From Dermatophagoides farinae (taxonomy: Eukaryota > Arthropoda > Arachnida > Sarcoptiformes > Pyroglyphidae), in contig NC_134681.1 of assembly GCF_024713945.1 (NCBI RefSeq), forward strand, positions 1,612,001 through 1,676,000: 64,000 bases of DNA, read 5' to 3'. Within the stretch, counting starts at the first letter, position 1, and each line of letters starts with the position of its first letter. Under the pieces are notes generated by a model, which saw only the letters and a program-made list of their open reading frames with translations, did not search any database and had not been told where the DNA came from. The position numbers were made by a program, and so were the translations under genes. Positions 1-64,000 of the stretch are shown here, piece after piece.

Positions 1-396
1 TGATGAATTTAAATTTCCAACCGGTACAGAAATCACAGTACAACGATCATTATCATCATCATCATCATTTTCAATTGATGAATTTGATGATAATTCTTGA
101 TCAATAGTAATACCTGGATAATGATCGATTAGGACATCATTTTCATCAACTTCAACATCAGCCGAAGAAGAAATGATGAATGTATTATCACCATTATTCA
201 CCAATAAAGAATTTGCATCATCTTCAATCATTTTGTTGTTACAGGTATTCATTATTGAAACAGTACCATTCGATGCTGCTACTGTTGTTGTCGATGATGA
301 CGATAATGAGTTTGGTTTTAACAATTCTGTATCGATCTTTTGTCCATTTGTATTCGATTTCATCAAGTTTGATGTTAATGGTGGCGATGAAGACAT
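1..396 (-). CDS. N-terminal part of an unknown acidic Ser/Asp-rich protein (runs off the left edge)
   Basis: An open frame of 132 codons begins at the ATG complementary to 394-396 and stays open to base 1, so the gene continues outside the window. The visible part is hydrophilic. It starts MSSSPPLTSNLMKSNTNGQK, has a run of serines and threonines, then an Asp/Glu-rich stretch with DDDDDND. I see no signal peptide, membrane segment or recognisable domain. The AT-rich 5' flank (397-560) fits an untranslated leader. No function can be assigned. A spliced first exon upstream cannot be ruled out, but the in-frame ATG followed by normal coding composition is a reasonable start. Coding status is likely because plus-strand ORFs over the same bases are only low-complexity mirror images. 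Confidence 0.55.
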   Translation of the reverse strand, partial: MSSSPPLTSNLMKSNTNGQKIDTELLKPNSLSSSSTTTVAASNGTVSIMNTCNNKMIEDDANSLLVNNGDNTFIISSSADVEVDENDVLIDHYPGITIDQELSSNSSIENDDDDDNDRCTVISVPVGNLNSS

Positions 397-1563
397 TTTT
401 CTTTTTTAATCGTTATTTTCATTGATTCTTATTATGTTTTCAATTCAATCAAATAATCCATTAACGGTTTCTCCATGATTAGACGCTTAACGATTGGTTT
501 GATTTGATGAACCATTATATAACGCACGTATGTAAGCTTTTCATTGATCTAGAAAATAAGAAAAAAAATGAAGATATTAGTAACGAAAAAAAAAATACAA
601 ATATCCAAGATTGTAGATTTTTTTAATAAATCAAACTTTTTAATGACAAAAATGAATGAATTTATATAAACAATAAATATAAGATATATAAGAAAACGAA
701 AACGACCATAAAAAACACACACACTTCATACAAACAAAAGACAACACGTAATGGTGTTAAATTCGTCATAGTTCATTCAACAAACGACTCAATGTGTTGA
801 TGATTTGTGAAACATAAAACAGAAAAAAATTTGCTCATTATTATAATGCTTACAGTCACAATCTCTATGGAAGGTTCATACTGATATGAATCTAGTGATT
901 TGAATTGGCATAGAATTAGCACCTGCATCAGTGGATAATATTCATTCGTAAACCAGAAGATTTATTAAAATGTAACGTTATTTTTTCAACCTAAGAAAAA
1001 AAAACAAAAATTTTCAATGTCTATTGCAATCATATATTATTTATGATGATCAAAAGAAACTTTTATCATTATTTTGACCGACAAATTCGGTTATGGCTAC
1101 TACAATGCTGAAATATGATTCTCCATCCTCTCATACAAACAACGGCATGGTTTTTTTGACAAGTAACAGCACAGTTTGAAGTTAGTTCACAAACTCAAAA
1201 TGTATTATCTCTTACTTATATATATTATATTTTATCTATGTTTCTCAAACCAGAGGGTTTTTTTCGAATGATTATCTGATGAACTGATTAAATAGCCAAC
1301 AACCAATTGGGCAAGAGTCATACAATAATTGTGTTGATTTTTGTTTTGTTTCAAATAATTATTGGGCTTGTCGTCTGCTTCGTAATCTATACCATAACAC
1401 ATTACATAAACATCGATGATATTTAATGAGATGCTTGTTGACAAAAGAATCAGTGATTGTTGTTTTTTTTCAGGCAAATATTCACAATTTCTATACGATT
1501 ATCGATAGTGTTTGTTAGTGTGTTTTGATGAAATAGTATCAGTAAAAGAACAGCACAAAAAAA
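397..1563. other. intergenic, AT-rich, no gene seen
   Basis: This stretch separates a leftward gene and a rightward gene, so it should contain two divergent promoters. It has poly-A/T tracts, short CA repeats and small ORFs without coding character. Minus-strand ORFs of 81 and 65 codons at 1232-1647 overlap the first exon of the next gene and look like chance. I cannot identify a specific regulatory site. Confidence 0.4.
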
Positions 1564-2130
1564 ATGTTTATTTTTCGTATTACAACCGATGGTTATGGTA
1601 TGGCTCATCAGATGATCCGAGTGAGACGAGATGATAACATCGAACAATTATTGGACATTTATATAGACGGTCCACCACCATTGTCTCGTAATTGGCTGGT
1701 TATAATACCTAATAGTTTAATTCTTGATCGTATGTATTAATTTTTCAGTTTAAAATGACAACAATAAAATAATTAATCTAATCATCACATGTATGACAAA
1801 ATCATTTGATTTTGTTTGCGGTTTTATTCATTTTTTACTGCCCATATTTTGATTCAAATTTTAGGACCAGAAAATTGGCACAATATCCGCGATATGGTTC
1901 AACAACTTCCATTATATCCATTAGTTCAACAAGAATTGAATTCAATTGCTCGAAGAATTATTGTCGGTAAGTTGAATTGACATTCAAAACTATGTACTTA
2001 TATTTAATATGAACATTTTATTCCAGTGGAAGAAATACCGACCGCAATACAACATTGGTATCGATTGTATGGTAATAGTCCACGTTATGGAAATTTTCGT
2101 ATTACTTCATCTTATGTCAGAATTTCTTAA
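1564..2130 (+). CDS. tandem-family small protein A (3 exons, 123 aa), unknown function
   Basis: Spliced model: exons 1564-1729, 1865-1966 and 2027-2130. All junctions are GT/AG, both introns are phase 1, and the protein has 123 residues. The start is the ATG of MFIFRITTDGYGMAHQ. Exon 1 carries the family signature, an acidic hydrophobic strand followed by DGPPP and NWLVIIP; exon 2 begins PENW and is helical; exon 3 ends GNFRITSSYVRIS. No signal peptide, membrane segment or known domain is visible, so it is probably cytosolic. Exon number, intron phases and the 102-nt middle exon match genes E and F downstream, which supports a real protein-coding family. A second copy of its 3' end lies at about 8714-9093. 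It is not a family I recognise. Confidence 0.68.
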
Positions 2131-2935
2131 TTCTTGTGGAGGGAAAAAATGAATTCACATGAAAGAAAAACGCAAAAAACCCTTTTTCTTGAATCAACAA
2201 CAAAATTCAATTTCATTCTCTTTCATTAATAAAAATGAGATTTTTTTTTGAACAAAAAACTGTGTCAATTTAATTCACTGAATTTCACAGAATAATTCTA
2301 TTCCAATTCCGTGTATTCGAAACATCATTATAGTGATCATTATCCATTATTGAATAATAAATCTGGCAGATAGAAATCGATTTACACATCCATATGATCC
2401 AACTTATACATAACAAATTCCACCATTTCTTTGGCATATCAATGACAAAATACGATTAGATAACTGGATGAAAAAATGGATTATTCATTTTGAATAATAT
2501 CAACCGTTTAGCAATTCAACAATCGTTCGCTTGTGTAGCCACCTGTCGACTTGGAAAATAATGAAAACATATTCACATGGTTTCACTTTACAATTCTTAA
2601 CTGAATTTCAAATTCGTTTTAGGAATTTTCATTTATGAATTTAATTTGCCAAAACCTGTCCATCGATAATCGCTAGAACAAATGGTGAAATTATCAACCG
2701 AATACATGAAATTAATGATTTTAAAATCCGAAATAATGGCGAAAAACGTTCCGAATACGATACGTTCTCTATGAAGAGTTCACATAATGGTAATACTTTC
2801 AATATTGCTTACTCATTGTTTACGCAACTCATTTCGCAAAACGTTTATAGCCAGTGAAATTTTGATTTGATTCGATTTTTATTATTAATAAAACTTTGAT
2901 CAAATTGAAATATAAGTTAGTCTTTTGTGAAAAAA
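2131..2935. other. spacer between family genes A and B, containing the empty LTR insertion site
   Basis: The segment up to about 2436 is the 3' flank of gene A and recurs at 8781-9093. The segment from about 2446 recurs at 7128-7560 and 9318-9740. Near 2440 the sequence passes straight from one to the other with no LTR, whereas the other two copies have an LTR there. A 60-odd codon frame at about 2650-2858 containing NNGEKRSEYDTF is kept in all three copies. The copies are young, so conservation says little. It may be a degenerate exon or chance. Confidence 0.5.
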
Positions 2936-3606
2936 ATGAATGTACACCCTCTTAATTTTTTCTTTTATTTTGAGGCTGCACCTGTAATAATTAATTTGGT
3001 CATCCCTCGTTACCTTAATCGATTCTTCGATTTGTATTTTGAAATGACGATTTTTTCTAACCCGCCCCCATCCGGGTGGTGGGGTATTCAAATACCTGAA
3101 AACTATTTTTATTCTGGTAAGAAAAAATGATTTTAATAATTCAGATAAAATGGGTAATTTTCTTTTTTGACTCTAGTACCATTTCGAGATCGTCGAATTC
3201 TTCAAAACATTCGATTTTATGACGACGTGGAATGGCATATACTTTGGGTGGTGAAGAATTGAACAATTTTCTACGATATGTGACGATCGGTAAGCAAATT
3301 CTAACGATTTGATTATTGAATGACGCTACAAATTATTCATTTGTCATTCATTTAGCTGAGCATCCAGCAGATCTAGTGGTGAACACAGACCACGAACATC
3401 CCATTGCGACATTTGTGGAAATGACCGTTACCACACCCACCAGAAACTATCCGATTTTCAATGGCTATAACCTAAATGTCGAACATCCGAACAATGTAAC
3501 GGTTTCACAAATAGAATGCCGGTTCGTGATCAGATACACTCCAACAGAAATAAATTTTCAAGTATTTGATCCTGATGAGGAACTTGATCATGGCGATAAT
3601 ATATAG
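2936..3606 (+). pseudogene. tandem-family member B, exon 2 frameshifted copy of D
   Basis: The gene structure equals that of copy D (9818-10489): exons 2936-3116, 3177-3289 and 3356-3606 with GT/AG borders. Exon 2 is 113 nt here but 114 nt in D, because one T is missing in the segment coding RFYVRRGMA (around 3220). The frame shifts and meets a stop within exon 2. Exon 1 (ending GIQIPENYFYS) and exon 3 (starting EHPADLVVNTDHEHP) are intact and almost identical to D. It is either a very recent pseudogene or an assembly error. Read coverage over 3215-3225 would tell. Confidence 0.6.
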
Positions 3607-4112
3607 TGATAATAATATTTTAATATCATACTCGTCTTCGACGTTATCGCATTCGTGGATGAGGATGACGATGATAAAATTTTTCATTCACAAATAAGAA
3701 AATGTTTCACATAATTTCATTTGAATATACGAACTCTGACAATTTGATTTGAAGTTTTGAATTCATAACATTGTATATAAGAACGTTACTCATTATACTC
3801 ATAATAATACGAAAAACGGCAAACCATTGACATTTTCAACAAGTTTAAACATTATTGATTACTTTCTATATTTTGATATATATAAATAAATATTCAATGA
3901 AAAAATTTTGTATGAAATAAAAATTTTTCATTCATCGATGTAAATGATGCAAATGATGGTTATACAAAAATACAACCGAGACAAAAAAAAATGGAGAGAG
4001 AATGTGAATATGAATAAAATGAATTGAAATGAAACGAAACCAAAATCGAATGATTCAAAGATCACATTTAATAATTAATATATTTGAATATTCGAATGAA
4101 TGAAATAAAATT
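2936..4112 (+). repeat. segmental duplication, copy 1 (pairs with 9818-10995)
   Basis: From the start of gene B through its 3' flank, the sequence matches 9818-10995 at a constant offset of 6882-6883 bases. Very few differences are visible in the 3' part, for example AAGAACG against AAATACG near 3780. Homology ends abruptly at 4112/10995, where this copy joins the interior of a copia element and the other continues into unique DNA. Near-identity in non-coding DNA indicates a recent event. Confidence 0.8.
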
Positions 4113-4160
4113 CGTGTTAAACAAAATGTTATAGCTTCTGCAGCCTCATCTATCGATTCA

Positions 4161-6914
4161 ATGGCACTTTGGCATGAGCGATGCGCTCATTTTTCAACAA
4201 AGATGATCTCAAAAATGATGAATAACAAATTGGTCGATGGTGTTCCGAGTAATATTGGCAACAATATCTCATTTTGCGTCTCCTGTAAATCGGGTAAAAT
4301 GACGGGAACCTCCCATCTTAAAAGTTCCATTCATCAATATTTGAAACCTAGCTTAAAGCTTCATCTTGATATTGGCGGATATACAACAAGATCCATTCAC
4401 GGAAATATGTATTATCTAGTTGCAGTTGATGAATTTACAAATTACATCAAAATTGCTTTCATGAAAAATCGACAAGAAACCTTGGAAAAGTTTCGTAAAA
4501 TAGTTAATGAAATCAAGCTTGACACTGGTAATGATGTCCTGAGCATTCGTACAGATCATGGCTCTGAATTTCTTAGCAAAGACTTTAAGTCGTTCATCAA
4601 CAGTCGAGGTATCCTTCATGAATTAGCCACTGTCAAAACACCACAACAGAACGGGCGGGTGGAGCGGGCCATACGGAACATTGTTGATCATTCTATCTCC
4701 ATGTTATCGTCATCAAATTTGCCATTATCCCTTTGGGATGAATCAACAAATTGTTCTGTTTACGTCATAAATCGTATGTTAAATTCAAGAAATGAAATTC
4801 CATTTGAAAAATATTTTGGTCGTCGTGTTGATCTTTCAAATCTCCGTATCTTCGGCTCATTAGGCTATGCCTTAATTAAAAACGATCGACATAAATATTC
4901 ATCAAAGACCAAGAAAGTTTTTATGGTTGGTTATCATTCAAGTAACACTTATCGTGTTTATTGTCCAACCAATCGACGTATCGAATTTGCTTGTGACGTG
5001 AAATTTAATGAACAGGCTAAATGCCATATATCGACGAACAGCTCAAATATTGACAACAAAAATTTAAATTCAATTAATAACGATGATCAAAATTCATCAT
5101 TTTCATCAAATGAATCAACCGATTTGAATCATCATGATCAAACTGTTACAAACCCCAACATCGTTATCGTCAACGGGGGAAGTGACATCGATTCTATCAA
5201 CAACCCAACTGGGGGAAGTGACGAAAATGTTACCGATACCGATCTTGATGACAATGATTCCGAACATGTTGAAACAACCAATCGACGATCAGTTGGACGT
5301 CCTCTTGGATCATCAAATCGTAGATATGAAATTAATCCTGAACGAATAGATTCTTTGCGACCACGTTCAAATGAAAGTGAAGCTGTTGTGGCCATTGCTG
5401 GCAGTGAACCGAATACATTTGATGAAGCTGTAAGCAGTATTGATTCCGAAAAGTGGAAACTGGCCATGCAACATGAATTTAATCAATTAATTAAAAACAA
5501 AACGTGGGCTCTGGTTGAATCACCGTCTAATGTACGGGTGATATCAGTTAAATGGGTGTTTACAATCAAAGAAGACGGTCGGTATCGTGCGCGTCTGGTA
5601 GCAAGAGGTTTCGAACAGGATGATAAATCATCTTATGATTGTTACGCTCCAGTTGTTTGCATGGAAAGTGTTCGCTTGTTCTTCTCCCTGGTTGCATCCA
5701 TGCACATGTCATTGGTCCAATTCGATGTATCCTGCGCCTTCTTGAATGGCCAAATTACCGGAGACGTATATATTAAACAACCACCTGGTTACGATGATGA
5801 TTCAGGCCGTGTCTGCAAATTATTTCGAGGTTTATACGGATTACGTGAAAGTCCCAGGAGCTGGAACTCCGTATTTGATCAAACCAAACGTAAGTTTGGC
5901 TTTAATTCTACTAATCTCGATCCCTGTTTTTATTTCATGCGAGAAAATGCCGAATTCACAATAATGATCATTTACGTCGACGATGGCATAATTGCATCAA
6001 CGAACAAGAAGAAACCGCTCGAAATTTTTGATAAATTGTCTAAAAGATTTGAAATCCGTAAAGTTGAATCATCTCGTTTCCTCGGTATTGAATATGAACG
6101 AAATTATCGAAATCGGACTATATATTTAAAACAAGAACAATATTTATTGGACAAGTTGAAAAATTTTGAAATGAATGAATCGAGACATTCTGATACACCG
6201 TTTGCCTGCGGTACGAATCCATATGACACCGAATCTCCAACCAACGAAGATTATCCATATAGACAGGCCGTCGGTGCTCTTCTATATTTGTCCTGTAAAA
6301 CACGTCCAGATATTGCATATACCGTATCATTATTAGCAAGGTTTACGAACGCACCAAATGAAATTCATGTGAAGTCAATAAAACGTCTTTTTCGATATCT
6401 TAATGGCACACGTTCGGTTGGTATTTGCTTGGGCGGTGAAGTTCCAAAATCGATTGTGGGATATGCAGACGCTGATCTCTCTGGTGACAAAATTGGTGGA
6501 AAAACAACCACTGGACACATTGTTTATTTTGGAGGTCCAATCATTTGGAAGACTCATTTACAAAAATGTACTATTGATAATACTTGCGAGGCCGAATATA
6601 TATCAGCATCGTTGTGTGCCAAGGACATGAAATATATCCGAAATCAATTGGTCGAAATTGGAATCGAAACAGACATTCCCATTTTAAATTGTGATAATCG
6701 TTCTACTGTCTACCAAATTTATGGTCAATCTATTACGCCAAAACTTCGTCATATTGCTATCAAATTTCATTCTATTCGTAACGATGTAATGGACAACAAT
6801 CTAATCGTAAAATGGATTCCCACCGATCAACAGGTTGCGGACGTACTTACTAAATCTCTCCCTCCGGCTAAATTTGTTCCTTTGGTACGTTTGCTGAATC
6901 TGGGGAAGTGTTAA
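4161..6914 (+). CDS. copia-type Pol fragment: integrase, reverse transcriptase, RNase H
   Basis: A 917-codon frame from the first ATG, with no internal stop. In order: the GAG-pre-integrase zinc-binding segment (WHERCAH to CVSC, residues about 4-52); the integrase core with D132 in RTDHGSEF and E168 in GRVERAIRN, a D-x35-E spacing, and an earlier Asp near residue 70; a linker rich in Asn/Asp; reverse transcriptase with FDVSCAFLNG and the catalytic YVDD near residues 603-606; and RNase H beginning GYADADLSGD with CEAEY later. The order integrase before RT is diagnostic for Ty1/copia. The last sense codon and the TAA stop fall in the first six bases of the 3' LTR. Gag and protease are missing, so the element cannot act alone, although the enzymes encoded here show no break. 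First Met is a convenient start; the native polyprotein began further upstream. Confidence 0.9.
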   Translation: MALWHERCAHFSTKMISKMMNNKLVDGVPSNIGNNISFCVSCKSGKMTGTSHLKSSIHQYLKPSLKLHLDIGGYTTRSIHGNMYYLVAVDEFTNYIKIAFMKNRQETLEKFRKIVNEIKLDTGNDVLSIRTDHGSEFLSKDFKSFINSRGILHELATVKTPQQNGRVERAIRNIVDHSISMLSSSNLPLSLWDESTNCSVYVINRMLNSRNEIPFEKYFGRRVDLSNLRIFGSLGYALIKNDRHKYSSKTKKVFMVGYHSSNTYRVYCPTNRRIEFACDVKFNEQAKCHISTNSSNIDNKNLNSINNDDQNSSFSSNESTDLNHHDQTVTNPNIVIVNGGSDIDSINNPTGGSDENVTDTDLDDNDSEHVETTNRRSVGRPLGSSNRRYEINPERIDSLRPRSNESEAVVAIAGSEPNTFDEAVSSIDSEKWKLAMQHEFNQLIKNKTWALVESPSNVRVISVKWVFTIKEDGRYRARLVARGFEQDDKSSYDCYAPVVCMESVRLFFSLVASMHMSLVQFDVSCAFLNGQITGDVYIKQPPGYDDDSGRVCKLFRGLYGLRESPRSWNSVFDQTKRKFGFNSTNLDPCFYFMRENAEFTIMIIYVDDGIIASTNKKKPLEIFDKLSKRFEIRKVESSRFLGIEYERNYRNRTIYLKQEQYLLDKLKNFEMNESRHSDTPFACGTNPYDTESPTNEDYPYRQAVGALLYLSCKTRPDIAYTVSLLARFTNAPNEIHVKSIKRLFRYLNGTRSVGICLGGEVPKSIVGYADADLSGDKIGGKTTTGHIVYFGGPIIWKTHLQKCTIDNTCEAEYISASLCAKDMKYIRNQLVEIGIETDIPILNCDNRSTVYQIYGQSITPKLRHIAIKFHSIRNDVMDNNLIVKWIPTDQQVADVLTKSLPPAKFVPLVRLLNLGKC

Positions 6915-7122
6915 AGCAACTTGAACTTTATTCATCATACATACACATTGTCACATATATAAACGACACATTTATACATGTAGTCAGTTGATTGTTTTCT
7001 TCTACACACACAACACTATGATCATCTCTTCTTTTTATATTTGTGTATCATTCATTTTGTATTTTCTTTCTTTATTTTGGTTCTTTTAAATTACAATAAA
7101 TATAAATTAATTAATTTCAACA
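6909..7122 (+). repeat. copia 3' LTR (214 bp)
   Basis: It begins TGTTAAAGCAAC and ends TTTCAACA, the usual TG..CA ends. It is preceded by a short purine-rich tract (GGGGAAG) and followed by ATAGC. It holds a TATA-like TATATAAA at 6956-6963 and an AATAAA polyadenylation signal at 7095-7100. By eye it is identical to the solo LTR at 9099-9312. Confidence 0.88.
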
Positions 7123-7626
7123 ATAGCCAAATACGATTAGATAACTGGATGAAAAAATGGATTATTCATTTTGAATAATATCAACCGTTTAGCAATTCAA
7201 CAATCGGTCGCTTGTGTAGCCACCTGTCGACTTGGAAAATAATGAAAACATATTCACATGGTTTCACTTTACAATTCTTAATTGAATTTCAAATTCGTTT
7301 TAGGAATTTTCATTTATGAATTTAATTTGCCGAAACCTTTCCATTGATGGTCGCCGGAACGAATGGTAAAATTATCAATCGAATACATGAAATTAATGAT
7401 TTTAAAATCCGAAATAATGGCGAAAAACGTTCCGAATACGATACGTTCTCTATGAAGAGTTCACATAATGGTAATACTTTCAATATTGCTTACTCATTGT
7501 TTACGCAACTCATTTCGCAAAACGTTTATAGCCAGTGAAATTTTGATTTGATTCGATTCTATAGTATTAAATCATTTTTATTTTATCAAATTGAAATTGA
7601 AATATTTGTTAATCTTTTGTAAAAAA
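7123..7626. other. spacer of duplicated unit, copy 2
   Basis: It follows the copia LTR and matches 2446-2935 and 9318-9817 with small differences. It contains the conserved short frame (7344-7538, ending AYSLFTQLISQNVYSQ). It is the presumed upstream region of family copy C. Confidence 0.55.
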
Positions 7627-8780
7627 ATGAATGCACACCCTCTCAGTTTTTTTTTGTTTTTGAGGCCGAGCCAGGCCTAATTAATTTGGTCATCCCTCGT
7701 TACCTTAATCGATTCTTCGATTTGTATTTTGAATTGACGATTTTTTCTAACCCGCCCCCATCCGGGTGGTGGGGTGTTCAAATATCTGAAAACTATTTTT
7801 ATTCTGGTAAGAAAAAATGATTTTAATAATTCAGATAAAATGGGTAATTTTTTTTTTTGACTCTAGTACCATTTCGAGATCGTCGAATACTTGAAAACAT
7901 TCGATTTTATGTACGCCTTGGAATGGCCTATATTTTGGGTGGTGAAGAATTGAACAATTTTCTACGATATGTGACATTAGGTAAGCAAATTCTAACGATT
8001 TGATTATTGAATGACGCTACAAATTATTTGTAATTCATTTAGCCGAGCATCCAGCAGATCTAGTGGTGAACACAGACCACGAACATCCCATTACGACATT
8101 TGTGGTAATAGAACGAAGAAATTTTTGTATTAATATCAAAAATCCATTATTGAAATATTTCAATATGGATAACCGGATTATGGATTCACATTGTCGATTA
8201 TTGAATGAATGTCCAATATCGAGCAGCAATGATAATGTTGGTGATAAAACAAAAGAAAAAGAACAAAACAATGATAATAAAAAAATTGAACAACATCATC
8301 ATAATCAATATTATTACAATACGAACAATGAAAAAGTGCCAAAATTTAGCAATTATAAACAAGATAATAATGATGTTTTTAATCAACGAAAAAAACATTT
8401 TCATCATCATCACCACCACCATCATCATCATCATTATCAAAACATTCGATTTTATGTACGACGTGGAATGGCCTAATGATGATGATCATAATAATAACGA
8501 TAATCGAACCATCAATGATGATGATGATTATCATCATGAAAATTATTCATCATTAGTATCACATCATCCTGATCATCATCATCATCATCATGATAATCAT
8601 CATCATTATGCTTATTTTCTAACATCAATACCTTTGAATTATTCAAAAAATTCATATAAACACCATTCAATAATCTCCAACAATAATTATAATAATGTGA
8701 AACATTCAAAAAAATTGTATGGTAATAGTCCACGTTATGGGAATTTTCGTATTACTTCATCTTATGTCAGAATTTCTTAA
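7627..8780 (+). pseudogene. tandem-family member C: frameshifted and chimeric with the tail of gene A
   Basis: Exon 1 starts at 7627 but has nine Ts where intact copy D has ten, so the frame is lost and a stop follows at CCAGGCCTAA. Exon 2 (about 7868-7980) is open and reads PFRDRRILENIRFYV. Exon 3 begins like D (EHPADLVVNTDHEHP) but from about 8105 turns into unrelated, coding-like DNA rich in Asn and His codons. Inside this lies a 36-40 bp patch (8437-8476) repeating part of exon 2 (IRFYVRRGMA). From about 8714 the sequence is the end of gene A (GNFRITSSYVRIS) and its 3' flank. A 191-codon frame (8205-8780) runs through to gene A's stop, so a novel chimeric peptide is conceivable. The simplest reading is a rearranged pseudogene. 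Confidence 0.6.
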
Positions 8781-9093
8781 TTCTTGTGGAGGGAAAAAAT
8801 GAATTCACATGAAAGAAAAACGCAAAAAACCTTTCTTCTTGAATCAACAACAAAATTCAATTTCATTCTCTTTCATTAATAAAAATGAGATTTTTTTTTG
8901 AACAAAAAACTGTGTCAATTTAATTCACTGAATTTCACAGAATAATTCTATTCCAATTCCGTGTATTCGAAACATCATTATAGTGATCATTATCCATTAT
9001 TATTGAATAATAAATCTGGCAGATAGAAATCCATTTACACATCCATATGATCCAACTTATACATAACGATTCAATTATTTCTTTGACACATCA
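8714..9093 (+). repeat. duplicated 3' end and flank of gene A
   Basis: This segment repeats 2063-2436, including the last codons and TAA stop of gene A, and a poly-T block at about 8890. Differences include an extra ATT near 9000 and changed bases just before the LTR. It places the solo LTR at the position that is empty near 2440. Confidence 0.75.
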
Positions 9094-9317
9094 ATAGCTG
9101 TTAAAGCAACTTGAACTTTATTCATCATACATACACATTGTCACATATATAAACGACACATTTATACATGTAGTCAGTTGATTGTTTTCTTCTACACACA
9201 CAACACTATGATCATCTCTTCTTTTTATATTTGTGTATCATTCATTTTGTATTTTCTTTCTTTATTTTGGTTCTTTTAAATTACAATAAATATAAATTAA
9301 TTAATTTCAACAATAGC
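9094..9317 (+). mobile_element. solo copia LTR with 5-bp target-site duplication
   Basis: The 214-bp LTR (9099-9312, TGTTAAAG to TTTCAACA) is flanked on both sides by ATAGC (9094-9098 and 9313-9317). This is the 5-bp duplication expected of copia integration. No internal sequence is present, so it is the product of LTR-LTR recombination. The right flank and target sequence match those of the truncated element at 7123, so the LTRs at 6909 and 9099 descend from one insertion that was later copied together with its surroundings. Confidence 0.88.
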
Positions 9318-9817
9318 CAAATACGATTAGATAACTGGATGAAAAAATGGATTATTCATTTTGAATAATATCAACCGTTTAGCAATTCAACAATCGGTCG
9401 CTTGTGTAGCCACCTGTCGACTTGGAAAATAATGAAAACATATTCACATGGTTTCACTTTACAATTCTTAATTGAATTTCAAATTCGTTTTAGGAATTTT
9501 CATTTATGAATTTAATTTGCCAAAACCTGTCCATCGATAATCGCTAGAACAAATGGTAAAATTATCAATCGAATACATGAAATTAATGATTTTAAAATCC
9601 GAAATAATGGCGAAAAACGTTCCGAATACGATACGTTCTCTATGAAGAGTTCACATAATGGTAATACTTTCAATATTGCTTGCTCATTGTTTACGCTACT
9701 CATTTCTTAAACCGTTTATTTATAGCCAGTGAAATTTTGATTTGATTCGATTTTGTTGTATTAAATCATTTTTATCAAATTGAAATTGAAATATTTGTTA
9801 ATCTTTGGTGAAAAAAA

Positions 9818-10489
9818 ATGAATGCACACCCTCTCAGTTTTTTTTTTGTTTTTGAGGCCGAGCCAGGCCCAATTAATTTGGTCATCCCTCGTCACCTTAA
9901 TCGATTCTTCGATTTGTATTTTGAAATGACGATTTTTTCTAACCCGCCCCCATCCGGGTGGTGGGGTATTCAAATACCTGAAAACTATTTTTATTCTGGT
10001 AAGAAAATATGATTTTAATAATTCAGATAAAATGGGTAATTTTCTTTTTTGACTCTAGTACCATTTCGAGATCGTCGAATTCTTCAAAACATTCGATTTT
10101 ATGTACGACGTGGAATGGCATATACTTTGGGTGGTGAAGAATTGAACAATTTTCTACGATATGTGACGATCGGTAAGCAAATTCTAACGATTTGATTATT
10201 GAATGACGCTACAAATTATTCATTTGTCATTCATTTAGCTGAGCATCCAGCAGATCTAGTGGTGAACACAGACCACGAACATCCCATTGCGACATTTGTG
10301 GAAATGACCGTTACCACACCCACCAGAAACTATCCGATTTTCAATGGCTATAACCTAAATGTCGAACATCCGAACAATGTAACGGTTTCACAAATAGAAT
10401 GCCGGTTCGTGATCAGATACACTCCAACAGAAATAAATTTTCAAGTATTTGATCCTGATGAGGAACTTGATCATGGCGATAATATATAG
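9818..10489 (+). CDS. tandem-family small protein D (3 exons, 181 aa), intact
   Basis: Spliced model: exons 9818-9998, 10059-10172 and 10239-10489, GT/AG throughout, both introns phase 1, 181 residues. The start is the ATG of MNAHPLSFFF. Exon 1 includes FDLYFEM, then NPPPSGWWGIQIPEN, which aligns with the PPP..W.I.IP signature of the sister genes. Exon 2 begins PFRDRR and ends LNNFLRYVTI. Exon 3 begins AEHPADLVVNTDHEHP and is longer than in A, E and F, ending in an acidic tail. No known domain, signal peptide or membrane helix is seen. It is the only unbroken copy of the B/C/D subgroup. The exact intron borders match in B and C, which supports the model. Confidence 0.68.
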
Positions 10490-10995
10490 TGATAATAATA
10501 TTTTAATATCATACTCGTCTTCGACGTTATCGCATTCGTGGATGAGGATGACGATGATAAAATTTTTCATTCACAAATAAGAAAATGTTTCACATAATTT
10601 CATTTGAATATACGAACTCTGACAATTTGATTTGAAGTTTTGAATTCATAACATTGTATATAAATACGTTACTCATTATACTCATAATAATACGAAAAAC
10701 GGCAAACCATTGACATTTTCAACAAGTTTAAACATTATTGATTACTTTCTATATTTTGATATATATAAATAAATATTCAATGAAAAAATTTTGTATGAAA
10801 TAAAAATTTTTCATTCATCGATGTAAATGATGCAAATGATGGTTATACAAAAATACAACCGAGACAAAAAAAAATGGAGAGAGAATGTGAATATGAATAA
10901 AATGAATTGAAATGAAACGAAACCAAAATCGAATGATTCAAAGATCACATTTAATAATTAATATATTTGAATATTCGAATGAATGAAATAAAATT
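9818..10995 (+). repeat. segmental duplication, copy 2 (pairs with 2936-4112)
   Basis: This is the partner of 2936-4112. After 10995 the sequence continues into DNA not seen elsewhere in the window, so 10995/4112 is a duplication breakpoint. Confidence 0.8.
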
Positions 10996-11461
10996 ATTTT
11001 AGCATATATATTCTTTCTATAGAAATAAAATGATCATCATTATCTCATTATTATTATTATTGATCACCATGGATTTCAACTTTGATTTTTTTTTTCAATG
11101 TTCATTTCTGGTAAAATACAGATATCAATGCTTCTATATCATGTGTGTATGCGTGAGTGTGTGGTTTCTATCTATTTGATGTATTTTTATACATGGATGT
11201 GTAGACCAACAACAACAACAACAATAATAATAGTAAATGATTCATCATTCCATTTCAAACACTAGATTAATCAATGAATACGAGGCAAAAAATTTTTTTT
11301 TTTTTTTTTAAAGACCACCCAGATTTTAGATATTAAAACGAATTGGTGTGCGTCGTGTATCTATCTCTCATCGGAAACAAATGGTTGTTGTTGAAAACAA
11401 ATAAAAAAACATCAGCAATAATAACATTCATTTAAATCATCCAAATCAAAATTTGAAAAAA
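10490..11461. other. intergenic between D and E
   Basis: The first half is the duplicated 3' flank. The rest is AT-rich with CAA, GT and poly-T tracts (poly-T at about 11289-11309). It should contain the promoter of gene E, but no specific element can be named. Confidence 0.4.
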
Positions 11462-11985
11462 ATGGTTTACATATTCTATGTCAAAACAGATTCACGTGGA
11501 ACTGCTGAATTTAAATTACGATGGCGTATTGTTCAAGATATTGATATTATCATTGAAATCGATATTGCTGGACCACCACCAGCATCAAATTTATGGAAGA
11601 TACAGATACCAAGACGTTTTCTTTTACAAGGTATTTACCAATAGTCACCAATATATATAAATCATAATAATCATTATTCTGTTCTTAGTTCCACGAAATT
11701 GGCGAGACATTCTTTTCACTTTAGAAAGCATGACATATCGTTCTATTCATGGTGATCAATATACAGAAATGGAATCCTCAATTATCATTGGTAAGTTTTG
11801 TGTTTTTTTTTCATCACATCAATATGAATTCATTCAACACATTGAATCCTATATTTGGAATTAAAGAAGAAGAGGTCCGAGAAAATATGCGTGAATATTA
11901 TGCAAGTCATGAATTTGAACCACGTCGACCATGGTCATCGGTGATAAGAGCAGCCTATGCACGGAAACACTTTGTCTGGGATTAG
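11462..11985 (+). CDS. tandem-family small protein E (3 exons, 129 aa)
   Basis: Spliced model: exons 11462-11630, 11689-11790 and 11867-11985, both introns phase 1, 129 residues. The start is the ATG of MVYIFYVKTDSRG. Exon 1 ends with IDIAGPPPASNLWKIQIPRR, the clearest example of the family signature. Exon 2, 102 nt, begins PRNWRD. Exon 3 is charged and ends FVWD. The acceptor of exon 3 (TTAAAG) has a poor pyrimidine tract, so that border is slightly less certain. No domain is recognised. It shares orientation, exon count, phases and motif positions with A, D and F, so it is an older, diverged paralogue. Confidence 0.68.
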
Positions 11986-12448
11986 AAAAAAAACAAAATC
12001 AATTCATTTCATTTGGTTTAATCATCAATCAATTATACTTTATACTTTACCAGTTTAAATACCAAAAAAAAAAAAAAAAAAACAATAATAATGAAGATAA
12101 TGATAATCTAAATTTTCAATATTCAATTACAATATATTTTTCGAAAACAAAACAAAAAAAATGCAGATCCTTGATTCAATCAATTTCTTTAAAATCGTTT
12201 GTAATTTTTCTGTTTTTAAAATAAAAAAAAAAATGATGATAATTTGCAAAACAAAACAATTTTAACGTACTTCATGAATGGATACAATGTCTATATAATG
12301 AAAAAAATCCGTTTTCATCATCTCAGTTTTCGATTTGACTCAATTCAAAGCTTAAATTGGTCATTATTTGCAAAAGTTTTTGAAATAAATCTAAACCATA
12401 TTCATATATTGTCTTTTAATCCAACTTTTTTTTTTTTGGTACAAAAAA
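11986..12448. other. intergenic between E and F
   Basis: AT-rich spacer of about 460 bp with a long A tract near 12063-12081. A 97-codon frame through this region is Lys/Phe-rich chance reading. Nothing else is seen. Confidence 0.4.
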
Positions 12449-12939
12449 ATGTCTTTTCACGTTTTCAATGTTCCAATGTATCGAAATAAGAGTTCAAGTA
12501 AATTTCGATGGAAAATTGGTCACGGAAGTGATGAACTTGTTGTCATGATCGACATTTATGGCAAACTACGAAATAATACAATGTGGATAGTCAAATTTCC
12601 AAAAGAAATGTCCGCTAAATGTATGTAATTGATTCCAAATTCTGAACTGAACTAATGAATACATTTTTTTTCTTCTTTTTTTTAAAAAAAAAAGATCCGA
12701 CAAATACGGAATTTATTTATCGTGATTTACAGCGAACTGGTTACAGTCCAATCGTTGAAGAAAAATTGCAAGAACTTCGAAATCAAATTCAGATCGGTAA
12801 GTTGATTTTTTTTTATTCTTTGATAAAAATAAAAATCGTTCATATTTTTTTTCCAGTATCCGAACGAGATGGCGTACCAGCAAATCGATGGGATTTGACA
12901 GCCTATTATGGAAAACCTGGATTCGAATTCGAAGAGTAA
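12449..12939 (+). CDS. tandem-family small protein F (3 exons, 118 aa)
   Basis: Spliced model: exons 12449-12620, 12695-12796 and 12857-12939, both introns phase 1, 118 residues. The start is the ATG of MSFHVFNVPMYRNKSS. Exon 1 carries ELVVMIDIYG and MWIVKFPKE, matching the acidic strand and W.I..P positions of the sisters, though the PPP triplet is lost. Exon 2 is again 102 nt and begins PTNTEFIYRDL. Exon 3 is short and ends FEFEE. No known domain. It is the most diverged member of the array, and its identity rests mainly on exon length, phase and the residue pattern of exon 1. Confidence 0.62.
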
Positions 12940-14801
12940 ACAGAAAAAAAAATCTATGAAAAATTCCTGATAAAATGTTCATTTTGAATTTTGATTCATT
13001 TTCTTTTTTTTTATTTCGAAACAAAAGAAAAGCCATAATACAAATCTATTATCGATTTACATCCAATGAGTGCATAAATTATACAGACAACACAACAAAT
13101 GAGTACATACACAATTTTTGATTTCTTTTAAATTACCTTAAATTTTTTGAATTTTATTCCTGTTTTTCTGCTACCTGTGTTCATTCATTTAAATTTTTCA
13201 TAATTTATTTCCAAATAAAATGAAACATAAAAACATTTCAAAAACAATCCGATAGATTGCGTTACCGTCTACACATGTATGTGAAAAATAATGAAAAAAA
13301 AAATACCGAATGTGAAAATATGTCAAAACAAAAACTTTTCAAATTATTTATTATATATATATTCTGATTGAATTCAAATTAAAAATGGACAGAGAAAAAG
13401 TTTAAAAATTTTGTCATCATTCATTCATTCACACAGACATAAATAAACGATCATATTCAATTCCTGATTACTATTCCTAAAAAAAAAATGATAATGAAGG
13501 AAAAAAAGTTTCAATACCAACCATTAGATGATGATAATCGTTGATGAATGAAGAATAAAAATTTCAGACAATCATGCTGATTATTTTTTTTTTATTGGTG
13601 AGTATTACCGGTCCCGGTTATTTTATGTTCAAGTATGTTGATTTAGTTGTTGTTGTTGTTGTTGTTTGGTGACGATGATTTATATCTATTTATATATATA
13701 TATATTCACAAACCAAAACATACATTTTATTATTAGAATAAAACACAATCATCACATACACACACACTGAAATGATGAAAAACACAAATGATTTTCATTT
13801 TAAAAAATCATCATTACATCAGATAAAACCACAAACATGAACATATATACATCACTAATTATTATGATGAATAATAATATTCATTCATTCATCATCATTA
13901 TTTAAAATGGTCACACATAAATTGGTGATAATGAAGACATCATTTTTTGAATTAAAATGTCAAAATTTAACCACAAAAATATTCAGATTGTTTTCACAGA
14001 TTTCTATGGATGATGATGATGATGATGATGATTTACGTAGGTGGAGAAAGAGAATGAAAGAATTAATCTATCGGATCGATTGAGAATATTTGCTGCCAAT
14101 TTTTTTTTTTTTTTTTTTGAACAAAAGAATAGAATCCAATAATGTTTGTTGATGATGATGAGTGTTTGGCTTTTGATGACGATGATGATGATGGTGATGA
14201 TGAGTATTGAGAATATATATGTTATATGTATGAGATCCAAAAATAGAACCGAATGAATCGTAGAATGAATAAATACAACGCCCTTTTTTTGTTAGACAAA
14301 AATTCTATATTCCTTTTGCTTCTATTTACGGGCGGCTTAGATGGTAGGTTAATTTGAATTTGAATTGAATTTATGTTGAAAAAAATTAAAAACATGAATG
14401 AAAAAATTATTAATAATCTCTATATATGTTCAAATAATGAACAATTTCATCATGCTACATTTCTTTGCTGAACAATCAATGAAAAATATGTTTACGTGGC
14501 ATCAACACATTGATGATTCGAGTTGGCAACACAATGATGATCATGAATGATGAAATTGATGCAACAAACAAATTCATAGGCAAAAAAAAACAAACAAAAA
14601 TCAATGTTACTATTTTCACGTTGATTCATTAATGAATGTTGATGATTAATATATATGAAAATAAATTTCAATCATCATTTTTTTCTTTCAATTTTAAATT
14701 TTGTTGATGATTGATGATGAATAATGATGATGATCATTAGAAAATTATATCAAATTTTTGACATTGTTGAACAAATTAAATTACATCGTTGTTGTTGTTG
14801 T

Positions 14802-14832
<31 letters not shown>

Positions 14833-17800
14833 CAGTGTTGCATATTGGCCACAATTTTTTTTTTCATTTTCATTTTACAAATGTACAATATTGAATGCTA
14901 TAAATTTTATAAAATAAAAACAAAAACAAAAAAAAAATTCACCATTAGTTACGAGAAAATAAATTCTGTTGGAGAAAAAAAAAATTTTCTTTAAAAATTA
15001 TAATTGCTCCAAAAAGAAAATAAACAAAACAAAAAAAAAAAAATTTTTTTGAGCATGAAATTGTGGAAAAATTTTTTGACTTTATTTTCTTATACGTTCA
15101 ATTCTTGTTCTTGTGGTGTTGTCCACATACACACACACACACACAAAAATCAACAAGTTTGTGAGAAGAAAAAAAAAATACTTGTTTCTTCTTCTGTTGT
15201 CTGAACTCAACAACCAAATGATCATCACCATATATACAATTATATTATTATATACGTAGTATTTTCTATCACTATCACAGAAAAAAATAAGACAGTAAAC
15301 AAAAAGAGAAAGAGAGAAAAAAATAATGATGTGATGCTATCATCATCATCATCAAAAAAAAAAGAAAAAAAAAGAAATAGAGAGAGAGTGACTGGCAATA
15401 AAAAAAAATGAAAAAATAAATTGCAGATACTTATTTCTGATTGTGTGTAGTGGCGGCGGCGGCGGCGTCAATGGCAAGCAACGGAAAAACTAGAACTAAA
15501 AACGACAAAATACCAAATCAAATCAAATAACAAAGTGGTGAATAAAAAAAAAACGACAAAAAAAAACTCATTGCCCATTTTTATTTTTCATTATTAAGTC
15601 AATATTTTATTATTCTATTCTTTTACACACACACACACACAAAAATGTAATTGTTTACTCATACACACACACACACACACAAACAAACAAACAAACAAAC
15701 AAAAAAATCAATCACAAAATGTGAAAGCAATCAATCAATCAATCGATATAATAAGTGTTTTTGTGTTTGTTTGTGACCACGTTTTTAAGACATTGTCATA
15801 GTAATAGCAGTAGTAGTAGTAGTAGTATAATTTATAAAACTCATCATCATCATCATCATCGTCATCTTTATTGTACTAATATCACATCATATCAATCATC
15901 AACCTAATTAAAAAATTTAAAAAAAAAATTTTCCATAGCGCCACCATACACCATACACCATATTGCTATTGATTAAATATAAATGCTGCTACTCTACCAA
16001 CAAAAAATTTTCTAATTTTGAAAATCATAAAACAATATAAATAATAATAAAATAAATATATAACAAGAACAACGAAAAATAGATTAAAGCAAATGACGAT
16101 GATGATGATATTAAAAAAAAACCTGTATCTGTTTTTTTTTTCAAGGATGTTCAAAAGTAAAAAAAAAACAAAATGAAAATTTCAAATCGAATAAAATTCG
16201 TTCATTTGCTTCTCTACTAATACTACTACCTGCGTATTGTGGATGGATGTGTGTAAATAATAATAATAATTATTATTTTTTTTTAATATTTCGGATGAGG
16301 ATTCACTATTCATTTTTTTTTTTTTTTTGGCTGCTGTTTCTCAATAATTATCATTCTCATTCAATCTTTACAACTACCACATACCACTATATGAAAAAAT
16401 TGTAATGGCTCGATGACTATGATGAATTATTATTCTACCATCATCATCATCATCATCATCATGGCTGTTGATTGTTGTTGATGGTGGCGATGATGATGAT
16501 GATGATGATTTTACAAACACCATTTTTTTTTGATGTGATACAGTGATAATCGTTTATTTTTATGATATCACACACACACACACACATACATACAACACTA
16601 GAAAAATTTCATTTGAATCATTTTTTTGGCTTTGATTTTCATTTGAATTTGTTTGCAACAAATGATGATGGAATAAATGAAGACAAAAATGAAATAGACA
16701 CAAACACCCGGTTGTGTGTGTTTATTCAGTTATGGCCAATGGTCAAAAAAAAAATGTGTTCGATAATCGTATTATCGTTTAGAATAGTGGAGAAAAAAAA
16801 ATTGTTCAGTGGTCATGTTGATTTTCAAGAACAATTATCAGCAATAATAGGCCCTCTGTAATGTAACACACTTATACTAATGGGGATCGAAAAAGTTGTC
16901 ATTTTTTTTTTCGTAGTGTGGTAGCAAGAATTGTAAATTTTGTATTTTTTTTTTTACCAAAAAAGGATAAAATACTCACCAAATACGATGAATCATATAA
17001 TAATAAATAAATTTTACCTGAAAAGGTAAAAAAAGGGTAGCGTGCAAAAAAAAACTGATATCATAAAGATTCCAAAATGAGACTCGATCGAAACACACAA
17101 ATACACTGCTCAAACTAATAGCTAAAAGCTATTTAAGTAAAGTAAAATAAAAAACAATTTATCCATTAACAGTAGCAAGCAGAAGTAGTAGAGAAAGAGG
17201 ATTTTTTTTTTTTTTGAAAATGGAACCAAATGGTCCACGGGTAAAAAAAAACAACAACAACAAACAATAGAATGGGTGGGTCATAGCCATGAAATAGTGT
17301 ATGGTTTGTTGGTTGATCGGTTTTGTTTAGTTTTTAGATCGACCAAAGTAGAGGAAATTGAACATTTCTTTTTTTTTTTGTTATTCAAAGCTTCAATTGC
17401 TAGGATTTGGATAGTAGGCTTGTTGTGTTCGTCGATCATCATCATTCACCATCATAGGTCGTCATATATCGTTCTAGCTTGGATTTTGGTTCAGGTCCAG
17501 GTCAAGGCCTGGTATAGAATTGTATATATTAATTTGAAAATACAGTAAATTTTCCACAATAATCTAAGCGTTAAAAATCATAATAATATTGATGATGATG
17601 ACCTTTACCTTAATATATTTCTAAGAAAAATATAAAAGCAATGAATGGAATAAACAAAATTACATCGTAAAGATCAAAGGAAATATAAAATGCAAACATA
17701 CACAAACTAGCTAACTTATGACAAAAAAAAACCATGAACATTCAATGTATTCGATTTATTCCATTTCGAACAACAACAACAACAACAACAACAACAAATA

Positions 17801-20706
17801 ACCATATACGAATAGTCAAAACATATGGCAGCCATTTTGGTAGTGGCCATGATAATCACCGAGACCATCATTATTGACGAGTTGTTTTGTTTCCAGTTGA
17901 ATTTCAAGTTTTTCGTGCAACCATTTTTGAAATTTTATTTATTTATTACTTATTACCAGAACAGATCTTTTTCACTGATTGACCATTGATGACCACTAAT
18001 CAAGTGAAAACACACCACATGACCGATCAGTGATCAATGATCAATTTGAAGAAAAAAAACGATTTGAAAATAAAATCAATAACAAAAATTACCATTCGAT
18101 TCTGTTGTTATAATATTACCGATTTCTTACCTGACCAAAAAAAAAATTGGTTATTTTGATACAATTTTTGTTTATATTTCGGGAATTTTTCCCATTTATT
18201 GTTTCAATTAATGAATTTTGTTTTGAATAAAAAAAAATTGATTTTGATTTATTCATACAAAATTGATTTTGAGTAAAAAAATTTTTTTTTATTTAAAGAT
18301 TTCTACAAATAAAAAACATCAATTGTGTGTGTGTGAGTGTTTTTCAGGGGTTTTTTTTTGCAAATCATAAATTGTTCATGATTATGAATTTATTATTTAA
18401 ACTCAGAAAATTTGTTTTATTCTGTTTTTTTTTCTTTTTGATTGCCAGGAATTGTCACACCACACCACACCACAAAACAAATACATACCCAATGATAGAA
18501 TTCACTTGATTCACGGGAGCACGCCAAAAAAAAAAAATCACTGAAAAAATAACATCACAGAATGAAGCGATGATGATGATGGTGATTTTGATCTATTTGA
18601 AATTGCAATCAAATTATCATCGTCGATGTTGACAATTTTGTTATTATTATTGTCATTTTGTTACATTTTGTTATTTTTTCCATTTATGATTATTGCCAAA
18701 TGATGAAAACTGATATATAATTGATGAACAAAATCCAAATGATGTTGATGTTGATGTTTCATATATTGTCAAATAAACAATGAAAAAAAAGGACTAAAAA
18801 CATTGTTTTCAAATTATCATTATGATAATGTGATAACAACACATTGAAATGTAAAAGAATATAACGTACAAAACAACAACAACAACAAATCCAAACGGGA
18901 AATGAATTGAATTTTCTTCATCTGTTGTTGTTGTTGTTGTTGTTCACATAATCGTATGATGATGATCATCATCAAATATTTTTTTTTCGCATTCTGAAAT
19001 AAAATGCTGTTAGAACAAAAAAAAAAAAAAAAATTCAGGGAATATTGCTCGATTATTTGGTTTGCTGTTTCAATAAAAACTTCTGACAGTAACAATATAC
19101 CCCCACAATTCCTATTCCATTCTATTCTTCTTCTTCTTCTACTTTTTTTTTGCTATATAGAAACCTATTCAGTAGCCATAGTACAATACAAAGAGATTTC
19201 CGATGGTTTGGGCGTTATGGTTGAATTCATGTTGTTCTTGTCTTCTCTATCTATGTGTGTTCATCGTCGTTGTTGATTTTTTTTTTTTTTTTTTTTGATG
19301 CATTTGCGTACAAAGCTACAAAAAAAAAATTGTATTCATGTGTGTGGTACATAATATAATAATAATAATAACATTTAAGATTAGAATGGAAAAGGAAAAC
19401 ATCATATACAGGGCGGGTTCTTTCATTTATGTTTCGTGTGTTTGTGTGTTGCTGTTGATATTTGTCTGGTTGTCTCTCTCTCTCTGTGAACAAAATTAAT
19501 TTATATTTACAGTGGTTTTCAAACTATTCATGTATGTATGACCGGTAAAAGATGAATTTCATAGAAGTTGTCATTTTGTTGTTCATTATCGGACCAAAAG
19601 CTCAATGTTTGATGATCACTGTGTTCGATTGACATGTCAAATGTTTTTTTTTTCATCTCTTCAGGACAACTAGGATCACATAGATTGTATATATATGTGT
19701 GTGTGTGTGAATAATAATACGTAGTAAAATAATATATCCACATACCCAAAAGAAAAGCAGATGGAAGTTATAATCCCAATCAAGTAGACATAGACATGAT
19801 GATGATGAAAAAAATATATCAAAAAGTCATGGTGGTGGTGGTGGTGTTAGTGTTAGTGAGAAATAAAAAGATCCATGGAAGTAGCATTTTTGAAAAAAAA
19901 AACAGTATAAAATAGGAAGGTGGTATGAATGCTAAAAAAAATGATGATTCAATAAAAAAAGGCTCCCTCTATCACAAGCAGGCAATTCATGTGTGTGTGG
20001 CGCCTGTAATTTCTTTACGCCGTCGTGGTCATTATCATGATCCATCATCACCATTGTTGTCGGTTTAATTGTTAGAATCCATGTTATTTGTACAATGCTC
20101 GTTTTTTTTGTTGTTGTTGTTACGTTTTGAATAGGTTACGTGAGTTTTGATCGTTTTGTTTGAAAAGCCAAAATAAAAAAAAACAAATGTATGAGATGGG
20201 TGTTTGAAAGGATTAAAACCTAATTTTATATAAATGGGATGAAAAAAAATTAAAAAAAAAAAACTTTTTTTTGAAATTCAAATTTTTCAAACTTTGTTTC
20301 TAGTTAATTTCAAAAACAAATGAAACATTCAGATTCATGCGGGGGTGGTAATAATTCTTGATGCTGTCATTTTATTTTTCATACAACAAAAAAATGAAAC
20401 AGATTAAAAAAAAACATTGATAATATTCGGCATTCATTTTTTTCCCATTCATTCCATCCATCCATCCATCCATCCATCCATTCGACAAAATTAATCAATC
20501 AATCAATCAATATATAGGATGTAGGTGTAAATGTGTGATGATAATAATCTATTCTATATATTAAATTATTTTTTGAGAAGTAAAAAAAAAAACATAATCC
20601 AACAACAATATGTGTGTGTGTGGCATAGAAAAAAAAATAAATTGTATCAAAATCAAAATATGCAAATGAGCAATCGAACGATAATTGGCAATCGAGAATG
20701 ATGATA
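12940..20706. other. about 7.8 kb without a supported gene
   Basis: This is low-complexity, AT-rich DNA. It holds (GTT)n at about 14787-14832, CA repeats near 15130, 15630 and 15665, (GAT/ATC)n blocks near 14010, 15845 and 16440-16510, GCG repeats near 15453-15468, and (ATCC)n at about 20453-20481. ORFs up to about 100 codons exist but consist of homopolymer or microsatellite readings. I see no conserved protein segment, tRNA or other RNA gene. Distant enhancers or non-coding transcripts cannot be excluded. Confidence 0.45.
14787..14832. repeat. (GTT)n microsatellite
   Basis: Near-perfect GTT repeats interrupted once by GTC. It reads as poly-Val or poly-Gln in translation but has no coding context. 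Confidence 0.85.
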
Positions 20707-20864
20707 CACTAATACCTCGCTATACGGCCGCTCTTTATACGGCATTTCGCTATAACGGCTCTCTTCAATTAAGGCACGTTTTCGATTTACGGCCTAAAAT
20801 GTTTTGCTATAACGGCATTTAACATATAAAAATTTTTTTTCGAAATAGCTACATGTTGCCAATC

Positions 20865-21152
20865 TCATTCAAAATCGAGAAAATGACAAGTCCAACCTAA
20901 CACGACCAGTTCAGAATCGAGAAAATAACAAATCCAACCTAACACGACCAGTTTAGAATCGAGAAAATGGCAAGTCCAAACTAACACAATCAGTTCAGAA
21001 TTCAAAATACAGAATCGAGAAAATAACAAATTCAACCTAACACGACCAGTTCAGAATCGAGAAAATAACAAGTCCAAACGAACACAATCAGTTCAGAATT
21101 CAAAATACAGAATCGAGAAAATAAAAAATCCAACCTAACACGACCAGTTCAG
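20865..21152 (+). repeat. internal degenerate tandem array, forward orientation
   Basis: About six copies of a 42-45 bp unit containing AATCGAGAAAATAACAA and CCTAACACGACCAGTTCAG, with variants (AACACAATCAG) and inserted ATTCAAAATACAG spacers. The units are too similar and too irregular to be a CRISPR array. Confidence 0.75.
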
Positions 21153-21464
21153 ATGGTTACTTATTGGAATTAGTCACCAAAATTGGTTGGTTTCTATACC
21201 GTTTTTTAGATTTATTAAAAATAATTTTCAATGATGAATTGTGTTTTCCAAGATTCAGAGTTAAATAATGTTTGTTACATTATTATTAATGTTCGTTAAT
21301 TAATTCGATGTGTATCGGATGTTCTGCCATTGAAGATGAAAATATTTATTTTCAGAATATGTTGTTGTAATTTTCCACACAATGAATAACATTAACAAAT
21401 GATCATCAAAAAAAATTTTATCTGATTCGAAAAAATGTTGTAAAAGCCGATAATAATTTAAATT

Positions 21465-21680
21465 CAGTTGGATTTGTCATTTTCTCGATTGTGAACTGGT
21501 CGTGTTAGGTTTGATTTGCCATTTTCTCAATTTTGAATTATAAACTGGTCGTGTTAGTTTGGACTTGTTATTTTCTGGATTTTGAATTTTGAATTCTGAA
21601 TTGATTGTGTTAGTTTGGATTTGTTATTTTCTCGATTCTGAACTGGTCGTGTTAGTTTGGACTTGTCATTTTCTCGATGT
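21465..21680 (-). repeat. internal array in reverse orientation
   Basis: Contains CTGAACTGGTCGTGTTAG and TTATTTTCTCGATT, the reverse complement of the forward array 310-600 bp away. Together the two arrays could fold into a long imperfect hairpin. Confidence 0.75.
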
Positions 21681-22035
21681 AAAAATGGCACAGAATAAAC
21701 CATAATTTTTTTTCTAGATCTTAGAACAAGATTTTCAAAACAAATGCAAAATTGATGTTAAGTATGATTGCAATGCACATTATGGTGTCCATACATTTTT
21801 GCTAATCTCAGGGATTTATTAATCCGCTAGATGGGATTACAGTCGAGAGGAGGAAAATTTTCCCTACTTAAACTTTGACACCCCACTTCTACTCTCGAAA
21901 ATGGTAGCCGGAAGTTGAAACTCAGATTGTTCAAAGAACAACTCTTTCACTATGCACTGGTAAAATATTTTCGCTTAAATCCTACAAAAAACATGGTTTT
22001 AGAAGCTTAGAAAAAACTCTCTCTCCCATAGGTAA

Positions 22036-22080
22036 AGCTCAGCCCCGCAGGAAGGAGGCGCGAAGCGCCTGTTCCGAGCT
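22036..22080. other. GC-rich perfect-stem hairpin inside the transposon
   Basis: AGGCGC (22056-22061), loop GAA, GCGCCT (22065-22070). Flanking GGAA/TTCC (22050-22053 with 22072-22075) and AGCTC/GAGCT (22036-22040 with 22076-22080) extend the stem. It is strikingly GC-rich in an AT-rich window. Confidence 0.7.
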
Positions 22081-22212
22081 TGTATTTAACAAATTTGGAA
22101 CCGATCCCATTGAATTTATATGAATTTGTATTAGAATAATTGATTCCTTATACGGCTTTTTTGCGGCCAAGTTTCGTGGAACGTAACTAGGCCGTATATC
22201 GAGGTATTAGTG

Positions 22213-22760
22213 TATATGAACGAATGAATGTTTTGCTGCTAGCTCGCTCACACACACAAAAAAGTAGTGGTTTTATGAATCGATACTGCTATCCACACAC
22301 ACACACACAATGTGTTGTTCACCCCTATGAATTGAATGTCGAAATGGAATATTCCAAAGAATTTTTTTTTCGGCAGGGAGGATTTTAAAAAGTGGCTGGG
22401 CAAGCATTTGGCCAGGGAGGGAGAGAGAGAGACATCGGTTTTTTTGAAAAAAAATTTACCCATTTATTTTCAATTCATTTGTCGAAAAATTTAATGGATT
22501 TAGATTTGGTATTTGGTCCCATTCGCATAATGTTGTCCTTGGAGCTACAGTGTGAGGTGTATATAGTGAAATAAACAAAGCTGCCGCTATTTTCACATTG
22601 AATGATCCAATTTTTGTTTGTTTTTTTTTTACAAACACGCAACAAACTGAATCATTTGGGGACAAATTATTTGGCTCGATTTTTTTATTCATTTTTTTTG
22701 TTGTTGTTGTTATTGGGAATTTATCGATGAAATAAACAACAATAAAAATAATAAAAAAGA
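22213..22760. other. upstream region of the SSADH gene
   Basis: AT-rich with CA repeat (about 22294-22310), GA repeat (about 22423-22433) and poly-T tracts. It presumably holds the promoter and leader of the next gene. No distinct element can be named. Confidence 0.4.
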
Positions 22761-24468
22761 ATGTCATTCATAACAAAATCGATATTGATCACAAATATTG
22801 GCCAAAAACAACGCTGGTCGACTACTGCTTCAATAATTCGAACATTTAGTTCACATTCACAAAATGATTTATATCGATCATTAATATTTGAAAAAGCATT
22901 TATTGATGGAAAATTTTGTCAATCAGAAAATGGTGAAAAATTCAAAGTTTTCAATCCATCTAATGGTAAACTTATTGGAAATGTGGCTGATTGTACGGTG
23001 AATGATGTAAAACGTGCTGTTCAAGTGGCTAAAAAATCATTCAATGATCATTGGTCACAAACATTGGCTAAAGATCGTGCACAATTATTAAAACGTTTAT
23101 TTACATTACAATTGGATAATGCTGAACCATTAGCACAATTAATAACAGCCGAAATGGGTAAACCATTACGTGAATCACGTGGTGAAATAATGTATGGTGC
23201 TAGTTTTTTGGAATGGTTTGCTGAACAAGCACGTCGTATTCATGGTGAAATCTTACAAAGTCCATGGCCAGATAAACGTATTAGTTATCGAAAAGAACCA
23301 TCAGGAGTTGTTGCCATTATAACGCCGGTAGTATTTTTTTTTTTAATTTAAATTTAAATTTCATAATCTGAAAAACAATTAATAATTTCATTTTTGTTTT
23401 ATTTTTCAGTGGAATTTTCCAAACGCTATGGTTACAAGAAAATTGGCCGCAGCATTAGCAGCTGGTTGTACGGTTGTTATTAAACCGCCTGAAGATACAC
23501 CATTCTCTGTACTTGCATTAGCAGCATTATCGATAAAAGCCGGATTTCCACCAGGTGTTATCAATATTGTTCCAGTTTCTCGCCAGAATACTCAGAATAT
23601 CGGTTCATACATATGTAATAATTCAGATATATCAGTCATATCATTTACTGGTTCAACATCAGTTGGTAAATGGTTGATAAAGAATAGTGCTAATACTGTT
23701 AAACGTGTTTGTTTGGAATTGGGTGGTGATGCTCCATTCATTGTTTTTGATTCAGCAAATATCGATAAAGCTGTACAAGGATGTATTGTTTCGAAATTTC
23801 GTAATGCCGGACAAACATGTGTATGTGCCAATCGTATATTCGTTCAAGATGGCATTCATGATCAATTTGTCAATGCATTAGCTGAACAAATGCAAAAAGA
23901 ATTAATTATTGGTGATGGATTCGATGATCATACGACCATTGGACCATTAATCAATGAAAAAGCTGTAGAGAAAGTTATTAGCCACGTTGAAGATGCACAA
24001 AATAAAGGTGCCAAAATATTGATCGGTGGTCGAAAACATGAAAAAGGTGGATATTTTTTCCAACCAACATTAATGACCAATGCTAAATCGGACATGTTGA
24101 TTGCACATGAAGAAACATTCGGTCCAGTTGCAGCTGTTTTCAGGTTTGAATTCTATGATTCTTACATTTGATCCCATAATCATTTATTCATTTCATTTTA
24201 TAGATTTAAAACCGAAGATGAAGTCATACGAATTGCAAATGATTGTCGTCGTGGTTTAGCCGGTTATTTTTATTCCCAAGATTATGCACAAATTGAAAGA
24301 GTTACTAGACGTTTAGAAGTTGGTATGATTGGCATTAATGACGGCATACTATCTTGTTGTGAAGCACCATTCGGTGGTGTTAAAGAATCTGGTCTTGGTC
24401 GTGAAGGTTCACATTTTGGTGTCGATGAATTTCTTGACGTTAAATATGTTTGCCACGGTGGATTTTGA
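22761..24468 (+). CDS. ALDH5A1: succinate-semialdehyde dehydrogenase, mitochondrial (ALDH5A1 family)
   Basis: Spliced model: exons 22761-23327, 23410-24143 and 24204-24468, 521 residues, close to the family's usual length. It should oxidise succinate semialdehyde to succinate with NAD(P)+, the last step of GABA degradation, in the mitochondrial matrix. The first 35 residues are basic and Ser/Thr-rich with few acids, fitting a mitochondrial presequence. The aldehyde dehydrogenase fold is complete: [16 protein letters not shown], general base E292 in LELGG, nucleophile C326 in GQTCVC (spacing 34 as in the family), and EETFGPV. The segments [30 protein letters not shown] and the ending [23 protein letters not shown] are typical of the SSADH subfamily rather than other ALDHs. 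Both introns interrupt conserved motifs cleanly. Confidence 0.95.
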
Positions 24469-24850
24469 ACAGAACAGAATCAAATCATCAACCCATCAGT
24501 CTATCACATATCATTATTATTGTCTAGTTGTTTAAATCAATGTGTTTTTTAAAAGCTTTTGTTTTATTTTTCTCTTTACAATATTCCAATTGATGTTTTT
24601 CTTTGTGATTTTAGAATAAAATTCTATTCCGTTTTCTATGAATGGACCACTAATGCTCACGTGATTTTTCTAATTCTGTGTTTGTTGTGATTGACAACAC
24701 ACAACACGTACTACAGGTTGTTGTTTATTATTTTGATTTTTTTTTTTGATTAGGTGGCAAATGTTTTTTTATTGATAATTTTTGTTTTATTTGCTCGTGC
24801 AATCGTTATTTTTCATTATATCGATATCGCATATATTCAAATCAATTATT
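24469..24850. other. intergenic, SSADH 3' end and GOPC leader
   Basis: Contains an AATAAA at about 24613-24618, probably the polyadenylation signal of the SSADH gene. Followed by AT-rich DNA leading to the next ATG. Confidence 0.45.
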
Positions 24851-26678
24851 ATGTTACAAAGTATTGAAAAAACATTCGATTCAGCATTTTTCAATGCAAA
24901 TCATAGCCTTGGATTTATTCAACAATTTATATCACAAATCAATGATGGAATTCTTGCTGAAAATCTTGGTGAACAATTGGAACATTTAATACAGAATGTT
25001 GTCGAACAATTATCAGTATTGGCATTTTGTTTTGCACAAATTATGTGTAAAACAATTTTATTCTCAGAAAATTGTTTTATTATCAAAGTAAGTGTTTCAA
25101 GTCGTTTTATATTTGATTTTAAGATTTCGCCTTACAAATATAGGAACGTCTATCACGATTACAAATGGAAAATTTCCATCTAAAATCCGATAAATCATTT
25201 ATGGATTTTTTTCGTAAAATTATTCCAAATTTACCTATAGAAAATCGACGATCCGATAGTCGATCACAAAATCCATCCAATCGATCAAAACGAACGAAAC
25301 GAAAATCTAAATCAAAACCAATCACCGATCACGGTCGAAAATCAGTATCATCAAAAAAAATCAATTCTAATGTAATCGTAGGAGATAATTTTGAAAATAA
25401 TCTAATCTATAATTTGTCCCAAAATGATCGACTAAACATTCGATTCAATCATCGTCATTATTATGAAACCGATGCATTTCGTATGGTTTATAGAAATTTC
25501 AAAGAAACTGAATTAATATCTAATTTACGATCAGAGAATCTTGATCGACAACGTGAAATTATTATGCTTGAAACGGAATTGGCAACACATCGTCTTATGG
25601 TACGATATCTAAATAATCAATTATCCGGTCGTATACAACAGATACAATTACTAACGCGTGATCGAAAAGATTCAAATTTTGATCAAGTATGGTCAGATCT
25701 AGAATCGGAAATATCGTTGAATAAATTTAAAACCATTTCAAATGCTCTCAATACTAGTAGCGTTGAACATGGAATTCTTATGAATCTGTTTCGAATGCAA
25801 AATAATACATCAACGTCAACAGATGACCATGATGCTGATGATGATGATCAAACTGTTGTTGAACCAAATGAAACCGAAAAGCAATCCATTGATCAGATTG
25901 ATGAAATCGTAAATGATGACAATGACGATGATAATGATCGAATTATGGAAAATGAAAAATCAATGATTGAATGTAAAAATTTTCAAAAATCCTGGTATAA
26001 TATTGGCCAATTTCGATTCATTATAATCGATTTGAATGATGAGGCATTAGGTATCAGTATAACTGGTGGCAAAGAATATGGTTTACCCATTTTTATATCG
26101 AAAATTCATCCCAATACACCGGCACAACGATCATTATCATTCATTACTGGTGATATAATTTTAAGTGTCAATTTTATCGATTTTACTGATCTTACACATG
26201 ATGAAGCTGTTGATTTACTTAAAAATTTGGTATTGTATTTTTTTCATGTTTGTTGAATGATTTCATTTTTTTTTTAATTTTTGTTTCACAGTCTGGCCAT
26301 TGTAGATTTGGTGTTGTTTATCTGAAAATTGACGGAAAAAAAGGATCAATCATGAAAAAATTTTCCAATGATCAACAATATGACAATCAACAGAAACAAT
26401 CATTTGTTGATTATTATCGTTCCATATTCAATGCAACTGTTATGTCACCATTTCAATTAAGTTCATCATCATCATCATCCGATGACAATGATGATTATCC
26501 ACAAATATCATCCATATGCGATCGACAAACCGATGATGATGATTGTGATTCTGATTATAAACCATTGCAAGATATTGAAATTCCACAAAAACAACAACAA
26601 TCGGTTGAAATTGGAAATCAAACTGGAAAAAATGCTATACCAGGAATGGCAAAATTAGTTCAAATTATTAATGATTAA
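24851..26678 (+). CDS. GOPC: GOPC/PIST (Golgi-associated PDZ and coiled-coil protein)
   Basis: Spliced model: exons 24851-25087, 25144-26229 and 26292-26678, phase-0 introns, 569 residues (the vertebrate protein is roughly 460). The family tethers and sorts membrane proteins at the trans-Golgi. A helical N-terminus (residues 1-80), a basic linker (KRTKRKSKSK), a coiled coil around residues 200-255 (LDRQREIIMLETELATHR) and an acidic Asp-rich insert precede one PDZ domain at about 367-465. The PDZ carries the GOPC-type carboxylate loop LGISITGGKEYG, then PIFISKIHP and the final strand FGVVYLK. The third exon splices inside the PDZ. The C-terminal tail is Ser/Asp/Gln-rich. Identification rests on the PDZ sequence, which resembles GOPC more than other PDZ proteins, together with the coiled coil upstream. 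Confidence 0.88.
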
Positions 26679-26888
26679 AATTCATATCAAATCAAATTTT
26701 ATTTCATTTTCATTGACAAAAACTTTGATGAATCATTTTTTTTTCTTTGGCACACATGCACACACACATACACACACACACATAGACATGGACACCATAT
26801 TATCATCGACCGACAAAAAAAAAGTAATAAAAACATATAGAAATTCAATTTTCAAATGACTGAAAAACAATGAATCAATGTTTTATCA

Positions 26889-29800
26889 TCATAATAATTT
26901 CTGTTTGTTTGATTCAATTGTTTGATTTTCGTAGCGATTAAAATAAATTTTGATTGCTCTTTTAAATTTTCTTCGTGTTTGTTCATCAACATTCATTGTT
27001 GATAATGAATCCATCAATGATGATGATGATGATGATGATGGTGATGCAGAATTTAAATTAGATTCCATGTTGTGGTTGTTGTGGTTGTTGTTGTTGTTGT
27101 TATTGTTTGGAATATTTGAAATATCATCATCATCATCATTATCATTATCATTGTTGATGTCGCTGCCACTGTTGCTACTACTACTACTACTACCACCATT
27201 ATTAATCTCAACAATATTTGTTAGATTTTTTCCATGTCCAATTTGATGATGATGTGCCAATGGATGTGGATGATCAATATGATCATAATGATCATCAAAA
27301 CCAGATACATTATTTTGCACCAATGACGGTGTATCACGTGTTGCCATTGATGATTGTATCAATGTTGATGGTGTTTCGGAACGAAAATGAGATGGTTTAC
27401 TTTCAATATTATAACATAGATTATCAATCTCTTGACGGCTTATGAAACAATCATTTTTGCATTGATTTTGTGTCAATGATTTTGGACTATCCAAATCCAA
27501 TTCATTAACACTAATTTTACTACGTTCCGATAATATTGATTTAATTGTGTGCAGTTCTTTTTTCATGATATCCAATAATTGATGACCAACTGTTTCGATT
27601 GTTTTACGTCCAATCTGATTCAAACTTTTATAGATTTGTTCAAATTTTTGATTCATTTGTATACTTTGTTCTTGTACTTTTCTGCTAACCATTGTTGAAT
27701 GATTACGTAATTCACTTACAGAAATTGTCAATATTTTATATGCTTGTTCATCTTGTCTCATCATGTATTGTGATTGAGTGTTAAGAATTACGGCAACTGA
27801 ATTATTGATTGCTGTTGTCATCTCTTTTAAACGTGTCATAATTGGATCACGAATATCATCTGTCATACTGGCCAATAAATTCAATGGTTTTACATAGCCA
27901 TTTAATCGATTAAATTCTTCACGAATCATTTCTTTTGTTTCATTGGTGACCAATAATGTTTCCAATAGATATTGTTGTGATGTCTGTGATGCATGCCACA
28001 TTTCTTGTACAATTTTTATGATTTTCGTAGCAAAATATTGTAATTTACTATCCAATTCTTCAAGGCTCAATTTTTTATTACCATTGGTTTGTTGGCCACC
28101 ATAATCATTGACGCCACCACCATTCGATGAATTGATGATATCATCCATTTTATTATTATCAACAATATCTTTCGATTTAAGAGATATATGTTGTTGTTGT
28201 GGATCGTTAATCATCATTGATTCTTGATCAGCTGAATCTCGTTTCTCAATACGATCTCTGTTTGTATATTGTTGTTGTTGTTGTTGCTGCTGCTGCTGCT
28301 GTATAAAATCACCATTTTCCAATGATGTTAATAATTGTTTACAAATAATCAATTGATGTGCATCATCTTGATTGAATTTATTCTGTTTCCAACGTTGAAA
28401 TAATGGTTCACATTGTGCAATCAATTCATCACGTGTTATTGTACTACGACCATTATTCATTATCATTGATGATTCTTGTTGCTGTTGTTGTTCGATTGTC
28501 TGTGATCGATGATGATCAGATTCATGCATTTTATCCACGGTTTGCGATTGTTGTTGTTGTTGTTGTTCATTTGTTGATGAATCCATAATCATATCAAATT
28601 CTGATTGTTGATGTTGTTGTTGTTGTTGTTGATTTGTCCAATTATAACCATTTTCAAAGGATTCTTGTCCCATACCGGAATCATTCATATCTGTGTGAAT
28701 TGGTAAATTTTTCAGTGAATAATTTTCACCATTATCACCACCATGACTATTACGATTACTAAATCTTTGTTGTGGTGTTCCATTCGATTCCGTTGTACCA
28801 TGATTATTATTATTATTAGTATTGAAATCTTGTTTAAATAAATCAATCAATTTCTGTTGATAATCAAATGTTTTGCGAATTTTTGTGCCAAAATCATTCA
28901 ATTTATTCTGTATATTCAATTCGATCATGTTTAATTTTTCATTAACGAGCAAAAATTTTGAAAATAAATCATTGGTTATAACTTTGAAATTTCTTTCAAT
29001 CAAATCCAATTTATTTAACATTTGTTCATTACTGAATGTAACTTTATTCTCTGATTGTGATATCTAATGAAATGATGTGAGATATAAATATACATTAGAT
29101 TAGTTGTAAAATCTATTAGAATACCTGTTTGTTTACCTTTGAAAGAATTTCTTCCACCTTCCAGTTTATTGTTTTTTTCCATATTTCATCTTCAATAACA
29201 ATGTTTGAAAATTTATTTTCAATTGTTGATAATTTACTTTCAACAAGATTTTCCATACTTAAAAACTGTGTTTTCATCATATTAAAATAACTTGGAAATG
29301 CTGTCGGTGAATTTAGGCCAAAATTATTCATTGAACGATAATAGATCATTTGATCTTGCAATTTTTGTAGCCGACCATCGATTGATATAAACATATCAGA
29401 TATGGTTGCCGAATTAAGATGATTATTCACTGTTGATGATGATGATTCCGATGTTGATGGTGTTGATACCAATGATGATGATGTTGATGTTGATTGTGCT
29501 GACGATGATGATGATAATGATGATGATGATGATGGTAATTGTCCTACCATCACCACCGTTGTTGATGATGATGGCGATACACCAGGATTTTTTATCGATT
29601 CTGGCCTTCGATTCAATGCGGATGCTATTGGTTCAGGTGATGATGATGATGATGTTGATGATTGTTGTGGTGGTTGTGGTGGTGGTGGTAGTAGCGATGA
29701 TATTGATTGAATTGACTGTTGTTGTTGTTGTTGTTGTTGTTGATCATTCATTTGTAATGATGATAAATCATCCTTTATTCCATAATGTCCATTTTGATTA

Positions 29801-30492
29801 TTATTTGTACTTGTATTCAATATATCATCTTGATCATGATGAATAGATGATGATGATAATTCTACTTTTCCAATGCCAGATGATGATGATGATGATGATC
29901 CAATTGATATTGGCGAATCCTGTACGAAACCTGCATTGTTAGTGTTAACAACAGCCATACCAGAACGGCCAATATTATCACGATTAAATCGTTGCTGCTG
30001 TTGGTGTTGAGAATAACCGTTATATAAATTTTGTTGTAAATCTATTAAATGAAAATATGAAAATAATAAAAATTGAAAAAAAAAACTTTAATAAAGTTCT
30101 GGAATTTTTTTTTCACCTTGTTGTTGTTGTTGATTTAATTGTGATGTCGATGTTGATTGTAACATACGATTCTGTATGATTGATAGTGATGGATTCAATG
30201 GAATTGATGTTGATGCTGTGGTTGTAGTGGTTGTTGTTGTTGTTGCTGTTGGTGGTGTTACTAATCGTGATCGTTGTAAATAATTACCATATTTTGACAT
30301 AAATTCATCAAAATCTCTTGGACGTATAACATGATCAATTAATGTTGTTGGTGATTGTTGTTGTTGTTGTGCGGATGATGATGATGATGATGGCAAAATT
30401 TGTGGAACAATAGAAGCTGTAATCAAATTGATTGAAATCAATATTATGGCCATTATAATGGCCATCGAAATACAAATGTTTCGAATGGCCAT
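26889..30492 (-). CDS. large secreted Q/S-rich coiled-coil protein, unknown function
   Basis: Spliced model on the minus strand: exons 30492-30117, 30041-29125 and 29063-26889, giving 1155 residues with GT/AG borders. The start is the ATG of MAIRNICISMAIIMAIILIS, whose hydrophobic stretch is a good signal peptide or signal anchor. The rest is low-complexity Ser, Gln and Thr runs alternating with heptad-like helical blocks: IYYRSMNNFG to EEILSKVNKQ, then LNKLDLIERNFKVI, and a long block from KLSLEELDSKLQYF to IKSILSERSK. Several N-glycosylation sequons occur. No fibrinogen, C1q or lectin head was found at the C-terminus, which ends in a basic helix. It may be an extracellular structural or matrix coiled-coil protein, but no family is recognised. 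Confidence 0.72.
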
Positions 30493-32293
30493 TTTGAATA
30501 TTTGGAACAATCAAAAAAAAAAAAAATCAGGAAAATCCCATTAAACAAATAAATTAGACAAATATTCACAACACAGAATTTTTTTTTCTATTAAAAATGA
30601 AGAAGCTTCGATGTAATCGTCGATGTCACACATACAGGCCATAAATAGATGGAAAAAACAAAAATCACACATATGCACACACACACACACACACACAAGA
30701 TAATTGTTTATAATAATCAAATTGCTGATGATCAATTGATAATTATTTTCAAATAATAATAAATAGCCAGCATTGCTGCTGCTGCTGCTGCTGCTACTGT
30801 TGCTTCCGCCGCCGCCGCTGCCATCATCATCGTCATTATTATTTATCGAATGAATCTTTGTTTCTTCACACTTGGATCGGTACCACTATTTTATTCGATA
30901 AAATATAGATGTACCTTGAAATCATCATTCTTAATTATTTCAAAATAGAAAAAAAACAATTAACTGAATTGAATTATGAAATCAACACAATAATAAAAAC
31001 AATTTTCAATGTTTGTTGTATATGGTTATGATTTTCTTATTTTTTGGCAAACAATTTGTGACGAATATAACGATAAAAAACTAAAACAAAATATTAAAAT
31101 GTCTGATGATGCAGTCATGCAAAAAACACACACACACACACACACAAGCAATAGACACACGCATTTAATTTTTCCATTTACATCGATTTTATTTATTTTT
31201 CATATATAATCAATATATATCTGAAGAAAAAAATCAATAATTAATGGCTGATTCATCAGAAAGAAACAAAAAAAAAATCAATCAATCAATCAATAGACCA
31301 AAAGAGAGAGAGAGAGATAAAAAAAATCAAAATGTCAATACATGTACATTTATAAATCTCTTCCAGTTTATCAATGAAAAAATGGGAGGTGTGTGTGTTT
31401 TTTTTTTTTTTTTTGATTTTTGATTCCTGAAACAACACAACACATTTACAGTATGATTTTTATTTGCGCCAAAAAAAAAACTAAAATCAATCAATCAATC
31501 AATCGGTTGATCGAATGATTTTTGAATTTGAAATCGATATATTTATAATCGGAAAAAAATTAGATAGAAGAAAAATATGATTGGCAAAAACTATTTTTTC
31601 ATTTCTTCTTCGTATTCGTATTCGTATTCGTATTCGTCTTCTTCAATTGCACCCATCCTGATTGATAGTCAAAAAAATAAATTGTTATCATGAAAAAAAA
31701 AATTTATTTTTTTGTTCACTTCATCGAAAATTATCATCAAACATCGATATATCTTGCATAAACAGTATATATATATATTTGTGTACGATAAACAACAAAT
31801 ATGAACCAAAACATATGAAAATCAATCATTCAATGATTGTCAACAGTTTTTTCTTTCTGTCATCACACTGTCAGTGGGTTCTAATTTCAATTTTCCAATT
31901 TTTTTTTTTTTTTTTTGGTTTCGGACATTAATGAATGATGATAATAATGGAAGACCATATTTATTTTTAATTTATATCAAATCAAATCATTGGAAACAAT
32001 CAATCAATCAATCAATCAATAAGGAAGATTGAATTGAAATTTTTATTTTTTTCATTCATGGATTCAATCATAGTGTGATGATTAGAAAATGACATTCAAT
32101 GATGACAAGATATATATATCATATGTCATTTTTCAATTAAATTTTTTTTATTCTTCATTACAAATAAATCTTGTTTCTTAAGGTTATTGATTCATAATGA
32201 CAGAAAAAGATAGAGCGAGAGAGAGAGAGAGAGAGAAATTATTAATTGATCAAAAACAAAACAACCATAATCGATTATTAATCATGAGTTTGC
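30493..32293. other. intergenic, no gene seen
   Basis: CA repeats (about 30676-30698 and 31125-31146), CTG-type repeats (30776-30795), GA repeats (31304-31315 and 32219-32236), (CGTATT)n near 31610-31640 and (CAAT)n near 31998-32020. It holds the promoter of the coiled-coil gene and the 3' end of the next gene. Confidence 0.4.
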
Positions 32294-32945
32294 TTAATTA
32301 TTGATCATAACATCAGAATTCGAACTGATACAATATTCCTTTCCGATTTTTGTTTCGTCTCCAGAATCATAATCCATTTCTGTTGTTAATTTGTCTGAAT
32401 GTAGATCTGGATTCGATTGTATTGGTGCTTCAGAAATTACTGTTTCTTCTACTACAAATTCAGGAGTTTTTGTAGGCGGAAAATAATAATATTCTTTAAT
32501 TGGTTCAATCGGTTTGATAAGTTTTTTAAGTTTCTTTAGTTTAACTTCATTAATAGGTTTTGTATCTGTTTTCTTTTGAAACAATAATATCGGTGTTTTA
32601 TTTTTATCCGGCTTTTTAAAAACAAATGGTGTTTTAGAATTCTTCTTAACGGGATATGGCTTTTTGAATAAATTCGAATCGGATGATGATAGTGGCCCTA
32701 ATTCCAACAATACCGAAACCGAATCAACAGGATTTTGTTTTGTGGGTAAATTTTGTAGAATTGAACAAGAATTATAACGTCGAAACGGCATTCTTGGCTT
32801 CGGCCTCGATGGTTCTGGTGAATTTTGTCTATTGATTGCCTGTCAAAAATAAACAAATCAATCAAATCAACATCAGTATTATAAAGACAATTACAATTTT
32901 TACTTGATCATAAATTCTCATTGCTAAACGAATTAGATTGAACAT
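32294..32945 (-). CDS. small basic protein of unknown function (195 aa)
   Basis: Spliced model: exon 1 32945-32904 (MFNLIRLAMRIYDQ) and exon 2 32839-32294, a phase-0 intron of 64 bp with GT/AG ends, 195 residues. The first exon was found by looking for an upstream ATG, because exon 2 is open beyond its first Met (AINRQNSPEPSRPKPRMPFR). The N-terminal half is Pro/Lys/Phe-rich (KTPFVFKKPDKNKTPILLF), followed by a Lys/Leu segment and an acidic C-terminus (DYDSGDETKIG). The short amphipathic start could be a mitochondrial or membrane-associating helix, but this is weak. Composition is cleaner than the flanking ORFs, so it is probably real. No homologue is recognised. Confidence 0.55.
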
Positions 32946-33057
32946 GATTTTTGTTTATACCGTTTTAATTGATTCAAATTTCGATTTCGATTAATCACAA
33001 CTGTCAACACACACAAATACAATATTGTGACTTTCAAATTAGCTGTTTTCGTTAATT

Positions 33058-33172
33058 CTTGATTCATGCTAAATACACACAACAGGTCTTTGAATGTAGC
33101 AAACGAAACACAACATGTATAAAATTTTCCATCTCTGTTTCTCTTAAGAAATTAATAGATGGCATTATACAC
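33058..33172 (+). repeat. local interspersed repeat, copy 1
   Basis: From TTGATTCATGCTAAATACAC through CATCTCTGTTTCTCTTAAG to ATAGATGGCATTATAC. The same run, reverse-complemented and with scattered changes, occupies 34561-34681. Shorter copies lie at 36374-36452 and about 38803-38835. Confidence 0.8.
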
Positions 33173-33650
33173 AACACGCTGCTGCTATAGCATGGTATAC
33201 AACGTGAGAAAAAATCGTCTCAATATCCAGTCAATAAACAACGTTACCATTCAATTTATATGGAAACGTTGGAAATTTTTCATTTGGTTTCAAAATCGTC
33301 CTTACGATTGACGTTTTTATCGAAGAATGTTGGATCGCATTAATTGCTCATACCAACAATTGGATGATTTTCATATTAAACTTGAAAAAATCATTGTGGA
33401 TATTCATAATCGAACTGCTTAATCATTATCTGATTCAACCACTGAATTACCACAAAATCAGCCATCATCAACACCATTATACGAACCGTCCATCATCAGG
33501 ACAGACAGAGCCACATGAAGTTTTCGAACGATTCAAATTGAATTCAGTTTAAATTGATCTTTATTTTGATTACATTTTTATCCAAAAATTAAATTTTAAT
33601 CAAATTTTTAAATTTCAATTCTTCAGTTTATTTTTTCTCATAGCCATTTT

Positions 33651-34022
33651 TCACTGGCATCCAGGACATCGACCCTGATGCTTAGCAGTTGCTGGCGGAT
33701 GTCGAGTGCTTCGACGTAGAGTTGATTGATGTTCAGCAGTTGCTGGCGGATATCGACTGTCTTGATGACTACGCGATGACTGATGCACAGCTCCTGTTTG
33801 CTGACATAAAGTACATTGTTGTCGCATGGCTGTTTCTCTTCGACGTATGCCTCTAGTAGAAACACCAATGCGATTTGATCCAGTTTCATCGACTGATGGT
33901 CCAGAATCATTCAATTGTGGCAATGTTTGTTGTGAATCAAGTAAATTCTGAATTTCTTGACGACAACTTTCCAATGCACGCATAATGTTCTCTTCGTCTT
34001 GTTCACAAGTACGATTGTTCAT
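33651..34022 (-). CDS. possible small gene, 123 aa, Cys/Gln/Arg-rich
   Basis: An ATG-initiated frame (MNNRTCEQDEENIMRAL) with a helical acidic N-terminus (ESCRQEIQNLLDSQQTL), a polar linker and an Arg-rich C-terminal half containing CTLCQQTG and a roughly duplicated PPATAEHQ/PPATAKHQ block, ending CPGC. Base composition in 33650-33900 is GC-richer than the surroundings. An overlapping 90-codon frame on the same strand covers the repeated part, so one of the two could be chance. There is no intron and no recognised domain. It lies between the inverted repeat arms, so it might be mobile-element derived. Confidence 0.35.
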   Translation of the reverse strand: MNNRTCEQDEENIMRALESCRQEIQNLLDSQQTLPQLNDSGPSVDETGSNRIGVSTRGIRRRETAMRQQCTLCQQTGAVHQSSRSHQDSRYPPATAEHQSTLRRSTRHPPATAKHQGRCPGCQ

Positions 34023-34473
34023 TTTTATCTTGTGATGAAAAAATAATAATTTTTTTTTTTGTTAACATAATAAAAATAAATCAATATAATCAATTAATAC
34101 TCACAATTTGAATCAAATCTTGAATTATATTAAAATTTCGAAATGAGCATAAATTAACCACAAAACAATAGAAAACGGTGTGAGGATTGAGTGAGTAAAT
34201 AATGATGATGATGAAGATTACTGGGAGGAGTACTATAGTAGAGGAGACTAAGAGAGAGAGAGAGAGAGGGTGAATAATTCGTTATGATTTATTTCATGAA
34301 CAACCCTTTTGGAAATATTAAAATTTTAAATCAATTTGCAATTTATAAATGAAATAAATGGGATTTTAAATCAATTAATTGATCGATTGATTTAGATCTT
34401 TAAAAAATATTTTAATCAATATGTTTTTATTGAAAAAAAAAATTCATTTATAACTAAAAAAAATTTCATTTCC

Positions 34474-34582
34474 CTTAAGAAATCAATAGATGGGGCATCA
34501 TACGAAGAGGAGAATGTATTATATACAGCTATAGTATGATTCAGTCTCCTCTTCGTATGATGCCATCTATTGATTTCTTAAG
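34474..34582. mobile_element. foldback/MITE-like element (about 109 bp)
   Basis: Arms of about 40 bp read CTTAAGAAATCAATAGATGG ... CGAAGAGGAGA and the near-perfect reverse complement TCTCCTCTTCG ... CCATCTATTGATTTCTTAAG, separated by about 30 bp. The left arm has two extra Gs. The right arm is also part of the longer repeat at 34561-34681. It would form a strong hairpin. Confidence 0.75.
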
Positions 34583-34681
34583 ACAAACAGAGATGGAAAA
34601 TTTTATACACGTATATGTGTGTGTTTTGTGTTTGTTTGCTACATGCAAAGACATTTTGGGTGTATTTAGCATGAATCAAGA
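34561..34681 (-). repeat. local interspersed repeat, copy 2 (inverted relative to copy 1)
   Basis: Reverse complement of 33058-33172 with small differences. It ends about 220 bp before the Scm-like start codon and could therefore lie in that gene's promoter or leader. Confidence 0.8.
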
Positions 34682-34903
34682 ATCGTGAACAGTGAGCACA
34701 TTGTGTGTTAGTTTTTTGTCCATCTCGTGTGTGTGTGTACAATTTTGTTTGTTTTGAAAATTTGGTCATTCGTTTTGTGGCGTTTGCTGATTAAATACCC
34801 GTCTACAGTTTGGTTTTGTTTTGCCTGATTCAAGTCAATTTTGTTTTCCGCTTCTTTATTTGAATCACTTTAATTGGTTATTTGAAGAAACGACTTTTTC
34901 CAC

Positions 34904-36037
34904 ATGGCACAGTCAGCACCAGCCATGTGTTTTCGACATCATCTTGAGATACCAGTCAACGAATTTGAAATTGGCCACAAACTTGAAGTGACTAGTTCGG
35001 TTAGTCACAAATTGGTACATTTAGCAACCGTAGTCGGTATGGTGGGTCCACGTTTGCAGCTACGTCTGGATGGATGCCACAATAAAATGGATTGTTTCAA
35101 ATTAGTCGATAACAATTCAATAAGACCTGTTGGCACCCACAAGTCAAGAGGCTGTTTACTCGGTGCACCATTATTTTTTGGGAAATGCATAACAAAATAT
35201 GGCCGTTTCTGTCAACAGGTGTTGGAAAACTCGGTGCATGCACCGCCAAATTGTTTCAAAAAAGCACCGAAAATTCCAGATAGAAATTATTTCCAACCCG
35301 GCATGAAATTGGAAGTGAGTGACATAGATCGGCCAAACCAGATTGTTCCAGCCACAATAAAGAGTGTGGACGGTGTAAATGTCCTGATACACATGGATGG
35401 TTGGCCAGAGGATAAAGATTATCATTGTCCTTATTACTCGCGAAGTTTGTTTCCGGTTGGTTGGTGCCAAAAAACTGGTCACGTTCTGCAACCACCCGGT
35501 CCTTATGGTAAGGTGGATGTGTATTATTGTCAAGTTTTAATGTTTTTGTTGCTTTGAAATAAAGATGAACGAATCATTAGTGCTAAAAACAATAACAAGC
35601 AACGACAGCAAAAGAGACAACAACATCAGCAACCACAACCGAATGTTGGTAATGGTGGTAGAAAGCGGAAACGAAAAACTACCACCTCAACACCTGTTGA
35701 TGGCAAACCAAGTGGAAGCAATGCGATGAATCGATATAAAGCGCAATTGCCACCTAGAGCAGTGGTCCATCAATGGCCAGTGGATGAATTGGTACAATTT
35801 TTGAAGATGCGTTTTCCGCAATTTCACCGATTCGAACAAAAGTTTCGATCGCACGTGAGTGTAACACTAGAGATGTTGTTCTTATTTGCTAATTTTTACT
35901 TGGTCATAATTGAATAGGAAATTGATGGCCACGCATTTCTTTTATTGACCGATCATGATTTGATGAAATATTTGGGCGTTAATAAGAGCCATACGCTCAA
36001 GATGATCGACCTGATTGAAAAGATCAATTTCCATTGA
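34904..36037 (+). CDS. short divergent Scm-like Polycomb-group protein (2 MBT repeats + SAM)
   Basis: Spliced model: exons 34904-35507, 35565-35854 and 35918-36037, 337 residues. Two MBT repeats (about 5-110 and 111-200) match the Sex comb on midleg type: NEFEIGHKLE, GPRLQLRLDGC, then FQPGMKLE, IHMDGW and FPVGWCQKTGH.LQPPG. A basic linker (RKRKRKTT, a likely nuclear signal) leads to a SAM domain (about 275-335: WPVDELVQFLK, EIDGHAFLLLTD, LGVNKSHTLKMIDLIEKI). Scm links PRC1 through SAM polymers and binds methyl-lysine weakly through the MBT2 aromatic cage. Here the Trp expected after the DF/DY of each repeat is changed (DCF in MBT1, DYHC in MBT2), and the zinc fingers and SLED domain of full-length Scm are absent. 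It is therefore probably a derived paralogue and not the main Scm gene. Repeats border it on both sides. Confidence 0.8.
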
Positions 36038-36373
36038 ATCATTAATGAAAAGTCCCATTTCGAGTTGGTTGCATTTTTTTTTGTCATTCAATTTCAACAC
36101 ACACAGATTGAGTAGATGATATGATTGATATGACGATTTTGCATTGTCGTAGTTTGCCATTCTCATTGATAATTGTGCCTTTTACCATGTGGTTTTTTCA
36201 TTTTTATTTTATCCATTATTAATGAATTTCTTTGAAACATTGACATTTGAAATTTTTATTTCCATTATCATGTGAAAGTGATATAAAATCCTTTATCCTT
36301 TATCATTATTACACAGTAATCATTTCCATACACGCGCCTTTACTAAATCGTTTTTATTTACAAGTTGTTGTTT

Positions 36374-36452
36374 GTGTATGATACCATTCTCCTCATCGTG
36401 TAATGCCATCTATTGATTTCTCAAGAGAAACAGAGATGGAAAATTTTATATC
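36374..36452 (-). repeat. local interspersed repeat, copy 3
   Basis: Same orientation as 34531-34608, with shared CCATCTATTGATTTCT and CAGAGATGGAAAATTTTAT. The two copies therefore form direct repeats on either side of the Scm-like gene. Confidence 0.75.
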
Positions 36453-36496
36453 GAAACAGCGCTAATCGGGGCAGCGTTAAGCGGGTTATTACTGTA
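36453..36496. mobile_element. single terminal-repeat remnant of a DNA transposon
   Basis: Read on the minus strand from 36496 it starts CAGTAATAACCCGCTTAACG and continues with CGCT-containing subrepeats, followed outside by TA. This is the look of a pogo/Tigger-type terminus. No partner end was found, so it is a fragment fused to repeat copy 3. Confidence 0.5.
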
Positions 36497-37198
36497 CTTG
36501 TATGAAGAAATGGCGTGAAAAATCACATAGATATCCACCGTGTGTGTGTGTGTGTCGTGAACACTCGGCTCGATATATATTTGGATAATGTCCAAACGAA
36601 TTTATGATGAATAACGAAAAAAAAAACTATTCGAACATGGTGATTATCGTATTGTATACATGATCCACCATTGCCTCTACCAACTGAGATCGTGAGACAA
36701 ATAGATTGGGATAATGTAATACTTTATCGTATTCAATATGATGGCAATATTGTTTTCCTTTGATGATTTTTTTTTGATTATAAAATAATACTTTTTTTTT
36801 ACTTTTTTAATAATTTTCATTTTCATAAAGTTTTAAATACAAAAATAAAATTTATCTTTACATTGTTTTTTTGATAAAAAAAAATACTAATAGTGGTGAG
36901 AGTGTTTTTATTCACCAAACTTGGCATTTTTTTTGGATTTAGTTGATGATTCTTTAATAGTTTATCCAAAAAAAAAAAAAAAAAAACGAAGTAAAAAACA
37001 AGAAACAAAACTTGTTCGCCAACGCAATTAACGTTAATATTGAATGAACGAATGAGAATGATGATGGGATGATCATGATCAACACAACACAACCATAAAT
37101 GGAATGTAAAAAAAATTATTTTTTTTCAAGTTAAGCTTGTTCTTGATCAATTTTTTTGTTTATTTCTTGAAAAATTTTTTGGATTAATTCTTACTGTT

Positions 37199-37201
<3 letters not shown>

Positions 37202-37230
<29 letters not shown>
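37202..37230. repeat. (CA)n microsatellite
   Basis: About 14 uninterrupted CA units. Confidence 0.9.
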
Positions 37231-37232
<2 letters not shown>

Positions 37233-37340
37233 TTATTGATTTTCAACATTTGGATTTCATTTTCAATTCTTAAAACAAAATCAATCTAATATTTTTTTTT
37301 TTTTTTTTTTTGGATTGAAAACATACAAAACAAACAAATA

Positions 37341-38623
37341 ATGAATTTTAATCAACAGATTTTATTGAAAATTCTTTGCCTTTTATTGGCCCTCATTATT
37401 ATTAATGTAGATGGTCAATCATCCTCATCATCATCATCTTATCGTTTACGGCGACGATGTCCAACAATATTTCCAACACATAAACAATTGATGAATTCAA
37501 ATTCCATTATATTGATTGGTTTAGTTGAACAAATCAGACCATTAGATAATATCGATTACATGGATAATTCAATAAATCGTCAACCAAATTATCAACTATC
37601 ACAACAACAACAACAACATTCACCGATACAATCAACATCGAATTATGTGGCCAATGTATTGGTTCGTCGTGTATTACATGGACAACGATCACAATTACAG
37701 AATCAACGTATACAGATAACAGGATTTAATCCAAATACGGATTCTAAATTCTATGGTGGTAACCAATGGTGTTATCCAAATACACGACAAGGTGATTCAT
37801 GGATATTCGTATTACAACCAATAAATTATCCGGATTATTTCCGTTTAAATTCATCATTAATCAAAGTAACATTGTCAAATATTGAACGTTTAGATTCAAT
37901 TATTGCCGATCAACCATACGGTTTACGGATCGATTTTCCTGAATGTAAGTTTGATGAATGTTTTCTCTTGATACGTTGATTGATTTAATTTCAATTGTTT
38001 GGTTTTTTTTATTCATTAATTTAAAATACGAATAATTCAATCATCAATCATCAATCAATCATTCATATAATTGATAAATAGTACCATGTGAAAGAAAATA
38101 TTGTCCAAACAATGCCAATTGTATTAATGATCCATATGGAACGGATGGTGCACGTTGTGAATGTTTAACACAATGTAATCATAATATCAAATATCAACCA
38201 ATTTGTGCATCAGATGATGAAACATATAATAATGAATGTGAAATGCGTTTACGTTCATGTCGTTCAAATAAAAATCTATTCATAAAAGCAATGAATTCCT
38301 GTTATTATTTTTATCAAAAACGTCCAACAAATACAATTACATCATCATTATCATCATCATCATCAAATCGATCTATATTTCCACCGAATGGACAATCGAA
38401 TCGTTATCGAACAGCCACTATGACTACTACCACAACGACATCATCATCATCATCATCGTCATCATCAAATACAAATATTAACAATAATCAACCAATGGAA
38501 ATGTATCGATTTAATCGTCCAGAATATCCATTACCTGATTTGATTCATAATGATAAAAATCGTCAATCATCATCAACAACCAATCGTCAACATATAACAA
38601 TAAATCGTTCATATTCATATTGA
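37341..38623 (+). CDS. secreted agrin-like protein: NtA domain plus Kazal/follistatin domain
   Basis: Spliced model: exons 37341-37944 and 38082-38623, one phase-1 intron, 381 residues. A signal peptide (MNFNQQILLKILCLLLALII) is followed by an N-terminal-agrin (NtA) fold at about 38-190. It shows C...ILIGLVEQIRP, VLVRRVLHG, CYPNTRQGDSWIFVLQP and the diagnostic LNSSLIKVTLSNIERLDS. After the intron comes a follistatin-EGF/Kazal module (CERKYCPNNANC, CECLTQCN, PICASDDETYNNECEM, C at NSC). In agrin the NtA domain binds the laminin coiled coil and Kazal modules follow. Here only one module is present, and the protein ends in a Ser/Thr/Asn-rich tail. The laminin-G and EGF parts of agrin are missing, so it is either a short agrin relative or a separate matrix protein. 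Polar Q runs interrupt the NtA domain. Confidence 0.85.
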
Positions 38624-38945
38624 TGATTGATAATTGATCAATGTAATATTTCTTGTTCATTACAAGAAAAACAATGAAGCAGAAGAAAAACCAAAACCAA
38701 AAAAAAACCTCTTTTTTTTCCCATAAATTTTCAATTAATCAATTTTCACCATCATAATAATATATATTGAACAATAAATGATTATAAAAATTTATTTCAA
38801 TGTTTTTCATCATCTCTGTTTTTCTTAAGAAATCAATAATGTATATCAGAGTAGTAGAATGCAATTATGAACAATGCTTTGGCAATGGAAATTTTCAATT
38901 TTATCTTTTTTTTTTTGTTAAATTTTTGAAATATTTTTCAACATA
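38624..38945. other. convergent intergenic region with repeat fragment
   Basis: The 3' ends of a plus gene and a minus gene meet here. A fragment of the local repeat (CATCTCTGTTTTTCTTAAG, about 38811-38829) lies in the middle. An AATAAA occurs near 38771. Confidence 0.5.
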
Positions 38946-40955
38946 TTAATTTCCATTTTGTTTATTCAAATCATCATCATCATCAACATCATTTGTTTTA
39001 ATATTTGAAGTTTTTTTTGTTTTTGCTGTCGATGACGAAGATCGTGATGATTGTGGCCATGTATATGTGCCATAGAATTTGAAACCATTGGCTACACAAA
39101 AATCATCTGCCTGTTTACAGCCACGTGTACCATAATAATATGGTGCTGGTACAATTTTTTTCATTTCAATTTCATGTAATAATGGTGTAAATATACGCCA
39201 TGCTTCAGATAATTCATCTGAACGTACAAAATGCATCTGTGATCCACCAAAAACATCCATCAATAAACGTTCATATGCATCAGGTAATCGAGAATCTTTA
39301 TAACGATTCTGATAGGTTAAATCCAATTCTGTTTCAGATAAACGAAATGTCATTCCAGGTTCTTTGGTCATAAATTTAATATAGACAGCTTCATTTGGTT
39401 GTATACGAATAACCAATTCATTACGAGTACATTGGCCATGAAATATATTACCAGGAACATCACGAAATTGTATACGAATTTCAGCTTTACGTTCATTCAA
39501 TGCTTTACCACAACGTAAGAAAAATGGTACACCATCCCAACGTTCATTATTAATTTGACAACGTGCTAATGCAAATGTTGCTGTTAATGATTCATTTGGT
39601 ACGGTTGGATCATCACGATATGATAATCTGCCTTCACCATCTAATTTTGGATTACCAATATATTGGCCTAATACAATATCATCCGATGAAAGTGTACGCA
39701 TTGCACGTAAAACTTTTACTTTTTCATCACGAATATCTTCGGCATTAGTCGATACTGGTTTTTCCATTGCAACTAAACATAGTATCTGTAGCAAATGATT
39801 TTGCATCACATCACGGATAATACCGAATCGATCAAAATAACCACCACGTCCCATAGTGCCAAATGGTTCTTTGAATGTAACCTGTATACTAGATATATGT
39901 TCATGATTCCAAATTGGTGCAAAAATACGATTACCAAATCGTAATACCATTAGATTTTGTACCATTTCTTTGCCAAGATAATGATCGATACGATAAATTT
40001 CATCTTCATCATATAATGATTGTAAATGACGTGATAATTGTTGTGATGAATCATAATCATGTCCAAATGGTTTTTCAATTATAATACGTTTCCATCCTCT
40101 ATTTTTTTTTTGACATTTGATGTCGTGTTGATAGATGGCATTAATGAGAGAAAAAAAAATTTTTTTTAAAAAAATTTTCCATTTTAAAACAAAAAAAATA
40201 AAAAACATACTTGGTATTCCAACAATGTTGTTTGATCAATTTTGTTGTTGATTCAAATATATTTGGCGGCAATGCCAAATAGAAAAGACGATTAGCATGT
40301 AATCCATTATCATTATCCTCTAATTCTTGGACACGTTTCATTAATTTAATAAAACCCTTATCATCATCATATTCGCCTTGTACATAGAAATTGTGTAATA
40401 AAAATTGTTGAAATAATTCACGTTCATCTTCATCACGTAATTTTATATGTCGTCCAATATGTTCATATAATTTTTGTACGGTCATTGATGATCTTGCATA
40501 GCCAACGATACCAGTTTTCAATGGCATCAATTCATCACGATATAATGCCCTTTTTTTGGATTGAAATTGAACAACAACAAAAAAAATAAACAAAATTTTA
40601 AAAATCACAATTCCAATTAATTAATCTTTTCATTTACATACCAAAGTGTTGGATAAATTTTTTTCGTTGCCAAATCACCAGATGCACCGAATACAATGAA
40701 TGTATGATGATCACCGGTTTCATAGTTTAATGATTCTTTAATCAATTTGATTATTTCTTGTGAACAATGATCATCTTCAAGACAATTATTACTACCAACA
40801 TTGACGCCATTAACATCATTCATCATCATATTATTACCATCCAAACATGGATTATGATAAATACAGGCACTAGTTTTTTTAGCCACTGGTGATGATTCAA
40901 TCATTTTTTGTTTATTACAATTATTCATTTCATCACCATTAATTATTTCGGCCAT
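38946..40955 (-). CDS. G6PD: glucose-6-phosphate 1-dehydrogenase
   Basis: Spliced model: exons 40955-40642, 40549-40211 and 40098-38946, 601 residues (the animal enzyme is usually about 515). It oxidises glucose 6-phosphate to 6-phosphogluconolactone, making NADPH, in the cytosol. The NADP-binding FGASGDLA (G90-A96), [13 protein letters not shown] across intron 1, [14 protein letters not shown] after intron 2, and the active-site RIDHYLGKE (R254, H257) are all present. Later come [27 protein letters not shown], the structural-NADP region and a C-terminal [12 protein letters not shown]. It has an extra N-terminal stretch of about 80 residues rich in Asn and Cys, and an acidic DDDDDL tail. Shorter translation from M10 or M18 is possible. 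Introns split codons exactly where family homology resumes, so the model is secure. Confidence 0.95.
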
Positions 40956-42939
40956 TGTTTCAAATTAAATTGTTTTATTATTGGACAAACCAAACCAAAC
41001 CAAACCAAACGAATGATGATGATGATAAAATTTTCAAATGAAAATTACTTTTTTTCTTCTTGGATCAGAAAGAAAAATGGAATCCACCAGTTGAATGAAT
41101 ATTGATGAATTTGAATGAATGTGTATGGAAAAATGACAGTTTTTCACTTATTTTTATATATATTTATTTTGATTGATTAATCAATTTAACAAACACTCGG
41201 ATGATTTTTATTTGTCACTGATTCATTTAATCAAGTAAATTGATTAACAAGATGCTTGTTATTTTATTTGGACGGAGATAATATAATAAATAAATGATGA
41301 TGATGATGAAAAAAAATTGATTAAAAACAAAATTAAAAAAAAAAGACCGACCGAAAAAGATTGATTGAAAATAGATATTAAACATGCTTGAATCACACAC
41401 ACACATCTACACAAGAAGACACGCCATATATATAACAGATATTACGATAATATCAATTTGATAATAATGAATTTGATTCAATTTAATAATGGTAATGGTG
41501 ATGATGATGATGATGATGAATCAAATATAAAAAATAATGATGATTTGATTTATTGATCAGAATCGATTGAAAATTGAATATATAGCCACCAACAACAACT
41601 ACAACAACCACACACACACACACGCACAACGATAATGATGATGATCAATGATCAATGTCGTGATAATAAACGAATGATGATGAACATTGGAGAAAAGTAA
41701 AAAAAAAAACCACATGCTACACATGCCACAATTATTTTTTTGTTTTTGTCATAGTGAATGAAAGAGAGAAAGATAAAGAGAGAGAGAGAGAGAGAGAAAG
41801 AAAGTTGAAATTGAGCGAAAAAAAAAACTTGTATGGTTAAAATATTTCATCATCATCATCATCATCCATACATCGATTGAAATTGCCTTTTGCTGATAGT
41901 TTTTCTCTCTACATTTCTCTGTTGTGTTGTGGTTAATTTTTTTTTTTTTGGTTAGCCATGAACTGTGTGTGTGCGTGTGTGTGTATGAAATTTATCGTTT
42001 ACATAACTTCTGTCAATTGTGCCTCTAGGCTTTTTTTTACATCTCACGCGCTGAACATAAAACATGCGATTTTTTTTCATTTTTTTTTGTTGATAGAGCA
42101 ACAGATAGCACAAAATAATAATGGAAAAAAATTACTGGAATCATTGGATAACGACAATTTGCATTTTTTTTTCTTTTTGCCCTTTAATTCAGTGCATCAA
42201 TGACATAACATTGATACATAGATGATGATGATGATGATGATGGGGAAAAATTTTCACACACACACACACACATGGAGAGAAACTTTAAAAGATGTTCAAG
42301 ATAGAATACACAAGCCTTCGTAGAAAGTTTAATTTTTAGCCATCAAAAAATTTAAATCAAACAAGGCCCTTTGTGTAGTTCGATAAATGGCCTGATGTTT
42401 TTTTTTATTTTTATTTTTATTTTTTATTTTTTTTTGACAACTTGTTTAGATGAAATTATTTTATTGTGAATATATGTAGTTGTTTGCTGGTTGGTTGACC
42501 TTCAACCTTTTTTCTTGTTGTCAACAAGCGATTAACGCCGTTATGTCCGAAATGAGTAAAAAAAAAGAAAATAGAACAATTAACAACTGTTGCGTTTGGC
42601 AACAAGTCCATTGACTTGAACAAATCATCATCTGTTTGATCTTTATTTTTTTTCAATGAAATTTTTTATTTGTCATTTTTTTTTGTAAATGATACAAATA
42701 ATTTCAATATAATGAAAAAAAACGGAAACATTTATTACTATTATGGCGGTGGTGTTTGTTGTTGTTTATTGTTGATCGTTATTATTATTATTATCGATTG
42801 TAATAATAATTGTCGTTGTCAACAACAACAACAAAAACAACAACAAAATTTCTGTTAAAATTTTAAAATTTATTTTTTTTTCAATTTCAATGTCAATTCA
42901 AAATAAATTTCAACGGTCGCAAATGATGACGACAATACA

Positions 42940-42970
<31 letters not shown>

Positions 42971-43169
42971 CAAAAAGGCAACAGATTTTATTCAGTTTTT
43001 CCATTTATCAATTACGTAAATGACTTTTGTTTTTATCGTTGTTTTTTTTTAATTTTCCAAAAAAAATATAAGGAAAATGAGAAAAATGTTACCACATTTT
43101 TTTTAAATGCGTACGTGTGTGTGTGTGTGTGTGTGCGAAATATTCAGATTTACATCATTATCATCAGCA
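40956..43169. other. intergenic, no gene seen
   Basis: Contains the G6PD promoter region with ACCAA repeats (40986-41010), GAT repeats (41500-41519 and 42222-42241), GA repeat (41779-41796), CA repeat (42256-42271), poly-T tracts and ACAAA repeats (42940-42976). Small ORFs here are Phe/Lys-rich or cysteine homopolymer readings. No RNA gene is seen. Confidence 0.4.
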
Positions 43170-43650
43170 TTATTTGGATGGTGTATGATGACGACCTCTG
43201 GTCGTAAGATCATCATGAGTTTGAGATGTTACAGATGTTGTTGTTGTTGTTGTTGTTGGATAATAATTTGTACTATGAAATTTTACTGTTGTCGTATGTC
43301 GTTTACGTGTACCAGTATGATTCGGTGTTTCATAATGATGTGTTGTATGTTCAATTGGTGGTCCAGTAGTATAATCACATGCCTGTATACTTTCATTGAA
43401 TACTAATTTATTTGGACATTCAAAATGATATGCACGGCCATTAACACATTCATAGAAATAATGTGAATTTTCTGGATCACGATAGAATAAATTATTATTA
43501 TCTGGACATTTAAATGCTTGGATTGTTCCTAAAATTCGAGAAAAAAAAATTGAATGATGTAATAGCAAAAAAAAAAAAAAAACAAACAAACAAACAAACA
43601 ACCAACATACCGATAATGAAAATCAATGAAATGAACGTAAGAAATTTCAT
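43170..43650 (-). CDS. secreted one-domain peritrophin-like protein (chitin-binding type 2) with Thr-rich tail
   Basis: Spliced model: exon 1 43650-43611 and exon 2 43528-43170, phase-1 intron, 132 residues. A signal peptide (MKFLTFISLIFIIGTIQA) ends just before the domain FKCPDNNNLFYRD, continuing YFYECVNGRAYHFECPN and LVFNESIQACDY, the CBM14/ChtBD2 pattern. Only four of the six canonical cysteines are present. Positions 2 and 6, normally a disulfide pair, are Ser (ENSHYFYEC) and absent after CDY. The C-terminal 50 residues are His/Thr-rich (TTTTTTTSV), a likely O-glycosylated stalk. It would act in gut peritrophic matrix or cuticle. Four-cysteine peritrophin domains are known among mite proteins such as the Der p 23 group; whether this is related is not shown. 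Confidence 0.82.
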
Positions 43651-44424
43651 TTTGTTTTTGTCAAATGGAAAATTGATTTGGATTTTTCAAAATTATCATC
43701 AATATATTTTGCGAGTAAATGAAAATCACTGAAAATCGATTGGATTTTTATACCATCAATTTAAAATTAGACAAAAAAAAATATGTTGATGATTGCAATG
43801 GATTTCTTTTTTTTCAAATGTCTACACTAATTATAGCCGTCGCCGTTGATGATAATCATCGTTTTTTTTCTTACTTTCACTCTGTTTTCAAGAATTCAAG
43901 ATCAATATCTCATTTGATGCACCTAATCCAAAAAAAAAACACATGAGCACATATATTTCATTCAGATCACTTGATCAATTAATCTATCGATTGATTGATT
44001 AGCTAAAAGCGGACATTAAAATTTCTTATTTAGTGTAAGTGTTTTTAAAGATGAAATTTTTATTTTTATTTTTTTTTTTATTTTCGTTTCCATAAATAAA
44101 TCACAATTACAATGACATAATCGTAAATGGAATTTTTTTTTTTTTAATTATAAATTATCAACGATAGATAATAATAATAAACACACAATTCAAGATAAAA
44201 TGATAAAGGCTTAAAATCATCATCATCATATATAATTTAATGAAATAAAATAGCAAAAAAAATGAAAACAAAACAAAACCAAAAATGATTGCAATTCAAC
44301 TCAATTTGTTTGTCAATTTCAAAAAAAAAATGTGAAAAAAACATGATACATAACGCCACCTGTCGGTTCGAATAGTAACAAAAAAAATGAGATTAAATTT
44401 TTTTTTTTTAATTTGTTTCATCAT
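43651..44424. other. intergenic between peritrophin-like and CNG genes
   Basis: AT-rich, with poly-A/T tracts. It includes the promoter of the peritrophin-like gene and the 3' region of the CNG gene. No gene is seen. Confidence 0.4.
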
Positions 44425-47400
44425 TCAGTCACATTCATTAATGGCATTGTCTTGGATATTATCTTTTGATTTTTGTTGTTGTTGTTGTTGTTGTTGTTGA
44501 CTAGAATTTGATCGATTATCATTATCATCATCATTATCATGATGATTGATCATGAATGATGATGCTTGTGTATTAGTATCAGATGTTTGAACAACTTCTA
44601 CAGATTGAAAATATGGTCGAAATTTATGATAACGAACATGATCAGATGATGGTGGTGATTTTTTCGATGTTTGCAATGGTAATTGTAATGATGATTGTCG
44701 TCGTTGTTCATGTTGGTTTTGTTTTTTATTATAATAATAATCATTACGTTCATTTTCTAATGCTGTAATACGTTGTTTCAGACGTTTTTGTGTTGCAGAA
44801 TATTCAGCAATCAATCTAGCAAAACGTAATTGTAATGAATCCAATTCTTTTTCTAAACGGCGACATTTAAGTTTAAAATCTTCTTCTTCGATTGCAGCAC
44901 GTTTTAATATTTCTTCATCCAGAAGATTATCTTTACGTAAAATTTGTTTACCTTTTTCAATCAACATATTACATGCTTCAGGATAATCTTCTAACACTTC
45001 CCAAAGATCATTTTTTGATAAACAAAATAAATCCGAATAACCAACTGAACGTACGTTGGCCGTACGACGATTACCGGTTTTATTTCCTTTTATATTCAAT
45101 ATAGATAGTTCACCAAATACTGAACCATCTGTTAGTGTAGCGAATACGGTACGTCCATCATCACCAACCACGGATAATTTGCCTTTTTTAACGATATACA
45201 TTTCTTTACCAACATCACCTTTACGGCAAATATAATCACCAGGTGAAAATACTTGTAAACGTAATTTAAGTATCAATTCAACTAATAATCCAGGTTCACA
45301 ATCTTGAAACAATTGTACACGTCTTAATGTTTGTAGATGGACATTGATAGCAATTTCTGCTTTCAATTTATCTGGCAATATTGCCGTCACGGAATCTTCA
45401 TCCAACGATTGTTTATTGGTCCATAGATAATCAAACCATTTGATGACACGATTTTCAAGATCTTTTGATACATGACGAAATTTCATATATTGTTTCACTG
45501 AATCCATTTGTGATTGAAATTCAGCACGTGCTGCATTCATATTTGTAATCATTGAACCAACATTACCGACAATCGTGGCGAATATTAATACACCGATAAG
45601 AAAATTTATAACAACAAATGTATATTCAAAATCCGTCTCTGGTATCGGCACTTCACCAATTGTTGTCAATGTTAATGTTGACCAATAGAAACAATAAATA
45701 TATTGATGTCTCAATGTATCGGTTACATTTGTACCATTAATCAATGAAATCGATGGACGATTATAAACCCAACGATCAGTATCGAAACCAATTACATATG
45801 ATATAGCAAAATAGATACAAGCATTCCAATGAATCAATATTAATATATAGAATATTAGTTTAGCAATACGAAATGCGTGAGGAAAATTCGTACGTGTTTC
45901 GGTACGTTCAAAACATTCGGTCAGACGATAAAACCGGAACAATCGATTAATACGTACAATAATGGCACATGGATAAAATGATTCTGGTTCACAATAAGTA
46001 CCGGTCATTATGAATATTAGATCCGTTGGTAATAATGATATTATATCCAATTTGAAACGAAAACTTTGGATATAATTTATTAATAATTTATTCAAATCTC
46101 TAACCAATAGACCTTGTTCCAGATAACCAGTACGTGAACTAAGAAACATGTCCATCAAATAAACACCATCAATAACGTAATCGATAATCATCCAAATTGT
46201 TAAATAATTATTTTGCATCTGCCAAAATACTGAACGTCCAATAATTGTGGTCACATTATAAATAACTGAAATGCTAAATGGTGAGACAAAAAAATCATAA
46301 TCAATTCAAACTGACAAAAAAAAACCACTCACCACATAATAAATAACCATTGATAATAGGTTTCTGTGTGACGAAAAAAAAAATCAATCAATCAATCAAT
46401 TGATATTCTAAACAACAAAATACATACGGCTACCCGGATCGATAACATAATGCAATGGTCGTCTTCGTGATCTACGATTCTGATTCTGTTTATTATTATT
46501 ATCAGCATTGGAGTTATCATTACCTCCATTATCATTGTTTTTATCAGCAACATTTATCATTGTATGACGATCATCATCATCATCATCATCAACATTTTTA
46601 CCAGTGCCATGTGCCATGGCAAATTTTTCCAAAAATGAATCATGACTACCCATTATATTTCTGCCATTATGATGTCCATTATTTCCTTTGGCCCAATATT
46701 TAAAAACCTATGGTTTATCGTAAAAAAAACCCAAACAAAAAGAAAATGTTTAGATTTGTTCATGATCAAAATGAAAACAAAAACAAAACCTGAAAAGCAT
46801 TAGCCACTTTAGGTATATTTAGCCGAAATTCTTTGGTTGCTGTTGTTGTTGTTGTTGAAACTTGTTGCAATGGTTGTGGCTGTTGTTGATTAATAGATTT
46901 ATTATCAAGTTCAGATTTCAATGATAAATCTGATTGAATAATCGATGATGGTGTCGACAGTGATTGTATACTTGATGTTAATAATAATTTTGATTTTGTC
47001 ATTGTCATCATCGATGAAGCTGATGATGATAATCGACGACCCGATTGTTGTTGTCGTTGTTGATGATGATGATGATTATCATCATTATCCGTTGCTGATG
47101 GTGAATTAATATCCAATGTGGTTGTTGTCCAAATTGTTGATTGTCTTTGTAAATGATGATTGCGATTATGATTTTCTTGTTTTCGAATATTCAAACCAGA
47201 ATCTAAACGTTTATTATTCTGATCATTATCATCAGGAATCGTACGTATTGAACCATTCAATAATGGTCGAGATTTTTCATTATCATTATTATTACTATTA
47301 TCATCTGAAATTGGTGCAACCATATTCATTGTCAAATTACGATATAATAATGATTGATTTGACATTCGTCGATTTGTCTTTATTTTAGACGGTTGTTGGT

Positions 47401-48412
47401 GATGATTATTATTTGTGCTCATTATATAATCATTATCATTGTTTAATAATGGACCAGAAACAATTTGATCGATTGAATAAAGGCAATAATCATTTGATGA
47501 TTGTTGTAATGCTGAATATGGATGATAATCCAAATATTTTTGTTGTTGTTGTTGTTGTGGTCGATTATGATGATGATGATGATGAAAACCGGACCAACTA
47601 TTTGTACGAAAACGTTGATCATCAAATAATGTTAATTGTTGTTGTCGTGTTGGTTGTTGTTGTTGTGGTTGTCGTTGTTTAGATCGAAATAGCTGCACTG
47701 ATGATTCATTTATTGATTTATTATATTGATCATGATCATCATTTGAATAATTTACATTTTGATCCGATTGTCTTCGTTGTCGTTTTTGTTTTCGATGTTG
47801 TTGTTGTTGTTGTTGTTGCTGTTTTTGATAATTATGTTGTGGAACTTGTAATAAATGGCAAGAATTTCTTTTATTATGAATAATTTGTTGTTGTTGTTGT
47901 TGCTGTTGGATTTTTGGTTTGGTCAATTCAATAATTGATGATAAATATTGATAATCATTATTTTCATCATCATTATTATTAATAATAAATGATGATGATG
48001 ACGATGATGGTAATATTGGCGTAGATGCTGATGGTGATAATGAATATAGATTTGTTTGATCCAAATATATTGTCGGTGATGCTGTTGTTGTTGTTGTTGT
48101 TGTCGTGGTTATTATACAATTTTCATCTAGAAATTGTGAAAAAAAATACAAAAAAAAATTCATTATTTATCTACTGTAGTGAGAAAAAAAAAATGCCAAA
48201 TTCATTTATTCATTTCTAAAACCTGAAATGTTGCTATTATTTGTATGTAGAATTTGATGTAAACCATTTGTTGATATTCTGTTTGGATTCTGGTCATTAT
48301 CATTATCATCATCATTGTTAATCACAATGGAATGATAATCATTATTCGCAATGATTGTATCGAATCCGGTGGTCGATTTTCTTCGTCGATACTTATTCGT
48401 CGATGATATCAT
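44425..48412 (-). CDS. CngA: cyclic nucleotide-gated cation channel, alpha (CNGA) type
   Basis: Spliced model: exons 48412-48223, 48126-46790, 46707-46428, a 31-nt microexon 46363-46333, and 46273-44425, 1228 residues. It forms a plasma-membrane cation channel opened by cGMP or cAMP in sensory cells. A very long Q/S/N-rich N-terminus (about 590 residues) precedes the conserved core, which starts [16 protein letters not shown] across the microexon. S1-S6 follow, with [10 protein letters not shown], the pore TTIGEVP (filter T817-E820) and [13 protein letters not shown]. The C-linker leads to a cyclic-nucleotide-binding domain (about 934-1054) with [11 protein letters not shown] and [19 protein letters not shown], including the phosphate-contacting Arg. 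A C-terminal leucine zipper ([19 protein letters not shown]) marks alpha subunits. The long N-terminus could include an extra gene fused by my model, but frames and splice sites join well. Confidence 0.88.
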
Positions 48413-49308
48413 TGTTATTAATTATATGGTTCGATTTGATTTTTTTTTAAATTTTTATTGAAAATTGTTAAAAAAAAAATCATACACATGATAGCCAATC
48501 AAACAACATGAATGCAAGCATGTTTTTTTTCACAAATTTACAATGGGAAAAAAAATTATCTGGACAATTTTTTTTTGCCTTTGTTTTTTTTTAAGTTTAT
48601 CAATACGATGATGAGAATGGATCAGTGTGAATCATCACTTCTCATATAATTCTCATTTGTTTTGTTTGTTAATATATATATATTCTTGTTTTAATCGTCT
48701 TGTTGACGGATATGTCAATCATCATCATCATCATCATATAATTTAGTTCTGGTAAAAATGTCAGCAAAGCAAGAAAAAAAAATGAATAGTTTTCGAATAA
48801 AGTATTGAATAGATATCCAACATCAACAACAACCAAAAAAAAGAGAGATGAAAACCACAAACAAACACTTGCCATTCACAAACATGAACCAGAAATGAAC
48901 CAGAATTTTTTTTCTTGTTTTTTTTTCTCTCTCTCTTGATGTTCATCTTGATGTCTCTATCCGTTATCTATCTAGGACGCGAGAGAGAGAGAGAGAGAAA
49001 GAGAAAACACGCCAATAATGGATGCGCATTTAAACATAGTCATCTTTTTTGTTTGTTTGGTTTGTGTCTTTATGTATTTGGTTTGGTAGAAAACAGTCGA
49101 AACAAACAAAACTAAATGAACCACACGTTCTTTTTACGCTATTTTCTGTTGGTAGTTCATCATCATCATCATCATCATCATAGATTTCTGGTTAAAACTT
49201 CAAATTCCTTGATAATATTCGTTGGCCACAATATCAATGAATGTTTGTAGCTTTCTATATGAATTCATTCACATCATATTCATCATTGGTTCTTGTCATT
49301 CGTTATTG

Positions 49309-49309
49309 C

Positions 49310-49357
<48 letters not shown>
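49309..49357. repeat. (GTT)n microsatellite
   Basis: About 16 GTT units. Confidence 0.9.
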
Positions 49358-49441
49358 CATCATATTTTTTTTTTGTTCTGTGTTTTATTATTATGTAATT
49401 CATAATGATGACAATAAAATTATGATTATGATATCAAATGT

Positions 49442-49478
49442 TATTGGCACATTGTTTGAATCGAACAATGTGCCAATA
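49442..49478. other. perfect 15-bp-stem hairpin
   Basis: TATTGGCACATTGTT (49442-49456), a 7-nt loop, then the exact reverse complement (49464-49478). It is not built from a simple repeat, unlike most inverted repeats in this window. Confidence 0.75.
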
Positions 49479-50391
49479 CAGATACACGCACATACCCACA
49501 CACTTCAGATCTTTCTATTTCTCTGTCAAATAAATTCAATTGTATTGATTGACAAAAAAAGGCGAATTTTTTTTTACTTTGTTTTTTTCTATGGGTATGG
49601 TAACGGGTTAGATGAAATTTTGTTTTTTATTTTATTTTTTTTTTTTTTTTTTTGGTTCGCACTTTTCAAACATGATTATAATGTAGAAATGACACCCTGT
49701 TCATTTCTATGGTATTCATTTACTTGTCATCATCATCATGATGATGATGACAATGATGAATTTGTATTGAAAATGATACCATATTGAATATTCATTCGTT
49801 GTCAACCATTTCATTTCATTTCATTTTTTTTGTTGAAAGAGAGAAGAATGGGTGTTAATATCATCATCATCATCTTTTATCTTTTATATTTATTTATTGT
49901 TTACTGAAAAAAAAATTTTTTTTTCTCAGATCAATCGATCAATTGATCAATCGATCGCTAAAATTATTATTATTATTATTATTGTTTATTATTTATTATT
50001 TCATTTCCCTTAAACTAAATAGATTGATGATAGAACGCATGCTCTTTTTTTTAAAGGGGTTAATGATGTGATGTGTGTGTGTGTGTGTGTGTGTGCGGGA
50101 TTAATAATTTGATTATCATCAAATGATGATGACCAGTGGTGATGAAAATGTCATCATATGACCATATTAAATAAATCGATTTTCAATATATACAACAACA
50201 ACAATGATAAAGGAAAAGCAAGAGAATTTGATTATATCTAGAATTTTACTTTTTCGTTTTGACACATCGTTGTTGTTGTTGTTGTTCAATATCACATGAT
50301 GTTAATCATTATTTATTTGTTTGTTTGTATGTTCATGTGTGGTTTATTATCATCATTTTTTTTTGTTTTTCGGTAAAATAATTCCATTTTT

Positions 50392-50427
50392 TTCTAATCA
50401 TCATCATACACATGATGATGATTAGAA
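50392..50427. other. perfect 16-bp-stem hairpin
   Basis: TTCTAATCATCATCAT (50392-50407), loop ACAC, and ATGATGATGATTAGAA (50412-50427). Part of it is ATC microsatellite, which lowers its significance. Confidence 0.7.
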
Positions 50428-51122
50428 TTGACCATTTGGAATGATCGTTTTTTTTAATCAATCCGATTTGATTGACTTGAAACACACTATATACATGTAT
50501 AATCAACAATGGTCAAAGAAATTCATCATCATCATCATCAAGAACAAGAATTAATGTTGTTGTTGGTAATGACTAGAATTAATATTGATCTTTCTCCGAT
50601 TCTATTTTTTTTTTTGATCAAAATGAATTTTCTGGATAAAAACATAACTAGAACCATCGCCATGAAAAAAAATGACAATGACAAAGCATAATAGTTGAAT
50701 CAAACAAATGAAAATCGAAAAAAACACTTACCATTCAATCGATAGAGATGGCAAAAAAAGAAATATTTGATTAAATTAAATCAGATTTAAAAGGTGACCA
50801 TTGATTGATTGATGAGATGGATTAATTCGCATGTTACATACATGAAAAAAAACATCAAATTGAAACAAATGGCAAGCAATCACACACACACACACACATT
50901 GACACAATAAATTGATTGAGACAAACCAATGAACGAGAAAAGATTTTTTTTTTAGAAATAGAAAAATTGGTTTTGAATCAAATTTTTTTTTTTTGTCGCC
51001 GTTGTCGAAATGAAATGGAAAATTCAACTGACCAATGACTAAATACAAATGAATTGATAAATTTTTCTTTTTGTTGTTGTTGTTGTTGTTGCCAATACTG
51101 TCACTACTATGTCATTGTTAAT

Positions 51123-51124
<2 letters not shown>

Positions 51125-51172
<48 letters not shown>
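51125..51172. repeat. (GT)n microsatellite
   Basis: About 24 GT units, the longest dinucleotide run in the window. Confidence 0.9.
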
Positions 51173-51175
<3 letters not shown>

Positions 51176-52428
51176 TTGTTGTATTTTTGTGATAATAATG
51201 TTGATAATGAAATAAAAACAGGGAAAAAGAGTGGGAGAGAGAGAGAGAGAAATAAAAGTCTCAGAAACGCAAACATATGAGAAAAAAAAAATAGATTGGT
51301 GTACAAACACACCACCACCGCTATGACCACCACCAATTAAATGATGAACAATTGCTATTTGAAAATGAAATTGGAAAATAAAATGACGACAATGATGATG
51401 ACATTTTCACATTGTGTTTTTGATATATATATATATACAATATATAAAGAATGAAAAAAAAAGAAATTTTTTTTTCTCTATTTGATTGATATTAATCGAT
51501 TTGAAAAAGGTGGAAATAAATTGAATGAATCGAATTCTGAAAAAAAATCCAAAAGGTTTTTCTTTTAATTATTATTATTATTATTATCATTATTTGCTTC
51601 ATAATTAATCCACATATATTCTGCCTGTGTGTGTGTTTGTGTTTAACCTTTAATAAATGATAAATAATAAATAAATATTTGTTTTTCTTCACTCAATTAT
51701 TATTGATTTTGTTCAATACAATCATCATCATAATCAATAAACGGAGAACGAGTGCGAGATAATAATAAAATGAAATTAATATTTTTTGCCGTTATCCATG
51801 GCAATATGGATTTCAATTCATTCATTCATTCAATGTTTGATTGGTTTGTTTGTTCCAGAAAAGCCATTTTCAGTGTCTATTATCTTTATTAGTTTGTTCC
51901 AGGAATATTTTTATTTTTTTTTGTTCATTCGTTTTTTTCGTCTATAGAAAAAAAAGAAAATTAAACAAATATAATAAAAAAAAAATTTAGATTGCTCCAT
52001 TTCTTTTTTTTTCCATTGTTGTCAATACATGGAAAAATGTTTCAATTTTTGTTCATCAACAAGAATTGGTTGTTTGGTTTTCCTACTTCATCAAGTTAAT
52101 CTCTATATCTATCTATCTATTTTCGTGGTGTGAAATTCAAGTGGAAATCATGACAAATATTTACACTTATTTGACACTTAGTATATATTTATTTATATAT
52201 CAAAAACGAAAAAGAATTAGAAAATGGCCAACGCACATAGACAGAGAGTGGCAAAAAAAAAAATCAAAATACAGTGATGACACATCACTGATTCTTTAAA
52301 ATATAATCATTTTATTTTTATAATGAAAATATATAATTTTAAATAATCAAAATCAAACGGAAAAAAAATTTTATCCAGATGCATAGAGAAAGATAGAGAG
52401 AAAGAGAACAGGCAATTTTTTTTTTTCT

Positions 52429-53212
52429 TTAGTTGAATTTTTTCATCCGTTCACCATTATTTATTGCGGTGGATGAATTTTGAACTTGTGATGGTGATAA
52501 TGACGATAATGACGACGACGATGTTGTTGATGATGATGATGATTGTTGTTGTTGTTGCTGCTGCTGACGACGTTGTGAATATGGTTTCCATAATTTATAC
52601 AATTTATATGCATAATATAATTGAAAAATATGAACCTGAATGGCGATTATTGAAAATGCTTCAAATATAACCGATAATGGTAGATTATGCCAAACAAATT
52701 GTAATTTTGTAATGTCACGTTCATAAATAAAATTATAAAAATCCATAAAATAAATTTGCTGTGCCCAAACAATAGGTATGAATGCAAATAAACCGATACC
52801 CATTAGATAATATTTAATCATACGAAATGAATTCGTACGTATAGCACGTGCACCAAATATTGTGAATAAAAATGATAAACCATATGTCCATTCCCATATA
52901 TCTGGTTTCGGTATCTCTAATTCTTGTAATTCCAATATGAATATATCCATACGATCCAATATATCTTCGCTTAATTTTAATATAATCAATAGATAAAGAA
53001 GAAAATGTAGATAAAATGTAATCTTTAGATAATGTTTTGATATGGCACTGTAAAGTAATAAAAAAAAAATGAATAAATTAATAAATTGATGATTGATCAT
53101 CATATTCAAACATTATTTTTCTTCACCTGAATGAATGAGCTGATACAACACGTTGTCGATGTTGATAATCTGTACCATCCGTACCGATAACATATTTACC
53201 TTTGGAAGCCAT
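52429..53212 (-). CDS. jagn: Jagunal, ER membrane protein
   Basis: Spliced model: exon 1 53212-53127 and exon 2 53047-52429, phase-2 intron, 234 residues. Jagunal is a four-pass endoplasmic-reticulum protein needed for ER organisation and early secretory traffic (oocyte vesicle movement in flies, JAGN1 in neutrophils). Exon 1 gives the family start MASKGKYVIGTDGTDYQHRQ. Exon 2 gives SKHYLKITFYLHFLLYLLII, LSEDILDRMDIFILELQELE with the conserved acidic loop, P.IWEW, GARAIRTNSFRMIKYYL, and a last pair of helices ending QVHIFQLYYAYKLYKLWKP. Four hydrophobic segments are visible. The C-terminus carries an added Q/S-rich tail of about 40 residues not found in the roughly 190-residue relatives. The tail replaces the usual short basic end, and its effect on ER retrieval is unknown. 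Confidence 0.93.
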
Positions 53213-54720
53213 TTTTTTTCTAGCAGATGTTGTTGTTTTTTGGTTGAAATTAAAAAAAAAGAGAAAAAAAATCAGAACAAATATCCAGAATCGTAGTCAG
53301 AATAGATGATTGAATTTCCTGAAAATGATGAGAATAATCATTAATGAATAAATAAATAAGAGAAATTTTTTTTTAAGAAAAAAAACAGTTTAAACTTGTG
53401 TATGATGCATCATCATTTCAGTGGATCGATAGAATCCATTATTTTTTCAATGGGCTATCATCGTTATTATTATTGTTTGTTTGATTGATTGATTAATTCA
53501 CAAATTCACATTTAAACGAAAGTTAATTCCTGTTTTATTACACAAATTCGGTCATGATCATCATCATCATAATCGGTCGCTGCGTGTGTGTTAATGTGTG
53601 GAAAAGAGCAACGAAAACATTTCTTCTACATCAGTACGAACGAGAATCGTAGTGGAAAAGAAAAAAATTCTTTTCCAAAACAACCACTAGACTTTTATTT
53701 TACTGGATGTCGTCGTCGAGTGTCTAAATTTAGAATTTTAAAGAATCATGGCGCCTATGTACAACAACAACAGGAATATTTTTTTTCATTTAAATTTAAA
53801 TGAATGAATGGATGGATGGATGATGATGATAAAATTGATGCCAAACAATGCAAATTCGTCTTTCATACGTCTACAAAGCGATTATTTTATTCATCATATA
53901 AAATTCAGAAAATTCAGACTGGATATTTTCCTTTTTTCATTTCTCGAAATTGAATGATAATAAAGAGAATTTTATTTTTTTTAAATGATAAAATTGAATT
54001 AAATAAATTTACCTTGTTGTTTTTCGTCGTTTGTTTGTCTGATTTAAATCGATGATGATGGAATCCAAACAATGAAAATGAAAAAAAAAAGAATTTAAAA
54101 ACATGTGTACAACAAATTTGCACGAAACAAAACAAAAAAAAACTCGTACACACACACATATTTTTTTTTGTACACATCATACACAGCTGTTCTGTTCTGT
54201 TTTTTTTTTTTTGCACAGCTCCCCTTCATATAAACCAGTACCGGATTATTTTACGATTTTTTTTTATTATTTTTTTCATATTAATAAAAAAAAAAAATGA
54301 AATTATTGATGAAAAACAACAAAGCGAAAAAAAAACAAACAAACAAACAAATGATCCTGGTTAAAAATATTTATAATTTGTAAATAAATGTGTAGACATT
54401 TTGATAAAATAAAATTGTGTAATTGTGAAATTGTAAAACAAACAAACAAAAAAAACAAGAATAAAAACAACAAGAATCGAAAAAAAAATAAATTGTGAAA
54501 AAAAAGATGATGAAAAACAAAACAAAAAAAAATTTAATCAAAATGAAAAATGAAAAATTTGTCTCATCAAATGGCAAATTCAAAAAAAAACTTGTATGTA
54601 GTGGATGAAATCAAAAACAAAATTCATGTTGGTTAATTGTCAGATAAAAAATTGAATTTTTTTGAAAATTTAATTCAGTGAAATGAAAAAAAAACAAAAC
54701 AATTAATCAAATCGAACGTA
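53213..54720. other. intergenic, no gene seen
   Basis: AT-rich with poly-T tracts, a GGAT repeat near 53807-53822 and AAAC repeats near 54337-54350. Lys/Phe-rich ORFs are chance readings. It contains the jagn promoter and the 3' region of the next gene. Confidence 0.4.
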
Positions 54721-54783
54721 TTAACGAATAAATGTGATTGGCATAAATGATGATGATGTATCCTTGGTCATTGTCATGAATTT

Positions 54784-54815
<32 letters not shown>

Positions 54816-56350
54816 CATTTGTAGTAGCAATAGAAATTTTCCTACTGTTTATCATTGATGGCTGTGGTTGTTGATCACGATTTTGTTGTTGTTGATGATC
54901 ATTATTATTATTATGATGATTATGATTAGCACCATTAATACCTAGATTTAAACCGGATGCATAAACATCACGATTTAATGGATAAAATCTAGGCGATTCA
55001 TCACATTTAACATTATACCACCAATCACAGATTAGATATTCTTGAGAAAATATTGTTCCATTTGGACAAAGAAAACTATGTTTACCACCAATCAATTCGG
55101 TTGTTTTACGTGAATGATTTGTCACCGTTGTTGTCGTTGATGATGGTATTAATTTAGTTAATCGTAATTTTGATTCAGACATCATAATAGTTTTTGGTAT
55201 TGATGCTGATGCTGCTGCTACAATATCTCGATCTTGTTGTTGTTGCCGCTGTTCAATGGTTATATGCCGTTTTTTCATTACACTATTCAGGCTACAACTA
55301 TGATAAACTTGACAACCAGTCTCCATATCAGAATAAAAACCTGGATATTGTTGTTTTGAACATTGAAAATCAGTATCAGGTATGTGGCCAAAAATTGGAT
55401 AATCAACGCCAGGTACACCAGGTACATTTGCTTCACCAATTTCATCATCATCATTATCATCACCATCATTATCATAATCATCGTCATCATCATTATTATT
55501 TTTATGATTATGATTATTTTCACTAAAATTGAATTTAATTAATTTATCATTCTTTGATGTCGATGTTGATGATGATGATGGTGCATTTTTTGGATTCTTC
55601 AATGTTTCAACCAATTCATATTTAGCTATATTTGTTTGTTTATCATTCGAAAATAATGATGCGGATGATGATGATGATTTTGATTCATTTTGTTTATCAA
55701 TATCGCCATTATTATCGATTTTCGTATTATCATCATCATCGTCATCATTATTAATCATCAATTGATCCGGTATAATTACATTGGCAAAACCAAAATTATT
55801 CGGTATTTTTGGCATACCTGGTGGACGTCTTATTAAAATTTGATCATCATCATTATCATCATATTGATCATTATTGTTAATTGAATCCAATAATGATGAT
55901 TGTCTCTTATTCCATGGATTCGATGATAATGGTTTCAATGGACTTTGTCCTTGTTCGATACGATTAATTTTTGCTAATAATAATGATGATGATGATGATG
56001 ATGATGGCCGACGAGTTGTAGTTGTCGTCGTGGTCGATGTTGTTACCGTTGGTGTATCCATTTTCTGTACAGTAGTATGTTTACGTGATTCAATCACATC
56101 GGGCATTGTAATATCCATTTTCAATATCGGATTTTTTGTTATCGTGCTTGTCGTTGTTGTGGTCGATGGTGATGATACTTTTGTCATTATAAAACGTTGT
56201 GATTTAATATTCGGTAAACCAAATTGATTACGTTCAACAATTGTATTGATTGATTTTGTCGATGTCGATAATGATTGTTGACGTGATTTTGATCTTAATG
56301 ATTTTGATGATGATGATGATGATTGTTTTTTTCCTTTGGTTTGTCCACCT

Positions 56351-56381
<31 letters not shown>

Positions 56382-59300
56382 TTCAATGTATTAATAGCCG
56401 ATCTAGTTATCTTTACGGTTGGATTTGTTGTTGTCGTTATTCGTATAGTAGATGTTGGTTGAGCAGTTGTTGTTGTTGTTGTTGTTGTCGTAGTTGTAGT
56501 TGGAGCCGGTGTTGTTGTTGTTGTCGTTGCCATTTCCGTTTCTTCTTCCTCTTCTTCTTCTTTATCCTCAATTGAAATCGCATTATCAGTTGTCTTTGTT
56601 GTTGTTGTCGTTGTAGGTATTACTACATTTTCTTCATCATCTTCATCCAGATCTAAAGCCGATGTTGCTGTTTGTTCAATTTCATGTTCATCAATTTCAC
56701 GTTCAATTTTTGGCTTAGCTGTTGTCGTTGTCGTTTGTTTTCGTTTACCAAATACATTGGTAGGTAAAGTGGCTGTTGTCGTAAATGATTCATCAAACAT
56801 TGTAGTAGTTGTTGCTGTTGTTGTAGGCGTTTCACCGGAACTACCATTATTATTATCATCATTATCATCATTACGATTATGTTGATGATGGAAAAATGTT
56901 CGTGGTGTTATTGTTGTAAGTAAATCTTCAATATCTTCATCATCATGTATAATATGTCTTTTCAATGTTTCTTCATTTGGTTTGTTACGATCAATTTTCA
57001 CTACGGGTCCTTCACGTTCTAATCCAGAATTTTTATCATCATCATCATGATGATCATCATCATCGATACAATCGTCAAGATCTTTTGTTGGAATTGTTGT
57101 TGTTAGATCAACAATTTCTTCAATATTTGGTGTCATTGTTGTTGTTGTTGATGGTGATAATGATTCTAGTCCTGTTTCTGGTTCATCATAAATAACTGTA
57201 CTTACAGTATTTGGAGTTGTTGTTGTTGTAGTTGTTGTAGATCGTTCATTTTCATTATCATCATCATCTTCCATTTCTGTACTCTCATTTTCATCTGAAT
57301 TCGAAATAAATGATGATGTTGTCGTCGTTGTAATTTCAGGCATTTCGGTTGTCGTTGTCGATATTGATGGCTGTGTTGTTGTTGTCGTTGTCGATGTTGT
57401 GGTTGTTGTCTTCGATTCGGTTCGATTAGCCAATTCACGCATACGATTTTCAATTGCTTGATTTAATTCTTTTACCAATGAATTCAATACATTTGTTGAA
57501 CCAGTAAATGAACGTTTTGATTGATTATTTTCATCATTGGATACGCCCGGATGTTCATCATGATTTACGGCTTCTTCATGATCCATTAATATTGCAATCG
57601 GTGATTGTGTTGAAAATGTCAAATGTGGTTGTTGTTTAACTTTACGTTTTAATGTAAAACTTTCCATATGATTATTACGATGATCATCATCATCATTATC
57701 ATTATGTTTACCATTATCAGAAAATTCCAATGTTTTTGATTTAAGTTTTATATCAAAATTTCGTGGCTGATCATCATCTAAATTATTTTTATCACTACTC
57801 AATGATTGTATTCGTGTTGCCACACTACCGATTCGTTGTTTTTTTGTTTTTGTTGTAGATTTTGGTATTTCAAATGTTTCCAAATGATGATTCTTCAATG
57901 TAATAATCAATGGAATTGAATCATTTTGTTTATCAAGATTATCAATCATTGTAGGTGTGGCGGCAGTTGTTGTTATTGTTAATTCTTCATTTGATAAATT
58001 ATGTGGATTCGTTGTTGTTGTTGTTGCTGTAGTTGTGGTTAATTCATCATCATCCACTCCATCTTCATGATCATCAGGATTTGTCATCGTTGTTGTTGTT
58101 AAAGTTTTAATTAGATCAATATTAACAACATTTGGTTTTGGTCGTGTTACCTGTATTCTTGCTTTCATTGATGATTGATGATGATGATGATTTTGAATAG
58201 CACGTTTTGGTGGATTAAATTTATTATTACTTGAAATGGAACTACTGCTGCCATCTATTATTGTTGATCGTTCCATATTATTATTTAATGAATCATGATG
58301 ATCAGTATTATTATTTTGATTTACATTATTTTTCATATCATTTTGATCATTTGCTTTTGTTGTTGTTGTTGCAGGTAAATTAAAATGATTAACCACTGTT
58401 GTTGGAGGCGTTGTTGTTGTTGTTGTTGTTGTCGTTGTCGATGTTGTTGTTGAACGTGGTGTAACATGACTATCACCAAATGGATTTTCCAATTGATTTT
58501 GATAATCATTTAAATTATTATTATTTGATAAAAGTTCATAATGATAATGTCTTCCAATATCAGTGGATAATTGATTTATATCTGATGTTGTTGCCGATGT
58601 TGTGGTTGGTTGATATCGTCTTACTGGCTGTGATCGTGGTAACGATGATGATGATGATGATGATATCCCCTGTACAGGATGATAATGTGCATGTGGATGA
58701 TGATGAAAAGATGTTGCATCAATCGGTGTATGAAATAATGGCGGAAATCCATGATCTTGTGATATAACAATAACACCTGTAGCTAATGATCGATCATTTA
58801 AACGATGTGCAGGTAATGGTATTACAATATTCTATTAATTTAAAATTTACAAAAAAAAAAGAAAACAACAAAATGATTTAGATGAAAAAATAAAAAACAA
58901 TGAAAAAAAATTACCTGAATAGTATGATTATTATTAAATTTATAATACATTGGATGTCCACCATTGCCAGTATCATCATCATTATGATTATTATTATTAT
59001 GATTATGACGATTTTGTATTGACATTAACATTGGCTGTCGTCGATATGATGATGATTGTGATTGATGATGATGATGATGATTATGATTAAGATGATGATG
59101 ATCATCATCATTACCATTCATCATTGTTGTTGTATAAACATTACCATTACCATTTTCTAGATTTGATATTTGATTATTTTTACGTTTAATTATTCGTTTA
59201 CCACTGTTGTTATCAACATTGTCATCATTATTATTATCATCAGAATTCAAAGGATCATTATCATCATTATCATGATCATCATGATCATCATCATTATTGG

Positions 59301-60699
59301 CCGTTGCAATCGGATTTGTACTGTTTATTGATTTATCATCAATTAAAGCCGTAGCTAAATGATCAACATTATTGCCCGGTATTTTTCTATGAGGAAGAGA
59401 TGATGAATGTTTAACTATTTCTACTTGATCATGATCATTATCTGGTGGCCCAATTTCAACAATTTCATCGACTGTAACTGTTGCCGGTTGTATATTAACA
59501 GCGGCTGCTGTTGATGATGGATGATGATGATGATGATGATTATAACGATGATGTGTACGATATGTCAATACTGAGGATGATCCAAGATTATTGCTCACAT
59601 TATTACTACCATCAACAGCATTGTTAATATTCTGATTCTGATTACCATTATCAGCAATACTACGTGTAACAATTGTACCACGTGTATTTAATTCTGATAT
59701 TGATCTTGGAATATTATTTGTCTTTGCAGTTGTAGACGTCGTGGTTGTCGTTGGCAGAATTGTTGTTGTCGTTTTTTTCATCATTGGTGATGGTGATGGT
59801 TCATGTTTGAATTCAAATTGAAATTTATGTACAACATTCGTTGATTCGGCTGCAATTAATGGTGATGATGATGATGATGATTGTTTTGGTGTTTTATTGG
59901 CATCAAATAATGATAATGTTGATGATGGAGATGATGATGTTGATGATGATGATTGTGATTGTTGCTGTAAATGATCATCATTTTCATCAATATCAGCTAT
60001 AGTGCCACGACGAAATTTCATTCCATTCGATCCAATCGAATATTGATGATGATGATGATATAAACCTGGACGATGATGATGATTATTATTATTATTCAAT
60101 ATTGGTGATTGTAATTGTGATAATTGATATTGATTTGCATCTGGAAAAAAACAACAACAGCAAAAAAAAAACATAATTTGAAATTAAATGAAGAAAAAAA
60201 AATTAATCAAAAATGAAATCGATCAGAAATTATGATTGTTTATTTCCCGTGCAAAAAAAACGATGACCGAAGATAAAACAATCATAATTTTCATTATCAA
60301 TTTATTTGACAAATCAATTGTTTGTTGTCCGATAGATAGTCAATATTGGAAATGATTGAAATATATAAAGTAATCAATGAGTAGAAGAAGAAGAAAAAGA
60401 AAAAAAAATTACTTACCAACAATCGATGTTGAAATGGTGGCCAATATAATAATAACTAGATTCAAAATAGTCATCGTAAATAAATGTTGATGTTGATGAT
60501 AATAATGATGATGCTGATGATGATGATTATGATGATTACGATGATAAATGGATGTTGATGGTGATTTTATTCGTGAAGCCAATGTTGTTGATGATGATAA
60601 TGATTCTGATGATGATGATGATGATTTAGATCGAAATTTAGATGATGACATTTTATCTTCATAAATGGATGAAGATGACAAACTTTTTAATGTTAACAT
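54721..60699 (-). CDS. very long Ser/Thr-rich CPAP1-type chitin-binding protein (frame break near 56350)
   Basis: Model: exons 60699-60417, 60140-58915 and 58831-54721. The third exon is open in one frame to 56234 and in another from about 56385 down, so a 1-nt shift (one A too many at 56350-56354) or an unseen intron must join them. The result is about 1870 residues. A hydrophobic segment (LNLVIIILATISTSIV, residues about 78-93) is a signal anchor or late signal peptide. The body is a mucin-like sea of T, S, N, H and D runs with RxxR-like basic sites. Near the C-terminus lies one ChtBD2 domain of cuticular CPAP1 type: PGVDYPIFGHIPDTDFQC, YPGFYSDMETGCQVYHSC, then HSFLCPNGTIFSQE and CDWWYNVKC, with all six cysteines. 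About 70 extra residues sit between cysteines 3 and 4. It should be secreted and bind cuticle chitin. Confidence 0.75.
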
Positions 60700-62041
60700 T
60701 TTTGTTTTGAACGGGTGAAAACAAAATAAAATTGAAAAATCAATAAAAACAAAATCCAAAAACTCAATCGGCCAAGAAGTCTAGTTGTGATTGATCAAAA
60801 TTGATTGGTGATAATGATAAAACAACTCAGATGATGATGAAGGCATGATCATCGACAAATATTCATTGATCATCATTGATCCATAATCGATCAATTATTT
60901 TAATGATCAAATAGTCATTATATATTGTTGTGATGTATTGATGAACATTTGAAACATTCAAAAATATCCAGATAGCAGCACTTTATTTTATAAACACAAA
61001 CGAATGTACAAATAAAAAAAAATAAATTAAAAAAAATGAATAAATAACAAAAAAAAATTCAACAACAAAAACGAAATCGAAACAGAATATGAAAGATGGA
61101 AAAAACACACTCTGTTGTTGTTGTTGTTGTTAACGTTACGATGGCTAAATGTTGAATGATTCAAATTGACCAATGGTCATTGTCTTTTTATAACTGTCTA
61201 ACATAAGATGATGGTGGTCCCCATTTCAAATGATGATAATGATGATGATAGAGGATGGATCAAGATGAAGATGAAGATGCACAATATTTTTTTTTATTAT
61301 AATAATCATTACACACACACATGTTGAATGTGTTTTAGAAAAGAAAAGAACGAAAGAAAGAAAGAAAGAAAAAAAAACTTCAAGACCTATCATCATCATT
61401 ATTTTTGATTTGTCTTGGATCATATCACCAAAAAGTAAAAAAAAAAATCCAGTACAAAGAGAATCAGATATGTTGGAACAGTAGAGACTCATTGAGAGAG
61501 AGAAAGAGACATTTAATTTTTTTATTTTCTGTAGATAAATTCCCAAACACACACACATTACCGTTATCTATTATCCGTTACACACACACACACACTCTGA
61601 AAAAACATCCTATCGGCTCTTTTTCTCCCCAGTTTTGATTTGTTGGTGGTGGTAATGGTGGTGGTGATGGTGATGGTTTACTTAGCTTTCACTTTTCACT
61701 TTTGCGAAAAAAAGATACAAAAAATCATCTCGAAAAAACATTCAACAAACAAAACAAAACAAAACAAAAAAAATGTTTGATTGATGATGATTTAAGAAGA
61801 AGAAGAAGAAGAAGAGCCCAAGACATTTGAGAGTGTGTGAGTGAGTGAGTGAGAGAGAGAAAGAATTGAATTCGTTTTGAATCCAGAAAAAAAGGAGAAA
61901 GTTTTATTAATTTTTTTCTTTTCACTTTTTCTCAATTTCTATTCTATTTTTTTTTTTGCTTTTTTTCATCATCATCATCATCATTGTTGTCGTTTTTTTC
62001 GGGTTTATTTATCTGTTTCGGTTAATCATTATTGTTGGGTG

Positions 62042-62073
<32 letters not shown>

Positions 62074-63188
62074 AAAGAACAAAATCACTAAAAATGGATC
62101 CAAAAAAATACGTGGATAATTGCTTTTCATTCATTTCACTTTATCATATCATCAATGAGTATTCATTTGACATGGGATACAATTTGCATATATATATTGT
62201 ATTTAGGAATTTTTTTTTATATTCACAATGGTACCCTTTTTATTTAAATTTTTTTTTTTTGATTTTTTTTTCGTAGATAAGAATCTTGAAAAAAAAAATT
62301 TCATCAACCTATTTTTTGCACACACACACACACACACAATAATTTTATTTTCTGGTTATGATATCTGAAAGGAAAAATTTTTTTTTTACAGAAGAAAAAA
62401 AGGGCAATTTTTTGCTGTTTAAATTTTTTTTTCTCCATAAATATTGGATTTTGTTGGTTGGTTGGTTGGTTGGTTGATGACTTTTGTCCACGACATTCTT
62501 TCTGTGTGTTTGTTTTACCATCATCATTTGAACAACAAAAATTTTCTCAATACAAAACACGTACACAACAAAATACGTGTGTACGTGTTTTGTTTTGTTT
62601 TTTTTTTTTGATTTTTTGATTTCACCCGAAAAAAAATATATGGATCACATCCTTTTTTTCAACAATAACGACAAAATTGATTTTTATTTTTTTCGTTTTG
62701 TTTTTGAATTCATCATCGTTTTTTTTTCCAATTTGATGAACGGATTTTTTCATTTCACACCAACAACAATTAATAATCGATGAAGAGAAAAAAAAATCAG
62801 GACAAAATCAAAATTAAAGTCATGAATGATAAAACATTACGAGACGATTGTCTTTTTTTTGTTTTGTTTTGTTTTGTTCTTTTTTTTTACCTGTCAATCG
62901 ATTTATAAAATGGTAAAGAATATAAAGAGATGAAAATTCAATGAATTTAAATCAATTAAATCTGCAACGAAAACAACAACAACAACAACGACAAAATCGA
63001 TCGATCGATCGATTTTTTTTTGTTTGATCGACATAAATCTGCTTTTATTCTCTTTCTTTCTCTTTATGTTTGCTGCTGTTTAATATATATAATTAATAAT
63101 AATTACATATTGATTTGATGGGAAAAAAACGATGATGATGATGATGATGATACGATTAGCGATCAGATGATTATCGGATTTCTTTTGT

Positions 63189-63222
<34 letters not shown>

Positions 63223-64000
63223 GAAACGAAAGTGTAACACATAAAAAAGGCGTGGAATTGAATGTCAAGTTTTTTTTTTTTGCTGAACATTCATTCATTC
63301 TGATTCAATTGATAAATTGAATTTTTCATTTGTAGTTCAAATTCAAAGTTGAAAAAGAAATTCATCATCATTGATTGAATGGGATTATTGAAAAAATTGA
63401 TTTTTTTTTTGACTTTGTAGTCATTCATTCATTCATTCATTTATATTATTCAGCTTAAATATTTTGTTTTTTTTCAACATTCGAAAATTCCAATTGATAA
63501 TCACCGATGATAATCCGGTTGTGAACATTCATTGTTAATCTGATCGTTCACAGACACACACACATACACAGTGTGTCAAGTGCATTTTTTTTTATATCGA
63601 TTTACGGAAATTCAATCCACAACAACGTAATAATAATGAGGGTTATTCACAAACATGTGTGCGTATGTCAATGATGATAATAAGTTTATATAATCCACCA
63701 ACATTGGTGATGATGATGATGATGATAAATCCAACAAAAGTGGAATTTTCTTTTTAGTCGACAATCGACAATCATTTTTTTTTTCATTTTCCTAAATAAA
63801 TCAAAATTAATTGATTGAAAAAAAAAATTTAATCATTTTTTTTTTGCACTTTTCGAAACGAAGAACAACAACAGAAAAAAAAACAAAATATTCTAATGCA
63901 AAATAATCTTTGGCACTGGATCGTAAGGTCAAAACTTGACCAAGTTCACATTCACACAAATGCACTCACACAATAAAAATGACAAATGATATTCCTTTTC
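60700..64000. other. 3.3 kb at the right edge without a supported gene
   Basis: It contains the promoter region of the CPAP1-type gene, CA repeats (61308-61320, 61581-61594 and 62321-62338), AAG/GAA repeats (61796-61815), GA-rich DNA (61493-61508), CAA repeats (62042-62073), (TTGG)n at 62453-62476, CGAT repeats (62998-63012) and (GTT)n at about 63187-63222. Small ORFs are repeat-derived. An exon of a gene lying beyond the edge cannot be excluded. Confidence 0.4.

Follow-up and report, generated by a model that had tools for sequence, protein, structure and literature searches.

A small tandem gene family probably occupies part of the 64,000-nucleotide stretch of Dermatophagoides farinae DNA analysed here (the window); judged from sequence, it comprises six copies (A–F), of which A, D, E and F are predicted to be functional genes and the other two, B and C, are dead. 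The array contains duplicated units, relics of D lie on other contigs, the exons of D differ from those of the relics more than its introns do, and dN/dS is below 1. The explanation favoured here, with a probability of about one half, is that duplication and exchange between copies homogenise the non-coding DNA while selection holds the exons apart. The coordinates of the features are collected in Table 1.

Table 1. Features of the array, in window positions.
Feature	Positions	Strand	Details
Predicted gene A	1564..2130	+	Exons 1564-1729, 1865-1966, 2027-2130; 123 aa; frame intact
D-type duplicated unit containing copy B	2440..4112	+	96.8% identity to 9311-10995 (self-comparison)
Copy B	2936..3606	+	Exons 2936-3116, 3177-3289, 3356-3606; exon 2 one base shorter than in D; frame broken
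Copia-type retroelement open frame	4161..6914	+	Integrase and RT domains; ORF list, Pfam on two separate pieces
Copia element 3′ LTR	6909..7122	+	214/214 bases identical to 9099-9312; followed by ATAGC
Truncated D-type unit forming the 5′ part of C	7121..8109	+	From upstream DNA through exons 1 and 2 and both introns into the start of exon 3
3′ end of chimera C	8714..9095	+	Copy of the tail of A and downstream DNA (2064-2443); 96.3% identity
Solo copia LTR	9099..9312	+	5-bp target duplication ATAGC at 9094-9098 and 9313-9317
Predicted gene D	9818..10489	+	Exons 9818-9998, 10059-10172, 10239-10489; 181 aa; frame intact
D intron 1	9999..10058	+	8 genomic places, 3 inside the array
D intron 2	10173..10238	+	7 genomic places, 3 inside the array
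Predicted gene E	11462..11985	+	Exons 11462-11630, 11689-11790, 11867-11985; 129 aa; frame intact
E-F spacer	12094..12321	.	Recurs in a relic on contig C4; 10 substitutions/218 aligned sites
Predicted gene F	12449..12939	+	Exons 12449-12620, 12695-12796, 12857-12939; 118 aa; frame intact

An earlier note on this DNA described an array of six copies with a fixed gene structure. The tandem family is real, but it is smaller than was claimed, since B and C are broken and C, by its sequence, is a dead chimera combining a D-like 5′ part and the copied tail of A with other DNA, with one T missing from its exon 1 relative to D, which breaks the frame. In A, D, E and F the fixed structure is borne out: the spliced frames are open, each has two phase-1 introns with matching phases, and the middle exon measures 102, 114, 102 and 102 nt, respectively. 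The high divergence among the proteins, also claimed, is supported, and five of the six pairs are nevertheless related beyond chance, the exception being D-F. The homology of exon 3 is not supported, since this exon is unrelated in all six pairs. It is quite unlikely that the family holds no working genes, that is to say, that the frames of A, D, E and F are in decay or owe their existence to chance: the codon signal is indeed weak in the array genes and absent in D, whose codon usage is indistinguishable from that of intergenic DNA, and two of the six copies are broken, but the four open frames with their matching phases, the relatedness of the proteins and the dN/dS below 1 argue against it. 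A tblastn search with A, D, E and F over the window and its 8-kb left flank gave no convincing further member beside the array. In a small search of this kind (composition correction off), F had a 27% match at 27713-27492 on the minus strand (E 0.004); D had a tblastn match at 16550 (E 0.54).

No recognised domain was found, as had been stated before: in Pfam, NCBIfam and PHROGs the array proteins gave sub-threshold matches only and nothing above curated cut-offs, and the search of PDB sequences gave no convincing relative. Exon 1 of E is predicted to form a four-strand sheet (pLDDT 76.7; the other four models 55-63), and the PDB fold search with this exon alone returned 307 matches at E <= 10, none of them at E <= 0.001. 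Cysteines are lacking in A, E and F and number one in D, and no signal peptide was recognised by eye in the four translations. The product may thus be a small intracellular protein carrying a four-strand sheet in exon 1, the location being suggested by these features. If a single role had to be chosen, it would be that of a binding module whose variants are held distinct by selection, and the putative setting would be recognition or a conflict involving parasites or mobile DNA.

The nearest named candidate, a diverged paralogue of the N-terminal domain of TFIIF beta (RAP30), a general transcription factor, is highly improbable and was rejected. The two have in common a short W.V..P motif following an acidic strand; profile A1 matches TFIIF beta along this stretch with E 0.94, and when F was compared with the start of the mite's own TFIIF beta only 6 of 2000 shuffles scored as well. 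However, A, D and E fail the same shuffle test (171, 293 and 196 of 2000), the profile comparison gives a probability of 3.2%, and no TFIIF family turns up when the four array proteins are scanned with Pfam. Moreover, PF17683 has four genome matches at E <= 10, including the mite gene on C4, and none in the array, while the first intron of the mite gene lies about 20 codons further along (by eye). The scores are weak, the Pfam profile is not matched and the intron position differs.

The units of B, C and D are duplicates, 93-97% identical in the self-comparison, and they flank a truncated copia element, whose frame, scanned in two pieces, contains the Pfam domains rve, SH3_retrovirus, gag_pre-integrs and RVT_2; no 5′ LTR was seen adjoining this frame. 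Since the two LTR copies are identical and have a common ATAGC flank, the duplication came after a single insertion. B and D differ in a mosaic manner, with 29 of 40 substitutions falling within 3 of 23 bins of 75 nt (9686-9910, which covers the promoter and the first half of exon 1). The array was probably enlarged through segmental duplication of the A-to-D block, reshuffled around the copia insertion, and pieces of the block were probably also copied onto contigs C3, C4 and C6 and decayed there.

The relics of D on these three contigs are newly recognised in the present analysis: L022 and L023 on C4, L048 on C3 and a pair on C6. L022 holds pieces of D, of the E-F spacer and of A, and its piece of A exon 2 is of intermediate divergence (6/59 sites). 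The C6 pair consists of 2.7-kb copies, 97% identical and in opposite orientation, in which the matches to D end at, or at most 4 bases from, the intron ends with 16 bases lying between the matches, so the exons of D are unrecognisable there. The C3 relic and the C6 copies agree at every base over 55 nt of intron 2 (100% identity). In a non-systematic look at element ends, array sequence was all that the relics shared, one short match aside. An unlikely account makes the family the cargo, or a one-time component, of a mobile element, with the relics as its dead insertions: the relics do lie in repeat-rich settings, as the C6 pair and a weak match to FLYWCH close to L023 (E 0.072, under the Pfam cut-off) illustrate, and a mobile gene would likewise leave dead copies scattered about, with dN/dS values below 1; but terminal repeats or flanks common to the relics were not found beyond array sequence, the FLYWCH-like fragment upstream of B has no Pfam match, and L022, with its pieces of D, spacer and A, resembles a copied array. 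An origin from FLYWCH or MULE elements is unsupported, with nine FLYWCH matches in the genome at E <= 1, four of them over the cut-off and none in the array.

The contrast between exons and introns was counted in the three relics that can be aligned with D, and in total 17 of 304 intron sites differ against 141 of 648 exon sites; these comparisons are not independent, since D is common to all, and ascertainment is present because the relics were detected by similarity to D. Substitutions amount to 5/124 in introns and 57/334 in exons for L022 (Fisher p 1.7e-4), to 2/59 and 20/91 for L023 (p 0.0016), and to 10/121 and 64/223 for L048 (p 4.6e-6); with near-gap columns removed, the pooled counts are 12/257 and 93/403 (p 2e-11). 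The C6 copies were excluded because their exons do not align. From D exon 1, no more than the last 91 nt enter the L023 comparison, since the first half of this exon has long indels; the L048 comparison omits exon 3 and the initial 45 nt of D exon 1, and that of L022 omits the final base of intron 1 and the initial 8 nt of exon 2. The E-F spacer in L022 (10/218) is similar to the introns and differs from the exons (p 7e-6) as well as from fourfold sites (9/32, p 1.1e-4); as intergenic DNA is thus conserved as much as the introns, it is the exons that are the outlier. The L022 spacer may have come separately from the D piece. In the one tandem GST pair taken as a control, the exon has 239 identical sites of 342, and the best intron pairing tried gave 37 identical, 13 different and 27 gap columns, the acceptor of the second copy being uncertain, so that the pair speaks neither for nor against the contrast.

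In all three relics dN/dS is below 1 (0.44, 0.28 and 0.35; dS 0.37-0.84, gap-touching codons excluded), so positive selection on the whole protein is not seen, and non-coding DNA between copies is more alike than synonymous sites (three relics, one genome). The earlier note had proposed rapid evolution of a young family; this is borne out in part, in that the exons do differ more than the introns, but dN/dS against the relics (0.28-0.44) gives no sign of positive selection over the protein as a whole. An unlikely explanation is that the exons are actively diversified, by exon-segment switching or strong diversifying selection, and the introns are merely neutral. It accords with exon divergence above that of introns and spacer, with the confinement of the C6 matches to introns, with the unrelated third exons and with the arrangement of two conserved introns between three exons, which is the same as in PMC2474615. 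Against it stand the three dN/dS values with equally inflated synonymous sites, the scattered rather than block-wise substitutions in the alignment of L022 exon 3, and the want of a signal peptide or cysteine scaffold.

The reverse, in which D-type introns are constrained as a regulatory element or small RNA and the exons drift, appears very unlikely. An 8-bp inverted repeat is present in intron 2, whose fold is somewhat better than that of shuffled sequences (11/200 as good) and which shows the 55-nt identity already mentioned; however, the stem pairs are disrupted by relic bases, the fold of intron 1 is no improvement on shuffles (136/200 as good), and these tests of RNA structure are not convincing. 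Moreover, the L022 spacer is conserved to the same degree, dead copies still retain the introns, and the introns of A, E and F are not recognisably alike.

Exchange as the cause of the contrast is suggested instead. Repeated non-allelic exchange (gene conversion, unequal crossing-over) would hold introns and spacers alike across copies, and purifying selection for differing proteins would let the exons retain older differences. Synonymous sites would then show an apparent age several times that of the intervening introns. The difficulty is that exchange limited to introns of 60-66 nt demands fine resolution, more so across contigs, and a donor lineage bearing the diverged exons was not found. 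An extension of the exchange reading, rather unlikely as a whole, takes the introns as conserved exchange anchors and the exons as diverse, possibly allelic cassettes of a small intracellular recognition-type dust-mite family; the relics would then be earlier exon versions within nearly unchanged introns, and the history of diversity could be read from one genome.

Introns that are alike while exons differ are also usually cited for the MHC. In primate red/green opsins, according to PMC3924837, the introns of tandem duplicates are homogenised by gene conversion and exon 5 is kept different. The array copies likewise have introns more similar than exons, and mosaic divergence along duplicates is seen in B and D; in contrast, the mite copies compared are in part dead and are found on other contigs, and the mite introns are just 60-66 nt long. 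According to PMC2474615, snake three-finger toxin genes, under ASSET (accelerated segment switch in exons), have conserved introns and divergent exons. The mite genes resemble them in both respects and in having three exons and two introns, but by eye they lack a secretion signal or cysteine framework, their dN/dS is below 1, and L022 shows no clear block switching. The array is therefore a compact case of a pattern usually discussed for opsins and venom genes; it would be an ordinary birth-and-death cluster if other mite genomes do not confirm it, and, if they do, a place in the genome of a medically important mite where selection favours protein diversity.

Six same-strand, three-exon small-protein gene copies (A–F, window 1564-12939) had been proposed by the earlier note, and in the re-derived models intact frames are present in A (123 aa), D (181 aa), E (129 aa) and F (118 aa), each with phase-1 GT-AG introns and with middle exons of 102, 114, 102 and 102 nt, respectively, which confirms the fixed gene structure claimed for these four. 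Compared with D, exon 2 of B has one base fewer and exon 1 of C has one T fewer, and both are out of frame; moreover, the sequence of C departs from the family past 8109, and its 3′ end is a copy of the tail of A. Because B and C are out of frame, the claim of six copies is reduced to four probable genes. Codon usage backs the frame in all four, while comparison with intergenic DNA gives this modest support, and none for D.

In shuffle tests, five of the six pairs among A, D, E and F were related, D and F not directly; the signal came mainly from exon 1 in A-E, D-E and E-F and from exon 2 in A-D, and exon 3 gave relatedness in none of the six pairs. Nothing exceeded the cut-off for the family proteins in Pfam, NCBIfam or PHROGs, as the earlier note had held in seeing no known domain. 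The profile of the family alignment matched only two PDB chains at E ≤ 10 (E 0.74 and 0.94), and the latter, TFIIF beta, was tested and found unsupported. Four strands were predicted for exon 1 of E with a pLDDT of 76.7 (55–63 in the other four models), and a PDB fold search with this model gave no match at E ≤ 0.001. No signal peptide was recognised by eye in the translations. One guess from the evolutionary pattern would be a binding function in which selection favours variety. The cluster is genuine, undescribed-looking and small.

The three D-type units (see the table) show 93–97% identity in self-comparison. ATAGC lies on each side of the solo LTR, and the 3′ flank of the copia-type element is the same; the identical LTRs and this common flank indicate that a single copia insertion was duplicated together with its surroundings. 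Over 1672 aligned sites, B departs from D at 40, and 29 of these differences are concentrated in 3 of 23 bins that cover the promoter and the 5′ half of exon 1; such a mosaic is typical of exchange. Self-comparison also revealed two inverted repeat pairs of about 74–92% identity.

Features of the window, with positions and strand
Feature	Position	Strand	Remark
D-type unit	2440-4112		
D-type unit	7121-8109		
D-type unit	9311-10995		
Copia-type element	4161-6914		two pieces, with matches to integrase and RT
LTR closing copia-type element	6909-7122		214 bp
Solo LTR	9099-9312		same base for base as LTR 6909-7122
Inverted repeat pair	20867-21153/21468-21678		
Inverted repeat pair	33055-33170/34555-34683		
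Aldehyde dehydrogenase	22761-24168	+	ordinary neighbour
Glucose-6-phosphate dehydrogenase	38949-40208	-	ordinary neighbour
Cyclic-nucleotide-gated channel	44428-46218	-	ordinary neighbour

At E ≤ 10, the genome matches of proteins A (5), E (4) and F (3) all lie within the array; of the 13 for protein D, 10 do so too, with 2 more on C4 and 1 on C20 (E 2.1). DNA searches with the D unit and introns, in which place counts are lower bounds, found more pieces on C4 (at least two places), C3 and C6 (at least two places). The C4 relic L022 holds D from intron 1 to exon 3, the E-F spacer (intergenic DNA between E and F) and part of exon 2 from A. In the C6 pair, introns 1 and 2 are kept at 79% and 93–94% identity to D with 16 bases separating the two matches, and no recognisable D exon was found by DNA comparison with D; intron 2 of the C3 and C6 copies is identical across 55 nt.

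The C6 pair, L050 and L052 (C6:4390000 and C6:4337000), consists of 2.7-kb copies holding D-type introns, in opposite orientation, 97% identical and about 53 kb apart, with surroundings resembling copia and hAT remains by eye. Near a contig end, L048 (C3:26122-29399) has a broken D-type copy followed by an unrelated same-strand broken frame, transposase-like by eye, whose sole Pfam match is sub-threshold. L041 (C3:1388500-1398499) has adjoining blocks of 1.3 kb (99.8% identity; BEL/Pao-type retroelement-like by eye) and 1.2 kb (98%; a FLYWCH match in each copy). Protein F also matches weakly inside a 710-aa frame without a Pfam match (window 27713-27492, minus strand; 27% over 74 columns, E 0.004 from a small search without composition correction).

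When the relics were compared with D, differing sites amounted to 5/124 in introns and 57/334 in exons for L022, 2/59 and 20/91 for L023 (also C4), and 10/121 and 64/223 for L048; pooled, with columns near gaps dropped, 12/257 intron and 93/403 exon sites differ. Divergence at the synonymous sites of the exons exceeds that of the introns severalfold. Plain positive selection on the exons is argued against by this synonymous divergence and by dN being below dS throughout (dS 0.37, dN 0.16 in L022; 0.71, 0.20 in L023; 0.84, 0.29 in L048), the latter indicating that the exons were under purifying selection at some time. The E-F spacer in L022 differs at 10/218 sites, a level similar to the introns, and the A exon 2 piece there at 6/59. 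It is thus the exons, rather than the introns, that stand out, which speaks against an intron function as the main cause.

The contrast fits older exon lineages that may have been retained within homogenised non-coding DNA, a cause that we only infer, since the three comparisons all use D, the relics were picked by similarity and a single genome was covered. The contrast is noteworthy, and its kind is already known elsewhere: in opsins (PMC3924837), older exon lineages are described in homogenised non-coding DNA, and the likeness is that the non-coding DNA of array and relics is more alike than their exons.
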